A DNA stretch of 64,000 nt from Bacillota bacterium. Lineage in GTDB: Bacteria; Armatimonadota; HRBIN16. Numbering within the stretch: the first letter of the stretch is position 1; every line of letters begins with the position of its first letter. This document shows positions 1-64,000 of this stretch, one piece after another. The notes under the pieces are model-generated. The model made no database searches and had not been told where the DNA came from. It saw only the letters and a program-made list of their open reading frames with translations. Made by a program: the position numbers and the translations under genes. Where the stretch lies: assembly GCA_023511455.1 (NCBI GenBank), contig JAIMBJ010000018.1, positions 1-64,000 on the forward strand. The letters run 5' to 3'.

Positions 1-1810
<1,810 letters not shown>

Positions 1811-1871
1811 TTCACGCTTTGCCCGTGATGCCAACCCCTGTGCAGCTCTCCAGTGGCTCACACCAGATGTT

Positions 1872-1989
1872 TCCTGGTGACCATGGCGGAGGGGAAACAC
1901 CCGTTCCCATCCCGAACACGGCCGTTAAGCCCTCCAGCGCCGATGGTACTGGCGGGGCAACCCGCTGGGAGAGTAGGACGTCGCCAGGA
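1872..1989 (+). rRNA. 5S ribosomal RNA
   Basis: About 118 nt lying some 60 nt after the 23S 3' end. The terminal stem CCTGGTGAC pairs with GTCGCCAGG through nine pairs, one of them G-T. Inside are the conserved CCCGAACAC-type loop and the GCGCCGATGGTACT and GAGAGTAGGACG blocks of bacterial 5S. No tRNA lies between 23S and 5S or after 5S. Confidence 0.95.
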
Positions 1990-1996
1990 GCTAATG

Positions 1997-2028
1997 AAGC
2001 CCCCTGACCGAACGGTCAGGGGGCTTTT
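1997..2028 (+). terminator. Rho-independent terminator of the rRNA operon
   Basis: A GC-rich hairpin, AGCCCCCTGACCG / CGGTCAGGGGGCT, closes a two-base loop and is followed by TTTT. It starts seven bases after 5S and separates the rRNA operon from the convergent purB gene. Confidence 0.93.
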
Positions 2029-2109
2029 CCGTTTAGCCGGGACGTTCTGTGATGGCAAAAGAAGCACGGCAACCGACCATGGCCAATGGATCCTCCACAC
2101 ACCGACCGT

Positions 2110-3402
2110 CTATTCCAGCCCCAGACGCTGGAAGGTAACATCCAGGTGACGCAGGTGGTGCTGCAGGTCAAAGCAACGGTCAATCTCCTCTTCGCTCAGC
2201 ACCCGGCGCACCTCCTCGTCCTGTTTCAGGCTCTGCTGGAAGTCTACACCCTCCCACGCCTTCGCGGCGTTGCGTTGCACCAGTTTGTACGCCTGTTCCC
2301 GCGACAGTCCCTTGCTGACCAGCGCCAGCATCACATGCTCACTGAACACCAGCCCGCCGAACTTCTCCATGTTGCGTTTCATGTTCTCGGGGAAAACCGC
2401 CAGATGTTCCAGAATATCGGTCAACTTCCACATCATCCAGTCCACCAGAATGCTGGCATCGGGCAGAATGATGCGCTCCACGCTGGAGTTGGACAGGTCG
2501 CGCTCGTGCCAGGTGGCGATGTTTTCCAGTGCGGGGATGAGATATCCGCGCACCACCCGCGCCAGCCCCGACACGGTTTCGCAGTTCCAGGGATTGCGTT
2601 TGTGCGGCATGGCGGACGAACCGGTCTGCCCCGGCGCGAAGTACTCCTGCACCTCCAGGATTTCGGTGCGCTGCAGGTTGCGCAGCTCGGTGGCGAACCG
2701 TTCCAGCGAGGCGGCGAGGATGCCGAGCGTACTGAGATAGGTGGCGTGCACATCGCGGGAGATAATCTGCGTGGAAGCGGGCGCAGGCTTCAGCCCCAGT
2801 TTCGCGCAAACGTATTCCTCTACGCGCGGGTCCACATTGGCGTGGATGCCTACCGCTCCCGACACCTTGCCCATGCTCACCATCTCACGGGCGAAGTGCA
2901 GCCGTTGCAGATTGCGCTGCATCTCGTCATACCAGCCCGCCAGTTTGAAACCGAAGGTGATGGGTTCGGCATGGATGCCGTGCGTGCGCCCAATCATTGG
3001 AGTATATTTGTGTTCTTTAGCGAGACGGGCAATCACCTCCGCGAGACGGCGGGCGCGCGCCAGCAGCTGGTCGCACGAATCGCGAAGCAGCAACGCCAGT
3101 GCAGTATCCACCACGTCGTACGAGGTGATGCCGTAATGCACGTAGCGCCCTTCGGGTCCGATGTTCTCTTCCACATTGCGCACAAACGCCATCACATCGT
3201 GGCGGGTCTCCTTCTCCAGTTCTGCCATGCGTTGCAGGTCAAAACGGGCACGCTCGCGGATGGTCTGCGCCGCCTCGCGGGGGATGTAGCCGTACTCCGC
3301 CAGCCCGTCGCAGACCGCCAGCTCGACCTCCAGCCATTTCTGTGTGCGGTGCTCGATGTCCCAGATACTCGCCATTTCGGGGCGGGTATAGCGTTCGATC
3401 AT
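2110..3402 (-). CDS. purB: Adenylosuccinate lyase
   Basis: This 430-residue protein belongs to the fumarase/aspartase superfamily. Adenylosuccinate lyase releases fumarate from SAICAR and from adenylosuccinate in cytosolic purine synthesis. The signature GSSAMPHKRNP, whose flexible loop carries the catalytic serine, is intact. The N-terminus MIERYTRPEM and the full length match bacterial PurB. The start has a clear ribosome site (GGAGG, 7 nt upstream). The gene stands alone, convergent with the rRNA operon and divergent from the LacI gene. The large ORF on the opposite strand is a shadow. Confidence 0.97.
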   Translation of the reverse strand: MIERYTRPEMASIWDIEHRTQKWLEVELAVCDGLAEYGYIPREAAQTIRERARFDLQRMAELEKETRHDVMAFVRNVEENIGPEGRYVHYGITSYDVVDTALALLLRDSCDQLLARARRLAEVIARLAKEHKYTPMIGRTHGIHAEPITFGFKLAGWYDEMQRNLQRLHFAREMVSMGKVSGAVGIHANVDPRVEEYVCAKLGLKPAPASTQIISRDVHATYLSTLGILAASLERFATELRNLQRTEILEVQEYFAPGQTGSSAMPHKRNPWNCETVSGLARVVRGYLIPALENIATWHERDLSNSSVERIILPDASILVDWMMWKLTDILEHLAVFPENMKRNMEKFGGLVFSEHVMLALVSKGLSREQAYKLVQRNAAKAWEGVDFQQSLKQDEEVRRVLSEEEIDRCFDLQHHLRHLDVTFQRLGLE

Positions 3403-3434
3403 GCCAGTTCCTCCGCGCTGCTGATAACAGGAAT

Positions 3435-3440
3435 ATTATA
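3435..3440 (-). promoter_or_regulatory. Probable -10 element of purB
   Basis: TATAAT on the minus strand, preceded by CGG, would start transcription about 25 nt before the ATG. No good -35 hexamer is visible at 16-18 nt. It lies back to back with the LacI promoter. Confidence 0.5.
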
Positions 3441-3453
3441 CCGATAGCAAGCC

Positions 3454-3482
3454 TTGACATGCTGCCCTGACCTGGATATACT
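3454..3482 (+). promoter_or_regulatory. Sigma-70 promoter of the LacI-amylase operon
   Basis: A consensus TTGACA (3454-3459), a 17-bp spacer and TATACT (3477-3482). The predicted start near 3489 leaves a leader of about 25 nt with no obvious Shine-Dalgarno sequence before the LacI ATG. Confidence 0.85.
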
Positions 3483-3489
3483 GTTTAGC

Positions 3490-3503
3490 GGAATACGTAT
3501 TCC
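3490..3503 (+). promoter_or_regulatory. Putative LacI-family operator (14-bp perfect palindrome)
   Basis: GGAATACGTATTCC is a perfect dyad with the central CG typical of LacI/GalR operators. It sits exactly at the predicted transcription start, 7 bp after the -10 box and 11 bp before the regulator's ATG. A repressor bound here would block RNA polymerase, so it is the likely autoregulatory site controlling the regulator and the amylase. Confidence 0.7.
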
Positions 3504-3514
3504 AATCCTGAACG

Positions 3515-4525
3515 ATGCCGGAACTGACGCAAAACCAGATAGCCCGGCTCTCGCGGGTGTCGCAGGCGACCGTCTCGCGGGTGCTGCGTGGAGACCCGCG
3601 CGTCAACGAGGAATTGCGCCAGCGGGTGCTGGCGGTCATCGAGAAGCACGGCTACGTGCCCGATGCCCGCGCACAGTCGCTCCGTTCCCAGCGCAGCGGC
3701 ATTCTGGGGCTGGTCGTGCACCGCTCGCCCCGACGGCTTGCTGGTGACCCCTTCTTCAGCGCACTGATTGCCGCGCTCATCGAATTCGGTGGCAAAGCGG
3801 GCTATCATCTCTGCGTCGACGCCGCCCGCGCCATCCAGTCCCGACGCGCCATTTACGAGGAACTGCTTCGGACGCGGCGAGTGGACGGGCTCATCCTCGT
3901 GGAACCCCAGACGCAGGACGAACGCATGCCCCGTCTGTTGCAGGAGGGCTTCCCCTTCGTGCTTATCGGTCGCTACGAACCCACCGACGCCGTCTACTCG
4001 GTGGATAACGACAACGTGGGAGCGGGGCGGATGGCGACGGAGCACCTCATCCGCAAAGGGCATGAGCGGATTGCCCACATCAGCGGACCTCGCGGGATAT
4101 TCGTCTGTGAAGACCGCCATGCGGGATACCGTTGCACGCTGGAAGAGGCTGGGTTGAAGTACTCTCCTGACCTGGTGGTGTGGGGCGATTTCTCCGAGGA
4201 GCATGGCTACCGTGCCATGAGCCGACTGCTGAGCCTTCCCAACCCTCCGACGGCGGTGGTGGCGGTAGATGACCTGGTCGCCATCGGTGCGCTGCGGGCA
4301 GCGAAGGAACGAGGCGTGTGCATCCCGCAGCAGCTGGCAATCATCGGCTTTAACGATTCGCCATTCTGCCAGTACGTGGATCCCCCACTCAGCTCGGTGG
4401 CGGTGGATATCCGCGCCCTCGCGCAGATGGCGACCGATGTGCTGGTCAAGTTGGTTGAAGGACGGGAAGTGCCTCAGCGCCGCTACATCGTGCCCTGTCA
4501 TCTGGTGGAAAGGCAGACCACGTAG
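3515..4525 (+). CDS. LacI-family transcriptional regulator (amylase operon)
   Basis: 336 residues. The N-terminal helix-turn-helix (about residues 4-50, LTQNQIARLSRVSQATVSRVL) precedes a periplasmic-binding-protein-like sensor domain to the end. This family binds a small sugar ligand that modulates operator binding. The ATG is chosen because the helix-turn-helix begins at once; no ribosome site is seen, so translation may rely on the very short leader. The stop lies three bases before the amylase ATG, so the two genes form an operon and the ligand is probably a starch or maltodextrin product. The effector is inferred. Confidence 0.9.
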   Translation: MPELTQNQIARLSRVSQATVSRVLRGDPRVNEELRQRVLAVIEKHGYVPDARAQSLRSQRSGILGLVVHRSPRRLAGDPFFSALIAALIEFGGKAGYHLCVDAARAIQSRRAIYEELLRTRRVDGLILVEPQTQDERMPRLLQEGFPFVLIGRYEPTDAVYSVDNDNVGAGRMATEHLIRKGHERIAHISGPRGIFVCEDRHAGYRCTLEEAGLKYSPDLVVWGDFSEEHGYRAMSRLLSLPNPPTAVVAVDDLVAIGALRAAKERGVCIPQQLAIIGFNDSPFCQYVDPPLSSVAVDIRALAQMATDVLVKLVEGREVPQRRYIVPCHLVERQTT

Positions 4526-4528
4526 AAG

Positions 4529-6646
4529 ATGAAAAGCAGATACCGCCTTCTCGCCACCCTGTTCTGGTTGCTGATTGTTTCCTGTGTATGGGCACAGGAA
4601 GGAATCCCCGTCACCTTCCGCCTGAAGCTGGAGCAGCCCGCGCAAATCGTCTATCTGGCAGGCACGTTCAACGACTGGCAGTTCCAGCGTAACCCCATGC
4701 GCAGCGACGATGGCAAACTGTGGACGCTCACCCTGCACCTGATGCCCGGCGTCTACCAGTACAAATTCGTGGTCAACGGCACTGACTGGCGCACCGACCC
4801 CAACGCCACCCAAAATGTGGACGACGGCATGGGCAACATCAATTCGTTGCTCATCGTCGAGGGTAGGGTGGTCAATCCGCCCGCTCTCCTGGGAGACGGC
4901 AACGTGACGCGCTCTGCGCTGCGACATCAGCCGACGGAACTGCTTTACCTGCACGCAGATGGGGCGAACGCCATAATCACCTTGCGCACGCGCCGCAATG
5001 ACGTGCAGAAGGTGCAGATAACCCTGCGGGAAGGCAAGCGCTTCGTCACCCGGCAGATGCCCCGCGTGGCGCGAGATACGCTGTTCGAGTATTATCGGCT
5101 CGGTGTGCCTATGCGCCCGGCGGAGTATCTGTTCTGGGTGCAGGACGGCGCGCGTCGGGTTTGGCTGTCTCCCGAAGGGGCGACCGACCGCAAGCCTGCC
5201 CGGTGGTTTCTGCTCCAGCCGAATCGCGTGCCCCGTGTGCAGGTGCCAGCGTGGACGGCGGATGCTATCTTCTATCAGATTGTGCCTGACCGCTTCCTGA
5301 ACGCCGACCCGTCCAACGACCCCGACCCCACCCGGCCGCTGGACGAGACGGGACGCACGGACGAGTTTTTCGGTGGTGACCTGTGGGGCATCGTGCAAAA
5401 GGTAGACTATCTGCACGCGCTGGGCGTGACCGCGCTGTATCTCACGCCTGTGTTTACCTCCGTGACCCACCACAAATACGACACCGACGACTACACCCGG
5501 GTAGACCCCCACCTTGGCGGCGATGAAGCGTTCCTCGCCCTCTCGCGTGAACTGAAACGACGGGGAATGCGTTTGGTGCTGGATGGAGTGTTCAATCATG
5601 TGGGCGTGTTCTTCTTCGCCTTTCGGGACCTGCTGGAGAAGCAGGAAGCGTCTCCCTACTGCGACTGGTTCACGGTGCACCGTTTTCCAGTGAGGATTGA
5701 GAACCCGCCTCCTTACTCCGCCTGGTGGAACATCCCCTATGTGCCCAAGTTGAACCACGAGAATCCCGCGGTGCGCCGCTATCTGCTGGACATAATTACC
5801 GGATGGATGCGACGAGTCCCCTTGGATGGATGGCGGCTGGACGTGGCGAACGAAGTGCCCGACCACTTCTGGCGCGTGTTTCGGCGGGAGGTCAAGCGGG
5901 TGCGTCCCGATGCCGTTATCATCGGTGAGATTTGGGGCGACGCCACCCACTGGCTGCGGGGAGACATGTTCGACGCGGTGATGAACTATCCCTGGCGCGG
6001 GGTGGTGCTGGACTGGGTGGCATACCGGCGCATTGCGCCGTCCGTGCTGGATGAGAAGCTGCGCCTGCTCGCGATGACCTATCCTCGCGCGGTGACCTGC
6101 GGCATGTACAACATGCTGAGCAGCCACGACACACATCGCTTGCGAACCGCGTGCGGCGGTGACTGGCGCACGGTGCGACTGGCATTCCTGCTGCAGATGA
6201 CCTTGCCCGGCGCACCCGCCATCTACTACGGCGATGAGGTGGGCATGGAAGGCGGCAACATCCCCGATAACCGCCGCCCGATGGACTGGAACCCCTCTGC
6301 GGAAGGCAGGGCATTGCGCGATTACGTCGCCGCCCTGATCCGCCTGCGCAAGCAGCTGCCTGCCCTGCGGCGTGGCGAGTGGAACACCCTGCTCACCGAT
6401 GATAAACAGAACGTGTACGCCTACCTGCGCAGGCAGGGCAAACAGCAGGTGCTGGTGGTTATCAATAACGGAGAGAAGCCAGCCAGCGTTCGACTGCAAG
6501 TGCCCACTGAGGTACGCGCTTTTCGCATCGTGCTGCGCTCTGATGAAAGCAAGACATCATCCCATTTTGCGGTGGAGCGCAACGGACGGCTGTCCCTCAG
6601 GGTGCCTGCGATGACCGGCTGGGTATTACTGCCTTCCTCTCCTTGA
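4529..6646 (+). CDS. Secreted GH13 alpha-amylase / neopullulanase-type glucanohydrolase with N-terminal CBM48-like domain
   Basis: 705 residues. A signal peptide (about 1-22, ending VWAQ) is followed by a CBM48/AMPK-type glycogen-binding domain (about 25-110), a second beta-sandwich resembling the cyclomaltodextrinase N-domain (about 120-230) and a GH13 barrel from about 240. Conserved region I is LDGVFNHVG (about 351-359). The nucleophile is Asp438 in GWRLDVANE, the acid Glu467 in IIGEIWG and the third acidic residue Asp534 in SSHDTHRL; all are present. A C-terminal beta domain closes the protein. The layout resembles the neopullulanase/maltogenic amylase subfamily, cutting alpha-1,4 (perhaps alpha-1,6) glucans outside the cytoplasm. 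Exact specificity cannot be read from sequence. Confidence 0.93.
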   Translation: MKSRYRLLATLFWLLIVSCVWAQEGIPVTFRLKLEQPAQIVYLAGTFNDWQFQRNPMRSDDGKLWTLTLHLMPGVYQYKFVVNGTDWRTDPNATQNVDDGMGNINSLLIVEGRVVNPPALLGDGNVTRSALRHQPTELLYLHADGANAIITLRTRRNDVQKVQITLREGKRFVTRQMPRVARDTLFEYYRLGVPMRPAEYLFWVQDGARRVWLSPEGATDRKPARWFLLQPNRVPRVQVPAWTADAIFYQIVPDRFLNADPSNDPDPTRPLDETGRTDEFFGGDLWGIVQKVDYLHALGVTALYLTPVFTSVTHHKYDTDDYTRVDPHLGGDEAFLALSRELKRRGMRLVLDGVFNHVGVFFFAFRDLLEKQEASPYCDWFTVHRFPVRIENPPPYSAWWNIPYVPKLNHENPAVRRYLLDIITGWMRRVPLDGWRLDVANEVPDHFWRVFRREVKRVRPDAVIIGEIWGDATHWLRGDMFDAVMNYPWRGVVLDWVAYRRIAPSVLDEKLRLLAMTYPRAVTCGMYNMLSSHDTHRLRTACGGDWRTVRLAFLLQMTLPGAPAIYYGDEVGMEGGNIPDNRRPMDWNPSAEGRALRDYVAALIRLRKQLPALRRGEWNTLLTDDKQNVYAYLRRQGKQQVLVVINNGEKPASVRLQVPTEVRAFRIVLRSDESKTSSHFAVERNGRLSLRVPAMTGWVLLPSSP

Positions 6647-6671
6647 CAATCTCCCCGGTAACCGATACACT
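6643..6671 (+). promoter_or_regulatory. Sigma-70 promoter of the acetyltransferase-fusion gene
   Basis: TTGACA (6643-6648, overlapping the amylase stop codon), a 17-bp spacer and TACACT (6666-6671). It gives the downstream gene its own promoter with a leader of about 45 nt. Confidence 0.75.
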
Positions 6672-6722
6672 GCTAAAGGTTTGAATCCACAGGATTTCGC
6701 CAGATTGTCCGGAGGCACACAG

Positions 6723-9700
6723 ATGCAATACCTCATCCGTGAATATCGGCGGGATGACCCTGAAGACGCCCGCAAGCTCGCCGAGATGTGGAACGAATCG
6801 GACAAAGCCTGGCCCGAGGGCTTCACTCACGGAGTACCTCTCACTGCGAAGCACGTCCAGCATTGGATGGGAAACGCTTCGCGTTTGGCGATATTCGTGG
6901 TGGAATATGACGGACGGCTCGTCGGCTATGGCGACCTCTATGCCCAGAAAGGGCAAAAAGAGGTAGCATATATCGACCTTTTGAACGTCTCCCCGGCGCA
7001 TCAAGGTAAGGGGTTGGGGCGTGACCTCATTCTCACCATCTTGAAGCGTACCGTGGAGCTGGGCTACAAGCAGCTGACTCTGCACACCTGGCCTGGCAAC
7101 TTGCAGGCGGTGCCGCTCTACAAGAAGACCGGCTTCTTCTGGAAGCCCGATACCAGCGTGTACATGCAAAACTTCATCCCGACTATCCTCACTCTGCCCA
7201 TCGCTCAGGAGTTCTTTGCCCGACACGACTGGTACAGAACCTTCCGGCGCGACCTGTCGGTGCAACCCGATGACCAGCGATGGAAGGACGTCCCCGTTTA
7301 TATCTACGAGTGGGAAGCGGACAACGAGGTTTTGCGGGTGGTGATAGACCGCGAGGCGGAAGCGGTAACGGCGGTGGAAACCAACCGGCTGTCGGTCTCG
7401 TGTTCCACAGGTTGCGCAAGGCTGGCGGCGGGACTGAGAGCCACAGCACGCTGGGAGATAGAGAACAGACAACCTCACCCGATGACAGTGGGTATCATTG
7501 CACGGGGCGAGGAAGGCATCCTGCTGGAGGTACAGGAGGGAGCAGTGATACGGGAGCGTCTGACACTGGAGCGTGAATACCGTCTGCACCCACAGGCTCG
7601 CCCCTCTGATGCGAACCGCCCCGCCTCTAAAATCCGCTCCACGCTTCTGCTGGATGGTATGACGATAGAGCTGGGCAGCGGCGTACGCATCTTGCCTGCG
7701 ATAGACATCCTGTTCAACGGCTGCGGTCTTCGCTTTGGAAAGCCGGAGAGGGTAACGGTCAACCTGCGCAGCTACCTGCCTTTCCCCATCAGGGGGCGAG
7801 TACTGCTGGAACAGTTTCCGGGGCTAATCACAGGAACCCCGCAGATGCCTTTTGAGATAGAGGCAGAGAGCTGGAGCGCGGTCACCATGGTGGTAACCCC
7901 TTACGAATCCGGCGTTCTCACCCCTCGTTTGCAGGTTATGGTGGAAGAGGCGCTGGACGAGCAGAAGGCGCGGGAAGTCGGTTTTGAAGCACCTCTTCGC
8001 TGTCGCCCCAAACAGATTGCCCTGCGAGTGCTGGATACCGGCAAAGTGTTGGGCAGTATCCTGCCCGAATCGAATGAGGCAGTGCTGGAGAACACCACAC
8101 TGACGGTCAGCATTTCGTTGCAGGGAGGTACACTGCGGGTTCGTCACCGCCTGCTGGACAGGGAGGTGATATGGCAGGATGCAGGTTCGCTCGGACCGCC
8201 TTTCGAAGGATGGCAGCAGATACCGAGAACCTTCTCCGCACGCCTGAAGGAGTCTGCCGGGGCGTCGACCCTCGTCATCGAGATGCCGACCGCCGACGAT
8301 CCCCAGCTGATACTGGAGAAGTGGATTACCCTCACTGCATCGTCGGTGCTGCGGGTGCAGTGGCGAGTGGTCAATATCGGCGAAAAGCCCTTCTCCGGTA
8401 AGGTGCGGGTTACGACGGGTGCTCCACGAAGCCGTCGGATAGCCATCCCTCTGAAAGAGGGCATCCTTCACGAACCGATAGAGGGCTGGGGCGAGTTCCC
8501 GCTGGGCTATACCGACCTGCCCTTAAGCGAGGCAGAGTACGCTGAGCCGTGGATTGCGTGGGAGGAAGATGGGCGCGCTGTGGGAGTGATATGGGAAGAG
8601 TGCCATGAACAGGAGATAAATCCCCAGCAGATATCTCAAGACCTCATGGTGTCGGATGTGCCTCCACAGAATGGCTTCTTCTTGCCTGCCATGTACCTGC
8701 TGCCGGAAGCCGGAAGCTGGCAGGACGTACGCCGATGGTGGGGGAGGCTTGCCGAACTGGAGGATGACATACCTTCCGCGCTTCCTGTGGTTCCGCTTAC
8801 CGAGGTTCGGCTCGAACCTGTACCCCTGCTGTTACTGGAAGATGAGGCACACGTGACACTGAGCGTGTACCACCGGCGACTGAAATCGCTGACCGGCACA
8901 CTCCGCCTACAGTCGCCGCTGGCTACCTTCCGGAAAGCGCAGTTCGTGCTGGAAAACGTGAATCTGAAGCGTCCCTTCCATGAGCGGATTCAGATGGTGA
9001 CCATGCTTGCGGGTAACGATGCCTTTGTGGTGCAGGCGGTATTGGATACAGAGACCACCTCGCGCGAGTTCTCTCTTCCGGTGCTGAAAGCGGGCGATTC
9101 GCGCTGTGCGTTTTCCGTTCAGCAGGACGGCGAGGTGTACGTCGTGGACAACGGGAAGATGCGTTTGCAGGTCGCGCCGCACTTCGGCGGCTCGCTGGTG
9201 TCGCTGGAAGCGGACGGTGCAAACCATCTGCTCAGCGCATACCCCGAGGCGCAACCGTTCCTCTGGTTCAATCCCTGGTTTGGGGGCATCCATCCGGTGT
9301 GTGACGAGTTGTGGAGCCGTATCCTGGACGACGCCCTGTTCACAGCGGAGCCGGTGGAAGTCAACGGGGAAAGAGGTTTCGCGTGGAAGGGGGTTCGGGT
9401 GGCTACAAAGCCGCGGCACCGCGACTGGCGCTGGTTACGCCTGGAGTGCGAGTACCTGACGTTGCCCGGCAGCAACCTGCTCGCCGTGCGGCTGCGCATA
9501 TACAACCTCACCACGGCTGAGAGACGCGCCTCGTTTGGCGTGGCAGTCTGGTGTCAACCCTCGGGACAACGTGAAGAGGCTTTGGCGATTTACGAGCGCG
9601 GTGGTCAGGAAGCAACACGACGTCGGAGCGACTATTCGGTAGATATCCGCAGCGGCAGATGGGCGGCGGTACAGCATGGTCAAACGGGGGCGACACTGCT

Positions 9701-9899
9701 GCTGGTACAGCCATCCGACGAAGGATACGTGGAGGTGATGGACTGCGGCAGGCAGGGGGCGCATCTGACGGCGATGGAAGAGTGGCGCATGGAGGCTGAA
9801 GAGTGCAAAGAAATGCTTGTCTGGCTGGTGCTGACGCGGAACGGTGAGCGATTGAAAGTCTACCGCGAAGCACTGGAGGCACTGGAGAAGCTACCGTAA
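6723..9899 (+). CDS. GNAT acetyltransferase fused to a very large beta-sandwich region
   Basis: 1058 residues. Start ATG 6723 has GGAGG 7 nt upstream; an in-frame codon at 6681 would lie before this site. Residues about 1-150 are a GNAT N-acetyltransferase domain; SPAHQGKGLGRDL is its acetyl-CoA pyrophosphate-binding loop, and the C-terminal NLQAVPLYKKTGF strand pattern is typical. The remaining 900 residues are beta-rich. A segment near 810-1050 (APHFGGSLVSLEADG, FNPWFGGIHPV) resembles galactose-mutarotase or glycoside-hydrolase sandwich domains. There is no signal peptide, so it is probably cytosolic. GNAT proteins are usually 150-200 residues long, so this fusion is unusual. The substrate is unknown; the amylase neighbour suggests sugar chemistry, but the gene has its own promoter. 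Confidence 0.8.
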   Translation: MQYLIREYRRDDPEDARKLAEMWNESDKAWPEGFTHGVPLTAKHVQHWMGNASRLAIFVVEYDGRLVGYGDLYAQKGQKEVAYIDLLNVSPAHQGKGLGRDLILTILKRTVELGYKQLTLHTWPGNLQAVPLYKKTGFFWKPDTSVYMQNFIPTILTLPIAQEFFARHDWYRTFRRDLSVQPDDQRWKDVPVYIYEWEADNEVLRVVIDREAEAVTAVETNRLSVSCSTGCARLAAGLRATARWEIENRQPHPMTVGIIARGEEGILLEVQEGAVIRERLTLEREYRLHPQARPSDANRPASKIRSTLLLDGMTIELGSGVRILPAIDILFNGCGLRFGKPERVTVNLRSYLPFPIRGRVLLEQFPGLITGTPQMPFEIEAESWSAVTMVVTPYESGVLTPRLQVMVEEALDEQKAREVGFEAPLRCRPKQIALRVLDTGKVLGSILPESNEAVLENTTLTVSISLQGGTLRVRHRLLDREVIWQDAGSLGPPFEGWQQIPRTFSARLKESAGASTLVIEMPTADDPQLILEKWITLTASSVLRVQWRVVNIGEKPFSGKVRVTTGAPRSRRIAIPLKEGILHEPIEGWGEFPLGYTDLPLSEAEYAEPWIAWEEDGRAVGVIWEECHEQEINPQQISQDLMVSDVPPQNGFFLPAMYLLPEAGSWQDVRRWWGRLAELEDDIPSALPVVPLTEVRLEPVPLLLLEDEAHVTLSVYHRRLKSLTGTLRLQSPLATFRKAQFVLENVNLKRPFHERIQMVTMLAGNDAFVVQAVLDTETTSREFSLPVLKAGDSRCAFSVQQDGEVYVVDNGKMRLQVAPHFGGSLVSLEADGANHLLSAYPEAQPFLWFNPWFGGIHPVCDELWSRILDDALFTAEPVEVNGERGFAWKGVRVATKPRHRDWRWLRLECEYLTLPGSNLLAVRLRIYNLTTAERRASFGVAVWCQPSGQREEALAIYERGGQEATRRRSDYSVDIRSGRWAAVQHGQTGATLLLVQPSDEGYVEVMDCGRQGAHLTAMEEWRMEAEECKEMLVWLVLTRNGERLKVYREALEALEKLP

Positions 9900-10933
9900 C
9901 TGGGCGGGGGCGGCGCAACCGTCTGGCGCACGACCAGCTCCGCAGGTAGCAGCAGCTTGTGTGAAATGCGTGTGCCCGTCTCGATTTGCTGCAGTAGGAG
10001 TTCGGCTGCCTTCAAACCGATATCGAACATGGGCTGCCGAAAGGTGGTCAATGCCGGAGAGATAAAGGCGGACTCTTCGGAGTCGTCAAAGCCGATGAGG
10101 GAGATGTCCTCTGGTACCCTCACGCCCAATTCGCGCAATACATGCAGGGCGCCGATAGCCATCTTATCGTTGCCGCACACCACCGCGGTCGGACGTGGGT
10201 CAGTGCGTAACAGCTGCACGATGCCCACCTCTCCCGACTCGATACGGTAGTCGCCTTCGAAACGCCATGCCGCGTTGGGTTCGATGCCTGCTTCGCGCAG
10301 CGCCATCAGATAGCCCTGCTCGCGCCGTCGTGCGCTCCACTGCCTCATGTCGCCCGTGATGATGCCGATGCGCCGGTGCCCCAGCTCGATCAGCCACCGT
10401 ACCGCCTGATAGGTCGCCGCGATGTCTTCCACGTCCACGCAGGGCAGCTTCACCGTCGGAGGGATACTCCCTGCCACTACGGTGGGAACGTCGCTCTTCT
10501 CCATCAGCCGGAGGACGGGATTGTCTGCGAAAAGGGCGACCAGAACCACCCCGTCCACCGATCCATCCACAATGTAGTCCATCGCCTTCTCGGGGTTGTC
10601 TGCGGGTACCCGGACAATCTTCACCTGGTACTCGTGCTCGGTTGCTTTGTGCAGAATGCCGTCCAGTATCAACCCAAAGTAGGCGTTATGGGACACGAAA
10701 CCGAGGTGTCTTTCCGCCACGACGCCGATAGTGAAGGTGCGCCGGCGGGCTAGGCTGCGCGCGAGGCGGTTGGGGCGGTAGCCCAGCTGCTCCACCACAG
10801 CCCACACGCGCTGCGCCGTCTCCTGAGAGTAAAACCCCTGCTTGCCATAAAGCACATTGGAGACGGTAGAAATGGAAACCCCTGCCGCCTCGGCAACCTC
10901 TCGAATCGTAGGCGACTTTTTAGCCGTTCTCAT
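9860..10933 (-). CDS. LacI-family transcriptional regulator
   Basis: 357 residues. The helix-turn-helix (about 9-55, TIREVAEAAGVSISTVSNVLYG) is followed by a ligand-binding core with IGVVAERHLGF and the usual GFDDSEESAFISPALTT stretch. The ATG has AGGAGGAGCC just upstream. The last 40 bp overlap tail to tail with the acetyltransferase-fusion gene, so the two transcripts are antisense at their ends. No palindromic operator stands out upstream. It could regulate the fusion gene, the small membrane protein beside it, or distant targets; the sequence does not decide. Confidence 0.9.
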   Translation of the reverse strand: MRTAKKSPTIREVAEAAGVSISTVSNVLYGKQGFYSQETAQRVWAVVEQLGYRPNRLARSLARRRTFTIGVVAERHLGFVSHNAYFGLILDGILHKATEHEYQVKIVRVPADNPEKAMDYIVDGSVDGVVLVALFADNPVLRLMEKSDVPTVVAGSIPPTVKLPCVDVEDIAATYQAVRWLIELGHRRIGIITGDMRQWSARRREQGYLMALREAGIEPNAAWRFEGDYRIESGEVGIVQLLRTDPRPTAVVCGNDKMAIGALHVLRELGVRVPEDISLIGFDDSEESAFISPALTTFRQPMFDIGLKAAELLLQQIETGTRISHKLLLPAELVVRQTVAPPPPSYGSFSSASSASR

Positions 10934-10951
10934 GGCTCCTCCTGTTTGTAT

Positions 10952-10979
10952 ATTATCGTACCGCAGCCGAAAGCAGCAA
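10952..10979 (-). promoter_or_regulatory. Promoter of the second LacI gene
   Basis: On the minus strand TTGCTG (10979-10974), a 16-bp spacer and GATAAT (10957-10952), leaving a leader of about 15-20 nt before the ATG at 10933. Confidence 0.5.
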
Positions 10980-10995
10980 GGGTTTCTTCTCTGTG

Positions 10996-11244
10996 TTAAC
11001 GCCCGTAGTTTGCTGCAGGAGCCTGCTGCTGGCGGGCGTTATACTCCAGCCACTGCTTGACCTGGGGCGGTACGTTGGGGTTGCTCTGAACTGCTCCAAT
11101 CTGATGTTCCAGCGCGGTCGCTTTTCGGGCTGCCTCAGGGGTTACCTTGCCTCCCGGCATTTGCCGCAAACTCCACACTGCCACCGCCACAGCCAGCACG
11201 ACGACTGCCCCAAGCACCAGCAACGCCATTTTCTGTCTGTCCAT
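10996..11244 (-). CDS. Small single-pass membrane protein, function unknown
   Basis: 82 residues from the ATG at 11244, preferred because GGAGG lies 6 nt upstream; a longer frame from 11274 has no ribosome site. MDRQKM is followed by one hydrophobic helix (about 7-25, MALLVLGAVVVLAVAVAVW) and a soluble tail rich in Ala, Gln and Pro. It lies 55 nt downstream of a DUF1559 pseudopilin in the same direction and is probably co-transcribed with it. Small membrane proteins often accompany such pseudopilin genes. No family is recognised. Confidence 0.6.
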   Translation of the reverse strand: MDRQKMALLVLGAVVVLAVAVAVWSLRQMPGGKVTPEAARKATALEHQIGAVQSNPNVPPQVKQWLEYNARQQQAPAANYGR

Positions 11245-11262
11245 TGTAGCCTCCATCGAGAA

Positions 11263-11286
11263 GGGGACAGGCATACGCCTGCCCCC
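11263..11286 (-). terminator. Hairpin between the pseudopilin and the small membrane protein gene
   Basis: On the minus strand GGGGGCAGGC and GCCTGTCCCC pair around GTAT with one bulge. No long T-run follows, so it is at best a partial terminator or an mRNA-stabilising hairpin that reduces expression of the downstream gene. Confidence 0.4.
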
Positions 11287-11299
11287 TCTCAGTCACGGA

Positions 11300-12205
11300 T
11301 TACCGCCCACTGCGCGGCGCAAAGTAGAATTGGGCATCCGGTTTGTTCTTCACGCAGCCGGCGATAGGCGAACCAGGCATCTCCTGGTTCATGTTGCCCC
11401 ACGAGTTGGAGCAGGCGTTGTGGCCGGGATACGTCTCGGTGCTGTACATTCGGTTAGACCCCCTCACCGTCTTCACATGCCCGTCGACGAGCGCCACGAC
11501 AGTGGTGCCGTTGTAGCGGTCCTGTGCTTTGCGCCAGCCGAAGGTAGGACCAAACTCACCCGTGTTATTGGCGGTCTCATCGAACGATTCGTTGAGCAGG
11601 ATCAACTGAGCTGGCTCGGCGAAGCTCGCCAATCGTCCCGGCTGCGCCAGGTCCTCGCTACAGTTGTACCAGCCCTGCGGGCAACCCCAGTCGTAAGCCC
11701 AGAAGACATGCGAGATGGAACCGTTCATAGCATAGGAAAAGATGGGCGCTTGCGGAGTTGTCTTGCAGTTGTTCGGGTCGCCGCCGCAGATATCGGACAG
11801 ACGCACCCCTGCGCCGTCCACCGACGGAGCGGTTTTGCTCCACGCCGGCGACACGACGATACTGGCGAACTCTCGCCAGTTATCGGGGTGGTAAGGGTCA
11901 AACCAGCTGCCATCCGGGTTGCGTCGCTTCTCACCACCGTTCTTGGTGTAGGGATACACCAGTTCCGGCCAGTGCCAGAGACCGCCATCCGGATGCCCCC
12001 CTCCTATAGTGGGGCAGAGCGTCTCATCGTAGTCCTGCGCATACATCTGGTGCGCCAACGCCAGCTGCTTCAGGTTACTGATGCTTTTCGCCTTGCGGGC
12101 GTTTTCCCGTGCCTGTGCGAACACGGGGAACAGAATCGCCGCCAGTATCGCGATAATCGCGATAACCACCAGCAATTCGATGAGCGTAAAGGCGTGTCGT
12201 TTCAT
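11300..12205 (-). CDS. DUF1559-type prepilin-like protein 1
   Basis: 301 residues. The N-terminus [16 protein letters not shown] is a type IV prepilin/pseudopilin signal: a short basic leader, Phe+1, Glu+5, then a hydrophobic helix (about 6-27). The cleavage residue is Ala rather than the usual Gly. The C-terminal motif LVDGHVKTV is the DGH signature of the DUF1559 family, which is strongly expanded in Planctomycetota and Armatimonadota. The mature protein should be exported by a type II/IV assembly machine whose genes are not here. GGAGGG lies 8 nt before the ATG. Its role is unknown; such proteins are presumed surface fibre or pseudopilus subunits. Confidence 0.9.
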
Positions 12206-12445
12206 GTTTGCACCCTCCCAGCATTTTGAGTTTTGAAGTTTCTTGAGCAGTTACCCGGGCCGACGGCCCATCCACGGGCTGAATAGAACTACATCAGACA
12301 TGCGATGACTATTCAGCAATCTGGTGTGTCATATCACCTCCCTTACTCAAGCGTTTTATCCATTGTTTAGCCCTTTCTACTCTTTACAGACACGGCTGGA
12401 GCAGGGCGAGATGTCTTATGCCGTTATTGACTGCAATAAAAGAGG

Positions 12446-12473
12446 ATAATACTGTCATTCAATTACAACTCAA
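12446..12473 (-). promoter_or_regulatory. Probable promoter of DUF1559 gene 1
   Basis: TTGAGT (12473-12468), a 16-bp spacer and TATTAT (12451-12446) on the minus strand. Confidence 0.45.
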
Positions 12474-12605
12474 ATGAATAGTTCATGCTTTTTCTGTGGT
12501 ATCTTAGGTATCTCTTTACTGTGCTATGTAAGTAACGCGTTTTAGTAGTTTCAATATATCATAGCAGTCCGTGTTTGTCAAGGAATTTTTGCCCCCGCGG
12601 CGGAA

Positions 12606-12619
12606 ATTTTTCGAAAAAT
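12606..12619. repeat. Perfect 14-bp palindrome ATTTTTCGAAAAAT
   Basis: It lies 31 bp before the best AMMECR1 start and could be an operator or a small hairpin. It is the only long dyad in this region. Confidence 0.5.
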
Positions 12620-12649
12620 CGCAGAAATGCAGGTTTTGCGGGGTGGAAT

Positions 12650-13171
12650 TTGAGGAGCATTCTGTCCTGGGCAGTTGCCCTGCGTCTGGCACGCGGGGCT
12701 CTGGAAGCATCCGTTCGCGGCAAGGCGTACCGCCTGCCTCGCGACCTGCCGGTGGAGCTCACCACGCGACGGGCAGGAGCCTTCATCACTCTGGTTCGTG
12801 ACGGTCAACTGCGCGCCTGCTGGGGCACTCTCGAACCTCAACACCGCCATCTGGCGGACGAGATTGTGGCGGCGGCGCAGGGCGTGTGCACCCGCGATGT
12901 CCGCTTTCCGCCCCTGCGCCCGGACGAGGTGCGCTACCTGAAAATCATCCTGAGTATCGTGGATAGTCCTCCAGAACCCGCCGACCCCACTCGCGTCCGC
13001 CCACGTGAGCATGGGGTTCTGGTACGCAACGGCGAGCGCAGTGCGGTGGTGCTTCCACATGAGGGGCGCACAGTACGCAGGATGCTGGCGATTGCGCGAC
13101 AAAAGGCGGGTATCCGCCATGCAGAACCGATAGAGGTGTATGTCTTCAGGGTGCAGACTTTCAGCGAGTGA
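12650..13171 (+). CDS. AMMECR1 domain protein (AmmeMemoRadiSam system protein A type)
   Basis: About 173 residues. Conserved AMMECR1 motifs are visible: GAFITLVRDGQLRACWGTLEP (family GxFVTLxxxGxLRGCIGTLxP), the TRDVRFPPLRPDEV block and VVLPHEG. In many prokaryotes the AMMECR1 gene sits with a Memo-like protein and a radical SAM enzyme, but neither partner is here. The start is uncertain: the frame is open from a TTG at 12575, but homology begins near WAVALRLARGALEA, so TTG 12650 is preferred although its ribosome site (GGGGTGG) is weak. It ends 2 bp from the convergent DUF1385 gene. The biochemical activity of the family is not established. Confidence 0.85.
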   Translation: MRSILSWAVALRLARGALEASVRGKAYRLPRDLPVELTTRRAGAFITLVRDGQLRACWGTLEPQHRHLADEIVAAAQGVCTRDVRFPPLRPDEVRYLKIILSIVDSPPEPADPTRVRPREHGVLVRNGERSAVVLPHEGRTVRRMLAIARQKAGIRHAEPIEVYVFRVQTFSE

Positions 13172-13173
13172 GC

Positions 13174-14085
13174 CTACGCCACTGCAACTGGCTCCTCATT
13201 CACCCGTTGCTCCTGTTCCACCACCGCCTGCAGTGCGCGCAGGGCGACCTCGATCTGCGCCTCCTCCGGCTCGCGCGTGGTGATTCGCTGGCTCCACAGC
13301 CCGGGCGCCAGCAGCCAGCGCGTCCAGCGCGATTCCTTGTATCTGCCTGCAAACTTAATGACCTCGTAGGCAACACCCGCCACCAGCGGCAACAACGCAA
13401 TGTGCAACGGGATACGCAACCAGATGGGTGGGCGACCGGTGAGCGAGAACACAAATATCGCCAGAATCAAAACCACCATCACAAAGCTGGTGCCGCAGCG
13501 GGGATGGATGCGCGACTGCTGTTTCGCGTTTTCCATCGTGAGGGGCAGACCAGCTTCCAGGGTGTTAATGGCTTTATGCTCCGCACCGTGGTATTGAAAC
13601 ACCCGCCGGATCTCCTTCAGGTTCCCCACCGCCACCACGTATCCGAGAAACAGCGCGATGCGCAGGATGCCGTCCAGCATGTTCAACAATACGGGATTCT
13701 TCCACGGCAGCAGCTGGGTGAGGGTGGTCGGTAAGGCTACAAATAGCCCCAGCCCAATCAGAAGCCCCACCACCATAGTGGAGCCGATGGCGAGGTCGTT
13801 GATGCGCTTTTGCTGCACGGTTTGCGTCTGCTCTTCGAGCTGGACATCGGCAGAGAAGCGCAGGGCGCGGATGCCCAGCGCCATGGCGTCCAGCAGGGCG
13901 AGCGTCCCTCGCAGGAAGGGGCGATTCAACCACTTCAACCGCGCCAGCCACGAATTGGCAAGGTCTTCCAGTTTCACCACGATGTCGCCATTGGGGTGGC
14001 GGCACGCTACGGCAAAATAGCGCGGGCTGCGCATCATCACGCCTTCGATGACGGCTTGCCCGCCGTATTGCAGATTCTGGTTCAT
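13174..14085 (-). CDS. DUF1385 (YqhQ-like) membrane protein
   Basis: 303 residues. The start MNQNLQYGGQAVIEGVMMRSP is the family signature, followed by a soluble segment and several hydrophobic helices (around residues 95-125, 140-165 and 205-250). GGGAGGG precedes the ATG. It follows rpmE on the same strand by 30 nt; rpmE, a DUF1385 gene and often prmC/prfA are neighbours in many bacteria, but prmC and prfA are missing here. Function is not established; a metal or lipid-related membrane role has been suggested for relatives. Confidence 0.9.
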   Translation of the reverse strand: MNQNLQYGGQAVIEGVMMRSPRYFAVACRHPNGDIVVKLEDLANSWLARLKWLNRPFLRGTLALLDAMALGIRALRFSADVQLEEQTQTVQQKRINDLAIGSTMVVGLLIGLGLFVALPTTLTQLLPWKNPVLLNMLDGILRIALFLGYVVAVGNLKEIRRVFQYHGAEHKAINTLEAGLPLTMENAKQQSRIHPRCGTSFVMVVLILAIFVFSLTGRPPIWLRIPLHIALLPLVAGVAYEVIKFAGRYKESRWTRWLLAPGLWSQRITTREPEEAQIEVALRALQAVVEQEQRVNEEPVAVA

Positions 14086-14115
14086 CGCGCCCTCCCTGTG
14101 GGCAGTGGAATCTCG

Positions 14116-14319
14116 CTAGCCCTGCAGTCCATATTTGCGCAGGAACCGCTCCACGCGCCCGCCGGTATCCACAATCTTCTGCTTACCCGTAAAGAACGGG
14201 TGGCACTTCGAGCAGATTTCGACGTGAATCTCCTCCTTGAGCGAGCGGGTGGTAAAGGTGTTCCCGCAGGCGCAGGTTACCGTCGCGATTTTGTATTCTG
14301 GATGGATGCCTTGCTTCAT
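14116..14319 (-). CDS. rpmE: 50S ribosomal protein L31, zinc-binding type
   Basis: 67 residues starting MKQGIHPEY, the standard L31 N-terminus. Four cysteines (Cys16, Cys18, Cys36, Cys39) form the zinc site of the C+ type of L31, a protein of the large subunit central protuberance near 5S rRNA. GGGAGGG lies 9 nt before the ATG, and an extended -10 promoter lies upstream. Zinc-limited bacteria can swap this form for a cysteine-free paralogue; none is in the window. Confidence 0.97.
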
Positions 14320-14363
14320 CCTGAGTATCCCTCCCTTATTATCGGCAAGCTGACCACTCGCAG

Positions 14364-14393
14364 ATTATACCACAGCGGGCTAAGGAAACTCAA
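14364..14393 (-). promoter_or_regulatory. Promoter of rpmE-DUF1385
   Basis: On the minus strand TTGAGT (14393-14388), an 18-bp spacer ending in TGG and a consensus TATAAT (14369-14364), so it also has an extended -10 TGn motif. Confidence 0.75.
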
Positions 14394-14426
14394 AGAGAGA
14401 AGAAGGAGGCATCTCCTATGTTGCAG

Positions 14427-14504
14427 GGAGGGCGAACCTCCGGGAGAGCCGACATCCTCTCAGGCCGGGAGGTATATGACGGCTCGACAGGAGCCTCGCC
14501 TTCC
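14427..14504. repeat. REP/MITE-like imperfect hairpin repeat
   Basis: A 25-nt left arm (14427-14451, GGAGGGCGAACCTCCGGGAG...) matches the reverse complement of the right arm (14480-14504) at 19 of 25 positions. An inner CCTC/GAGG stem extends the hairpin across the whole 78 nt. Sequences of this GGCGA(G/A)...GCCG type are, from general knowledge, often scattered between genes in Armatimonadota and Planctomycetota. Only one copy lies in this window. Confidence 0.6.
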
Positions 14505-14593
14505 ACCTGGTACTTGACATCGCACACGCTACGTGGGACAACCACAACGTTTCCCGTGACCGGGCGTGGAGACCTGCACGACCCCCTGAACCC

Positions 14594-15325
14594 TTACTGC
14601 GGACAGTTTGGATGCCAGAAGTCCCCACCGGGAATGGGGTAGCGACGGATAAGCTCAACGCCAGAGTAGGGTTCGCCACACGGGTTCGACAGCCATGTGC
14701 CCTGACTCAGCCACTTGGCGTGACCGTCAAAGAACATCGCGTTACACCCACCCGAATGCCGACGCATTGCCAGCACGGGCTGTCCATAGCCGGGCTTGTC
14801 ATACAGGTTCTTGGGGGGCTCGTACCACGAGTCGTCAAACGGGTCGCCCTTCTCGGTGACAATCACGATGTCCGCCGGGTTGTCGATGGCTGCTTGAGGC
14901 AAACACTCCCCGGCGCGGTTTGCCACGTAGGAGCGCGGCACGTAGGGCTTACCGTCCTGCCCGTTCTCCAAAATATGCGGGACTCTGCCTGCGTCGGAAG
15001 GGCACACCAGTAACGCTCCGCCCATGCGCGTGTAAGGCAAAATCTGGTTCCACCAGCGGTTCTCGCGCGTTGCGCCCAGCGGGGCGGCGGGATAGCACCT
15101 GCTCAGCCGACTGTTATGCCCGAAGAAGAAACTCAGCCCATCCGAATCTTCCATGTACATGGTCAGCGCGATGCCCAGCTGGCGCATGTTGGAGAGGCAG
15201 CTGGCTTGCCGTGCCTTCTCTCGCGCCTGCGAGAAAACGGGGAACAGAATCGCTGCGAGGATAGCGAGAATGGCAATCACCACTAGAAGTTCAATGAGAG
15301 TGAACGCTTTTGTCATCAAACGCAC
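14594..15325 (-). CDS. DUF1559-type prepilin-like protein 2
   Basis: 243 residues from a GTG start at 15325, chosen because AGGAGG lies 6 nt upstream; an ATG three codons later is the alternative. [19 protein letters not shown] is a prepilin signal with Ala at -1, Phe+1 and Glu+5. The C-terminal third has the DUF1559 motif [10 protein letters not shown]. The central region carries paired cysteines (VCPSDAG, and LSRCYP further upstream). It is a standalone gene with its own promoter, divergent from the hydrolase. Presumed exported fibre or pseudopilus-like subunit; role unknown. Confidence 0.9.
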
Positions 15326-15355
15326 CGTTTTCCTCCTCCATACTGCGTCGCGAGT

Positions 15356-15364
15356 ATTGTATCA
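15356..15364 (-). promoter_or_regulatory. Extended -10 promoter of DUF1559 gene 2
   Basis: TGATACAAT on the minus strand (TGn plus TACAAT), about 30 nt before the GTG start. No convincing -35 box is seen at the right spacing. Confidence 0.5.
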
Positions 15365-15571
15365 TAATGTCAAGCGTAGAAAAGGCGCACAAAAATCTAC
15401 TTTCGACGGTCTCGATTGTTAAGAAGAGGTTGTCACCCATTGTCTGGGTCAAGCAACGCCCGGCTGAGCCGTTTATCTCTTCGCGCTCCAATGGAGGATG
15501 ACTGTCCACATCAGCCGAAACACTGAATACATCGCGTTCCAATGCACGTGAAAAACCGAAGGAGGGTGGTC

Positions 15572-16726
15572 ATGGCACGCACTTATCAGCATCTGGGTGT
15601 CTACAGCGACTGGTTCGACGCCGCGAATAAGGCACACAAGCTGTATCCTGTCCCCCCACCGGGCAAAGAGACGCAGGAGCGGCTGCGAGAGATGCTGGGT
15701 TTTCACTTCGAGGAGGAACGTCCGCGCGCGGTGAAGGTGGAGCGCCGCTGGGAGCGCGATGGACTGCTGGGTGAGGAGGTCTCCTGGTCGGTGGGATATG
15801 GTCCGCGCACGGTGGCTTGGGTACTGAAACCCGAAGGGGCGAAGGAGCCGTTGCCAGGCGTGCTTGCCCTGCATGACCACGGCGGCTTCAAGTATTACGG
15901 TAAGGAGAAAATCGCTGACGGCCCCGACGAGACGCACCTCATGCTGCAACCGTTCCGTGAGGAGTACTACGGAGGGCGGGCTTTTGCCAACGCGCTGGCA
16001 AAAGAGGGCTTCGTGGTGCTGGTGTCCGACACCTTCCTGTGGGGCAGCCGAAAGTTTCCGCTGGAGACCATCGCTGAAACCGATGCCAATGCCCGTGAGT
16101 TGCTGTCCAGCTGGGACGAAGAGAACCCAACGGCGGAGATGATTGCCCGTTACAACAGCATTGCGGCGCAGCACGAGCATCTCGTCGAGAAGTACTGCCA
16201 CCTGCTGGGTACCACGCTGGCGGGTGTGGTGAGCTACGAAGACCGCGTGGCGGTGAACTACCTGCGTTCGCGCAAAGACGTGCAGTCGGACGCTATCGGC
16301 TGCATTGGGCTATCGGGAGGAGGGGCGCGCTCCGCCCTGCTGCAGGCGACGTGCGAATATATCCGCGCCGCGGTCATCGTGGGCATGATGAACACCTTCG
16401 AACAGACGCTCGACCACAACGTGGTGACCCACACCTGGATGGTGCTGCCTTGGGGCTGGGCACGTTACGGCGACTGGTCAGACATTGCCGCCTGCCGTGC
16501 ACCGTCGCCGCTGATGGTGCAGTATGATATCGACGACTCCCTGTTTACCCCTGAGGGCATGCGTGCGGCAGACCGCCGAATCCGCGCACATTACCGCCGC
16601 GTGGGCGCACCGAAAAACTACGTGGGCGAGTTCTACCCGGGCGGGCACAAGTTCGACTTGGAGATGCAAGCCAGCGCGTTTGCCTGGCTCAAGAAGCAGC
16701 TGGGATCAGTCAGCGTCAGCAGCTGA
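15572..16726 (+). CDS. Dienelactone-hydrolase-like alpha/beta hydrolase
   Basis: 384 residues from the ATG at 15572, which has AAGGAGGG 7 nt upstream; an earlier in-frame ATG at 15542 lacks such a site. The nucleophile elbow is GLSGGG (Ser about 246), with a likely acid in VQYDIDDSLF and histidine in GGHKFD. LALHDHGGFKYYGKEK is the oxyanion-hole segment. It fits the Abhydrolase_7/acetyl-xylan-esterase-like group common beside glycan-degradation genes. No signal peptide, so cytosolic. The substrate is not clear: an ester such as acetylated sugar is likely, a lactone possible. Confidence 0.85.
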   Translation: MARTYQHLGVYSDWFDAANKAHKLYPVPPPGKETQERLREMLGFHFEEERPRAVKVERRWERDGLLGEEVSWSVGYGPRTVAWVLKPEGAKEPLPGVLALHDHGGFKYYGKEKIADGPDETHLMLQPFREEYYGGRAFANALAKEGFVVLVSDTFLWGSRKFPLETIAETDANARELLSSWDEENPTAEMIARYNSIAAQHEHLVEKYCHLLGTTLAGVVSYEDRVAVNYLRSRKDVQSDAIGCIGLSGGGARSALLQATCEYIRAAVIVGMMNTFEQTLDHNVVTHTWMVLPWGWARYGDWSDIAACRAPSPLMVQYDIDDSLFTPEGMRAADRRIRAHYRRVGAPKNYVGEFYPGGHKFDLEMQASAFAWLKKQLGSVSVSS

Positions 16727-16833
16727 AGCCGCGCCCCTGCAAACGGCACCCTGCTCTGGCAGGCTGGCTTTTGTGGAGAAGAACGGCTTTAACTGCTGAC
16801 GGTGTTCGAAATTGGTGGTTGGAGGGATAGATA

Positions 16834-16911
16834 ACCTAACCCCCTTGCCCCCTTCCCTGCGAAAGGAAAGGGAAAGCCCCTCTCCGCGTAGGAGATGGGA
16901 CGGGTGGGACA
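16834..16911. repeat. Intergenic hairpin repeat of the CCTAACCCCC...CCCCTTCCC type
   Basis: The intergenic stretch 16727-17051 has no gene. Its centre has CCTAACCCCCTTGCCCCCTTCCC followed by the complementary AAAGGGAAAGCCCC, then a second stem CTCTCCGCG...GGAGATGGGA. Such C-rich then G-rich dispersed hairpins are familiar in thermophilic and filamentous bacteria, from general knowledge. Only this copy is seen in the window. Confidence 0.5.
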
Positions 16912-17051
16912 GACAACAGTTGGCAAGTGGGCGCATCCTTCTCTACGTCCGCGTGGAGCCAGTGTCATCACCGTGAGGGCACTGCGTACATAAGGTGGAG
17001 GGATTGCTGCTTCTGCTATGTGGCAACAGCGCAACAGAGAGGAGATAACCT

Positions 17052-17891
17052 ATGAGAAAAAAGATGCTCTTGCTGCTTGTGCTTACATGGGGTATTTCGT
17101 ACAGTGTTGAGGCACAACCAGCACCGGGGTGGGTGGTACCTCACGTTCTTAAGCTTTCGCAAATTGCGCCTGCCGAACTGCAGCAGGCTTGCCTGTGGCT
17201 CGAGCAGCGTAAGATGAAAGAGGCCCGGAGTGCCTTTGAAGAGTTGCTCAAGAAAGACAACCGCAGTTATGTGGCAGCCTTTGGTTGGCTGCAAACAACA
17301 ACTGCTGAGGAGCGGAAGAGACTATCCCGTTCCTACGAGGAGGTTTTGAAGCAGTCCCCTACAGCAATGGATTACTTCAAGGCATCCATCCTATACCTTT
17401 ATTTGGCCTATGATACTGACGACTTCATAAAGCGTGATGCACTTTTCCGCCGCTGGGGAGAGTACGCCCGCAAAGCATACCAGTTGGATCCAAACCCGTA
17501 CATGGTGATTCTGTTTGATAACTGCCCAGTGCCGGGGCTACACAAGATGTTCGAAGAGCAGATGGGCTCCATCCTTGGGGAAGAGTCTATGCGCGTCTAC
17601 CTGCAGGCGAAACAACGTCGCTGGCAGTTCGACAAGCTGCCTCCGGTCAAGCATGTGGATCTGCATCGTTTGCAACTGCTCCGCGCTATAGTAGGCTTAG
17701 CTTACCCCAAGGTTCTCACCGCTGAAGGAGGATGGATAGTCGAGAATAAGCCGGATCCCACAGATCCGCAGCGCATTCAGGTTCTGGGGCGTTACACCCC
17801 ACACGGAACGAGAATACGGGAGTACTTCCGAAAGTGGGTAAATGCTATTGATCAAGCTCTGATGAGTCGCAGAAGCCAAAATCGCAACTGA
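17052..17891 (+). CDS. Secreted protein with TPR-like helices, function unknown
   Basis: 279 residues. A signal peptide (about 1-22, MRKKMLLLLVLTWGIS...VEAQ) precedes an alpha-helical body. The segment LQQACLWLEQRKMKEARSAFEELLKKDNRSYVAAFGWLQ (residues about 49-85) reads like a tetratricopeptide pair. Ribosome site GAGGAG is 7 nt before the ATG. The gene stands alone and has somewhat lower GC than its neighbours. No enzyme motif is seen. It may be a periplasmic scaffold; no function is assigned. Confidence 0.65.
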   Translation: MRKKMLLLLVLTWGISYSVEAQPAPGWVVPHVLKLSQIAPAELQQACLWLEQRKMKEARSAFEELLKKDNRSYVAAFGWLQTTTAEERKRLSRSYEEVLKQSPTAMDYFKASILYLYLAYDTDDFIKRDALFRRWGEYARKAYQLDPNPYMVILFDNCPVPGLHKMFEEQMGSILGEESMRVYLQAKQRRWQFDKLPPVKHVDLHRLQLLRAIVGLAYPKVLTAEGGWIVENKPDPTDPQRIQVLGRYTPHGTRIREYFRKWVNAIDQALMSRRSQNRN

Positions 17892-17973
17892 AGCGGCGAG
17901 AGATACAGGTGGAGTATCAAACATACGACAAGCAACGCGACACGGACCTCCCTGTCCATGCCGCATTGCTGTC

Positions 17974-18495
17974 TTACCCCCTGGGCTGAGCAAGGGGGGT
18001 ATGCTTCTTCTGGCAGTTGGCGCATAGCGGGCGACCGTAGCGATTCTCGGACAACTTGTACACGCCCTCGGTGATGGTGACGCCGCAGTCAGAACAGCGC
18101 AGTTCGCGAAGACGCTCCTCCCGCTCGCGCAACGCGCCAACCGGCGCATCTACCGGATGCACGACCCCACCTTCCGACAGCTCGGGCGCAAACTGCGTGC
18201 CGAACCCCGCCACCGCCAGCGCACGACCGATGGCGCCGGTTTCCGCCTTCTCGATGAAGTCCGCGAACCCCTCGCGCGTCTCCATCTTTGTGCCGGTCGC
18301 CAGCACATTGCCCTGCTCGTCTAACACCCGCGCCCGGAAGATAGCGATACCGCGCTCCGCGTCGATCTCCAGCGGCTCGGTCTCGATGCGCCACTCCGGA
18401 TGCTCCTCGCGGAACCAGACCAGCCGCGCCGCTACGGGCAGGTAGTAGCGCCCTCCCTGCACCTTAATCAAGTACCGCTTGACGTTGAAAGCCAT
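17974..18495 (-). CDS. Rad52/Erf-like single-strand-annealing candidate with C-terminal zinc ribbon
   Basis: 173 residues from ATG 18495 (AGGAGG 11 nt upstream). The core ETREGFADFIEKAETGAIGRALAVAGFGTQ resembles the conserved segment of phage Erf/Rad52-like annealing proteins and of uncharacterised proteins in Firmicutes and Chloroflexi. The C-terminus has CSDCGV and CANCQKK, a four-cysteine zinc ribbon. It is a lone gene with a good promoter and a leader of about 115 nt, with no phage genes around. The Rad52-like reading is a motif-level judgement, not proven. Confidence 0.5.
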   Translation of the reverse strand: MAFNVKRYLIKVQGGRYYLPVAARLVWFREEHPEWRIETEPLEIDAERGIAIFRARVLDEQGNVLATGTKMETREGFADFIEKAETGAIGRALAVAGFGTQFAPELSEGGVVHPVDAPVGALREREERLRELRCSDCGVTITEGVYKLSENRYGRPLCANCQKKHTPLAQPRG

Positions 18496-18618
18496 CTCTG
18501 GTGCTTCCTCCTGAATAAAGTGAAATATCCCTCCCCAGCGGGGCACCCGCTATGGGGACGTCCCGCAGCCACACAACGACATCAGTGCCGGCGTATGGGC
18601 TCTTGCCATAGCACTACA

Positions 18619-18648
18619 ATTATATCACTTTTTGTATACCTATTTCAA
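18619..18648 (-). promoter_or_regulatory. Promoter of the Rad52-like gene
   Basis: TTGAAA (18648-18643), an 18-bp spacer and TATAAT (18624-18619) on the minus strand. The -35 box lies inside the last codons of the upstream glycoside hydrolase. Confidence 0.75.
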
Positions 18649-21600
18649 GGTGCGCCGCTCACCAAAGGGTAAGGCTTTCCCCGTTTCCGTGACCAGCTGC
18701 ATCCGCAAGGCAGGCTCCCTAGCGATTCTGGCGGTTGTGTCCACATCCAGCACCACCGTCTCATAGCGCGGCACGGCTTGTGTCACCAACTGCGCTCCCC
18801 ACGGGGTGGACAGTTCTACCCGTCGCCTGCCCGGGGGCGACCACGCCGCGTCTCCCGTGTTCATCACGGTGATGCGCAGGCGTTGCGCGTTGGGCGGAGG
18901 GGAGGTTTCTGCGTCCACTTCCTGCACTCTGCCGTCTGCCAGCACCGCCTGCACCTGCAGGATTTGCGCGTTGAGGAACTTGGGCGGGTTGCTGCCGTTG
19001 CACGGCACGTTCCCGACGGCAATCAGGGGTACATCTTCGCTGGTAGCGCCGGTGCCTTCGGTGCGAACCTGAACCTGTTTGCCCGCTTCCACCGCCCGCA
19101 GGTACTCCTGCCGGTGGCGCGCCCAAACCTGCGAGAATCCGCGCGGATGCAAATCCCGGTCGATGGTGATGGTATGCACCTCGCGTGTGTCGGCAAGGCG
19201 AGGCAGTTGTGCCAGTCGACTCGCCCATTGCTGCGCGACCCGCGCCGCAGGGCGCAGACTACCGTCGGGATGAATGATGCCGTAATCGCTGTTCTCGGTC
19301 GTGCGGTAGCCGCCGGGGAACCACCAGCCCGCACTGCCATCCGCGCGCGATTCCTCGACCATGCGGTACATCCATTCGTACACATTGCGCTGGTAGGCAA
19401 TGCGCTCAGGGCTGGTGTGCGGGTAGATGGTCGCACCGAACTCTGCCCAGAAGACGGGCTTGCCGTTGCCTGCCCAGCGGGCATAGGCGGTGATGAACCC
19501 TCCGGCGCGGAAGTTCTCCCAGTTTTCGGTCAATGAATAAGCCTCTGGCGACACGAAGTCCAGAAACGGCGCGCCCGCAAGCAGATCGTAGGGCATCCAG
19601 AGGTCTGCCCACGGGCTGCCGTTGCCGCCGTAGCCGGTGCGTACGCCAATCAGGTGACGGTCGTCCAGTGTGCGCATAAAGCGCACCACGCGCCAGTAGG
19701 CACGGTTCACATGGTCGTCCAGAAACCGCCGGTATGCCGCCACCATGCGCCGCCACTCGCCGTCGTTAAGGATTTGCTCGTCGGTGGGGTTGGTAACCAC
19801 GCCGTCCTCGCGAGGCAGGGAATAGCCCCAGTCGCGCTCGGCGTTTTCGATAGAGCCGTACTGCTCGATAATCCATGCTCGCCACGCTTCGTCGTGCCGC
19901 TTGCGTGTGGTATGTTGTCCCCACGAAGGCTCCCATGCGATGTCATAGGCGAAGAGGTTGTCCCACTGCCACAGGCGCGCCGCCTCGATCAACTCGCGCA
20001 GCATCTTCGGGTCGAAGCCGAACGGGTGTGCCGCGGTGACAAACACATTGACATACATCCCGTACCGTCGCGTGCGCTCCAGAAAGTCCACCAGCTGCGG
20101 AGCGTGAGAGATGTGTGTGTATTGCACCGACAGCACGTTAAACCCCACCTGTTTGGCAATCTTCAGCGCACGTTCGACCTCCTCAGGGTCGTACTGGTAT
20201 GGGGCAAGCCAGTGTCCCCAGTACTGGTCCGGGGCCTGTCCGGCAATCCAGAGCGGCCAGAAGTTAACGCCATGCGCGTAGAAGGGTTCCTCGCCGCGGT
20301 AGAACCTGCCGGATTGCACCCGAATCGGCGGTACCGAAGCGGGTTTATCGATCACGTGGAAAGCGTGCGCCAGCGTATCGCGCGTGCCATCTTGAGCCGA
20401 TGCGGTTATCTGCACCTTCCACTCGCCTGCAGGCAAAGCCGTGGAAGGGAAGAGCGCCTTGCGCCGTTCGCCTGGGTGCAGTTGCACCGTCATTTGCTGG
20501 CGCACCGTAGCCTTGCCGCTGCTGGTCATCTCGGCGGTCAGTTGAAGGGAGACGGGTTGTGCGCGCCAGTTTGCCACCTCCGCGCCGTACTGCACCGCTT
20601 CGTCCTGCCAGTATCCGAACTTCTCCGTGCCCGCCCGCAGCAGATGCCAGCCTCGCAGCATGGGACGCAGCACCGCAGCCAGATTCGAAGCGATTGCCTC
20701 TCTGGTGGGCAGCCAAGCCCATATCGCCCCTTCGGTGTCGCCCCGTGCGCTGATGAACAGGCAGCAGCGTTCGCCCAGCGGCGTCACGATACGTCTGCCC
20801 GGTGCGTCTCCACCGATGCCCATCGCGCGGTAGCGCATCACACTGCATAATCGCCCGCGTGAGTCGGTGTAGAACTTGTACCATGGGGCGACGCCCTCCA
20901 AATTGAACTCCACCGGCGCCGGCAGCGATTGCGTCTGCCTGCCGATCCGGATATCCGCGATGGTCGCTTCCAGCGGCGTGTTTGCGGGGTATGCGGCGAA
21001 GCTGTGCGCCAGCCCGATTGAGAGTTCGACGGCGTTTTGCGGCTGGAGGCGGTCGCCCTTGCCGCCTCGCCCTTTCGATGGGTTATCGTGCCAGTAAGCG
21101 AACTGTTCGGGAGAGAGTACCACCTCCCGCCACTGTGACGTGAGCGGTACGGTTGCTACCCAGCGCGAGCCGTCGCGCTCCCGCCACTCGATGGAAAGGG
21201 CACGGGTATTGGCGTCTCCCTTCGCCCAGAAGCGCATCAGACTCTCGCCGTCGCGGAAAGGCTGCTCGACGCGGATGTCATAGGTGCACCAGCCGGTCAA
21301 CCTCGGCACGCGGATTTGCCAGCCCTTGCCGTAGGGAGTATCGACCAGTGACCAGGAGGTGTTTATCTGTGGAGAGTCGGTGCTGCGTCGCCATTCGGAT
21401 GCGTGGGGCAAGGACGCCTGCCACAGCGCACGCCACGTGGACAGGGTTTTCAGTGCCTCGTCGCGTTCCACCCAGCGTCCTCTTGCCGAATAAAGCCATG
21501 TTTGCAGCGGCGTCGCGTCGCTCAGGAACAACACCCCTTTGCGTGCCTGTATCCACCGCTGCAACGGCTCCCCCACGATGGCGGGCAGGCGATGCGCCTC

Positions 21601-21813
21601 CGGAACGACCAGCACCGAGACCGCTAGAGGCACGCGCCCCGCGGCGAAGTCTTCCGCGGAGACCAGCACCACCTGTGCCTGCGGCACTGCTTGCCGAACG
21701 GCTTTCTGCAGGGCGGGTTTGCCCTGTCCAAACTGCAGGATGCCGATGGTCGGTGCAGCAGCCGCGCCAAGCGACAGGTTGACCAAAATGAGAATGCATG
21801 GCAGGTTTTTCAT
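18640..21813 (-). CDS. Secreted multidomain glycoside hydrolase, clan GH-A type (GH5/GH2/GH42-like)
   Basis: 1057 residues. A signal peptide (about 1-20, MKNLPCILILVNLSLGAAAA) precedes a Rossmann-like N-terminal domain, then a carbohydrate-binding-like sandwich (about 145-300). A TIM barrel of about 510-840 begins at FYRGEEPFYAHGVNFWPL. The likely acid/base is the Glu in AYDIAWEPSW (about 624) and the nucleophile the Glu in VFWAEFGA (about 792), the two barrel-strand glutamates of clan GH-A. The C-terminus is beta-rich. It starts 5 bp after the GH78 stop with only a weak ribosome site, so it is probably translationally coupled. It should act outside the cytoplasm on a polysaccharide; the exact family and substrate are unknown. 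Confidence 0.82.
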   Translation of the reverse strand: MKNLPCILILVNLSLGAAAAPTIGILQFGQGKPALQKAVRQAVPQAQVVLVSAEDFAAGRVPLAVSVLVVPEAHRLPAIVGEPLQRWIQARKGVLFLSDATPLQTWLYSARGRWVERDEALKTLSTWRALWQASLPHASEWRRSTDSPQINTSWSLVDTPYGKGWQIRVPRLTGWCTYDIRVEQPFRDGESLMRFWAKGDANTRALSIEWRERDGSRWVATVPLTSQWREVVLSPEQFAYWHDNPSKGRGGKGDRLQPQNAVELSIGLAHSFAAYPANTPLEATIADIRIGRQTQSLPAPVEFNLEGVAPWYKFYTDSRGRLCSVMRYRAMGIGGDAPGRRIVTPLGERCCLFISARGDTEGAIWAWLPTREAIASNLAAVLRPMLRGWHLLRAGTEKFGYWQDEAVQYGAEVANWRAQPVSLQLTAEMTSSGKATVRQQMTVQLHPGERRKALFPSTALPAGEWKVQITASAQDGTRDTLAHAFHVIDKPASVPPIRVQSGRFYRGEEPFYAHGVNFWPLWIAGQAPDQYWGHWLAPYQYDPEEVERALKIAKQVGFNVLSVQYTHISHAPQLVDFLERTRRYGMYVNVFVTAAHPFGFDPKMLRELIEAARLWQWDNLFAYDIAWEPSWGQHTTRKRHDEAWRAWIIEQYGSIENAERDWGYSLPREDGVVTNPTDEQILNDGEWRRMVAAYRRFLDDHVNRAYWRVVRFMRTLDDRHLIGVRTGYGGNGSPWADLWMPYDLLAGAPFLDFVSPEAYSLTENWENFRAGGFITAYARWAGNGKPVFWAEFGATIYPHTSPERIAYQRNVYEWMYRMVEESRADGSAGWWFPGGYRTTENSDYGIIHPDGSLRPAARVAQQWASRLAQLPRLADTREVHTITIDRDLHPRGFSQVWARHRQEYLRAVEAGKQVQVRTEGTGATSEDVPLIAVGNVPCNGSNPPKFLNAQILQVQAVLADGRVQEVDAETSPPPNAQRLRITVMNTGDAAWSPPGRRRVELSTPWGAQLVTQAVPRYETVVLDVDTTARIAREPALRMQLVTETGKALPFGERRTLK

Positions 21814-21818
21814 GGCGG

Positions 21819-24602
21819 TTACATCCTGACCTCGTGCTGACCTTCACCGTACTCCTTCCCCGCGATCACGGCGACCGTCCCGCGCGGGACAGTAACCTGC
21901 ACACGTATCTCTTCACCCTCGCGGAACAACGCGATTTTCACCTCGCCATGCGGCGTGGGTACCACACCCTTCGCCCATTCCAGGTCGCCCAGGTATGGTC
22001 GCACCTCGAACCGCGCAAAACCGGGCTCCAGCGGGCGCACCCCCAGCACATACGACGGCAGAGCGAACGCCGGCGCCGCGCTCCACGCATGGCAGTGGCT
22101 GCGGGTGAGCCATTCCTGCCCCAGAAAGCCGGGGAACGTCTCCCAGCAGGAGGTCGCGCCCGCATGAACCATCATGCCCCACCAGCGGCGTATCAGCTGC
22201 AGGATGCGCCCGATGTCGCCCGCCTTCTCCAGCGCCTCGATGGTGAACGCCATCATGAACGGGCTGCCCACACGCACCCAGCCTTCGGGCACATCGGTCA
22301 GGTATTTTTCAAACAGGGCACGCTTGTCTTCGGGCACGATGTCGCACAGATAGGCTACCGTCTGCGTCTGCTGGCTGATGGTCGCGCTGCGCCTGCCATC
22401 GGCGTGGATGCAGTCGATGTATGCCTGCTTCTCAGCGTCCCACAGGTGCGCGTTGATGGCGGCTTTCAGCTCCTCTGCCCAGCGCAGGTAAAGGTCGGCT
22501 TCGGCATCGTTGCCGAGAATACGCGCCATCTTCGCACTGCGCCGCCATGCCTCCACCAGCCACATGTTCTGATGGGTAACCACGCCCGTGCGAGGCGTGT
22601 CCATCGGCGCCCAGTCCAGCATGTTCCACGCTTCTATCTCCAGCAGCCCCTGCCCGTTGATGAAACGCTCGTGGATGTTCTGGTTCTGCTGGCGCACGGC
22701 GGGGTAGACCTCCTCCAGAAAAGCGCGGTCGCCCGTGTAGCGATAGTACTCCTCGCAGGCAATCGTCCACAGCAGGCTCCACGCCGTCAGGATATCCTCC
22801 CAGCCGCTGGGCACCTGACTTTCCACCAATGGGGAACGCCACAACGACTCGCCAGCCAGCAACAGGCAACGCCGTGCCAGCCGCGCATCGCCGAAGGCAG
22901 TGTAGCTGAACAGGCTCTCGTTGCGGGCGTCGCCCACCCAGAAGGTCTGCTCATAGGACGGGCAGTCCACGAAGGTATCCTCGCTGCAGAGGCGCACCGT
23001 GTGGCGCGAAATCTCCCAGATGTCATTCAGCAGGGCGTCGCTGCACTGGAACTGCGCCTGATAAGCATAGGGGTAGGTGTTCAGGTAACAGCGCAAGCCG
23101 CGTAAGCGCACCGCTTCGGTCGCCCCCTGGGGGAAGCGGATGGTGAGCGTGGCGTAACGGAAGCCGCGCCGCACCACCGACCGCCAGATCTGCCAGCCCT
23201 CGCGGGCGATGTAGCGGAAGGTGTTGTGCAGTCCGTATGTCCACTGGATACGCCCGTCTTCCATGTACTCGAAGGCGTTCAGGTCGATGACAGTCCCTTC
23301 GGGGGCGCACAGCTCCATCTCGAAGAAGCCCACCAGCTCCCTGCCGAAGTCTATCAGCAGCTCCACGTCACCGTTTGCCGGTGGGTAGATCACCGTGTCG
23401 TCTGGATTGGCGGAAACCAGGCTGTAAGGATGTTCTACCTGCAGAGGGGCTGCCATCGGCACGGCGAACACGGTCTCGGCAAACACGTTGGCGGCAGCGG
23501 TGTGCGCCCACTGGATAGGCTGGGCGGCGGGATGAGCGGCGATTTGCTGGGGGGAGGTCGCCCGCCAGGCGGATTGAAAGCCTGCGTCTTCTGGCGACGC
23601 GAACGCGCCGATGCTGACGAAAGGATACGCGCCCGCGTCGCCCAGCGGCGAACGCACGGTCAACTCACCCTGCTCATAGTCGAACACGACACCGAAGAAC
23701 CACTCGTGGTAGAAGGAGGCGGAAACATCGGCGACCAGCAGGTGGTCGCCCTCTGTGATGGACATTCCCTCCGCTGCCTGCTGAGGCGTGTATTCCCTGC
23801 CGTCGATGCGCACTACGCGGAAGCCGTTAAATACCGAACGCAACCGGACGGTCATCGGTTGGGAGCAGTGCAAAACCGTTGCCACCACTCCCACGAAACC
23901 GCGCGGGTTGGCGGTAAGGTCTCCGGGCAGGAAGTTCGGCTTGAGGTCGAAGGTCCACACCTGCTTCGGGGGGCGCACCGTCTGGATACGCAGGATTCTC
24001 GAGGGCTGCACCGGTTCCTGCGTCAGGAAGGGGATATCGCGCGGCAACACCTCCCTCCACGGCGCGCATCCCACCTCACCGACGACAGCGGCGTTTTGCC
24101 ACGCGCGGTCGTCGTAACCTGCCAGCGTCCAGTGTAGCAGGTCCTTCCGCGCATCGAACATCTCCGCCCATGCCTGCTGGCAGGCCATGCGGGGCATTCG
24201 GCGTTCGTAAGCGGGGTGTTCAATGCCCTTCCATGTCTCATCTGTGGCAGCAACCACTTTGCCGTCGCATTCCACCTGCGCCAGCAAGCCCCCGCGCGCC
24301 TGCAGGTACTGGAACGTGGAATGCCCGAAGTGGTGCACCAGCACAGCCACCACGTTCTCACCCACACAGACGTACGGCGTGATGTCGTAAGTATCGTAGC
24401 GCCAGCGATGCGGGAACGCCCGCACGGGACCGTGTCCGAGATACTTGCCGTTCACCCACACCGAGTAGCGCGAGTCGGCGGTGATATGCAAAACAGCATT
24501 CGAAAAGCGCTGGGGCAGCGTAAACGCTTTGCGCACCGCCCAGAAGAAGTTACGGGGCGCGTCTTCGCCCGGATGCCATATCCATTTCGCCTGCCAGTTC
24601 AT
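21819..24602 (-). CDS. Alpha-L-rhamnosidase, GH78 family
   Basis: 927 residues from MNWQAKWIWHP (ATG 24602, AGGAGA 8 nt upstream); an upstream extension to 24743 lacks a site. The N-terminal sandwich has the Bac_rhamnosid_N pattern YSVWVNGKYLGHGPVRAFPHRW. The catalytic alpha/alpha barrel includes DCPSYEQTFWVGDAR (about 543-557), equivalent to the DCPxRDE...GDAQ acid-containing motif of GH78. The C-terminal sandwich follows LPSYVLGVRPLEPGFARFEVRP. No signal peptide, so it probably hydrolyses imported rhamnosides in the cytoplasm. It heads an operon with the secreted hydrolase downstream. Rhamnose released could feed the rhaD pathway at 37594. Confidence 0.9.
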   Translation of the reverse strand: MNWQAKWIWHPGEDAPRNFFWAVRKAFTLPQRFSNAVLHITADSRYSVWVNGKYLGHGPVRAFPHRWRYDTYDITPYVCVGENVVAVLVHHFGHSTFQYLQARGGLLAQVECDGKVVAATDETWKGIEHPAYERRMPRMACQQAWAEMFDARKDLLHWTLAGYDDRAWQNAAVVGEVGCAPWREVLPRDIPFLTQEPVQPSRILRIQTVRPPKQVWTFDLKPNFLPGDLTANPRGFVGVVATVLHCSQPMTVRLRSVFNGFRVVRIDGREYTPQQAAEGMSITEGDHLLVADVSASFYHEWFFGVVFDYEQGELTVRSPLGDAGAYPFVSIGAFASPEDAGFQSAWRATSPQQIAAHPAAQPIQWAHTAAANVFAETVFAVPMAAPLQVEHPYSLVSANPDDTVIYPPANGDVELLIDFGRELVGFFEMELCAPEGTVIDLNAFEYMEDGRIQWTYGLHNTFRYIAREGWQIWRSVVRRGFRYATLTIRFPQGATEAVRLRGLRCYLNTYPYAYQAQFQCSDALLNDIWEISRHTVRLCSEDTFVDCPSYEQTFWVGDARNESLFSYTAFGDARLARRCLLLAGESLWRSPLVESQVPSGWEDILTAWSLLWTIACEEYYRYTGDRAFLEEVYPAVRQQNQNIHERFINGQGLLEIEAWNMLDWAPMDTPRTGVVTHQNMWLVEAWRRSAKMARILGNDAEADLYLRWAEELKAAINAHLWDAEKQAYIDCIHADGRRSATISQQTQTVAYLCDIVPEDKRALFEKYLTDVPEGWVRVGSPFMMAFTIEALEKAGDIGRILQLIRRWWGMMVHAGATSCWETFPGFLGQEWLTRSHCHAWSAAPAFALPSYVLGVRPLEPGFARFEVRPYLGDLEWAKGVVPTPHGEVKIALFREGEEIRVQVTVPRGTVAVIAGKEYGEGQHEVRM

Positions 24603-24645
24603 CGCTGAAATCTCCTTCGTGTAGTCTCTGGCATGACTGATTCGC

Positions 24646-24668
24646 AACAGGATGGGGCACTTCCTGTT
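24646..24668. promoter_or_regulatory. Operator-like dyad between divergent glycan genes
   Basis: AACAGGA, nine bases, TCCTGTT: a perfect 7-bp inverted repeat extended by one more pair across a mismatch. It lies in the 129-bp gap between GH78 (minus) and the DUF6259-like gene (plus), so one regulator could control both. The regulator is unknown. Confidence 0.45.
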
Positions 24669-24731
24669 ACAGGACATCCGCCCCGTCAGCATCGAAATCA
24701 TTATTTGCGGGAGGAAGGAGGGAAGCAAACA

Positions 24732-27700
24732 GTGCCAACCCATGTTTTACGCACGCCGCAGATGGAAATCGGCGTGGAGCGCGGTATCATCCATCTGCTG
24801 GCCAACCGCAAAGCGGGCGAAACCTTCTCCGTGCCGGCAGCGCCGCCGCTGACGGGTGTGCGTCATCTCAAAAGCGGGGAGGTGTGGAACGACCGTCCGC
24901 AGGTGGAACATCGCCTGCAGGGGCAGGAGCTGCTGGTGGAGCTTCGCTGGCGCGAGCAGGGCACGGGCAACCTGTTGCAGACTCGCCTGCGCGCACAGCC
25001 AGAGGGCGACGTGCTGGTGACGCAGAAGGCGGACTGTACCCTGCCCGGACTGGTGGGCTTGCAGTGGGAGCTGGTGATACCCGACACCTGCGAGCTGCTG
25101 GTACCAGGCTACAGCGGTCTGCGCCTGAGCGCAGACAGCGACTTCCAGCCCATGCAGTTCAACTACCCGATGGAGTGGGAAGCGCAATTTGTGCTGGTAC
25201 AGGGCAAGCGGGGCGGCTTCCTGATTTACGCGGAGGACAACGCGGAACACTTCAAGCGTCTCTTTGTACAGCACCGCAGCAGGCAGTTCTGGGTGGGTTT
25301 CGAGACGTGGTGTACCGCCCCCTTCGACAAAATCCAGCAGGCAGAGTCGGTACGGTGGCGCATCTGTGCCTATTCGGGCAGCTGGCTGCACGGCGCGGCG
25401 ATGTACCGGCGGTGGGCGGAGGAGACCTTCGGGCTGGCTGCGCTGCGACGCACGCAACCCGGCTGGGTGGACGATATCCAGACGGTCATCATCGACAACG
25501 GCGACGACATGGACAAAATGCGGGCGCTGGCGGAACGGCTGAACCCGCGTCAAACGCTAGTCTACATCCCGGACTGGCGCAAAGACGGCTACGACCGCAA
25601 CTACCCCGACTACACGCCGCTTCCGGACATGCCGCACCGCATGGAGCAGTTGCGTCGGCTGGGTTTTCGAATCATGTTGCACGTGAACTACTTCGGCTGC
25701 ACGCCGGAAAACCCCGTGTACGAACAGATGAAAGCCTATCACTTCCGCGACCCGTTCACCGGCGACCCGCTATACTGGGACTGGCAGCGCGCCGAGCCGC
25801 CCATCAAGTTCGCCTACATCAATCCAGCGGCGAAGGCGTGGCGGGAGTTGTTTGTGCAGCGCATGGTGGATCTGTGCCGCCTGCTGAAACCCGACGCCTT
25901 ACATCTGGACCAAACGCTATGTATCTACAACGACCGCAATGGTCTTATCGACGATATGAACGCCATGCAGGGCAATATGGCGTTGCACCGCGAGCTGCGG
26001 GACGCCCTGCCCGACGTGGCGCTGTCCGGTGAAGGGCTGAACGAAGTCTCTTTCCGCTATGAGCAGTTCGCGCAACGGCACGCGTGGGGCATCAACGCGG
26101 CTGACTCCAAAGCGGAGATGCGCTACGTCCGTATGGCGCACCCGGTGAGCTCGAGCTTACTGGTGCCTCACACCCGCCTGTACGGCTATCTCGGAATGGT
26201 AAGCCCGCAGATGTGGCAGCTTTATGTGGCGTGGCGCACGGCATACGAACGGTTCGGCGTGTTGCCCACCTTCGGGTGGCTATCGCGTGAGCAGGCGACT
26301 CAGCCCGATACCACCATGCAAATCCTCTGGGGCGAGGCGCGATGGTTCCAGCAGCACCGTCCTGTGCCCGATTACACCCCCGCCCGCTGGGATGCGAATA
26401 CTGTATTCGCTTACCGCACTGTGGATGGCGGCATCGCCCGCTACCGCCGCGAGCCAACCGGCGTCTGCCTGGAGGCGCAAAAGGGTGGCGTGCGTCGCAT
26501 CATCGCGCGGCGTATTGAGGGCGTAAGCCAGGCACGGGTTGGCGGTTCTATTCCCCACTGGCACGCCTATAACGAGCAGGGGATGCTGGGCTTGAACCCC
26601 GATACGAGTTACGTTTGGGTGAGTAATCCGCCCGACCTGAACGCTTTGCACGTGCATCATATGCCGGAGAAGCTCATGCTTGCCGCCGCTACTGTTCAGC
26701 AGGCGGAGTGGGCGCACTTCGGCTTCCAGCCGCACGAAGAGGTGCTTGTCGTTCTCCACGACCTGCGCGAGCAGATACGGCACGAAGTCGCCGGTAGGTT
26801 GGGCGAAGGTTACATCGTGGAACACGAGACGGGTGCGGTGGCACGCCCCCACGGCGATGGCATCTTCATGCACCCACCGTACCGTCGGCACGTTGGGAAG
26901 AGTGTCTGGCTGGAGTATACGGTCACTCTACCCGCCGACCGCACCTGTGTGTTCCGAAGTGGGATAGGCTACACTTCGCCGGATGCCGCCCAACGCAGCG
27001 ATGGCATCACTTTCTCGGTAACCGCCTTTGGCACACGCGGATCCCTGTCGGCGAAGCAGCATGTCATGGGCAACACCCCGCAGGAACTCACGTTGAACCT
27101 GAGTGCGCTTCGCGGACAGCGCATCCGCCTGCGACTGGAGGCACACCCAGGTCCCAAAGGTTCCCCCGATTTCGACTGGGGATACTGGACACGCCCGCGC
27201 GTGGCGGCACTGCCGACGCAACAGATGCCGGTGGAGGTCTACTCTCCCCAACAACCGCGTCTGGCGTTCCTGAACGGCGCGGTGGCGCGCTGGCAGTCGG
27301 TGGCGTCGCGGCGTTACCGCTTCGTGCTGCCTGCCGACGGAGGCGCGCTGGTCTTAGTCTACGCGGAACCGAAACCGGTTGCTCTTCCGGTAGACCTGAC
27401 GCAGGTCACATTCCAGAGCGGGCTGGAACTGCAGGGCGCGGTGGCCGCACCGACAGGGTTCCTGCAGGCGGGTGTGGGCACAGGCGTCTGTTCAGGTGTG
27501 GCCAAGCGCGGCTTCTCCGCCCACCCTCCACCCCACGGCAAGTCGTATGTCGCCTTCCTGTTGAGGCTGCCTTGGCAACCAGCGGTCTTGCGCGGATTTG
27601 CGGGCATCCGGGACGGGGCAGAGGGTAAATCCAACGGCGTGCGCTTCAGCGTGGAGGTAAACGGCAAAGAGATGTGGAACCGAACCGTGCTTCCCGGCGA

Positions 27701-27830
27701 GGGGTGGATGCCGTTTGAGGTGCCGCTGAATCGATGGCAAGGCCAGGCGGTGTTTCTGCGGCTGGTGGGCGACTCGCTGGGCGACTACGGTTGGGATTGG
27801 GCACACTGGGGTGAGGTCAGGATAGAATGA
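24732..27830 (+). CDS. Large glycoside hydrolase with DUF6259-like barrel
   Basis: 1032 residues from GTG 24732, chosen because GGGAGGAAGGAGGG lies just upstream; the in-frame ATG at 24633 lies before that site. A beta-sandwich N-domain (about 1-200) leads to a TIM-like barrel (about 240-560). It contains HLDQTLCIYN (Asp about 395) and SGEGLNEVS (Glu about 434), the likely catalytic pair by analogy with GH101/GH36-type enzymes and DUF6259 proteins. The last 250 residues are beta-rich, with two similar PxxPhhTCVFRSGIGY/PAVLRGFAGIRDGA segments suggesting paired carbohydrate-binding domains. No signal peptide is seen. It is a relative of the minus-strand gene at 58407. Substrate unknown. Confidence 0.75.
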   Translation: MPTHVLRTPQMEIGVERGIIHLLANRKAGETFSVPAAPPLTGVRHLKSGEVWNDRPQVEHRLQGQELLVELRWREQGTGNLLQTRLRAQPEGDVLVTQKADCTLPGLVGLQWELVIPDTCELLVPGYSGLRLSADSDFQPMQFNYPMEWEAQFVLVQGKRGGFLIYAEDNAEHFKRLFVQHRSRQFWVGFETWCTAPFDKIQQAESVRWRICAYSGSWLHGAAMYRRWAEETFGLAALRRTQPGWVDDIQTVIIDNGDDMDKMRALAERLNPRQTLVYIPDWRKDGYDRNYPDYTPLPDMPHRMEQLRRLGFRIMLHVNYFGCTPENPVYEQMKAYHFRDPFTGDPLYWDWQRAEPPIKFAYINPAAKAWRELFVQRMVDLCRLLKPDALHLDQTLCIYNDRNGLIDDMNAMQGNMALHRELRDALPDVALSGEGLNEVSFRYEQFAQRHAWGINAADSKAEMRYVRMAHPVSSSLLVPHTRLYGYLGMVSPQMWQLYVAWRTAYERFGVLPTFGWLSREQATQPDTTMQILWGEARWFQQHRPVPDYTPARWDANTVFAYRTVDGGIARYRREPTGVCLEAQKGGVRRIIARRIEGVSQARVGGSIPHWHAYNEQGMLGLNPDTSYVWVSNPPDLNALHVHHMPEKLMLAAATVQQAEWAHFGFQPHEEVLVVLHDLREQIRHEVAGRLGEGYIVEHETGAVARPHGDGIFMHPPYRRHVGKSVWLEYTVTLPADRTCVFRSGIGYTSPDAAQRSDGITFSVTAFGTRGSLSAKQHVMGNTPQELTLNLSALRGQRIRLRLEAHPGPKGSPDFDWGYWTRPRVAALPTQQMPVEVYSPQQPRLAFLNGAVARWQSVASRRYRFVLPADGGALVLVYAEPKPVALPVDLTQVTFQSGLELQGAVAAPTGFLQAGVGTGVCSGVAKRGFSAHPPPHGKSYVAFLLRLPWQPAVLRGFAGIRDGAEGKSNGVRFSVEVNGKEMWNRTVLPGEGWMPFEVPLNRWQGQAVFLRLVGDSLGDYGWDWAHWGEVRIE

Positions 27831-28378
27831 ATCGTCAGGACGCCTGGAACCTGCTTTGCGAGTACACGCAGTCCGAGAACCTGCGCCGCCACGCGCTGGC
27901 GGTAGAAGCATGTATGCGCTACTATGCCCGTCTGTGGGGCGAGGACGAGGACCTCTGGGGCATCGTCGGTCTGTTGCACGATATGGATTACGAGCAGCAC
28001 CCATCCATGGAAGAGCATCCCTTTGTGGGCATGGAGATACTGCGTCAGCGCGGCTATCCGGAGGAAGTGGTTCGCGCGGTGGGGGCGCACGCTGACCACA
28101 CGGGCATTCCCCGCCAGACGCGAATGGAACACACCCTTTTCGCCTGCGACGAGCTGACCGGCTTCGTGACGGCGGTGGCGCTGGTGCGTCCGAGCAAAAA
28201 GCTGGCACAGGTGGACGTAAGCGCAGTACGCAAGAAGATGAAGGACAAAGCCTTTGCGCGGGCGGTCAGCCGCGAGGACCTGCTGAAGGGGGCAGAGGAG
28301 ATTGGCTTGCCGTTCGATGAGCATGTGCAGCACGTCATCAACGCCATGTCCACCATCGCGGAGGAGCTGGGGCTGTGA
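27827..28378 (+). CDS. HD-domain hydrolase
   Basis: 183 residues. The HD signature is complete: RRHALAVE, the LLHDMDYE metal pair and GAHADH. HD proteins of this size are metal-dependent phosphohydrolases acting on nucleotides or related phosphates, in the cytosol. The ATG overlaps the stop of the upstream hydrolase (ATGA), and its own stop overlaps the GTG of the RNase H gene (GTGA), so the three are translationally coupled. The natural substrate cannot be predicted. Confidence 0.88.
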   Translation: MNRQDAWNLLCEYTQSENLRRHALAVEACMRYYARLWGEDEDLWGIVGLLHDMDYEQHPSMEEHPFVGMEILRQRGYPEEVVRAVGAHADHTGIPRQTRMEHTLFACDELTGFVTAVALVRPSKKLAQVDVSAVRKKMKDKAFARAVSREDLLKGAEEIGLPFDEHVQHVINAMSTIAEELGL

Positions 28379-28782
28379 AGGTATACATCGACGGCGCATC
28401 GCGGGGCAATCCCGGCAAAGCGGGTATCGGCGTGGTGCTGTGCAATGACGCCAGCGAGCCAGTGAAGGAAATCAGCGAATCGGTCGGCATCGCCACCAAC
28501 AACGTGGCAGAATATCGCGCGTTGATACGCGGTCTGGAGGAGGCGCGTGCGCTTGGTGCGGATACCGTGGAGGTGTATACCGATAGCGAGTTACTGGCAC
28601 GTCAGCTCAGCGGGCAGTACGGTGTACACTCCCCACATTTGCAACCCCTTTACTACCGTGTCCGTGCGCTGTTACGGCTGTTCAAAAGCGTGACGATACA
28701 GCACATCCCCCGCGCCCAGAACCAGCGTGCGGACACACTGGCGAAGGCAGCAACGGGCAATGAATCTGTGAGTGTTCAATAA
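28375..28782 (+). CDS. Ribonuclease HI family protein
   Basis: 135 residues. The catalytic carboxylates are visible: Asp6 in IDGASRGNPG, Glu46 in NNVAEYRAL, Asp70 in VYTDSELL and a C-terminal Asp in NQRADTLAKAA. The enzyme cleaves the RNA strand of RNA-DNA hybrids. It lacks the basic protrusion of E. coli RNase HI and resembles the short archaeal/Gram-positive type. GTG start coupled to the HD gene. No terminator is evident before the following 211-bp intergenic region. Confidence 0.92.
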   Translation: MKVYIDGASRGNPGKAGIGVVLCNDASEPVKEISESVGIATNNVAEYRALIRGLEEARALGADTVEVYTDSELLARQLSGQYGVHSPHLQPLYYRVRALLRLFKSVTIQHIPRAQNQRADTLAKAATGNESVSVQ

Positions 28783-28904
28783 CAGGAAGGTGTCTCTGTC
28801 GTCACTGAAAACACTGTGCGCGGAGGCATCCGTCGTAACTGCGTAACTCCCTAACGCACAAGCCCACGGCTACATTCTATATTTTTGAACACCCCGATTC
28901 GCTA

Positions 28905-28933
28905 TTGCATTCCCACACATCTTGTGGTATTCT
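28905..28933 (+). promoter_or_regulatory. Promoter of the DUF438 gene in an AT-rich leader
   Basis: TTGCAT, a 17-bp spacer and TATTCT. The following 50 nt are strongly AT-rich with short inverted repeats (ATTATT...AATAAT, AGAT...ATCT), possibly a regulator site over the start. The remaining part of the 28783-28993 gap holds nothing recognisable. Confidence 0.6.
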
Positions 28934-28993
28934 ATTATTAGATAAAATAATCTTTATATCTGAATATCTCATTAGATACAGGAGGAAGTTCCC

Positions 28994-30244
28994 ATGAGCG
29001 AGCTCATCAACAACCGCCAGAGGCGAATTGAGACCCTCAAAGGGTTGATCCGGCAGCTTCACCAGGGCACAGACGAGGCCGAGGTGAAGACGAAGATAGA
29101 GCAGCTGCTTCCCGACCTGGATTACAGCGACGTGTTCACTGCCGAGATGCAGCTGATACAGGAGGGCATTCCTCCGCAGAGTATCCAGCAGCTGTGCGAT
29201 GCCCACACGCGCGTGTTGCGGGCGCAACTGGACAGGCAGCAGGCAATCGAGATGCCCCCTGGGCACCCACTGCATACCTTCTTGCAAGAGAATCGCGCAC
29301 TGAGTCAGGTGATAGAGCAGGTGCGCTCCCTGGTGCAGCAGGTGGAAGCGTTGCCCGACGAGCAGGAAAGCACCGATTACGTGCGCGCCATTCAGCAGAA
29401 GCTCAATGACCTGACCGATGTGCACAAGCATTACCTGCGAAAGGAGTATCTGCTGTTCCCCTACTTCGAGAAGAACAACCTGATGGGTCCGCCTGCGGTG
29501 ATGTGGGGGAAGCATGATGAGGCGCGTCAGCTCCTGCGCGAGGCGATTTCCGTGTTGCAAAGCCAGCCTGCCTTCACTGCAGCGCAGGCAAAAGACTGTA
29601 TCCAGCAGGCAGTGCTGCCAGCGATAAACGCCATCGCGGAGATGATTTACAAGGAGGAGAAGATACTGTTCCCCGTTGCTCTTAGCCTGCTAACGGAGCA
29701 GGACTGGTACGAAATCTACCTGCAGAGCGACGAGTATGGCTACTGCCTCATTGCTCCAGAGGGCGAGTGGGTGCCCGAGGGCGGCGTCCAGATGCCGATA
29801 CGGCAACCAGCTGCTTCTGGAGGGCGCATCCGTATGCCAACCGGCAGCTTTACCCTGGAAGAGCTCATCGCGGTGATGGCTACTCTGCCCTTCGACCTCA
29901 CCTTCGTGGACAAGGACGACACGGTGCGCTACTTCAGTCCGGGAAAGGAGCGCATCTTTAGCCGTTCCAAAGCCATCCTCGGACGCAAGGTGCAGTACTG
30001 CCACCCGCCCAAGAGCGTACACATCGTTGATCAGATACTCAGCGACTTCAAGTCGGGCAAGCAAAGCCGTGCGCGATTCTGGATTAACCTGCGCGGCAGG
30101 CTGGTATATATCTGCTACTACGCCGTGCGTAACGAAGAGGGCGAGTACCTGGGCACCCTGGAGGTGACGCAGGAACTCACCGAGGCGCGTTCTCTGGAGG
30201 GCGAGCGCCGCTTGCTGATGTACGACGGCGAGGCTGCGGATTGA
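28994..30244 (+). CDS. DUF438-hemerythrin-PAS protein
   Basis: 416 residues. A DUF438 domain (about 1-75, SELINNRQRRIETLKGLIRQLH) is followed by a hemerythrin-like four-helix bundle (about 90-245). The bundle's metal-ligand histidines and glutamates include GHPLHTFLQEN, DVHKHYLRKEYLLFPYFEK, WGKHDEAR and YKEEKILFPVAL. A PAS_10 domain follows (about 290-400, LPFDLTFVDKDDTVRYFSPGKERIF). This architecture is known in anaerobes and is thought to sense oxygen, nitric oxide or redox state, but no output domain is attached. AGGAGG lies upstream. It is probably a cytosolic sensor or di-iron protein. Confidence 0.92.
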   Translation: MSELINNRQRRIETLKGLIRQLHQGTDEAEVKTKIEQLLPDLDYSDVFTAEMQLIQEGIPPQSIQQLCDAHTRVLRAQLDRQQAIEMPPGHPLHTFLQENRALSQVIEQVRSLVQQVEALPDEQESTDYVRAIQQKLNDLTDVHKHYLRKEYLLFPYFEKNNLMGPPAVMWGKHDEARQLLREAISVLQSQPAFTAAQAKDCIQQAVLPAINAIAEMIYKEEKILFPVALSLLTEQDWYEIYLQSDEYGYCLIAPEGEWVPEGGVQMPIRQPAASGGRIRMPTGSFTLEELIAVMATLPFDLTFVDKDDTVRYFSPGKERIFSRSKAILGRKVQYCHPPKSVHIVDQILSDFKSGKQSRARFWINLRGRLVYICYYAVRNEEGEYLGTLEVTQELTEARSLEGERRLLMYDGEAAD

Positions 30245-30263
30245 CCACTCGTCCGCTTTCCTC

Positions 30264-31316
30264 TTAGAAGCGGTAGTCCCGCGTGTGTGCCTCTTCCAGA
30301 TAGCGCGCCACCAGCGTGGCTGCCGCTTCGACGTCTTTGCGGTGCACCATCTCGTTCACGGTATGCACGTATCGAGTGGGCACGCTGATGGTGATGCTCA
30401 CTGTGCCCGCACGGCTGCGCTGCAGTGCGCCCGCATCGGTGCCTCCACGAGGCAGAATCTCCATCTGGTGCGGGATTTGCTCGCGCTCGGCAATCTCGCG
30501 GAAATGCTCCACCAGCTTCGGATGGCAGATGAGGCTGCCGTCCATAATCTTGATAGCCACCCCTTGCCCCAGTTTGGTCACCGTCTCGGTGTCGGAAGGG
30601 CCGGGGTAATCGTTCGCCAGCGTCACGTCCAGAGCGATGCCGATGTCGGGGTCTATCGCGTAAGCCGCTGTGGTTGCACCGCGCAAGCCCACCTCCTCCT
30701 GCGCCGTGGCGACGGCGTAGATGTCCACCTCCGTACGCTTGTCTTTCAACAGGCGCAGGGCTTCGATCATCACAAACACGCCCACACGGTCGTCCTTCGC
30801 CTTACCGAACAGGGTGTCGCCGCTGGACTCGGTGGTGCGGTCCATCGTTACCATGTCGCCAACCGATACTTTCTCCTTCACCTGCTCGGCGGTCATGCCC
30901 AAATCGACGAAGAAGCTCTCGATTTGCGGGGCTTTGTTCATCTCCTCGGGGGTCAGCATGTGGGCGGGTTTGGTGGAGTAGGCGAGCACGCCCTTCAGCA
31001 CCTCGCCCTTGCGCGTATGCACCAGCACGCGCTGCGCAAACAACTGACGGGCATCAAACCCTCCCAGCGGTTGCAGTCGTACGAAACCTTTATCGTCGAT
31101 GTGCCGTACTATAAATCCAATTTCGTCCATGTGCGCCGCCAGCATCACTTTGCGTGCGCCGTTGCCGCGCTTGACGCCCACCACGTTGCCCATCACGTCT
31201 ACCTCCATACTATCTACCAGCGGCGCCAGCGCGTCTTTAACCACCTCGCGAATCGGGTCCTCTCTACCCGGAACGCCCGGTGTCTCACACAGTCGCTTCA
31301 ACAGGTCGAAATCCAT
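30264..31316 (-). CDS. M42-family aminopeptidase (or endoglucanase-like peptidase)
   Basis: 350 residues from ATG 31316 with GGGAGG upstream; a longer frame to 31556 has no site. Dinuclear metal ligands of M42 are all visible: AAHMDEIG, KAKDDRVG, ATAQEEVGLRGA, ALDVT and the C-terminal VHTVNE. The catalytic Glu is in AQEEVG. The family forms dodecameric tetrahedral cytosolic aminopeptidases (TET-like) that degrade peptides; older annotations call it cellulase M. It is divergent from the HtrA-like gene. Confidence 0.93.
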   Translation of the reverse strand: MDFDLLKRLCETPGVPGREDPIREVVKDALAPLVDSMEVDVMGNVVGVKRGNGARKVMLAAHMDEIGFIVRHIDDKGFVRLQPLGGFDARQLFAQRVLVHTRKGEVLKGVLAYSTKPAHMLTPEEMNKAPQIESFFVDLGMTAEQVKEKVSVGDMVTMDRTTESSGDTLFGKAKDDRVGVFVMIEALRLLKDKRTEVDIYAVATAQEEVGLRGATTAAYAIDPDIGIALDVTLANDYPGPSDTETVTKLGQGVAIKIMDGSLICHPKLVEHFREIAEREQIPHQMEILPRGGTDAGALQRSRAGTVSITISVPTRYVHTVNEMVHRKDVEAAATLVARYLEEAHTRDYRF

Positions 31317-31347
31317 GTCAGCCTCCCACAGTTGTCGTTTGCTCCCC

Positions 31348-31376
31348 TTCACGCTTAGCCCCTTGCGTGGTAGAAT
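31348..31376 (+). promoter_or_regulatory. Promoter of the HtrA-like protease gene
   Basis: TTCACG, a 17-bp spacer ending in TGG and TAGAAT, so a modest -35 with an extended -10. It leaves a leader of about 95 nt. Confidence 0.5.
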
Positions 31377-31479
31377 CCTTTGCAAGCACAGGAAACACGC
31401 GCGGGGTACTGGAAAATAATACTGGGAATACAGCTGAGGTTCAACGAGAGAACCCGGATGCTGGAGCGGGAGGGTATGA

Positions 31480-33531
31480 ATGCCTGCAAACGTCTGTCGT
31501 GTGCCTTTAGTGTTTATACTAATCGCCTGCTTCTGTTGCCTGCAATCGGTTACCACTGCTCAGCGGGTATATCCTGATGCCCTTCGGCGCGACATCGAGC
31601 GCGCCCGGGACAGGGTGTATCCGGCGGTGGTCAACATTCTGGCGGTCACGCGCTACTTCAGCGAGGGACGGGCGCAACGTTCCCCCTCGGGCGGCAGTGG
31701 GGTCATCGTCACGCCGCAGGGACACGTGTTGACCAATTACCACGTGGCGGGCAACTCCACTCGCATTACCTGTTCCCTGACCACTGGCGAAACTCTGGAA
31801 GCCACCGTCGTCGCGCATGACCCATTGACCGACCTGAGTATCCTGAAACTGCGTGCCGACCCCAAACGCCGGTTTCCCCATGCGCCGCTGGGCAATTCGG
31901 ACGCGCTGAAGGTGGGCGAATACGTGCTGGCGATGGGCAATCCGCTGATGCTTTCTTCGTCCGCGACGCTGGGCATCGTCTCTAACACGAGGCGCGTGTT
32001 CACCGACTTCACGCAGACCGAGATCGAGGAGCTGCAGCTGGATGAGGGCGAAAGCACCGGCTTACTGACGCGCTGGATCCAGCACGATGCGCTGATACTG
32101 CCCGGCAACTCGGGCGGGCCGCTGGTGAACCTCAACGGCGAGGTGGTGGGCATTAACGAGCTGGGTGGCAGCGGCATGGGCTTCGCCATCCCGTCTAACC
32201 TGGCGCGGCAGGTTCTGCAACAGGTGCTGAAGACGGGGCGCATCGAGCGTGGTTGGCTGGGTGTAACGGTGCTGCCAGTGGAAAAATTGGGTCGCAAAAC
32301 CGGCGTGCTGGTCTCCTCGGTATTCCCCGACTCGCCCGCGCAGAAGGCGGGCATTCAGCCGGGCGACATCCTTCTGTCCATAGATGGAGTAGCGGTAAAC
32401 GCTCGATTCTTTGAAGAGATACCCCTCTTCCATCAAAAGGTGGCTTCTCTGCCGATGGGAAAGCGGGTTACAATCCGCCTGCTGCGTGAGGGTAAGGAGC
32501 GTACTGTAACCGCTGTGACCGCGCGGTGGGAACGTGCGCGTGGGGAGGAAGAGGAGTTTCGCGAGGCGGGCATTACCGCGCAAAACATTACCCGCGCGAT
32601 GATGGTGGCGCGCAAACTGGCAACGCAGCAGGGTGTACTGGTAACCGGTGTGCGCCCCGGTTACCCGTTCGACAGCGCGCGCCCGAACCTGAAGCGCAAC
32701 GACATCATCACCTCGGTCAACGGTATTGCTACTCCCAACCTGACCGCCCTGCGCAAAGCGATTACAGCGGCGGTGAAAAACGGTGGAGAAGCGATAGTTC
32801 ACTTCCGGCGCGGCGAGGAGCATCTGGTCACCGTAGCCCGCTTAACGACACCACCCCCGGACACCATCGGCGGCGAGCTGGCAAGACCCTGGCTGGGGGT
32901 CAAGACGCAGGTAGTGACCGCGGAGCTGGCAAAAGCGATGGGCGTGACGGAGGCTCGAGGCTTTCGCATTACCGAGGTATACCCGTGGACGGAGGCAGGG
33001 AAGGCAGGGTTGCGTGTGGGCGACATCATTCTCGCCGTGAACGACACCGACCTGGAGGCTTCGCGCCCGCAGGACGCGGACGAACTGCGCAGGGTTATCG
33101 AAGACCTGTCTGTGGGTGAACAGGTACAACTCACCATCCTGCGCGGTGAGAAGACACAAAGGGTATCGGTGACGCTGGAAGAGACACCCGCCTCTGGCGA
33201 GACCGCCCGACGGGTGCGCCAGAAGGAGTTTGAGTTTGTGGTACGCGACATCACGCCGATGGACCGCATGGAAAACCGCTGGAATCGCGACCAGAATGGT
33301 GTGCTGGTTGTCGAATGCACGATGGGTGGCTGGGCGCATCTGGCAGGGCTTCGTGCCGACGACTTGATTTTGAGCATCAACGGTGTGCCCATTGCCGACA
33401 CACGCGCTTTCGAAGAGGTGATGGCGCGAGTAGTGCGGGAGCGTCCGAAGGTGACCCGCATCTTCCTGCGGCGCGATGGACGCACCCATTTCGTTTTCAT
33501 CGAGCCTGACTGGGCAAAGCTGTTGCCGTAG
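31480..33531 (+). CDS. HtrA/DegP-like serine protease with four PDZ domains
   Basis: 683 residues. A signal peptide (about 1-28, ending TTAQ) is followed by a trypsin-like domain with an intact triad: His88 in LTNYHVAG, Asp118 in LTDLSILK and Ser211 in GNSGGPL. Four PDZ-like modules follow, at about 255-345, 365-450, 465-570 and 585-680. Each has the GxxxGDIL/DLI core, for example AGIQPGDILLSIDG and AGLRVGDIILAVN. Typical DegP has two PDZ domains, so four is unusual. It should act in the periplasm in protein quality control. GGGAGGG lies before the ATG; the ATG four bases earlier is out of frame. Confidence 0.92.
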   Translation: MPANVCRVPLVFILIACFCCLQSVTTAQRVYPDALRRDIERARDRVYPAVVNILAVTRYFSEGRAQRSPSGGSGVIVTPQGHVLTNYHVAGNSTRITCSLTTGETLEATVVAHDPLTDLSILKLRADPKRRFPHAPLGNSDALKVGEYVLAMGNPLMLSSSATLGIVSNTRRVFTDFTQTEIEELQLDEGESTGLLTRWIQHDALILPGNSGGPLVNLNGEVVGINELGGSGMGFAIPSNLARQVLQQVLKTGRIERGWLGVTVLPVEKLGRKTGVLVSSVFPDSPAQKAGIQPGDILLSIDGVAVNARFFEEIPLFHQKVASLPMGKRVTIRLLREGKERTVTAVTARWERARGEEEEFREAGITAQNITRAMMVARKLATQQGVLVTGVRPGYPFDSARPNLKRNDIITSVNGIATPNLTALRKAITAAVKNGGEAIVHFRRGEEHLVTVARLTTPPPDTIGGELARPWLGVKTQVVTAELAKAMGVTEARGFRITEVYPWTEAGKAGLRVGDIILAVNDTDLEASRPQDADELRRVIEDLSVGEQVQLTILRGEKTQRVSVTLEETPASGETARRVRQKEFEFVVRDITPMDRMENRWNRDQNGVLVVECTMGGWAHLAGLRADDLILSINGVPIADTRAFEEVMARVVRERPKVTRIFLRRDGRTHFVFIEPDWAKLLP

Positions 33532-33610
33532 TTCGCGGCAAGTCATTTCGACCCTGCCGAGCCGTTCGTAGGTGGGGTTTTCACGATACGATACAAAGGA
33601 GGATATTACC

Positions 33611-34525
33611 ATGGGCAAATGGCTTTTGGCTGTGCTCCTCAGCCTGTGGATGGTCAGCACTGCCACTGCGCAAAACGAGGCGGTTAGCGTGCAGTCTGTG
33701 GTAGAGAAGGTAGCGCCTTCCATTGCCACCGTCAAGGTGGTGCTGAAGACCACCATGAGAATGGGCGGAGAGAGCATGGAGGAGGAGTCCAAAATGAGCC
33801 TGCAGGGCGTGGTCATAACGCCCGACGGGCTCATTATGGTTTCCAACTCGCCCTTCTCGCCAAAACGAATGATGGAGATGCTGGCTGGAGAGGCGATGCC
33901 TGCTGGTATGGACTACAAGATGACCCCGACCTCCATTAAAGTTATCTTCGGTAACGAGGACAGGGAGTACGACGCCTTCCTCGCAGCGACCGACGCCAAG
34001 CTGGACCTCGCTTTCATCAAGGTGGAAGGGCTGGGCGACAGGCAGTTAACTCCGGTGGACTTCGGCAGTGGGGTAGATGCCAGGCTGGGGCAGCAGGTCA
34101 TCACGGTTTCGCGCCTCACCAAAGGTTACGACTACGCGCCCTACTTTGCGCTGGGACAGGTTTGTGGAGAAATCGTCAAGCCGCGCCGCGCCTGGATGTT
34201 GCTGGGTGACATCTCTCAGCTGGGCTTGCCGGTGTTCACCCTGAACGGCGAGCTGGTCGGCGTGTTAACCACCATTGCCCCTGAGGTGAAGGATGAGGGC
34301 GGCGACACGATGGGATTCACCATGGTGATGCGCCTGCTTTCGGGTGGCGGTAGCTCGGGCACGGGCGGCGTCTTTGTCATCCCCGCGCAGCAGGTGAAGC
34401 CTCTGGTAGAGCAGGCAAGCCGGCGTGCGGCGGAGCTGGCGGCAGAGCGGGCAAAGAAAAAAGAGGAAACCCCTAAACCGAACACATCCGCACAGCCTGC
34501 GAAGCCCGGAACAGGCGGAAAGTGA
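33611..34525 (+). CDS. Secreted trypsin-fold pseudoprotease next to the HtrA gene
   Basis: 304 residues from ATG 33611 (AGGAGG 8 nt upstream). The signal peptide ends at about residue 21 (STATAQ). The body follows the HtrA fold: VVEKVAPSIATVKV, GVVITPDGLIM, and KLDLAFIKVEG with Asp132 retained. The histidine position reads SNSPF (Ser80 instead of His). The GNSGGP serine loop reads SQLGLPVF, so nucleophile and oxyanion glycine are lost. A low-complexity Lys/Glu/Pro tail ends the protein. It is therefore predicted inactive and may be a binding or regulatory partner of the four-PDZ protease 80 nt upstream. The fold assignment is from motif alignment. Confidence 0.75.
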   Translation: MGKWLLAVLLSLWMVSTATAQNEAVSVQSVVEKVAPSIATVKVVLKTTMRMGGESMEEESKMSLQGVVITPDGLIMVSNSPFSPKRMMEMLAGEAMPAGMDYKMTPTSIKVIFGNEDREYDAFLAATDAKLDLAFIKVEGLGDRQLTPVDFGSGVDARLGQQVITVSRLTKGYDYAPYFALGQVCGEIVKPRRAWMLLGDISQLGLPVFTLNGELVGVLTTIAPEVKDEGGDTMGFTMVMRLLSGGGSSGTGGVFVIPAQQVKPLVEQASRRAAELAAERAKKKEETPKPNTSAQPAKPGTGGK

Positions 34526-34556
34526 TACGGGAGGGGTGACGTTTCCCTCCCGTATC
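34524..34556. terminator. Hairpin between convergent genes
   Basis: GATACGGGAGGG and CCCTCCCGTATC form a perfect 12-bp stem starting at the stop codon of the pseudoprotease. Neither side has a strong T-run, so its efficiency is uncertain; the position suits a shared terminator of the convergent pair. Confidence 0.6.
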
Positions 34557-34584
34557 CCAAAACGTGGATGTGTGCCGGGCAAAC

Positions 34585-35073
34585 CTACAGGCTGTTCGCT
34601 GTCTTCTTGGTGGAGGTTGCTTTCGCCTGGGTTGCCTTTGGAGCAGGCTTTGCCTTGGCGGCAGGAGCGTTGCCGTTTGACTTCATGTAGGGGCAACCAC
34701 TGCAATCTTTGCTTCCTTCCTTCGAAGCCAGGGTTGCCTTCGTCTCGGGGCAGCTGGAGCAGTCCTTCTTGCCATTGGACGCCGCTACGTTGGCCTTGTC
34801 CTTACCATTGGACGCTGCTACGCTAGCCTTGCCTGCCATGTAAGGACATGCACCCTTGCCTTCTTCCTTCGCAGCAACCGGCTTCACCTGACTCTTATCC
34901 GTCTGCGCTGCGAGGGTTGCCTTCGTGCTGTTCTCCTTCGGGCAACAGGAGCTGCCCGACTTCATCACCGCGGGCTTCACCGACGCCTTCTCCTGCGGGT
35001 TCGCGGACACCCAGAGCACGGTAGCAACTCCCAGTGCCAGTACCGCGACCATCGCCATCAAACGCTTGTGCAT
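34585..35073 (-). CDS. Secreted cysteine-rich low-complexity protein
   Basis: 162 residues from the second of two adjacent ATGs (GGAGG 6 nt before it; the first is 3 nt earlier). A signal peptide (about 1-25, ending VSANPQ) precedes a Lys/Ala/Ser-rich body. The body carries four cysteine motifs: SSCCPKE, ACPYM, CSSCPE and CSGCPYM. The DNA for VAASNGKDKANVAASNGK is a roughly 30-33 bp tandem duplication. Paired cysteines with repeated CPYM suggest metal binding or periplasmic redox chemistry, but no family is recognised. Convergent with the pseudoprotease, divergent from miaB. Confidence 0.65.
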   Translation of the reverse strand: MHKRLMAMVAVLALGVATVLWVSANPQEKASVKPAVMKSGSSCCPKENSTKATLAAQTDKSQVKPVAAKEEGKGACPYMAGKASVAASNGKDKANVAASNGKKDCSSCPETKATLASKEGSKDCSGCPYMKSNGNAPAAKAKPAPKATQAKATSTKKTANSL

Positions 35074-35162
35074 CATTCGCCTCCCTGTGTGGTTGTTGTG
35101 TTGTTAAAGCTGTGAGACCTTGATATTATTATACACTCTAAATATCCTTTGCGGTTCCCCTG

Positions 35163-35171
35163 TGCTATAAT
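35163..35171 (+). promoter_or_regulatory. Extended -10 promoter of miaB
   Basis: TGCTATAAT, a perfect TGn plus consensus -10, about 30 nt before the miaB ATG. No -35 consensus is needed for this class and none is clear. A back-to-back TATAAT on the minus strand (35133-35128) probably serves the cysteine-rich gene. Confidence 0.65.
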
Positions 35172-35208
35172 ATTTTTGCCAGAGAAAGAAAAAAAGAGGT
35201 TGAAAGCG

Positions 35209-36567
35209 ATGTCGCAGGTGCTGGAAAAGACCAGGCCGGGCTACAAGATATACACCTGGGGATGCCAGATGAACGAGGAGGACTCCGAGCAGATGGGGCT
35301 GTATCTGGAGAGGCTCGGATACCGCCCCGTGCAGGACGAAGAGGAGGCGGAGGTCATTTTGCTCAACACCTGCTCGGTGCGCCGCAAGCCGGAGGACAAA
35401 GTGTTCAGCCTGCTGGGCGAACTGCGCAAATGGAAGGAGCGTCATCCTGACGGCATCCTTGGCGTGTGCGGGTGCATGGTGCAGGTGCGCGCGGACGAGC
35501 TGAAACGCGAGGCGCCGCATGTGGACTTTATCGTCGGCACCGCGAACATCGCCAGAATCCCCGAACTGGTGCAGGAGGTACGTCGCTCCCGGAAGCTGAT
35601 GACGGCGCTGGAACTGCCCCCTCGCAAAGGGGCGATTGTTACCGACATCCCGCAGCGTATCACGCAGCGCAAGCCGAAACTGCGCGCCTTTGTACCCATC
35701 ATGTACGGTTGCGATAAGTTCTGTACCTTCTGCGTGGTTCCGCTCACGCGCGGGCGCGAGCGCAGCCGTCCTACCGAGGACATTCTGGCGGAAATCCGCT
35801 ACCTTGCCGAACACGGTACCAAAGAGGTGACCCTGCTGGGGCAGACGGTCAACTCCTACGGCAAGAACCTGCTGGAGGGGAAGGTGCCCTTCGCGAAGTT
35901 GCTGCGCCTGATTAATGATATTCCCGGTATCGAGCGCATCCGCTTCACCTCGCCCTACCCGCGCGACTTCACTGATGAATTGATAGAGACCATGGCGGAG
36001 CTTCCCAAAGTGTGCCAGCATGTGCATCTGCCCCTGCAGGTAGCGGATAACGACCTGTTGCGCGAGATGAAGCGCGGGTACACGGTGGAACAATACGAAG
36101 CCATCGTGCACAAGCTACGCGCCGCCGTGCCCGACATCGCCATCACCACCGACCTGATGATTGGTTTCCCGGGTGAGACCGAAGAGCAGTTCCAGCACAC
36201 GATCGAGTTTGTAGAGCGCATCCGTTTCGACTCCGCCTTCATGTTCGCCTATAGCCCGCGACCAGGCACCAAAGCCGCCGAGCGAGAAGACCAGATCCCC
36301 CGCGCGGTGAAGATGGAGCGCCTGCAGCGGCTGATTGAACTGCAAAACCGCATCACCTGCGAGATAAACCGCTCGCAGGAGGGCAATGTGTATGAAGTGC
36401 TGGTGGAAGGCCCCAGCCCCAAAGACCCATCGAAGCTCACCGGCTTGACCCGCCAGAACAAGACGATGAACTTCGAAGGCAATCGCGACCTCATCGGTCA
36501 AACCGTGCGCGTGCGAGCAGTGGAGGGGCACCTCTGGGGGTTCCTTGGGGAACTGGTGGAGCGATAG
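35209..36567 (+). CDS. miaB: tRNA-2-methylthio-N6-dimethylallyladenosine synthase
   Basis: 452 residues from ATG 35209 (AGAGG upstream). The UPF0004 domain carries cysteines in WGCQMNEED (Cys19), NTCSVR and GVCGCM, binding the auxiliary 4Fe-4S cluster. The radical SAM triad is CDKFCTFC (about 167, 171, 174). A C-terminal TRAM domain ends in LIGQTVRVRAVEGHLWGFL. The enzyme methylthiolates i6A37 in tRNAs that read UNN codons. The NEED and SVRRKPEDKVF motifs favour MiaB over MtaB or RimO. Confidence 0.95.
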   Translation: MSQVLEKTRPGYKIYTWGCQMNEEDSEQMGLYLERLGYRPVQDEEEAEVILLNTCSVRRKPEDKVFSLLGELRKWKERHPDGILGVCGCMVQVRADELKREAPHVDFIVGTANIARIPELVQEVRRSRKLMTALELPPRKGAIVTDIPQRITQRKPKLRAFVPIMYGCDKFCTFCVVPLTRGRERSRPTEDILAEIRYLAEHGTKEVTLLGQTVNSYGKNLLEGKVPFAKLLRLINDIPGIERIRFTSPYPRDFTDELIETMAELPKVCQHVHLPLQVADNDLLREMKRGYTVEQYEAIVHKLRAAVPDIAITTDLMIGFPGETEEQFQHTIEFVERIRFDSAFMFAYSPRPGTKAAEREDQIPRAVKMERLQRLIELQNRITCEINRSQEGNVYEVLVEGPSPKDPSKLTGLTRQNKTMNFEGNRDLIGQTVRVRAVEGHLWGFLGELVER

Positions 36568-36576
36568 CCGTCCCAA

Positions 36577-36585
36577 TGGTATAAT
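36577..36585 (+). promoter_or_regulatory. Extended -10 promoter TGGTATAAT
   Basis: A perfect TGn-TATAAT directly after miaB, likely driving the small gene, the toxin-antitoxin pair and perhaps rhaD. Confidence 0.65.
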
Positions 36586-36627
36586 ACAACCGGGCATCAT
36601 TCGGACAATCCAGAGAGACAGCACCCA

Positions 36628-36817
36628 ATGGCAGACCAATCTTTATGACATCGACGCGCTCATTCAGGCTCTGCAAGACAACCCGGAAGCACGGCAACGC
36701 TTGCTGGCGGCAGCGGTGGAGGATAGTGCACGGGAGCTGGATGTGGCTATCGCGCTGGACGGAGGGCTAATGGGCTGGGAGGCTGCGTTCCAGAAGCGGC
36801 TGAATATGACGTCGTAA
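36628..36817 (+). pseudogene. Small frame-disrupted gene before the toxin-antitoxin pair
   Basis: The readable segment YDIDALIQALQDNPEARQRLLAAAVEDSARELDV...MGWEAAFQKRLNMTS has the look of a real short protein, similar in style to the N-terminus of the coiled-coil protein at 43668 (IEILRSDPDLRRRV). No good start lies in that frame after the promoter. The ATG at 36628 begins MADQS but runs into TGA after six codons; removing one T from the TTT at 36642-36644 joins the two. Either the gene is frameshifted, uses a TTG at 36545 inside miaB, or the sequence has an error. Confidence 0.4.
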
Positions 36818-36883
36818 GCCGCGAGCATATCCAGCGGGACGTTATTTCACCGAAAGTGAAGGATGTTTCTGGTGGTGAGTCAC

Positions 36884-37147
36884 ATGATACAGGTCAAACA
36901 AGGTTCCGCCGCTGAGATCATCTCGTTTCTGGAAGAGCGGAAGGACCTCCACAATCAAACCCTGATACTTATCGTGCCCGAGGCAACGCAGGCAGAAAGC
37001 GCTGCTCTTGACACAGGGCAAGAGAAAGAAGTTTGCTCACTCGACCAAATCGTCTGGGACAATGGTGTGCCCACACTACCCAAGCGTGGTCTAAAAGAAC
37101 CTGTCTCTCCGGACCTCATCAAAAGACTGATAGAAGAAGATGATTGA
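36884..37147 (+). CDS. Antitoxin of a VapBC-like pair
   Basis: 87 residues, start MIQVKQGSAAEIISFLEERKDLHNQTLILIVPEA; an earlier in-frame ATG at 36863 has no spacing for its ribosome site. A short beta-strand N-terminus and a long acidic linker (ALDTGQEKEVCSLDQ) precede a C-terminal toxin-binding tail with SPDLIKRLIEEDD. It overlaps the PIN gene by 8 bp. The fold is not a clear ribbon-helix-helix or AbrB match, so the assignment rests mainly on the overlap with the PIN toxin. Confidence 0.65.
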   Translation: MIQVKQGSAAEIISFLEERKDLHNQTLILIVPEATQAESAALDTGQEKEVCSLDQIVWDNGVPTLPKRGLKEPVSPDLIKRLIEEDD

Positions 37148-37589
37148 TTTGCCAGATGTCAATGTGATTGTGGCTTTGCTCGACGCGGAGCATCAATTCC
37201 ACCGCGAGGCAATGGCTTGGTTTCGCGAGGCAAGACAGAAAGGCTGGGCAACGTGTCCTCTTACAGAAAACGGAACCATCCGGGTGCTGTCGCGCCCCCA
37301 GTATCCTGGGCTAAGGATTAGTGTATCTCAAGCTGCAGAACTTCTCCGTGCCCCTGTCCGCTCGAGCGCAGCTTCGCACGTGTTTTGGCAGGACTCGCTG
37401 AGCATTTTGAACGAAACCGTATACGACCTGAGCCTCCTACAGGGCTATGGGCAGATTACAGACATTTATCTGCTGGGTTTATGCCAGCACAATGCCGGGA
37501 GACTGGTAACGATGGATAACGGTGTCGTGGTGCTTGCCCAGCGCGTGTATGCAGAACGACTTGACCTCGTAAAACGGATAGGAGACTGA
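37140..37589 (+). CDS. VapC-type PIN-domain toxin (ribonuclease)
   Basis: 149 residues. The PIN carboxylates are present: Asp6 in DLPDVNVIVALLD, Glu in PLTENGTIRVLSRP, Asp in GQITDIYLLGLC and Asp in LVTMDNGV. VapC toxins are magnesium-dependent endoribonucleases that cut tRNA or rRNA when released from the antitoxin. The gene overlaps the antitoxin and ends four bases before rhaD. Confidence 0.88.
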   Translation: MIDLPDVNVIVALLDAEHQFHREAMAWFREARQKGWATCPLTENGTIRVLSRPQYPGLRISVSQAAELLRAPVRSSAASHVFWQDSLSILNETVYDLSLLQGYGQITDIYLLGLCQHNAGRLVTMDNGVVVLAQRVYAERLDLVKRIGD

Positions 37590-37593
37590 GGCA

Positions 37594-38418
37594 ATGCCTG
37601 TTGAACCCCCATTTCCTACCCTCACCGAGCTGATGGGCTTAATCGGCGAGGCGGGACACCGTCTCGCGGAGATCGAAGCCAGCGAAGGCGCGGCAGGAAA
37701 CATCTCGGTATACATCGGCTGGAGCATCGACCCACGCCGCCAGTTCCCGCTACAGGAAACCATCTCGATACCCACCCCCGTGCCCGAGCTGGCGGATGGA
37801 CTGTTTCTGGTGACCGGCTCTGGCAGGCGGCTGCGCGAAATCGGCTCCGACCCCGAGGCGAACCTGGGTGCGGTGCAGGTCAACCCCGACGGACATACCG
37901 CGACCCTCTACACCTCCCCGAAACGCCTGTTCGAACGGCTCACCAGCGAGTTCAACTCCCATCTGGCGGTGCATCGCGATCAGGTAGTGCGCACCGGCAC
38001 GAACTTCCATGCACTCATTCACGCGCAACCCCTGCACCTCACCTACCTGAGCCATATCCCGCGCTATCAGGACGAGCGCTACCTGAACCAGCATATCCTG
38101 CGCTGGCAGCCAGAGAGCATTGTGCAGCTGCCGGAGGGTGTAGGTCTGGTGCCGTTCCTGTTGCCCGGCTCCGACGAGCTGATGCAGGCGACGATGGAAA
38201 AGCTGCGCACCCATCGCGTGGTGGTGTGGGCTAAGCACGGGGTGATGGCACGTTCGGACGCCTCCGTCAAACGCGCCCTGGACCGCATCGAGTACGCCGA
38301 AACGGGCGCACGCTACGAGTATCTCAACCTGCTCTGCGGCGAACAGGGCGAGGGCTTAACTACGGAGGAGATTCTTCGCCTCTGCGAGCGACTGGGCATC
38401 GAGCAGAAGGTTTTCTGA
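37594..38418 (+). CDS. rhaD: Rhamnulose-1-phosphate aldolase (class II aldolase family)
   Basis: 274 residues, the same length as E. coli RhaD. The segment LFLVTGSGRRLREIGSDPEANLG follows the RhaD pattern [22 protein letters not shown]. Zinc ligands are visible: Glu in LTSEFNSHL, the two histidines in FHALIHAQP and His in WAKHGVMA. It splits L-rhamnulose-1-phosphate into dihydroxyacetone phosphate and lactaldehyde. It sits four bases after the PIN toxin, with no other rha gene beside it. The GH78 rhamnosidase at 21819 fits the same sugar. Confidence 0.88.
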   Translation: MPVEPPFPTLTELMGLIGEAGHRLAEIEASEGAAGNISVYIGWSIDPRRQFPLQETISIPTPVPELADGLFLVTGSGRRLREIGSDPEANLGAVQVNPDGHTATLYTSPKRLFERLTSEFNSHLAVHRDQVVRTGTNFHALIHAQPLHLTYLSHIPRYQDERYLNQHILRWQPESIVQLPEGVGLVPFLLPGSDELMQATMEKLRTHRVVVWAKHGVMARSDASVKRALDRIEYAETGARYEYLNLLCGEQGEGLTTEEILRLCERLGIEQKVF

Positions 38419-38518
38419 GCGAAACCACTCTCTCCCGCTGACGTCATTAAATACAGCAGGCTTTCCGCAGCATCGTGCCTAAATAAACCTGCAGTTTGCA
38501 GAAGGAGTACAGCAGGAT

Positions 38519-39886
38519 ATGTGGACTCGGCTTTGCAGCTTCGCCGTCAATCTGCTATTGCTGGTCGGGCTGTTGACAACACTGTCTGCACAAGAGGTGG
38601 CGCAACGTCGGGGCACTTCCCCCGCTCCTGCTCCGCCATCTTCCCCACCTGTGGAGAACAACGCCGCGCAGCCCTCGCTCGAAGTGGCTGCTGGACCGGA
38701 AGGGGTATCGGTGTTCGCGGTTGGGGTAGACGCACAGGAGTTGCTCACCCGCCTTGCCAAAGAGACGGGCATCCGCCTCATCGTGGACGATACGGTGCGG
38801 CGTACCGTTACCATCAATCTGGTCAACATGCCGGTAACGCGCATTCTGGAGATTATCGCGGCAGCGTATGGGCTTTCCTATCGCGAAGTCAACGGTATCT
38901 TCATGCTCAGCGAAGGCATTCCCAGAAGTCCTTCCTCCTACCTGCTCAGCGATATCGACACCATCACCACGCAGTATGTGCTGGCGCCTAACGCCAAGTC
39001 GCTGCTGCCCGTGTTCTTGCAGGACCATGTGAAGACCAATGCGGAGCAGAACGCGGTCATCCTGTCTGCCCCGCCGGAGGTGCTGAAGAAGTTCCGCGAG
39101 GACATCAAGCAGTTCGACATCCCCGCAGCGCAGATTATGATCGACGTGCTGATGGTGGAGTTTACCGACTCCGCCGCGCGAGAGTTTCGGGCGCAGTGGG
39201 GCTGGAGCAACGACGAGCGCAGTGTCACCGTGGATTCGCCGCTGGGGCAGGTTGTCTTCCGCTCGGTAGCCACCCTGCGCACCGAGTTTTTCACCAGCCT
39301 GCGCGCGCTGGTCACGCAGGGCAAAGCCCGCGTACACGCCAACCCGCGCATCGCCACCGTCAGCGGACAGCGAGCGAGCATCTTCATCGGCAAACAGAGG
39401 TATCTCAGCACACCGGTCAGCATCGGCGGGGGCAGGGGAGAAGGCGACTACTTCTTCCGCCAGACCAACTTCATCGACGCGGGCGTACGGTTGAACATCA
39501 CGCCGTGGACGGGTGGCGAGGGCGAGATTATTGTGGACGTACAGCCTGAGATCAGTGTGTTAAGCGCGCCTGACCCCAAAACCGGCTTGCCCGACAAAAG
39601 CACTCGCCGCGCCAACACCACCGTGCGCGTGCGTGACGGCGAGACCATCATCATCGGCGGGTTGGTTCAGCGTGAGCTGATGTCCACCAAAACCAAAGTT
39701 CCCATTCTCGGCGACATTCCCCTGATTGGACAGTTCTTCCGCTCCGAGGATACCAAGGAGTCGGTGACCGAGATGGCTATCTTCATCACTCCACGCATCC
39801 TGTCGCAGACCGGACACTTGCCCACCGAGCAGGAAGAAGCGCTGAAGAAACGCTTCCTGCAAGAGGAGAAGAATGCACCGCGGTAG
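38519..39886 (+). CDS. Secretin-family protein 1
   Basis: 455 residues. A signal peptide (about 1-25, ending TLSAQ), a Pro/Ala-rich linker, an STN/N0-like domain (about 62-128, VDAQELLTRLAKETGIRLIVDD), an N1-like domain (about 145-205) and a C-terminal secretin barrel domain (about 205-435). The secretin signature VPILGDIPLIGQFF and VTEMAIFITPRIL are intact. Secretins form outer-membrane gates for type II or III secretion, type IV pili or filamentous phage. It is the shortest of three consecutive secretin genes, and the next gene overlaps it by 14 bp. Confidence 0.9.
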   Translation: MWTRLCSFAVNLLLLVGLLTTLSAQEVAQRRGTSPAPAPPSSPPVENNAAQPSLEVAAGPEGVSVFAVGVDAQELLTRLAKETGIRLIVDDTVRRTVTINLVNMPVTRILEIIAAAYGLSYREVNGIFMLSEGIPRSPSSYLLSDIDTITTQYVLAPNAKSLLPVFLQDHVKTNAEQNAVILSAPPEVLKKFREDIKQFDIPAAQIMIDVLMVEFTDSAAREFRAQWGWSNDERSVTVDSPLGQVVFRSVATLRTEFFTSLRALVTQGKARVHANPRIATVSGQRASIFIGKQRYLSTPVSIGGGRGEGDYFFRQTNFIDAGVRLNITPWTGGEGEIIVDVQPEISVLSAPDPKTGLPDKSTRRANTTVRVRDGETIIIGGLVQRELMSTKTKVPILGDIPLIGQFFRSEDTKESVTEMAIFITPRILSQTGHLPTEQEEALKKRFLQEEKNAPR

Positions 39887-41597
39887 GCTGCTGTGTCTCG
39901 CCTTGTTATTCGCGCTGATGGTCGCTGCGCAAGCCCAGCAGCGACGGATGCCTTACTGCAACATCGTGGCGGTGGAGAGCCGGCGCATCGGCAACGCGGT
40001 GCAGGTCACCATCCGCGCCGACGGATTGATGCGCTTGCAGTTCGATCCCTCGCGCTACGTGGCTGAAACCCGGGCGCAACGGGGTGCTGGCGACCCACGC
40101 AAGCCGGTGCTGGAAATCCCCTTCCGCGTGACCAATGCGCGCTCGCAGGTTAGCAGCTTCATCGACGTCGGCATCTATCCCGTCAGTCATGTAGAAGTAT
40201 CCCTTCCCCCGGACACGCCGGACGGACTGGGGGTGGACATCAAAGTGGTGCTGTTTAACGCCGCGGTTGTGCGATCGGGGCGGATTGGAGACAGCGAGTG
40301 GGACTTCAGCGGACTGCCTTACGCCGGTCCTACCTTTAGCGTGCAGCAAACACCGGACCAGCGCTCGCTCATCATCCTGGTGACCAGCGACAGACGCACC
40401 CTGCCCCCTGTCCAGAGACGCAAGCCCGGCGAGGCAACTCCGTCCGAACTGTTGGTAGAGGCTGACGGCGACACCGTGAGCATCTTCGCACTCAACGCCG
40501 ACCTGCGCGATCTGATGCGCGAGTTCACCCGCCAAACGGGCATCGTGGTGCTTGTAGACCCCGATCTGGAGCGGGCGGTCAGCCTGTGCTTGCAGGAGGT
40601 CACTTCGGAGGAAGCGTTGCAGGCTATCGCGACCGGATATGGGCTGGAGCTGGGGCGTGTTAACGGGGCGTGGTTTATGGGAGAAGGAGCCGTTGGCAGC
40701 TTGAATACCTATCTGGAGATCTCGCTGGAGAAAATCCCTCTCAACTATATCAGCGCCGCGTCCGCCCGAAACAGCCTGCCGGAGTTCCTGCTCAAGTATC
40801 TGCGCGTCAACGCCGGTGAGAACTCGCTGACGGTGGTTGGTCCCCCGCCCCTCGTGCAGAAGGTGCGTGAGGACATCCGCAAGATAGACCAGCCCGTGCC
40901 ACATGTGCAGATAGACGCCCTCATCGTCGAGATGACCGATATGGACGACAGCGAAACCGTGCTGCGCCTCGTAGCAGCGGATGTGCATAACACGGTGAGG
41001 GTGAGCACGGGCACAGGCGATATCACTTATCAGATATTTGGCGTACCTCGAACAGATATCGAAGCCAGACTGCGTGCGCTGGCAGCGGAAGGCAGAGTAC
41101 GTATCCGCGCCACCCCTACCGCCGTCGCACTCAACGGGCAAAGCGCACGCATCTTCAGCGGACAACAGCGCTACATCAAGGCGGACTACTTCGAGGAATG
41201 GTCCCAGGCGTTCATCACGCGTGTGTTTCCAGTGGACGTGGGCGTCAGTCTGGAAATGAACTGCTGGGTGGGTGCAGAGGGCGTCATTCTGGCGACTGTC
41301 ATTCCGCAGGTGACCGCTGTGGCGGAACTGGATGTGGTCACCGGCTTGCCCACCGTCTCCACACGTCGGGCAGAGACCACCGTGCTGCTGCACGACGGCG
41401 AAACGCTGTTCATCGGCGGACTGAAGCTGCAGCAGCACGATGCCATCACGCGCAAGGTGCCTTTGCTGGGCGATTTGCCGCTGATTGGTGGGCTTTTCCG
41501 TGCCAAAACCCAGCGACGCACCACAACCGAGTTAGCTATCTTGGTCACTCCGCGCATCATCACATCGTCACACAGGGAGGTTAGCAGCATCCGATGA
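39873..41597 (+). CDS. Secretin-family protein 2 with AMIN-like N-domain
   Basis: 574 residues. A signal peptide (about 1-21, ending AQAQ) precedes a beta-rich AMIN-like domain (about 28-175, YCNIVAVESRRIGNAVQVTIRADG). Then come STN/N0 (about 205-275), N1-like (about 285-355) and the secretin domain ending VPLLGDLPLIGGLF and ELAILVTPRII. AMIN domains bind peptidoglycan in PilQ-like secretins. It shares its N-domain pattern with protein 3 but not with protein 1. It overlaps both neighbours and is translationally coupled to them. Confidence 0.9.
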   Translation: MHRGRLLCLALLFALMVAAQAQQRRMPYCNIVAVESRRIGNAVQVTIRADGLMRLQFDPSRYVAETRAQRGAGDPRKPVLEIPFRVTNARSQVSSFIDVGIYPVSHVEVSLPPDTPDGLGVDIKVVLFNAAVVRSGRIGDSEWDFSGLPYAGPTFSVQQTPDQRSLIILVTSDRRTLPPVQRRKPGEATPSELLVEADGDTVSIFALNADLRDLMREFTRQTGIVVLVDPDLERAVSLCLQEVTSEEALQAIATGYGLELGRVNGAWFMGEGAVGSLNTYLEISLEKIPLNYISAASARNSLPEFLLKYLRVNAGENSLTVVGPPPLVQKVREDIRKIDQPVPHVQIDALIVEMTDMDDSETVLRLVAADVHNTVRVSTGTGDITYQIFGVPRTDIEARLRALAAEGRVRIRATPTAVALNGQSARIFSGQQRYIKADYFEEWSQAFITRVFPVDVGVSLEMNCWVGAEGVILATVIPQVTAVAELDVVTGLPTVSTRRAETTVLLHDGETLFIGGLKLQQHDAITRKVPLLGDLPLIGGLFRAKTQRRTTTELAILVTPRIITSSHREVSSIR

Positions 41598-43246
41598 GAA
41601 GAACCTTACTCCTTACCCTGCTGAGTGTGGCTCTGGCTGTTCCATCGCTGGCGCAAACCACTGCCTATTGCAATATCACGGAGATACGTGCCGACCAGCT
41701 GAGCAACGGGGTGCAGATTACCGTGCGCGCCGACGGCGTGCTGGAATGGCAGGCGGAAGGCGGACTTTGGGGGCGGCGCAACCGCATCGCCCTGCGCTTT
41801 ACCAACGCCAAGTCGCAAATCGGTAAGAACTTCATCGACGTCAGCAAGTTCCCCGTGAGCTATATCCAGCTTTCGGTGCCGCAGAACGCGGTGGAGGGAA
41901 TCGGCGTGTCGATGGTGGTTGCGCTGTTCGAGCCGTCGCGTGTGAATGTCGAGCGCAGCAACGACCAGCAGAGTGTCATCATCACCGTCAGCAGCGAGCG
42001 CACGCTGGTGGGGAGGCAGACGACCAATAACGACACCGCGCGCACAGAAGCAGCCGCTCAGCTGCAGGTGGAGTACGAGAACGGTCTGCTATCGATACAC
42101 AGCGTCAAAACGCGACTGTATCTGCTTCTCGCGGAGATCGCCCGCAAGACGGGGGTCAACATCGCCGTGGACGACTCGGTGCGCAACCGCGAGGTGTCGA
42201 TGTCGGTGGAGAACCTGCCTGTGGACGAGATGATACGCGGTATCGCCAGCGCATACGGGCTGGCTCTTTCGGAAGTGAACGGGGTGTACATGGTGAGTGA
42301 CGGCGTCCCCACCGACCTTGCGCCTTACCGGTTGTCCGGCACGGAGTCTTTCCGGATGAAATACATCAAGGCGCAGTTGGCGTCGGGGCTGCTGCCCACC
42401 TTCCTTTACAGTTACCTGCACGTGAACGAGGCGCAAAACGCGGTGGTGGTGACCGCTCCCACGCAGATGCTGGACAAAATCCGCTCGGACTTCCAGAAGA
42501 TAGACCTGCCGCCGCCGCAGATTATGATCGAAGCGCTGGCGGTAGAGATTGCCTCCACCGAAGACCTCGACGCCTCGCTGGGGCTGTCGTTCACCGATAG
42601 CTGGATTACCGCCTCCTCGGATTCGGGCACCGGCGATTTCCTCTATCGCACCATCGGCACCCTGCCGGAAGATTTCAGGGTGAAGCTGAACGCTCTGGAG
42701 GCACAGGGTAAAGCGCGCGTACGCGCCAACCCGCGCATGGCGGCAGTGAACGGACAGGATGCCGACATCTTCATTGGGCAGACGAAGTTTATCAAGGTGG
42801 AAGTGACCTCGTATGGAGGCAAGCAAGAGCGCATTCAGGGCGTGGATGTGGGCGTGAAGCTCTCGGTGCGTCCCTGGACTGGCGGCAACGGGGAAATCAC
42901 CCTCACCATCGAGCCGGAGGTGAGCAATATCAGTGAGCTGGACCGCGAGACGGGGATGCCCGTGCTTTCTACTCGGCGGGCGCAAACCACTGTGCGCGTG
43001 AAAGATGGAGAGACCATTATCATTGGTGGACTGACACAGCAGCAGGAATATAAAACGCGTACCAAAATCCCCGTTCTGGGCGACATTCCGATACTCGGCA
43101 CGCTGTTCCAGGGCACGAAGACCAGCCGAATCAACTCCGAGCTGCTCATCTTCGTGACCCCGCACATTTTAACCGACAGCGGTCGTTTGAAGGATGAGGC
43201 GGCGGAACAACGCATTCGCGAGCGGATGCTTCCCAAAACACCTTAG
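41594..43246 (+). CDS. Secretin-family protein 3 with AMIN-like N-domain
   Basis: 550 residues, starting in an ATGA overlap with protein 2. Signal peptide (about 1-20, ending SLAQ), AMIN-like domain (about 22-150, YCNITEIRADQLSNGVQITVRADG), STN/N0 (about 170-240), N1-like (about 250-315) and secretin domain (about 315-530) with VPVLGDIPILGTLF-type signature and LLIFVTPHIL. None of the three secretins has a recognisable pilotin-binding S-domain, and no pilM/N/O/P or gsp genes are near. It converges on and overlaps the CoA-binding gene by 4 bp. Confidence 0.9.
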   Translation: MRRTLLLTLLSVALAVPSLAQTTAYCNITEIRADQLSNGVQITVRADGVLEWQAEGGLWGRRNRIALRFTNAKSQIGKNFIDVSKFPVSYIQLSVPQNAVEGIGVSMVVALFEPSRVNVERSNDQQSVIITVSSERTLVGRQTTNNDTARTEAAAQLQVEYENGLLSIHSVKTRLYLLLAEIARKTGVNIAVDDSVRNREVSMSVENLPVDEMIRGIASAYGLALSEVNGVYMVSDGVPTDLAPYRLSGTESFRMKYIKAQLASGLLPTFLYSYLHVNEAQNAVVVTAPTQMLDKIRSDFQKIDLPPPQIMIEALAVEIASTEDLDASLGLSFTDSWITASSDSGTGDFLYRTIGTLPEDFRVKLNALEAQGKARVRANPRMAAVNGQDADIFIGQTKFIKVEVTSYGGKQERIQGVDVGVKLSVRPWTGGNGEITLTIEPEVSNISELDRETGMPVLSTRRAQTTVRVKDGETIIIGGLTQQQEYKTRTKIPVLGDIPILGTLFQGTKTSRINSELLIFVTPHILTDSGRLKDEAAEQRIRERMLPKTP

Positions 43247-43638
43247 CGCAGGTGTGTCTTCGCAACGACCATGAGGCACGGTCCACCGTACACGACGGTT
43301 GCGCCTTGCATCTCTGCCTGCCGGATGGCTTCCTCGTGTTCGGAGCCGGGTTGCATCCAGATTCTGCGGATGCCTGCCTGCAACGCCTGTTCGACCACTG
43401 CCTTCGTCACTTCGGGCGGCACGACGGTGACTATCGCCTCTGGAAGCTCGGGCAGCGCGTGCAGGCTAGGGTAAACAGGGTCGCCGTCCACCTCCGTCGC
43501 ACGCGGGTTGATGGCAAACACCCGCAGCCCTTTCTCCTTGAGGGTCTTATACACCTTGTATCCGTACTTTTCGGGGTCACGCGACACCCCAATCACCGCC
43601 AGCGAACGGGCTTTTAGAAAAGCGTCTTCAGAGAGCAT
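43243..43638 (-). CDS. CoA-binding domain protein
   Basis: 131 residues from ATG 43638 (AGGAGA 8 nt upstream). SLAVIGVSRDPEKYGYKVYKTLKEKG and FAINPRATEVDG are the nucleotide-binding Rossmann pattern of the CoA_binding_2 family; IWMQPGSEHEEAIRQAE is the second signature. Such proteins bind coenzyme A or acyl-CoA, sometimes as redox sensors through CoA-thiol adducts. It is a stand-alone domain without the acyl-CoA synthetase parts. Its pathway is not evident. Confidence 0.9.
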   Translation of the reverse strand: MLSEDAFLKARSLAVIGVSRDPEKYGYKVYKTLKEKGLRVFAINPRATEVDGDPVYPSLHALPELPEAIVTVVPPEVTKAVVEQALQAGIRRIWMQPGSEHEEAIRQAEMQGATVVYGGPCLMVVAKTHLR

Positions 43639-43667
43639 GGCTCTATCTCCTGCAGGTCTGAGGGCGT

Positions 43668-44672
43668 TTACGGCTGGGGAGACGCTAAGGTAGCTTGCGC
43701 GTCGTCCCAACCCTGGACGTTCCCGTCCAGCACACAGAGGACGCGCGAATGTTGCGCTTCCAGACGGGCTTCTTCGGTGAGTTCCTGTCCTGCGACAGCC
43801 GCCAGACACTCCAGTCCCGCTCGGCTCATCAGGTCGGCGCGCCGGCGTGCGCGGGCAACGTCTGTGGTGTCCACCACCGCAGAGACCTCCATGACCAAAT
43901 ACACCTCTTTGTCAGGCGCGCTCGCCAGTCGCCCGCGGGCTAAGACATCCGCCCGGAAAACGTCCACGACCTCTTCGTTGGAGAGAGCCTGACGCAACGG
44001 TTCCTCCACGTCGGGAGGATCGACGACACGGATGCGACGCAATACCGTGCCCATGTAGGCATGGATGTGTTTCTGGTAATGGTACTCTAGATACCATCCT
44101 TTCAACTGCGATACGTCTTGGTCGAGACGCCGAAGCCATTCACTGTGTTCCGTTACCACGCGGATCAATTCATTCAATGCGGCGGATATATCCGCAAACC
44201 GCTCCTCCGACGCCTGCCGATAGGCGGCTAGTTCCTCTGCCTGGCGTTCTAAAGCTGCCTCAATGCGTGCAAACCGCTCCTCCGACGCCTGCCGATAGGC
44301 GGCTAGTTCCTCTGCCTGGCGTTCTAAAGCCGCCTCAATGCGCGCAAACCGCTCCTCCGACGCCTGCCGATAGGCGGCTAACTCCTCCGTCTGGCGTTCT
44401 AAAGCCGCCTCAATGCGTGCAAACCGCTCCTCCGACGCCTGCCGATAGGCGGCTAACTCCTCCGTCTGGCGTTCTAAAGCCGCCTCAATGCGCGCAAACC
44501 GCTCCTCCGACGCCTGCCGATAGGCAATAATTTCATCTGTTAGCCGGTCGACCTTAGCAGGCAGGGCGAGGAACTCATCTGTTGCAAGCGCGACAAACAC
44601 CCTTCGCCGCAGGTCGGGGTCGCTGCGCAAAATCTCAATCAGTTGCTCAATGTCGCTGATGTTCAATGCCAT
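43668..44672 (-). CDS. Coiled-coil protein with five 25-residue repeats and a PD-(D/E)XK-like C-domain
   Basis: 334 residues from ATG 44672 (GGAG 7 nt upstream). A short N-domain (SDIEQLIEILRSDPDLRRRV) leads into five copies of a 25-residue motif, AYRQASEERFARIEAALERQ and flanking residues. Then come a helical linker and a C-terminal domain with VFRADVLARGRL and YLVMEVSAVVDTTDVARARRRADL. The Asp and Glu-x-Ser there sit like the acidic residues of a PD-(D/E)XK nuclease core, with Ser in place of Lys, so activity is doubtful. Similar coiled-coil/nuclease-fold proteins are common and uncharacterised in Cyanobacteria, Archaea and Armatimonadota. Confidence 0.7.
   Translation of the reverse strand: MALNISDIEQLIEILRSDPDLRRRVFVALATDEFLALPAKVDRLTDEIIAYRQASEERFARIEAALERQTEELAAYRQASEERFARIEAALERQTEELAAYRQASEERFARIEAALERQAEELAAYRQASEERFARIEAALERQAEELAAYRQASEERFADISAALNELIRVVTEHSEWLRRLDQDVSQLKGWYLEYHYQKHIHAYMGTVLRRIRVVDPPDVEEPLRQALSNEEVVDVFRADVLARGRLASAPDKEVYLVMEVSAVVDTTDVARARRRADLMSRAGLECLAAVAGQELTEEARLEAQHSRVLCVLDGNVQGWDDAQATLASPQP
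44194..44525 (-). repeat. 75-bp tandem repeat inside the coiled-coil gene
   Basis: The landmark GCCTGCCGA recurs at 44212, 44287, 44362, 44437 and 44512, an exact 75-bp period. Copies differ by only a few bases (such as GCCTGG versus GTCTGG), which shows recent duplication or gene conversion. Confidence 0.92.
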
Positions 44673-44701
44673 TCTCTCACTCCGCGCCGTTGCTACGCTA
44701 A

Positions 44702-44710
44702 ATTGTACCA
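44702..44710 (-). promoter_or_regulatory. Extended -10 promoter of the coiled-coil gene
   Basis: TGGTACAAT on the minus strand, about 30 nt before the ATG at 44672. Confidence 0.55.
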
Positions 44711-44727
44711 CAGCGGCAATGGCGCAT

Positions 44728-45345
44728 TCACCGTCCAGCGACCGCCGCCTGCCAGGGCTCGCGGTGGGTTGCCTCATACGCGGCGATTTTGTCTTCGTGC
44801 TGCAGCGTCAAGCCAATGTCATCCAGCCCTTCCAGCAGACACCTCTTGCGGAACGGGTCTATCTCGAAACGGCACGTAAAACCGTCGCTCCCCGTGATGG
44901 TCTGCGCTTCCAGGTCTACCGTAATCTGATATCCCTCCTGATTCTGCACGCGATAGAACAGGTCGTCGACCACCTCTGCCGATAGCTCGATGGGCAAAAT
45001 CCCGTTCTTGAAGCAGTTCGTCCTGAAGATGTCGGCGAAGGAGGGGGCGATAATCACCCGAAAGCCATAGTCCAGCAACGCCCAGGGTGCATGTTCCCGG
45101 CTGGAACCACAGCCGAAGTTCTCGCGGGTGAGCAGGATTTGCGCTCCCCGATAACGAGGCTGGTTCAACACGAAGTCTGGGTTCGGTGTCCCGTCCGGCA
45201 GGAAACGCCAATCGAAAAACAGAAACTGCCCGAAGCCCGTGCGCTCCACACGTTTCAGGAACTGCTTGGGCACAATCTGGTCGGTGTCCACGTTGGGCTG
45301 GTCCAGCGGTGCTACCAGCGCGGTCATCTTTTCGAACGGTTTCAT
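44728..45345 (-). CDS. leuD: 3-isopropylmalate dehydratase small subunit
   Basis: 205 residues. [31 protein letters not shown] and the [32 protein letters not shown] block are diagnostic for LeuD, the swivelling domain that completes the aconitase-like active site with LeuC. The enzyme isomerises 2- to 3-isopropylmalate in leucine synthesis. Its start overlaps the leuC stop by 4 bp. Confidence 0.97.
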
Positions 45346-46772
45346 TGGCGCAGGACCTCCTCAGCGATTTTGCCTTGCCGGTACCACTCGCGAATGTCCA
45401 CGAAGTGTCCGGCAATCGCGGCGGCAGCTGCCATCTGCGGGCTGACGAGGTGCGTGCGTCCACCGCGTCCCTGCCTGCCTTCGAAGTTGCGGTTGCTCGT
45501 GGAGGCGGATCGCTCACCCGGCTGCAGGATGTCGGGGTTCATGCCCAGACACATGCTGCACCCCGAATCGCGCCACTCGAAGCCCGCCTCGATGAAAATC
45601 TCGTGCAGTCCTTCCTCCTCCGCCATCTTTTTCACGCGCTGCGAGCCGGGCACCACCATCGCCCGCACGTGCGGCGCCACCTTTTTGCCCTTCACCACTG
45701 CCGCCGCTGCACGCAGGTCGCTCAGGCGTCCGTTCGTGCACGAGCCGATGAACACGCGGTCTATCTTTATCTCCTGAATGGACGTGCCCGGCTTCAGCCC
45801 CATGTATTGCAGGGCGCGTTCCGCCGCCTTTGCCTTCGTTTCGTCGGTGAAGGAAGCAGGGTCGGGGACGCATCCGGTTACGGCGACCACCTGCTCGGGG
45901 CTGGTGCCCCAGGTGACCTGCGGTTCGAGGGTGGAAACATCGAACTGCACCTCGCGGTCAAACCGTGCGTCGGGGTCAGAGGGCAGCGTTTGCCAGTAGG
46001 CGACGGCGCGTTCGAACTGCTTGCCCTGCGGGGCGAAGCGCCTGCCTTCCAGATAGGCGAAGGTGGTTTCGTCCGGGGCGATCATGCCCGCACGTGCGCC
46101 TGCCTCGATAGACATGTTGCATATCGTCAACCGCTCCTCCATACTCAGCGCGCGGATGGCTTCACCCATATACTCAATGACGCAGCCAGTGCCTCCGCCC
46201 GTGCCGATGCGTCCGATGATACTCAGGATAATATCTTTCGCAGTAACGCCCACAGAAAGTTTGCCGTCGAGACGAACCGCCATTGTGCGTGGCTTCATCT
46301 GCGGCAGCGTCTGTGTGGCCAGCACGTGTTCCACCTCCGACGTGCCAATGCCGAACGCCAGCGCGCCAAACGCGCCGTGCGTGGAGGTGTGGCTGTCACC
46401 GCATACAATGGTCAGCCCGGGTAAGGTAATGCCCAGCTCGGGTCCAATGACGTGAACGATGCCGTTATCCTCGCTGGTGAGGTCGAAAAGCGTAATGCCA
46501 AACTCCTCAGCATTGCGCCGCAGGGTTTCAATCTGCTTGCGCGAGATGGGGTCTTCGATGACCAGCCGGTTGTCGGTCGGCACGTTGTGGTCCATGGTGG
46601 CAAAGGTCAAATCGGGACGGCGCACCCGACGTCCCGCCTCGCGCAAGCCATCAAAAGCCTGTGGCGAGGTGACTTCATGCACCAGGTGACGGTCTATGTA
46701 TAACAAAGCAGGACGTCCGGGCTCTTCGTGGACGACGTGCGCGTTCCAGATTTTCTCGAACAGCGTGGGCAT
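45342..46772 (-). CDS. leuC: 3-isopropylmalate dehydratase large subunit
   Basis: 476 residues with the 4Fe-4S ligand cysteines in FIGSCTNGR and [10 protein letters not shown] and the [21 protein letters not shown] signature. Partner of LeuD. AAAGGAGG lies about 10 nt before the ATG, and an extended -10 promoter lies upstream. No leucine leader peptide or T-box was recognised. leuA and leuB are not in the window. Confidence 0.97.
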
Positions 46773-46798
46773 CGTGCAACAACCTCCTTTGGGTTTTT

Positions 46799-46807
46799 AT
46801 TATACCA
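46799..46807 (-). promoter_or_regulatory. Extended -10 promoter of leuCD
   Basis: TGGTATAAT on the minus strand, about 30 nt before the leuC ATG. Confidence 0.65.
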
Positions 46808-46897
46808 CGCCCAACGCATTATGCAGTATTTGTACCTGTTTGCCGCACTACGGCGCGCTTTTTTAGAAAAATCTTACTGAGAATACCCTTCACCCTA

Positions 46898-46926
46898 TTG
46901 ACTCTTTTGGAAACCTTATGTATACT
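46898..46926 (+). promoter_or_regulatory. Sigma-70 promoter of DUF1559 gene 3
   Basis: TTGACT, a 17-bp spacer and TATACT, followed by an untranslated leader of about 108 nt. Confidence 0.8.
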
Positions 46927-46952
46927 AAAAGCACAATACTTAATCGTTTCAT

Positions 46953-46967
46953 AACAGCCGTGTTCGC
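46953..46967. repeat. Left arm of a 15-bp inverted repeat flanking DUF1559 gene 3
   Basis: AACAGCCGTGTTCGC lies in the leader. Its exact reverse complement is at 47842-47856, just after the gene. Confidence 0.85.
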
Positions 46968-47040
46968 GCTCCCTTAGCCGCGTCCTGTAGTGGTAGGGCG
47001 GTGATTTGACAACACCATTTCTATCAGGGAGGTTCGCAAC

Positions 47041-47832
47041 ATGAAACGCACAAGGGCTTTTACCTTAATCGAGCTGCTGGTTGTCATCGCGATTATCGCG
47101 ATACTGGCGGCGATCCTGTTCCCCGTTTTCTCGCAGGCACGCGAGAAGGCTCGGCAGACGCAGTGCCTCTCCAACACCAAGCAAATCGGTTTGGCGTGCA
47201 TGATGTACATTCAGGATTATGACGAAGTCATGCCGCCGGGCTACGATTACCGTCAGGGGGGCGATACCACTGTCTGGTACATGCAGTTGCTCTACCCGTA
47301 TCTCAAGGACCTGAACGAGGGCGGAATTCGCACCTGCCCTTCTGCAACGTATCGCCATGCGTGGGCGTACGCTTACAACGACCTGCTCAACTATAAGTCG
47401 CAGGCAGCGATGCCGCGCCCCGCGGAGACCATCCTGCAGGGCGACACCGGTCAGGTTCCCGAGTGGGCCGGCTATTGCTCCTCCACCTTCTGGAACTGGT
47501 GGACGCCCGAAGTGTGGCAGGATCCTGCCACCGGGCAGATTCCGCCGCCCAACTACTGGGACGACAACCAGGTGAACCCGCAGTCGGTGCTGCTGTGGAG
47601 ACTGCCGGACGGCACTAACATCGATGCTGATGCGCCGAACCCCATCCAGATTTGGAGTGCGGTCGGCAAGGTGGGCAACCTGCGCTTCCGCCACAACATG
47701 ACGGCGAATGTCACGTTTGCCGACGGACATGCCGCCAATGTGAAGCGCACTGCCGGCCCCGGCGCTGGCGGTGCAGGGGGCACCACTGTGAAGCTCTATC
47801 AGTTCCGCTTTGCCCTGCAGAACAGGATGTAA
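47041..47832 (+). CDS. DUF1559-type prepilin-like protein 3
   Basis: 263 residues. [20 protein letters not shown] is a prepilin signal (Ala at -1, Phe+1, Glu+5) with a hydrophobic helix to about residue 29. [38 protein letters not shown] and the C-terminal [11 protein letters not shown] are DUF1559 family marks. GGGAGG lies before the ATG. It has a strong promoter, a long leader and a strong terminator, so it may be well expressed. Presumed surface fibre or pseudopilus subunit; role unknown. Confidence 0.92.
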
Positions 47833-47841
47833 GGTCTGTCA

Positions 47842-47856
47842 GCGAACACGGCTGTT
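47842..47856. repeat. Right arm of the 15-bp inverted repeat
   Basis: GCGAACACGGCTGTT, exact reverse complement of 46953-46967, lies between the stop codon and the terminator hairpin. Confidence 0.85.
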
Positions 47857-47863
47857 GTGACGG

Positions 47864-47891
47864 ACAGGGGGAGCTTAAAGGCTCCCCCTGT
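47864..47891. terminator. Hairpin terminator between convergent genes
   Basis: ACAGGGGGAGC and GCTCCCCCTGT form a perfect 11-bp stem around TTAAAG. It ends at the stop of the minus-strand gene and probably serves both directions. Confidence 0.75.
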
Positions 47892-49528
47892 TAACGTGTT
47901 TCGAGATCTATCTTTGCCCAGTAGCCCGCTTCCCAGCTCCAGCCGTTTGGCTCGTTCAGTAATTCTATGAGAACGTTCTGCCCTGCGTAACGTGAAAGGT
48001 CTACCGTTACGTCCAGCCAGCCGTTTCGTGCTGTTTTCTCTCCCACCGTTTGCCTCAGCAGTTCCTCGCCGCTTGCCCTCACCACCAGTGTCCAGTCGCC
48101 TCCCGGATGGTGTCCAACCGTCAGCCTGAGTAGAACGTTCCTGTCGGCGGGAATCTCCACCGTACGCGCGATGACACAGGGGGTCTGCCTGTTCAGTGGA
48201 TGGGTCATGAAGACGTTTTTCCTGCCGTTCCATTCAGGGCGCAGCCCGGGGTCCATGTCCTCCCCGCAGTGGTGCAGGCTCCAGCCCGGCGCCCACTCCT
48301 CGAAGCTTTTCGCCAGCGCGTGTGCCCATGGCAACTCGCCGATACGCGCCATCTCGCGCGGTGAGTAGCGGACGCCTGAAGGGGGTTCTGGTACCCACGA
48401 CTGCACCAACCGCGAGGGACGCGGCGGCTTCACGGGGATTTGCCACACTTCCCTGCCGTTTCCATCACGTTCAACCCTGCCTCCATAGCGCACTACCGCC
48501 TGACGCGCCAGTTTGACACAAACATCTATCAGTTTCTCAAAGGTGTAGTCGCTGTGGGCGAAGGAGGCTCTGGTGTCCAGATGCGATTTAAACCGCTCGG
48601 GCAGGCGCGAGTAGCCGATGGTGGTAAACAGGACACCTGCGGCGTTGGAAGGGTTACAATCCGAATCCTGTCCACACCGGGTGGAAATCATAATGGTGCG
48701 CTCGATGTCACCCTGTCCATACAGCAAGCCCATGACAATGTACGCCCCGTTGAGTTTGGCATCGATGTTGAAATCGCCCCAGGTACAGGAAAAACGGCGA
48801 TAATCGGGGTTGCGGTTGTACTTCTGCTCCACCAGCTGCCACGTGCGTTGCCAGTCTTGGGGGTACTGCCGATACCAGCGAAGCACATCACGGACGGCTT
48901 CCGCATACTGACTTCGCGATGGGATACATTGCAACCCTGCTTCTACAATCTTTACCGGCTCCTTTTCGAAGAAAGCAGAGGCGTACATCCCTCCCACGAA
49001 CTGACCGCCGTACACCCCATCGCCGTAATTCATCAACCTGCCGAACACTTCGCCGAGGTCTATCGCCGCCTGCGGGATGCCGGGGGCAATCAGACCGGAG
49101 AAATCCGCCTCTATCTGGTAGTCGATGTCATCGGCATGCGGGTTAAACTGCGGGTGTCCCGAATCGGGCGGGGCAATGCCTCTGCGCAGGTTCTCGCGCC
49201 CCTGCCGGTTGGCGTGCCAGAGCGGGTAGCGACTGTTCGCGAAGTCGATACCTGCCTGACGGATGTTCACGCCGAGACCATACCGTTCCAGCGTGCGCAG
49301 AAAGGTCATCTCCACGTACAGGTCGTCCTGCCAGAACTGGTTGACCATCTCGGGGCGCCAGGCAGGTATCTCCTACTCCGGGATGATGGCACCGGTGTAA
49401 CGAAACTCCGTCGGTCCGCCCCAACCGACGCCGACCATCTGCCCAATCCAGCCGGCTTTCATCCGATCCACGTACTCATCGAGGGACAGGCGCAGCCAGC
49501 GTGTGGGCGAACTGAATCGCCTATTCAC
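47891..49528 (-). pseudogene. ADP-ribosylglycohydrolase family gene with an in-frame TAG at codon 52
   Basis: The frame runs from a GTG at 49528, overlapping the stop of the upstream gene as GTGA, through WLRLSLDEYVDRMKAGWIGQ and VGVGWGGPTEFRYTGAIIPE to a TAG (49375-49373). It continues in the same frame as EIPAWRPEMVNQFWQDDLYVEMTFL and 485 more residues from ATG 49348. Family features include NPHADDIDYQIEAD, NYGDGVYGGQFV and MISTRCGQDSDCNPSNAAG, the metal-binding aspartates. A beta-sandwich C-domain follows (about 395-545). These enzymes remove ADP-ribose or act on related sugar substrates. Without readthrough the first conserved helix is lost, and ATG 49348 has no ribosome site. Confidence 0.75.
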
Positions 49529-49842
49529 TGGTTCTCTTTAGCTCCTTCCGAAAGGCTCTGTGCGTCGATCCTGGCTTTCATCTTGCCGTCTACCCCGTAG
49601 AACACCACGCTCTCGGTGTTGATAACCGTACGCAGCCGTCCCTGTCCATCGTAAAGCACCAGCAGGGCATCTTCTCCGGAGGTCTTCAGTTCGGCGCGAA
49701 TCCTGCCGTCTTTGTCTACCAGCTCGATGCGTTGTGTGCGGGTGACTGCGGGTGTGGGTGTTCTGGATTGCGCCCACAGGGTTGCTACCGCCAGCGTCAA
49801 TCCGGCCACCAGCAGCAATAAGGTGTGTGTATTCCTCATCAT
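49525..49842 (-). CDS. Small secreted protein with a repeat-like VDKDGR motif
   Basis: 105 residues. The ATG has AGGAGGG 4 nt before it. A signal peptide (about 1-25, ending LWAQ) precedes beta-hairpin-like repeats: IELVDKDGRIRAEL, LLVLYDGQGRLRTV and VVFYGVDGKMKARI. Three similar strand-turn units with D-x-x-G-R/K suggest a small beta-solenoid or propeller-like fold, from inspection only. It overlaps the glycohydrolase pseudogene and is probably in the same transcript. Function unknown. Confidence 0.65.
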   Translation of the reverse strand: MMRNTHTLLLLVAGLTLAVATLWAQSRTPTPAVTRTQRIELVDKDGRIRAELKTSGEDALLVLYDGQGRLRTVINTESVVFYGVDGKMKARIDAQSLSEGAKENQ

Positions 49843-49954
49843 GGTGCCCTCCTGCCGTTTTTTTCACCATAACACATCCTGCACGGGGAAAGCAAGCGGC
49901 AGGAAAACAGGCGTACGTCGCGAACACTGTTTCGCATCGAGTGGAGGTATAGCC

Positions 49955-52018
49955 ATGCCTCTTACCGCGCAAGTCGTTATGCGAAAAGGCGTGCCCACCT
50001 TGCTGATAAACGGCAAGCCGACACCGCCACTGATGGTATTCGTAAACCTGATGGGGGAGAAGCCGGAGGCAGGTTTGTCCACCATCCGCCGCGCGGCGCA
50101 GGCGGGAATACATCTTGTCTCCTTCGTGGTGCACGCCTTCCCGTGGAATCCACCGCATGAGCCGCCAGACTATCGTCCTTATGAAGAACAGATAGAGGCG
50201 ATATTGAAAGAAAACCCGCGGGCGTTGCTGCTGCCTCGCTTCGGCTTGAGCTACGTGCCCGAATGGTGGGCGAAACAACATCCCGAGGAGATGATGCTCT
50301 ACGACAACGGCGAGCGTGGTTATGTGAGCATGGCGTCGCGGATATGGCGACAGGAGGCAACCGAGCGCTTGCGCCTGCTGGTTCAGCATCTGGAGTCGCG
50401 TTACGGAGACCACATCTTTGGCTATCACCCCTGCGGACAGAACACGGCAGAGTGGTTCTATGACCGTGTGTGGGAAGGGCTGTTGCCCAGCTTCGAAACG
50501 CCAATGCGACACGCCTTCCGCCGCTATCTGCGCGACCCCAATGCCACCGTACCCAGCCCAGAGGAGCGCAAAGCCAGAGGCATCGGTGTGTTTCTGAACC
50601 CTGCCACTCAGCAACGCCTCGTGCAGTTCTGGCGTTTCCAGCAAGAGGTGATGGTGGAGCCGCTCGAAGCGTTTGCCCGCATCATCAAGGAGGAAACGGC
50701 TGGACGCAAGCTGGTAGTGCTTTTCTACGGATACACCTTTGAACTGTCGGGCTTGCCTGGCGGACCGGCGGTATCGGGACACCTTGCGCTGCAACGACTG
50801 CTGAAATGCAAAGACGTGGATATCCTCTGTTCTCCCATCTCCTATTTTGACCGCGAAGCGGGGGGAGCTGGAGGGTTCATGGCACCGGTCGACTCGGTGC
50901 AACTGCACGGCAAACTCTGGCTGAATGAAGATGACACCCGTACTTACCTTTCGAAGCCTGAAGACAACTTCGGCAGAGCCGAAACGCTGGCACATACTCT
51001 GGCGGTGCACCAGCGCAATTTCGCGCACATCGCCGCGAGGGGATCGGCGTGCTGGTGGATGGACCTGATGGGTGCGGGCTGGCTGGACAGCACGGAGATA
51101 TGGGAAAATCTGGCGGGTCTATACAAACTGTATGAGAAGATGCTGCCCAACCGACATCCGTACCAGCCGCAAGTCGCTGTGGTGGTGGATGAAGCCAGCC
51201 TTTATCATCTGGCTTACGGTAATGCAGTAACGCTGCCCTTGCTCTCGCAAATGCGGTATGAACTGTATCGCATCGGCGCACCGCTGGGGTTCTATCTGCT
51301 GAGCGATGTCTGCGCGGGCGCCGCAGGGCACGCCCGAATGTATCTGATGCTCAACGCCTTTGCTCCCACCGAGCCGCAACGCCGTGCTCTGAAAGACCTG
51401 CTGCGCAAGGGCAAGATGGTGGTCTGGTTCTACGCGCCCGGCTTCATCCGGGGCAGTTCCGCCTCCGCCGGGCACATCACCAACCTGACAGGTATCCAGG
51501 TGGTGCAGAAAGAGGAGATTCGGTCGGGTATAGCCCGCACGGAACCAGCCGCAGTGCTGGAGAAAGCAGGGGTGAACCTGGAAGGCCAGGAGGAGTTTGG
51601 TACGAGAGAACCTCTCTCACCCGGGTTTGTGGTGCGGGACGCTTCGGCTCACACACTGGCGACCTTCATCGAGAGCGGTGATGTTGCCGCGGCAATCAAA
51701 CGGACAGGAGAGGGCTGGTCAGTGTACCTGGGCACGCTACGCGCAGGTATCCATCTGCTCCGTGCGCTGGCAGAGAAGGCAGGTGTACACCTGTACAGCG
51801 GACACGCTCTACCGGTAGTGAGTGCGGGGAACGGCATCGTGTCCTTACACGGTACCCAGCAGTCCACACAGGAGACATACATTTCCCTGCCGGATGTTGC
51901 AACCGTATTCGAGCCGATTGCCGGGGAGGTCGTCGAGCAAAACGTGCGGTCGGTGGGCAGGCGGATAGAGAAAGGGCAAACCCGGCTGATACAACTTTTG
52001 CGAGGAGGTTTGAGATGA
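49955..52018 (+). CDS. GH42-like beta-galactosidase-type hydrolase
   Basis: 687 residues from ATG 49955 (GGAGG 7 nt upstream). A barrel begins INGKPTPPLMVFVNLMGEKPEAG. Barrel glutamates likely to be catalytic are in GQNTAEWFYD (about residue 170) and LWLNEDDTRT (about 327), like the acid and nucleophile of clan GH-A. A glutamine-amidotransferase-like domain follows (about 400-550, VAVVVDEASLYHL), as in the trimerisation domain of GH42, then a beta C-domain. No signal peptide, so cytosolic. The stop overlaps the ATG of the dehydrogenase (ATGA). Substrate unknown, a galactoside being only the family default. Confidence 0.75.
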   Translation: MPLTAQVVMRKGVPTLLINGKPTPPLMVFVNLMGEKPEAGLSTIRRAAQAGIHLVSFVVHAFPWNPPHEPPDYRPYEEQIEAILKENPRALLLPRFGLSYVPEWWAKQHPEEMMLYDNGERGYVSMASRIWRQEATERLRLLVQHLESRYGDHIFGYHPCGQNTAEWFYDRVWEGLLPSFETPMRHAFRRYLRDPNATVPSPEERKARGIGVFLNPATQQRLVQFWRFQQEVMVEPLEAFARIIKEETAGRKLVVLFYGYTFELSGLPGGPAVSGHLALQRLLKCKDVDILCSPISYFDREAGGAGGFMAPVDSVQLHGKLWLNEDDTRTYLSKPEDNFGRAETLAHTLAVHQRNFAHIAARGSACWWMDLMGAGWLDSTEIWENLAGLYKLYEKMLPNRHPYQPQVAVVVDEASLYHLAYGNAVTLPLLSQMRYELYRIGAPLGFYLLSDVCAGAAGHARMYLMLNAFAPTEPQRRALKDLLRKGKMVVWFYAPGFIRGSSASAGHITNLTGIQVVQKEEIRSGIARTEPAAVLEKAGVNLEGQEEFGTREPLSPGFVVRDASAHTLATFIESGDVAAAIKRTGEGWSVYLGTLRAGIHLLRALAEKAGVHLYSGHALPVVSAGNGIVSLHGTQQSTQETYISLPDVATVFEPIAGEVVEQNVRSVGRRIEKGQTRLIQLLRGGLR

Positions 52019-52977
52019 AGCGCAAACGTGTGGCAGCGATGCTGGTGGAACCACGGCGATTTGAACTGCGGGAAGAGGAGGTGGAAGTACGCCCGGATCA
52101 GGTATGGGTGCGGGTAGAAGCGTGTGGGGTCTGCCATAGCGAGATGGTATTCTACCTGGGCAAATGGCAGGGCATGCGCTTTCCCCTTGCGATGGGACAC
52201 GAACACGCGGGCGTTATCGAAGAGGTAGGTAGCGACGTGCGGGGATGGAAGGTCGGCGACCGGGTGACCAGTTTGCCCGGTCCCGGCTTCGCTACGCATG
52301 TAGCGACAGACCCTTCACAGATTGCCCGTGTGCCCGACGGGCTGGAGATAGACCATGCACTGGGCGAGCCGTTGCAGTGCGCCGCCCGTTGTGCCCGCTC
52401 GGCGGCTGTCGAGTTCGGCGATAGCGTGTTCCTGATTGGTTGCGGGTTTATGGGCTTGCTCACCATGTGTGGACTGGTAGGCAACGGCGCGGCGGAGATT
52501 ATCGCGGTGGATACCAACCCCCATCGCCTGCAGCTGGCGAAGGAGCTGGGTGCAACGGTGACGTTGAACCCGAAGGAGGTAGATGTGGTCGAAGAGACCC
52601 TGCGCATCACGGAAGGGCGTGGTGTGGAGGTAGCCATTGAAGCCACGGGTAAACCAGAGCCTCTGGAGATAGCCAGCCGCGTGTTGCGTACCCCGCGCCC
52701 CAAGCTGGTGCTTGTCGGGTGGCACAATGTTCCCGCCACTTATAACCTCAGCCATTGGGCGAACGGTGCAGTGGTGCACAATCCGCATCCCGCCTACTCG
52801 CTGAACCCGGAGGAAGACATCCGCCGCGGTTTATGGGCAGCGCAGAAAGGCATCTTCCCGATGGAGAGAATGGTCACGCACCGCTTCGCCCTCAAGGACA
52901 TAGGCAGGGCGTTCGAGATGGCGTTGTCGCAGGAGGATGGCTACATCAAAGGTGTGGTCAAGCCGAACTGGTTGTAG
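52015..52977 (+). CDS. Zinc-dependent MDR-family dehydrogenase
   Basis: 320 residues. Catalytic zinc ligands are Cys37 in ACGVCHSE and His62-Glu63 in GHEHAG. The Rossmann dinucleotide motif is LIGCGFMGLL. The four-cysteine structural-zinc lobe of alcohol dehydrogenase is missing, as in several sugar and polyol dehydrogenases. It is coupled to the upstream hydrolase and followed by a sugar isomerase 66 nt later, so it probably oxidises a sugar or polyol with NAD(P). The substrate is inferred from context only. Confidence 0.88.
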   Translation: MKRKRVAAMLVEPRRFELREEEVEVRPDQVWVRVEACGVCHSEMVFYLGKWQGMRFPLAMGHEHAGVIEEVGSDVRGWKVGDRVTSLPGPGFATHVATDPSQIARVPDGLEIDHALGEPLQCAARCARSAAVEFGDSVFLIGCGFMGLLTMCGLVGNGAAEIIAVDTNPHRLQLAKELGATVTLNPKEVDVVEETLRITEGRGVEVAIEATGKPEPLEIASRVLRTPRPKLVLVGWHNVPATYNLSHWANGAVVHNPHPAYSLNPEEDIRRGLWAAQKGIFPMERMVTHRFALKDIGRAFEMALSQEDGYIKGVVKPNWL

Positions 52978-53043
52978 GGCGCGCCCAAGAAGGGGACGAG
53001 ACAGAGCGCGATCTTCCGGGCGGATAGAAGGAGGGATAGTATC

Positions 53044-53802
53044 GTGCTTCGAGCAGGTGTATGCTCGGTCACCTTTCGCAAGCTGCCGCCGCAAGAGGTG
53101 ATTCGCCTGGCGACGCAGGCTGGTTTGCAGGGCATCGAATGGGGCGGCGATATCCACGTACCCCACGGCGACCTGCAAAAGGCGCGTGAGGTTGCGCGTC
53201 AAACGCGTGAAGCAGGACTGGTGGTCAGCTCCTATGGTTCCTACTACCGCGCCGGGCACGGGGACGAACTGCCCTTTGAAAAGGTGCTGGCAACTGCGCA
53301 AGAGCTGGGCGCACCTGTCATCCGCGTGTGGGCGGGCAAACGGGGCTCGCATGAGGCGTCGCCGGAGTACTGGCAGAAGGTGGTGGAGGACTCGCAACAC
53401 ATCGCGCAAAGTGCGTCGCGCGAGGGGGTCACCATCTGCTATGAGTTTCACGGTAACACACTCACCGATACGGGGGAATCGGCGCGGCGACTGCTGGAAG
53501 CAGTTGCGCATCCCGCCATGCGTACCTACTGGCAACCGAGGGTGGAACAGTCTCTTCTGCCAAACCTGCGCGATTTGCGCAGGCTAATGCCCTGGCTGGT
53601 GAACGTCCATGCCTTCTGGTGGAGCAGTTCGGGCGAGCGTTGCGCGCTGCAGGAAGGCGAGAAGGCGTGGAGCCGTTTCCTTCAGGTCGTCCGCCTATCT
53701 CAGCGAGAACACTGGATACTGCTGGAGTTCGTGCGAGGGGATTCTGCGGAGGCGTTCCTGCAGGATGCACGCACCCTGCAGCGATGGTTAAGCGCGGGAT
53801 AA
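53044..53802 (+). CDS. Sugar phosphate isomerase/epimerase-like TIM-barrel protein
   Basis: 252 residues from a GTG with AAGGAGGG upstream. The AP-endonuclease-2-type barrel has GIEWGGDIHVPHGD, YEFHGNTLTD, VNVHAFWW and ILLEFVRGD, with the metal-binding Glu and His positions of xylose-isomerase-like enzymes. It completes the hydrolase-dehydrogenase-isomerase set. The family covers isomerases, epimerases and dehydratases; the exact reaction is unknown. Confidence 0.85.
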   Translation: MLRAGVCSVTFRKLPPQEVIRLATQAGLQGIEWGGDIHVPHGDLQKAREVARQTREAGLVVSSYGSYYRAGHGDELPFEKVLATAQELGAPVIRVWAGKRGSHEASPEYWQKVVEDSQHIAQSASREGVTICYEFHGNTLTDTGESARRLLEAVAHPAMRTYWQPRVEQSLLPNLRDLRRLMPWLVNVHAFWWSSSGERCALQEGEKAWSRFLQVVRLSQREHWILLEFVRGDSAEAFLQDARTLQRWLSAG

Positions 53803-53880
53803 GGGCTCTACCCAGTGGTTATGTGCAGAGCAGGAAACTTTTTCTACCTGCCAACGTCTACAATAGTGAGGTGATGAGAA

Positions 53881-54405
53881 ATGGCAACGATTGGCGATGT
53901 TCTCGCGGTAGTCGGGATTGTGGTGGCGACGGTAGTCTCCCTGTGGGCATTGGTGATAGCGGTGTCGGTGCTGTTCGGTGAGCGTACGGCGCGTGCTCGC
54001 GAGCGGATCGAACATTGTCCGGGGAAGGTAACCCTGCTGGGTGCTTTCATCGTAGTGGTGCTGGGCATTATCGTTGTAGCCTTACTGAACCAGCCGCATG
54101 GTCTGCTGAAGCTGATAGGATGGATGATTTACCTGCTGCTACTGCTTACAGCGGCAATCGGCTTTAGTGGACTGGCGGCTCTGGTGGCGCAGCGCTTGAA
54201 ACAGCTGGAACCCTCGCTGACCCCCTACGGTGCGCTGTCGCGCGGTGCGTTGTTCTGCGTACTGGCAATGCTGGTACCGCTACTGGGCTGGTTCGTGGTG
54301 GGGCCGCTGATGGGTTTCGCATCGGTGGGCGCTGGAGTGGAAGCTCTGTTCACCCGCTCAGCGGCTTTAGCGCGCTCTCAACCGGCGAACACCACCGTCT
54401 CTTAG
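53881..54405 (+). CDS. Integral membrane protein, function unknown
   Basis: 174 residues. Hydrophobic helices lie at about 6-32, 52-72, 78-105 and 118-150. A ribosome site GAGGTG precedes the ATG. A basic loop (FGERTARARERIEHCPGK) separates helices one and two. No family motif is recognised. It ends 10 bp before the DUF1800 gene and may share its transcript. Confidence 0.6.
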   Translation: MATIGDVLAVVGIVVATVVSLWALVIAVSVLFGERTARARERIEHCPGKVTLLGAFIVVVLGIIVVALLNQPHGLLKLIGWMIYLLLLLTAAIGFSGLAALVAQRLKQLEPSLTPYGALSRGALFCVLAMLVPLLGWFVVGPLMGFASVGAGVEALFTRSAALARSQPANTTVS

Positions 54406-54415
54406 CTGGAAGAAG

Positions 54416-55864
54416 GTGAAAACAGTGCAACTGACCCGCAGAGAGTGCCTTCATCTTGGGCTGGTGGCGGGGGCTGGGTTGCTCTCCGGTTGCCAGTCGT
54501 TTTTGCGTCGGGCAATGGCTCCGCCACCGCTTGTCGCCGGTCTGGCAACGCGAAGGGGTCTGCCCGACGACACCATCTGGCTCAACCGCGTTACCTTCGG
54601 TGTGACCCTCACCGAGCTGGACCGGCTGGCGGAGATGGGCAGGGTCGCCTATCTCGAGCAGCAGTTGCATCCTAATGAGGAGGGCGAGGAATGGCTGGTG
54701 CGACTGCGATTGCGGGGTTTCGAGATATTTCAGGTTGCCCCCGCCGAGCTGGGCGACCTGCCCGTTCCCGAAGTGCTCCGCCAGCTGCAGCAACACGCCA
54801 TCCTGCGCGCTGTTTACAGCCGCTACCAGCTGCAAGAGCGCATGGTGGACTTCTGGCGCGACCATTTCAACGTGGACGCCCGCAAAGGGCTTTGCGCGTA
54901 CTACCTGCCCCAGTATGAGCGGGACGTGCTGCGGCGGCACGCGCTGGGCAAGTTTCCCGACCTGCTGAAAGCAACCGCTCGCAGCCCCGCCATGCTCCTC
55001 TATCTGGATAACTACCGCAACCGGCGCGGCGTCCCAAACGAGAACTATGCCCGCGAGCTGATGGAACTGCACACGCTGGGCGTGCATGGCGGTTATACCC
55101 AGAAGGACGTGCAGGAAGTTGCCCGCTGCTTCACCGGGTGGACGGTGGAAGAGCGTTTCCTGCGCCCGCGCGGCAGGTTCCGCTTTGACCCGTCCTGGCA
55201 TGATGACGGCGAGAAGCACATTCTGGGGCGGCGTATTCCAGCTGGTGGTGGGGAAGATGAGGGCGAGCAGGTACTGCAGATGCTGGCGATGCACCCCTCC
55301 ACCGCACGACATCTCTGCGCCAAGCTGTGCGCGCACTTTGTAGCGCAAGTCCCCGAAGCAACCGTACGCCGTCTCAGCGAGGTGTATCTGAGCACCGGAG
55401 GTGATATCAGCGAGGTACTGCGCGAGTTACTGCTCTCGGAGGAGTTTTTGCAGTCGCCGCCGGCGTTCAAGCGTCCTCTCGACTACATGGTATCCGCGCT
55501 GCGCGCGCTTTACGCCCTGACCGACGGCAACCGTCCCCTGCAGGAACATCTGGACAAGATGGGGCAACCGCTCTACCAGTGGCCGCTGCCAGATGGCTAC
55601 CCGCAGGGCGAAGAGACGTGGAAGGGAACCCTGCTGGCAAGGTGGAACTTTGTGATTGCGCTGTGCGCCAACGAGATACGCGGGACGTATGTGGACTTGC
55701 CTGCGCTGGTGGGTAAGATGCCTGCGGGGGACGCTTTGCTGCAGACCGTTTTCTGCCTGCCGCCGGACGCACCGCCGTTGCGTCTCTTGCGGGAGAGGTT
55801 GCACGGTACACTGGCGCAGCAGGCGGCGTTAATCCTGGCGTCGCCACAGTTTCAGTGGCGATGA
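54416..55864 (+). CDS. DUF1800 family secreted protein, lipoprotein candidate
   Basis: 482 residues from a GTG start preceded by GGAAGAAG. The N-terminus has TRRECLHLGLVAGAGLLSGC, with a twin-arginine-like pair and a lipobox (LSGC), so it is probably exported by Tat and lipidated. Family marks include LNRVTFGVTLTELDRL, the FWRDHFNV motif, NENYARELMELHTLGV and YTQKDVQEVARCFTGW. DUF1800 and DUF1501 proteins occur together in Planctomycetota and Armatimonadota; their function is not established. A DUF1501 gene follows 39 bp later. Confidence 0.93.
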   Translation: MKTVQLTRRECLHLGLVAGAGLLSGCQSFLRRAMAPPPLVAGLATRRGLPDDTIWLNRVTFGVTLTELDRLAEMGRVAYLEQQLHPNEEGEEWLVRLRLRGFEIFQVAPAELGDLPVPEVLRQLQQHAILRAVYSRYQLQERMVDFWRDHFNVDARKGLCAYYLPQYERDVLRRHALGKFPDLLKATARSPAMLLYLDNYRNRRGVPNENYARELMELHTLGVHGGYTQKDVQEVARCFTGWTVEERFLRPRGRFRFDPSWHDDGEKHILGRRIPAGGGEDEGEQVLQMLAMHPSTARHLCAKLCAHFVAQVPEATVRRLSEVYLSTGGDISEVLRELLLSEEFLQSPPAFKRPLDYMVSALRALYALTDGNRPLQEHLDKMGQPLYQWPLPDGYPQGEETWKGTLLARWNFVIALCANEIRGTYVDLPALVGKMPAGDALLQTVFCLPPDAPPLRLLRERLHGTLAQQAALILASPQFQWR

Positions 55865-55903
55865 TGACGACCTGGCACAGGACGGAATCAGCGGAGGGTA
55901 GAG

Positions 55904-57208
55904 ATGGAAAGGTATCTGGGCGACGACGACCACTCACCAATAAGGCGACAAATCCTGCTTGGTGGCTTCTCTGCCATGCTGGGCTGGTTGCTCGGAGGGA
56001 ACAGCGCGCTGGCGCAAGTCGCCTTTAAGCCACCCCGCGCCGAGAGCAAGGGCGATGTGCTGGTGTGCCTGTTTCTGCGCGGCGGCGCGGATGGTCTGAA
56101 TATGGTCATCCCTTACGCAGAGGACGCCTATTACCGTCACCGACCCTCCCTGGCGATACCCGCCCCCAACGACCGCCGACGCCCTGCGAAGGAACACGCC
56201 ATCGCACTCAATGACCTTTTTGCCCTGCACCCCGCCCTGAAACCGCTCTACCCGCTGTACGAGCAGGGCAAACTGGCGTTCGTCCACGCCTGCGGTTCGA
56301 TGGAGAAATCGCGCTCGCACTTCGAAGCCATGTCCGCCATGGAGCGCGGCGTCGCCGAGGCGAAAGCGGGCATCAATAACGGCTGGATTGCACGCCACCT
56401 GTTGAGTGTACCCCGCAAGCAGTCCTCGCCCCTGCGAGCGGTCGCCTTCAGTAGCGTATTGCCTGAGTCGTTGCGTGGTAGCACCGATGCTGTGGTGCTG
56501 CAGACCCTCTCCGATTTCCGCCTTGCCATGCCCAAGACAATGGGCATCACGCAGGCAGAAGAGATGCAGCACATCCTGCACGAGATGTATGCGCAGAACA
56601 GGCGACGCGGGGTGAGCCAGACCGCTCAGGATACCCTGGAGGTGCTTCGAACGTTGCAGCGCGTCGACCCGACGCGCTACCAGCCAGCGCGCGGAGCCGT
56701 TTACCCGGATAGCGGCCTCGGGCGCGGGTTGAAACAGGTCGCCGCCCTGATCAAAGCACAGGTGGGGCTGGAGGTGGCCTGCCTGGATAAGGGGGGCTGG
56801 GACACGCATGTGGCGCAGGGAAGCACCACCGGCTGGATGGCGGGCAACCTTGCCGACCTTGCCCAGAGCCTTGCAGCTTTCGCCACCGATATGGGCGACG
56901 CGATGCGCCATATCGTGCTGGTGGCGATGACCGAGTTCGGCAGGCGTGTGCGCGAAAACAGCGGACTGGGCACCGACCACGGGCGGGCAGGCGTGATGCT
57001 GGTGCTGGGTGGAGGCGTTCGGGGCGGCAAAGTGTTTGCCCGCTGGCCGGGTCTCGAACCGCATCAGCTGGAGGAACCCGGCGATTTGAGAGTCACCACC
57101 GATTACCGCGAAGTGCTGGCGGAGGTGGTGCAGAAGCGTCTGGGCAACCCAAACGTGGCGAGGGTGTTTCCCGGCTTGAAGGTCAGCGGGATAGGAGTGG
57201 TGGTGTAA
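55904..57208 (+). CDS. DUF1501 family secreted protein
   Basis: 434 residues. The N-terminus SPIRRQILLGGFSAMLGWLL fits a Tat-type signal, with cleavage near SALAQ. LVCLFLRGGADGLNMVIPYAEDAYY and FVHACGSMEKSRSHFEAM are the DUF1501 hallmarks, and VAMTEFGRRVRENSGLGTDHGRAG is a sulfatase/alkaline-phosphatase-like segment. It pairs with the DUF1800 protein upstream. Location is probably periplasmic or at the cell surface. A ribosome site GGAGGG precedes the start. Confidence 0.93.
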   Translation: MERYLGDDDHSPIRRQILLGGFSAMLGWLLGGNSALAQVAFKPPRAESKGDVLVCLFLRGGADGLNMVIPYAEDAYYRHRPSLAIPAPNDRRRPAKEHAIALNDLFALHPALKPLYPLYEQGKLAFVHACGSMEKSRSHFEAMSAMERGVAEAKAGINNGWIARHLLSVPRKQSSPLRAVAFSSVLPESLRGSTDAVVLQTLSDFRLAMPKTMGITQAEEMQHILHEMYAQNRRRGVSQTAQDTLEVLRTLQRVDPTRYQPARGAVYPDSGLGRGLKQVAALIKAQVGLEVACLDKGGWDTHVAQGSTTGWMAGNLADLAQSLAAFATDMGDAMRHIVLVAMTEFGRRVRENSGLGTDHGRAGVMLVLGGGVRGGKVFARWPGLEPHQLEEPGDLRVTTDYREVLAEVVQKRLGNPNVARVFPGLKVSGIGVVV

Positions 57209-57386
57209 TCCACCTGCCTGCTCAGCGGTTACTGAAGAATCTGCCTCCAATCCCTGCGTATCTAATATTGTGGCAAAACACACAGAGGACGCGAAGCCTG
57301 TGGATACTCAGTCACGAGTCATTTATTTGATTCTGGAATCGGGTAACATTTTGGCGAAACTCAGCAACGGATAACGAGGTGATGTG

Positions 57387-58373
57387 ATGAAGTTCGACAT
57401 TCAGTTGATGCCGCCCCCTCGCCAGGAGGAAGGGGTGTATGATGTAGCCATCATCGGTGGTGGGCCTGCGGGAGCCACTGCCGCCATCTATACTGCTCGG
57501 GCAAACCTGAAGACGCTGGTCATTGACAAGGGCATCGCCAACGGCGCGCTGGGTATCACCAGCAAAATCGCCAACTACCCGGGCGTTCTGGGCGAAATCA
57601 GCGGGGAAGAGCTGGTTCGGCGGATGCACCAGCAGGCGGAATCGTTCGGCGCGGAGTTCGTGCAGGACCGGATTCAGGCGACCGACCTGCTGAGTAACCC
57701 GAAGCTGCTGTTCGGCATCAACGGGACATACCAGGCGAAGACGGTGATTATCGCCACCGGCTCGATGGGGCGAGGCAACCGCGTCGCGGGCGAAGACCGC
57801 CTGCTGGGGCGCGGGGTCTCGTATTGTGCCACCTGCGATGCCGCCTTCTTCCGCAACGCGGAGGTGGCTGTGGTCGGCAGTAGTGAAGAGGCGGTGGAAG
57901 AGGCCCTCTTCCTCACGCAGTTTGTCAGCAAACTGCACTTCCTTTCGCCAAAGAGAGAGATTCACGCCGACCCCGAGATGGTGCAGGAGCTGACCAGTCA
58001 CCCAAAGGTCACCGTGTACTGGGGAGCCGCGCTGCGTGAGGTGCTTGGCGAAGAGAAGGTGGAAGCCATCCGGTATCGCACGCCTCTCGGCACGGAGGAG
58101 TGCCTGCCCGTAGCGGGCGTGTTCATCTACCTGCAGGGCGGACATCCGATTACGGACTTCCTTGCCGGACAGATTCCGCTCAGTGAGGGTGGATGTATTA
58201 TGGTGGACTCGGAGTATCAGACAGCGGTTCCGGGTGTGTACGCCGTTGGCGACGTCATCTGCAACCACATCAAGCAGGCAGTGGTTGCCGCGGCAGAGGG
58301 GGCCATCGCGGCGATAGCAGTGGAGAAACAGCTGCGCGGGCGCAAGAAGATGGTGGTCGACTGGTCGAAGTAG
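57387..58373 (+). CDS. Thioredoxin-reductase-like flavoprotein
   Basis: 328 residues from ATG 57387 (GAGG upstream). The FAD motif GGGPAGATAAIYTARANLKTLVID, the redox disulfide Cys147-Ala-Thr-Cys150 in SYCATCDAAFF, the degenerate NADPH motif VVGSSEEAVEEA and the C-terminal AVGDVICNHIKQAVVAAAEG are present. The NADPH-binding GxGxxA is altered to GSSEEA, so cofactor use may differ. Low-molecular-weight thioredoxin reductases reduce thioredoxin in the cytosol; the partner is not in the window. Confidence 0.88.
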   Translation: MKFDIQLMPPPRQEEGVYDVAIIGGGPAGATAAIYTARANLKTLVIDKGIANGALGITSKIANYPGVLGEISGEELVRRMHQQAESFGAEFVQDRIQATDLLSNPKLLFGINGTYQAKTVIIATGSMGRGNRVAGEDRLLGRGVSYCATCDAAFFRNAEVAVVGSSEEAVEEALFLTQFVSKLHFLSPKREIHADPEMVQELTSHPKVTVYWGAALREVLGEEKVEAIRYRTPLGTEECLPVAGVFIYLQGGHPITDFLAGQIPLSEGGCIMVDSEYQTAVPGVYAVGDVICNHIKQAVVAAAEGAIAAIAVEKQLRGRKKMVVDWSK

Positions 58374-58406
58374 CAGGGCATCGCGGGATGCCGCGATGCC
58401 CCGTGT

Positions 58407-61400
58407 TCACCAACCTATCTCCCACACCACTGCTTGATGGGGGGCGATGGTCAGCCTGCGTTCGAAGCGAGAGGGAACGGTTTGCGTCCTGCCCGAATCG
58501 TCCTCACCCCGTTTCTCCGTGAGCTGGATCTGCTTCGCGCGGATGCCGTATGCCGACGGGCTGAAGCGGATAGTGGCCGTGACCGGTTCGTCCGCCACGT
58601 TCACAAAGAACAGTATCAGGCTTTTCCGCTCTGGCATCTGCCAGGCGCCGGTGTAGACTGCTGGCGCACTCACCCACCACTCGCCTTCCCACTGCCAGTC
58701 GGCGCGCACGGTGGGAATGTTGCCTTCCAGTTTGGGTGGACGCGCCATCTCGCCGTGCGTGAAGAACTGCCGATACCGCCAGCGCAGCTGCACCACCTGT
58801 CTCAGGAAGCGCGCGTTGCTCTCCTCGCGGATAATGTTCGGGTCTAGCCAGCCGATTTGCTCGCCGAATACCAGTTGCTGCGCCGCCTTCATGCGCAGGG
58901 CAAGGTCTTTGGTATTGCCGCCGCGATAGGCACGCCCGAACATCTGGATGGCCTGCGAGTAGACGGCAGGAAAGACGGGAACCTGCCCCTCGTGCTGCCA
59001 GTGCCACGTGAGGTACCCGTCGAACCATGCGATGAAGGGCTCGGCGTTGCACTCGGTGGTGAGGGCGCGGTCGGCAGGCATCTCGCGACGAATGCGCTCC
59101 AGCATCTGCCAGTAGCCCTCGTTCCACCAGTGCCCTCCGCCCAGTGGATGCCCGTGTGATGCGTCAAAGCAGAGTACTGGCGGCGCGGCGGCAACCTGGT
59201 CGATATACACCGCGTTCACCCCGTACTCCCCGAACAGGCGCATCACAATCTCGCGTACCTTGTTCTGCCACAGCTCGGTGGTGGGGCACATCACCGCCAG
59301 ACGTACCGGGCTGCCGTCCGCTTCCTTGCTACCGTATACCTCGGTGTACGGGTTGCCGTCCTCGTCCTTCGTGGCGGCGGGTCTGGCGACGGTGCTGAAC
59401 TGGAAGTCCTCCATCCCTCTGTCGCGCGTATCCCACAGCCTGCCGTTGATATAGGGCATGACAAACACGCCCGCCTCTTTCAGCCGCTTCACGCCTTCTG
59501 CAAACCCTTCTTTGACGGGGAAATAATGCGGGTAGTCGTTGTCAAAGGGTATCTGATGCCAGTAGTACCAGTGAAAGCCCACTGGCACGCCGCAGAACTT
59601 CGCGAATTCCTCTACGGGCGGCACCACCTCCTGTGCTCCCCCGCTTGCCAGTGACCACGCGGGTAGGTCTCGCATCCACTCGCGAAATGTCTTTAACGGG
59701 CGCGGCGCGGTCCATACACTCACGTTGCCCAGACGTGGGTTCGTGCTGCCTCCGCGAGGATACCAGTGCGCCTCCTGCATCACCCACTGGCGGTAGATTC
59801 GTGCGGCATCGTACCAGTCGCCACGCAGCAGCTGCCACACCGCCTGCCCAACAAGGGTAAAGGAGTTGCCCGCTTTGCCCATGTTCGGAACGGGATGTTC
59901 GAAGGTCATGCGTACACTGCGACCAGCGGGATTGCTTTGCATACTAATCTCTTTGGTGCAGCCCATCGGGTCATGCAGTGCAAGGTACAGCCCGGTGGGG
60001 CGAGGCTTTTGCGCGTAAGCTGCCAGCAGCTGCATACTGCACCAGCCGTTGGGATAGGTGCTGCGATAACCGAAGTTACGTCGCCACACACCCTGCTGGA
60101 TTTCGGCCGGACCGCGTGGGAACAATACGGTGGCATCGTCGCCCGGCTCCGCAACCGCCACCTGTGGGAAGGTAACCCGCCACAGGCTCCAGCGTTTGCT
60201 CGCGTTGCGCACCTGCAGGTTCCAGCGCAAAGCGTTCTGCCGGCTATCGGTGCGCGCCTGCGCGGTGACGCTGATGCCCGCGAAGCGTTCGTCACGGGGC
60301 TGGCTCCACTGCAGCACAAAGCCGTCGCGGCGTAGTTGCAGTGCCACTTTTTGCCAGCCTTTGTCCGCGCTCAGGGCAAGCAGTTGCCGTGTTTCAGCAT
60401 CCCGCAGGCTGAGGGTGAAAAGCGGTGGATTGTCCGCCGCAAGCAGTTCGCGTTCGTTTGGCAGGTCGTAGAGACTCTGCAGTCGGAACCCTTCCTCCGT
60501 CTGCCCGATGAGAACCCCAAGGTCTCCCGCGGAGAATCGGTGCCATCCCGGCGGTGTCTGCCCGCTCAACGTCTTTTCCGCGCCGGCAAAATCCCCCTGC
60601 GCTTCCAGCCTCTCCGCCAGCGCAGCTGTCCAGAACCGCATCTGTCGCTCGCGACCACGCAGGGAGGAAGCTTTCTGCCGGAATGTTTCGATACGCTGGC
60701 GCAGGGCAGGCGTTGTCACCACCGTCGATACAGGACGTCCGAAGCTTTGCGACGCCTGCCGTACGGCGTTCACAGGGTCTGTCGCGGTACCCAACCATAG
60801 CCATGTGGAGACCTGCAGAGAGGTGCTGTCCCAGCTCTGCCACGTGGAGTGCAGGTACGTACCGTATGCCCCTCGTCCGTCGTGGATGATGAGCGGTTGT
60901 CCCCACATACTGATGGCGTTCTGCCCATCGAACAGCGCGCCCCATCCGTCGAATCGGACACTGCCGCCGTCCGCGACCAGCGGTTCGTGGCGTAACGGCT
61001 CGCCTCCTGCCCATCGAGAAAAACTGGTGTCCGGGAAGTTGAACTCCAGAAAGTGAAACTCATCCCACGCAAAGGGTTCTTTTTGCCGTACTCGTGCGGT
61101 GACGTACGCCAGTGGCAACCGCTTGAAAAGGAACCAGTGATATACCGCCAACGGCTCCGAAGGTGGTCGTTTGCCCCCGGGCTGGCAGTAGCGCGCCTGC
61201 ACGCGCACCACGGTGCATATCTCACCATCCGAAACCACCTCCGCACGCGCTTCGGGGTCATAACGCAAATGGAAGCTGCCGAGCGACCGGTGATGCACCC
61301 TGTCGTTCCACACAAAAGTCTCCAGACGCTTGCCCGTGGAGCGATACACTATGGCTGAAGGATAGCCCGCCTGTCGGGTATCCGTGAAAAGCATCTCGTA

Positions 61401-61754
61401 GTGGTCGGTGGATACCACACCTGCCGGCTTGGCGCCGTCCTTACCGCTGTCACGAATCTGCAACTGCAGTTTCCAGTCTCCCGCTCCGGGTAACTGCGCC
61501 ACCAGAACACCACTGCCCCGGTCCCCATCCGGCACAAACTGCACCATCACCGGCTTTTTATCGGGCAGGGTGATGGCGGTCACGGAGGGCGTTCCCGTCC
61601 GCCCGGTCAGAGAGCGCAGGTTGACCGGGGATACCACCAGTCCGTGTGACGGCACACCGCGAACAATCCACAACGCCTCTTCGGCAAAGGCAACACCCAT
61701 TGCGACCTCCAGGAGAATCATCGGGATAAGGAAATGACGTGCTACCGCTTTCAT
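58407..61754 (-). CDS. Giant secreted hydrolase with DUF6259-like barrel
   Basis: 1115 residues from ATG 61754 (GGGAGGAG upstream). A signal peptide (about 1-25, ending VAFAEE) precedes several beta-sandwich domains (about 30-650). A barrel of about 690-1010 follows, with YIDQVAAAPPVLCFD (Asp about 854) and TTECNAEPFIAWFDG (Glu about 902) as likely catalytic residues. A beta C-terminal domain ends the protein. The layout resembles the gene at 24732 but with a signal peptide. It converges on the flavoprotein. Probably attacks an extracellular polysaccharide; substrate unknown. Confidence 0.78.
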   Translation of the reverse strand: MKAVARHFLIPMILLEVAMGVAFAEEALWIVRGVPSHGLVVSPVNLRSLTGRTGTPSVTAITLPDKKPVMVQFVPDGDRGSGVLVAQLPGAGDWKLQLQIRDSGKDGAKPAGVVSTDHYEMLFTDTRQAGYPSAIVYRSTGKRLETFVWNDRVHHRSLGSFHLRYDPEARAEVVSDGEICTVVRVQARYCQPGGKRPPSEPLAVYHWFLFKRLPLAYVTARVRQKEPFAWDEFHFLEFNFPDTSFSRWAGGEPLRHEPLVADGGSVRFDGWGALFDGQNAISMWGQPLIIHDGRGAYGTYLHSTWQSWDSTSLQVSTWLWLGTATDPVNAVRQASQSFGRPVSTVVTTPALRQRIETFRQKASSLRGRERQMRFWTAALAERLEAQGDFAGAEKTLSGQTPPGWHRFSAGDLGVLIGQTEEGFRLQSLYDLPNERELLAADNPPLFTLSLRDAETRQLLALSADKGWQKVALQLRRDGFVLQWSQPRDERFAGISVTAQARTDSRQNALRWNLQVRNASKRWSLWRVTFPQVAVAEPGDDATVLFPRGPAEIQQGVWRRNFGYRSTYPNGWCSMQLLAAYAQKPRPTGLYLALHDPMGCTKEISMQSNPAGRSVRMTFEHPVPNMGKAGNSFTLVGQAVWQLLRGDWYDAARIYRQWVMQEAHWYPRGGSTNPRLGNVSVWTAPRPLKTFREWMRDLPAWSLASGGAQEVVPPVEEFAKFCGVPVGFHWYYWHQIPFDNDYPHYFPVKEGFAEGVKRLKEAGVFVMPYINGRLWDTRDRGMEDFQFSTVARPAATKDEDGNPYTEVYGSKEADGSPVRLAVMCPTTELWQNKVREIVMRLFGEYGVNAVYIDQVAAAPPVLCFDASHGHPLGGGHWWNEGYWQMLERIRREMPADRALTTECNAEPFIAWFDGYLTWHWQHEGQVPVFPAVYSQAIQMFGRAYRGGNTKDLALRMKAAQQLVFGEQIGWLDPNIIREESNARFLRQVVQLRWRYRQFFTHGEMARPPKLEGNIPTVRADWQWEGEWWVSAPAVYTGAWQMPERKSLILFFVNVADEPVTATIRFSPSAYGIRAKQIQLTEKRGEDDSGRTQTVPSRFERRLTIAPHQAVVWEIGW

Positions 61755-61972
61755 CAGTCTCCTCCCAAGGTAGGTTAAAGATTCTCTTCGTGCAAAAACG
61801 CATGTCTCCTGTGAATACCTTTCGTTTTGCCCCATAGAAACAGGTAAACCGAGAGGCAACAGGTGTGTGGGTGGGAAAGGGCTGGGGGTGAGGGCACGAC
61901 CACCCAAAACCGCGACAGTATCATGTATACTTAAAGAGACGAACAGGAAGGCAATTGTATCAGGAGGTGGGT

Positions 61973-63580
61973 ATGCCAGACCGCTTTACGGAGTTTCTGG
62001 AAAAGCACGTGAACGAGGTTCGCCCGCTCGCCAAAGAGGCGGCGCTGGCGTGGTGGGAGGCGAACGTAACGGGTAGCGAAGAGGCGTTCGAGCGGGGCGC
62101 ATCGCTGCACGCGCAGCTGATGAAGATATACGCCCGCGAAGACGAGTATCGCCTGCTGCAAAGCATCCCCAACGACAGCCTTTCCAACCCCTTACTGCGC
62201 CGCCAGCACAAACTGCTGCTGGACGAATATCGCGGTCACCAGATGTCAGAGAAGGTGATCGATGAAATCGTACAGCGCGAAAAGGAGATCGAGAAAGAGT
62301 ACAACACCTATCGCGCGCTGTTTCGGGGCGAGCGCGTCAGCGACAACACCCTGCGTGAAGTGCTGCAAAAGAGCGACGACAGCGACGAGCGGCGCGAGGC
62401 GTGGGAAGCCAGCAAACAGATTGGCGAGCGCGTGGCGGAGGCGGTGCGTGAACTGGTGCGTATCCGCAACCGCGAGGCGCAGCGGCTGGGTTTCCGCGAT
62501 TACTACGCCATGCAGCTGGAGCTGCAAGAGCTGGACGAGCAACGGCTGTTCGCCCTGCTGGAGGAGCTGCACCAGCTGAGCAACGAACCCTTCCGACGTT
62601 ACAAAGAGAAGCTCGACCGTCGCCTCGCCGAGCGGTTCGGGGTGGCAGTGGAGGACTTACGCCCCTGGCACTACACCGACCCCTTCTTCCAGATCCCGCC
62701 GCCCGGCGAGGTAGACCTGAACCCGCTGTTCGAGGACAAGGACATCGAAGCCATCGCGCGTGCGTTCTATGCCGACGTGGGTCTGTCAGTAGAGTCCATC
62801 CTAGAGCGCAGCGACCTCTACGAGAAGGAGGGCAAAAGCCAGCACGCTTTCTGTATCGACATCGACCGCGAGGGCGACGTGCGCATCCTTTGCAACCTGC
62901 GTCCTAACGAGCGGTGGATGGGCACGATGCTGCACGAGCTGGGGCACGCCGTGTACGACTACTACATCGACCGTTCGCTACCCTACCTGTTGCGCACCCC
63001 CGCACACACACTCAGCACTGAAGCCATCGCCATGCTGTTCGGCAGGATGCACCGCAACGCCGAGTGGCTGAAACGTTACGTGGGTATCGCCGACGAGCAG
63101 GCGCAGGCGGTGGCGCGTCCCGCCATCGAGGAGATGCAGGCGTCGTTGATTGTATTTACCCGCTGGGTGCTGGTGATGACGCACTTCGAGCGCGCCATGT
63201 ACGCCGACCCCGATAGCGACCTGAACAGCCTCTGGTGGCAGCTGGTGGAACGGTATCAGTGGCTGCGCAAGCCGGAAGGACGCAACGCCCCTGACTGGGC
63301 AGCCAAAATCCATATCGCGCTTGCACCCGTCTACTACCACAACTACATTCTGGGGGAGATGGAGGCGTCGCAGCTGGTGAATGTGCTGCGCACGAGGGTG
63401 CTTTCAGGCGAGCCAGCGGACGCTATCGTCCACAGTCCGAAAGTGGGTACGTTCCTGAGGCAGAAGGTGTTCTCTACTGGCGCGTCGGTGCCCTGGGAGG
63501 AGGCACTGGAGTTCGCTACCGGCGACAAGCTGAACCCCGCCTACTTCGTGGCGCAGATGGAAGCCGAATCGCCGATTTAG
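61973..63580 (+). CDS. M3-type metallopeptidase
   Basis: 535 residues from ATG 61973 with AGGAGGTGG upstream; a TTG at 61955 is also in frame but lies before that site. The zinc motif is HELGH (His321, Glu322, His325) in MLHELGHAVYDYY, followed by LSTEAIAMLFGRM, where the third ligand Glu lies. A long helical N-terminal half forms the deep channel of M3/M2 oligopeptidases. No signal peptide, so a cytosolic oligopeptidase that trims short peptides. The M2 (ACE-like) family is a fair alternative. Confidence 0.88.
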   Translation: MPDRFTEFLEKHVNEVRPLAKEAALAWWEANVTGSEEAFERGASLHAQLMKIYAREDEYRLLQSIPNDSLSNPLLRRQHKLLLDEYRGHQMSEKVIDEIVQREKEIEKEYNTYRALFRGERVSDNTLREVLQKSDDSDERREAWEASKQIGERVAEAVRELVRIRNREAQRLGFRDYYAMQLELQELDEQRLFALLEELHQLSNEPFRRYKEKLDRRLAERFGVAVEDLRPWHYTDPFFQIPPPGEVDLNPLFEDKDIEAIARAFYADVGLSVESILERSDLYEKEGKSQHAFCIDIDREGDVRILCNLRPNERWMGTMLHELGHAVYDYYIDRSLPYLLRTPAHTLSTEAIAMLFGRMHRNAEWLKRYVGIADEQAQAVARPAIEEMQASLIVFTRWVLVMTHFERAMYADPDSDLNSLWWQLVERYQWLRKPEGRNAPDWAAKIHIALAPVYYHNYILGEMEASQLVNVLRTRVLSGEPADAIVHSPKVGTFLRQKVFSTGASVPWEEALEFATGDKLNPAYFVAQMEAESPI

Positions 63581-63864
63581 CGTGGTGACCAGCATCGAGA
63601 AAGGGGGAGAAGCAAGTCGCGTATTTTCCCCCTTTCTCTCCACAGCGTCTGCGCACTGCCCTGCGGATGGCGCAACACCCCGAACACGTCATACAGGTTG
63701 TTGCTCACCACCGGGTCCGTGCCCGACGGGTCAAAGTGGTGCCACTCACTGTTTCGACGCACCAGCGAGATGTCCTGCAAATACAGCGCACTCGTCGTCC
63801 ACTGGCTGCCCGACAGGTCCACCGTCTGCTCCACCAACTCGCCGGCACCGCACGGATACCCCGG
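63577..63864 (-). pseudogene. Rhs-repeat core remnant
   Basis: Reading the minus strand, ALYLQDISLVRRNSEWHHFDPSGTDPVV and NNLYDVFGVLRHPQGSAQT match the Rhs-associated core pattern (YDxxGxxR..., YDAFGVLR). A TAG interrupts the frame upstream (63867-63865), and the match fades near 63665, after which a hairpin follows. It is a short decayed piece of a large Rhs protein with no full reading frame. Confidence 0.5.
63597..63638. terminator. Hairpin downstream of the metallopeptidase
   Basis: GAGAAAGGGGG and CCCCCTTTCTC form a perfect 11-bp stem with a 20-nt loop, 17 bases after the stop. There is no T-run after it. Confidence 0.5.
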
Positions 63865-63898
63865 CTATGCCTCGTTCAGGTCACTGGCAAGCTTGCTT

Positions 63899-64000
63899 TC
63901 AGCGAACAAGATAAGGCAGGCTCTCCAATAGCAACGCCTGCGCTTCTGGCTCGATGTGCTTCTGGTGTTGATCCACCAGCTTCTGGATCGCCGCCAAGGC
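63899..64000 (-). CDS. C-terminal end of a gene cut by the window edge, function unknown
   Basis: The minus frame open from the window edge encodes AIQKLVDQHQKHIEPEAQ and LLLESLPYLVR, then TGA (63901-63899). Its helical, charged composition looks coding, and it ends cleanly before the Rhs remnant. Only 33 residues are visible, so no family can be assigned. It may be a chance frame. Confidence 0.35.
   Translation of the reverse strand, partial: ALAAIQKLVDQHQKHIEPEAQALLLESLPYLVR

Follow-up and report, generated by a model that had tools for sequence, protein, structure and literature searches.

A 64,000-nucleotide stretch of Armatimonadota DNA (hereafter the window) carries three consecutive, overlapping genes, designated S1, S2 and S3, each of which encodes a complete secretin-family protein, and no secretion or pilus machine is linked to them. 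This three-secretin operon is intact in approximately 25 families of one phylum, which suggests a new mode of construction or use of outer-membrane gates. The protein family itself is known; the arrangement of three co-inherited, phylum-specific secretins without a linked machine is one that we did not find described in the literature searched. We tentatively interpret S1, S2 and S3 as co-assembling into one joint gate, through mixed rings or another form of joint assembly, with S2 as a non-equivalent subunit, and give this reading nearly an even chance of being correct.

Secretins of type II and type III secretion systems, type IV pili, Tad systems and filamentous phages are textbook homo-oligomers and, to our knowledge, the same is true of every secretin ring described so far. 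The envelope of Armatimonadota has been little studied, and the trio would help to explain how material is transported across the outer membrane in this phylum. The three proteins are also a specific target with which to ask whether mixed secretin rings exist. A type II secretion system (T2SS) has been reported in Armatimonadetes (Denise et al. 2019, PMC6668835), and the portion of that paper considered here makes no mention of secretin triplets. The only case of mixed secretin rings that we found is the in vitro mixing of variants of one secretin, PulD (PMC4604470), and no paper on multi-secretin loci of Armatimonadota was found in the literature searched.

Organization of the secretin operon

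The three genes lie on the + strand at positions 38519-43246 of the window. Their features are as follows.

38519..39886, + strand: S1, minimal secretin of 455 aa (signal peptide, N0, N1, secretin domain)
38723..38911, + strand: S1 N0/STN domain, residues 69-131 (Pfam STN 88-131 and AlphaFold model)
38951..39133, + strand: S1 N1/Secretin_N domain, residues 145-205 (PF03958 171-205, range extended by the AlphaFold model)
39305..39802, + strand: S1 secretin C-domain, residues 263-428 (PF00263, positions 1-168 of 169)
39873..41597, + strand: S2, fast-evolving secretin of 574 aa with an extra N-terminal domain and without a C-terminal tail
39957..40385, + strand: S2 beta-rich N-terminal domain, residues 29-171, also present in S3 (S2-S3 alignment, AlphaFold model)
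41076..41561, + strand: S2 secretin C-domain, residues 402-563 (PF00263)
41594..43246, + strand: S3, secretin of 550 aa (AMIN-like N-domain, N0, N1, secretin domain, C-terminal tail)
41657..42001, + strand: S3 AMIN-like N-terminal domain with a conserved NAKSQIGKNFIDVSKFPVSYIQLSVPQ motif (alignment, weak AMIN match)
42692..43171, + strand: S3 secretin C-domain, residues 367-526 (PF00263)

The start of S2 overlaps the stop of S1 by 14 bp, and the start of S3 overlaps the stop of S2 by 4 bp (ATGA). Each protein matches positions 1-168 of the 169-position Pfam Secretin profile (PF00263), with E values of 1.8e-42 (S1), 8.9e-36 (S2) and 4.9e-46 (S3) and scores of 123-157 bits (cut-off 27.5). The first-pass annotation of three complete, overlapping secretin genes is therefore upheld. 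The secretin signature (GGL and PxLGxIPxIGxLF) was found in S1, S2 and S3 of the window, and S1 ends in a conserved C-terminal tail (..TGHLP..E..L..RFL).

N0, N1 and the secretin strands are all recognizable in the AlphaFold models of S1 (pLDDT 72) and S2 (mean pLDDT 83), the latter of which has a complete secretin fold. When these models were compared with solved secretins using Foldseek, PilQ, GspD and InvG structures ranked at the top (E values of approximately 1e-17 to 1e-18). The sequence profiles of all three proteins cover the entire C-domain of solved GspD and PilQ chains (best E values of approximately 1e-39 to 1e-42). Retention of the C-domain in both models argues against loss of the secretin barrel from two of the three proteins.

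An STN/N0-like domain had initially been assigned to every member of the trio. STN/N0 was detected by sequence in S1 and weakly in S3, and N0 is present in the models of S1 and S2. Secretin_N was recognized in all three proteins. S2 and S3 align at 36% over approximately 560 aa, and S1 becomes alignable with them only shortly ahead of N0, which agrees with the earlier observation that S1 lacks the N-terminal domain shared by the other two. Its designation as an AMIN domain is weakly supported by sequence: the match has an E value of up to 0.1, under the Pfam cut-off in the window protein, and among relatives it was obtained for 7 of 35 S3 and 1 of 40 S2 proteins.

Relationship to known secretins

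The trio resembles PilQ (TIGR02515; NCBIfam E values of 1e-35 to 1e-48) in its N0, N1 and secretin C-domains and in the AMIN-like N-domain of S2 and S3, but its scores (165, 121 and 155 bits) are below the cut-off of 284. Unlike PilQ, it comprises three copies, falls outside the PilQ-type secretins of the phylum in the tree, and has no adjoining pilM, pilN, pilO or pilP genes, none being present beside it in the window or conserved at approximately 40 loci of relatives. Moreover, a separate PilQ is already encoded within a pil locus of the same genome (contig C5). GspD (TIGR02517) and PilQ are the closest solved structures by both profile and fold (5wq7, 6w6m, 6ve2), but the GspD scores of the trio (169, 135 and 174 bits) do not reach the cut-off of 351, and the three proteins differ from GspD in lacking the N2/N3 repeats in a joint alignment and in having no conserved gsp genes nearby. 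The SctC model was matched at 87-105 bits versus a cut-off of 238, and no sct genes were recognized within the window. S1 has the short N0-N1-secretin architecture of HofQ and other minimal secretins, but differs from HofQ in its score (97 bits versus a cut-off of 554) and in being partnered by S2 and S3.

Conservation and origin of the operon

A search of Armatimonadota genomes for conserved triple-secretin neighbourhoods, suggested at the outset, was positive. S3 matches at E <= 1e-45 were found in 81 of the 291 genomes; 7 of these contained a distant single secretin only and were dropped, which leaves the S1-S2-S3 operon in approximately 74 of 291 genomes and approximately 25 of 45 families. 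Within the genus of the source genome, the trio, whole or as fragments at contig edges, was found in all 10 genomes. The operon is complete and ordered in 40 of the 41 named-genome loci with sufficient upstream DNA, gene order and adjacency are identical in all families examined, and apparent lone copies, where checked, sit at contig ends. Relative to the stop of the gene before, candidate start codons fall within -45 to +30 bp for S2 in 42 and for S3 in 41 of 44 loci, and 4-bp overlaps are possible in 19 and 18, respectively. The genes are thus co-inherited as a unit with overlaps or short gaps, as would be expected of the proposed hetero-oligomeric secretin. Chance adjacency of the three genes is ruled out by this phylum-wide conservation.

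The sole incomplete locus is that of G220, a chromosome-level MAG (CP070816) with a run of N within S2 (L137, approximately 9000-9200) and a portion of S3 far away (L231); its scaffold join is likely wrong. For these reasons the T2SS-like (gsp-type) genes near the trio in this genome, which lie beyond the scaffold gap, were discounted and their adjacency is not trusted.

The S3 family is found in named Armatimonadota genomes, including HRbin16, Chthonomonas, Abditibacterium, Capsulimonas, Zipacnadia and Hebobacteria, among others. A few records filed under Bacillota are probably mislabelled, and one match under Nitratiruptor is a distant secretin. The trio is also encoded in a complete, single-contig genome (G074), whose genus code is the same as that of a genome matching Capsulimonas sp., so a culturable host may exist. 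The distribution is patchy inside families (e.g. f24 and f13), which suggests that the whole operon was lost at once or transferred as a whole.

In maximum-likelihood trees S1, S2 and S3 form one clade each (SH-aLRT 100, 98 and 99/97), with S2 and S3 as sister clades, and the trio is set apart from the PilQ/GspD-type secretins of Armatimonadota. The monophyly of each paralogue indicates a single ancient triplication, inherited as a unit. A recent local duplication in one genome was ruled out, since every paralogue constitutes an old clade. The within-clade distances of S1, S2 and S3 are correlated (r 0.76-0.81, calculated without a housekeeping control).

Divergence of S2 and proposed assembly of a joint gate

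The three paralogues evolve unequally. S2 is the fastest, with a mean pairwise identity of 28% versus 49% for S1 and 45% for S3. The PxLGxIPxIGxLF motif near the C-terminus is kept in 34 of 34 S1 and 34 of 35 S3 proteins versus 16 of 40 S2 proteins. A tail motif at the C-terminus (GHLP or GRL, then E..R.RFL) is present in at least 27 of 34 S1 and at least 20 of 35 S3 proteins, these counts being minima as some rows are incomplete, and in none of 40 S2 proteins. This tail is similar in position to the pilotin-binding S-domain of T2SS secretins, a resemblance only. S2 has eroded its signature in many relatives, yet loss of S2 alone was never seen.

The joint gate that we tentatively favour would be made of S1, S2 and S3 as co-translated subunits of one outer-membrane secretin specific to Armatimonadota or, in an alternative form, would consist of mixed rings drawn from one pool of the three proteins. 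S1 and S3 would be the canonical subunits forming the wall, and S2 a relaxed, non-equivalent subunit whose assembly with them would explain its persistence. The N-domains of S2 and S3 may hold the ring to peptidoglycan, and the N0 rings could be the docking surface for an inner-membrane partner whose gene lies elsewhere. All-or-none retention, fixed gene order, congruent trees and the erosion of S2 provide indirect support for hetero-oligomerization. All-or-none inheritance together with survival of a degenerate S2 favours mixed assembly, and the erosion of the signature counts in the same direction, since a lone S2 ring would be expected to retain it. The more specific proposal, i.e. a hetero-oligomeric ring of three paralogues, one of them degenerate, serving phylum-specific export or uptake distinct from type II, type III and type IV-pilus systems, is possible but less likely than not.

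The main rival, which we judge a credible though less probable explanation, is that the genes encode three distinct homo-oligomeric rings whose joint expression serves a single process in the envelope. The rings might, for instance, be three export channels or provide the dispersed type IV filament machines with alternative outer-membrane pores. The conserved operon and the congruent trees are also compatible with one pathway that uses three separate rings, and the homo-oligomeric nature of known secretins, together with the full secretin domain and complete fold kept in each member of the trio, favours this arrangement. However, all-or-none retention over approximately 25 families is not what three independent rings would lead one to expect, and neither is an S2 whose signature is eroded and which is nevertheless never lost or found alone.

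Genomic neighbourhood and candidate partners

Judged by reading of the adjacent sequences, the trio is preceded in the window by genes for an aldolase-type protein and a toxin-antitoxin-like pair and by miaB, and is followed by genes for a CoA-binding protein and a coiled repeat protein and by leuC/leuD. The gene at 43668-44777 encodes a protein with tandem AYRQASEERFARIEAALERQ repeats, and comparable genes with repeats are again found close to the trio within the genus, e.g. L046:4017-4748. Besides the trio, the only secretion genes in the window are three isolated prepilin-like genes:

11300-12205: orphan prepilin-like gene
14594-15325: orphan prepilin-like gene
47041-47832: orphan prepilin-like gene

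One of the three matches the H-X9-DG model. They had been taken as possible partners of the secretins, an idea that we abandon: with approximately 76 genes of this kind in the 3.85 Mb of the source genome, 1.3 are expected per 64 kb and the three of the window are unremarkable background, and across genomes pseudopilin number shows no visible tracking of the trio, the counts with and without it overlapping.

Among 36 loci from outside the genus, clustering of the neighbouring genes gave no family, apart from secretins, that occurs in more than 7. Besides the untrusted G220 scaffold, type IV filament genes lie near the trio at 2 of approximately 40 loci. The first-pass view that no secretion or pilus machine is linked to the trio thus holds for the window and extends to the relatives, in which adjacent gsp or pil genes are not conserved. 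In family f19 the trio follows dnaX-ybaB-recR (L111, L137), and in the source genome the same genes are followed by an orphan GspE-type ATPase (L068:3721-8244, contig C48).

Five secretins are encoded in the assembly, i.e. the trio, PilQ on C5 and one on C29 adjoining an aroK-like gene. The C5 locus is an ordinary pil locus (PilM, PilO-like, PilP-like, PilQ and PilB), to which family searches added further ATPase and platform genes. Contig C21 (L065:8294-20000) carries PilB-PilT-PilC-PilD and four pseudopilin-type genes, without PilQ, PilM, PilN, PilO or a linked secretin; its pseudopilins are unusually large (600-900 aa) and have relatives across most of the phylum. Contig C30 (L067:7169-9598) contains two adjoining GspF-type platform genes, which have orthologues in several families and lack a neighbouring ATPase gene, and GspE-type orphan ATPases are located on C48 and C37. 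Filament ATPases are found on C5, C21, C37 and C48 and platforms on C5, C21 and C30, but just one filament locus in the genome has its own secretin, a combination that is consistent with three separate rings. The trio could not be regarded as the only secretins, replacing PilQ, since C5 and C29 carry others and other trio-bearing genomes likewise have more. Of the earlier picture of a dispersed export machine, the existence of filament parts without a linked secretin (C21, C30, C37 and C48) is confirmed, but no observation connects them with the trio.

No inner-membrane partner among the machine components tested tracks the distribution of the trio. The tandem GspF pair of C30 was rejected as a partner, because its orthologues are distributed differently. 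The C21 machine, which is without its own secretin, is a candidate partner only. That the trio forms the outer-membrane part of this widespread type of machine (PilB-PilT-PilC-PilD with large minor pseudopilins) is unlikely, and such a role can be combined with either a joint gate or three rings. It is suggested by G003, in which a complete C21-type cluster lies downstream of the trio on the same strand, with pilB starting approximately 4 kb past S3, and by G047, a member of another family, in which four C21-type pseudopilin genes follow on the same strand. Against it, X-like and I-like pseudopilins of this type are found in 241 and 199 of 291 genomes, respectively, mostly without the trio, and some trio-bearing genomes of family f4 lack them; this mismatch led us to reject them as obligate partners. 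Given the rarity of the adjacency and the many pseudopilins without a trio, the link is a lead and not a rule.

It is very improbable that one or two of the proteins are non-functional paralogues or regulatory decoys, with only S1 or S3 as the working secretin: S2 is indeed fast-evolving and partly eroded, but a decaying gene would not keep its reading frame and its position in one family after another, and S2 retains the N-domain, N0, N1 and C-domain fold.

Other observations

In genome G202, belonging to another family, contig C355 is 92% identical to the C21 pseudopilin gene of the genus and occurs beside the genome's own diverged copy; it probably represents MAG contamination.

Single minimal secretins with an N0-N1-secretin architecture like that of S1 were found in families f12 and f15 (L262, L263, L264:7431-10312, L265:4307-7314, L266:8800-12071, L267 and L268). 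In contrast to the trio, these secretins are single and form their own clade. Their genes lie directly downstream of a gene for a large Ig/PapD-like periplasmic protein, a putative chaperone, often with genes for small secreted proteins near. These loci possibly encode a chaperone-secretin fibre system in which the secretin replaces the usher.
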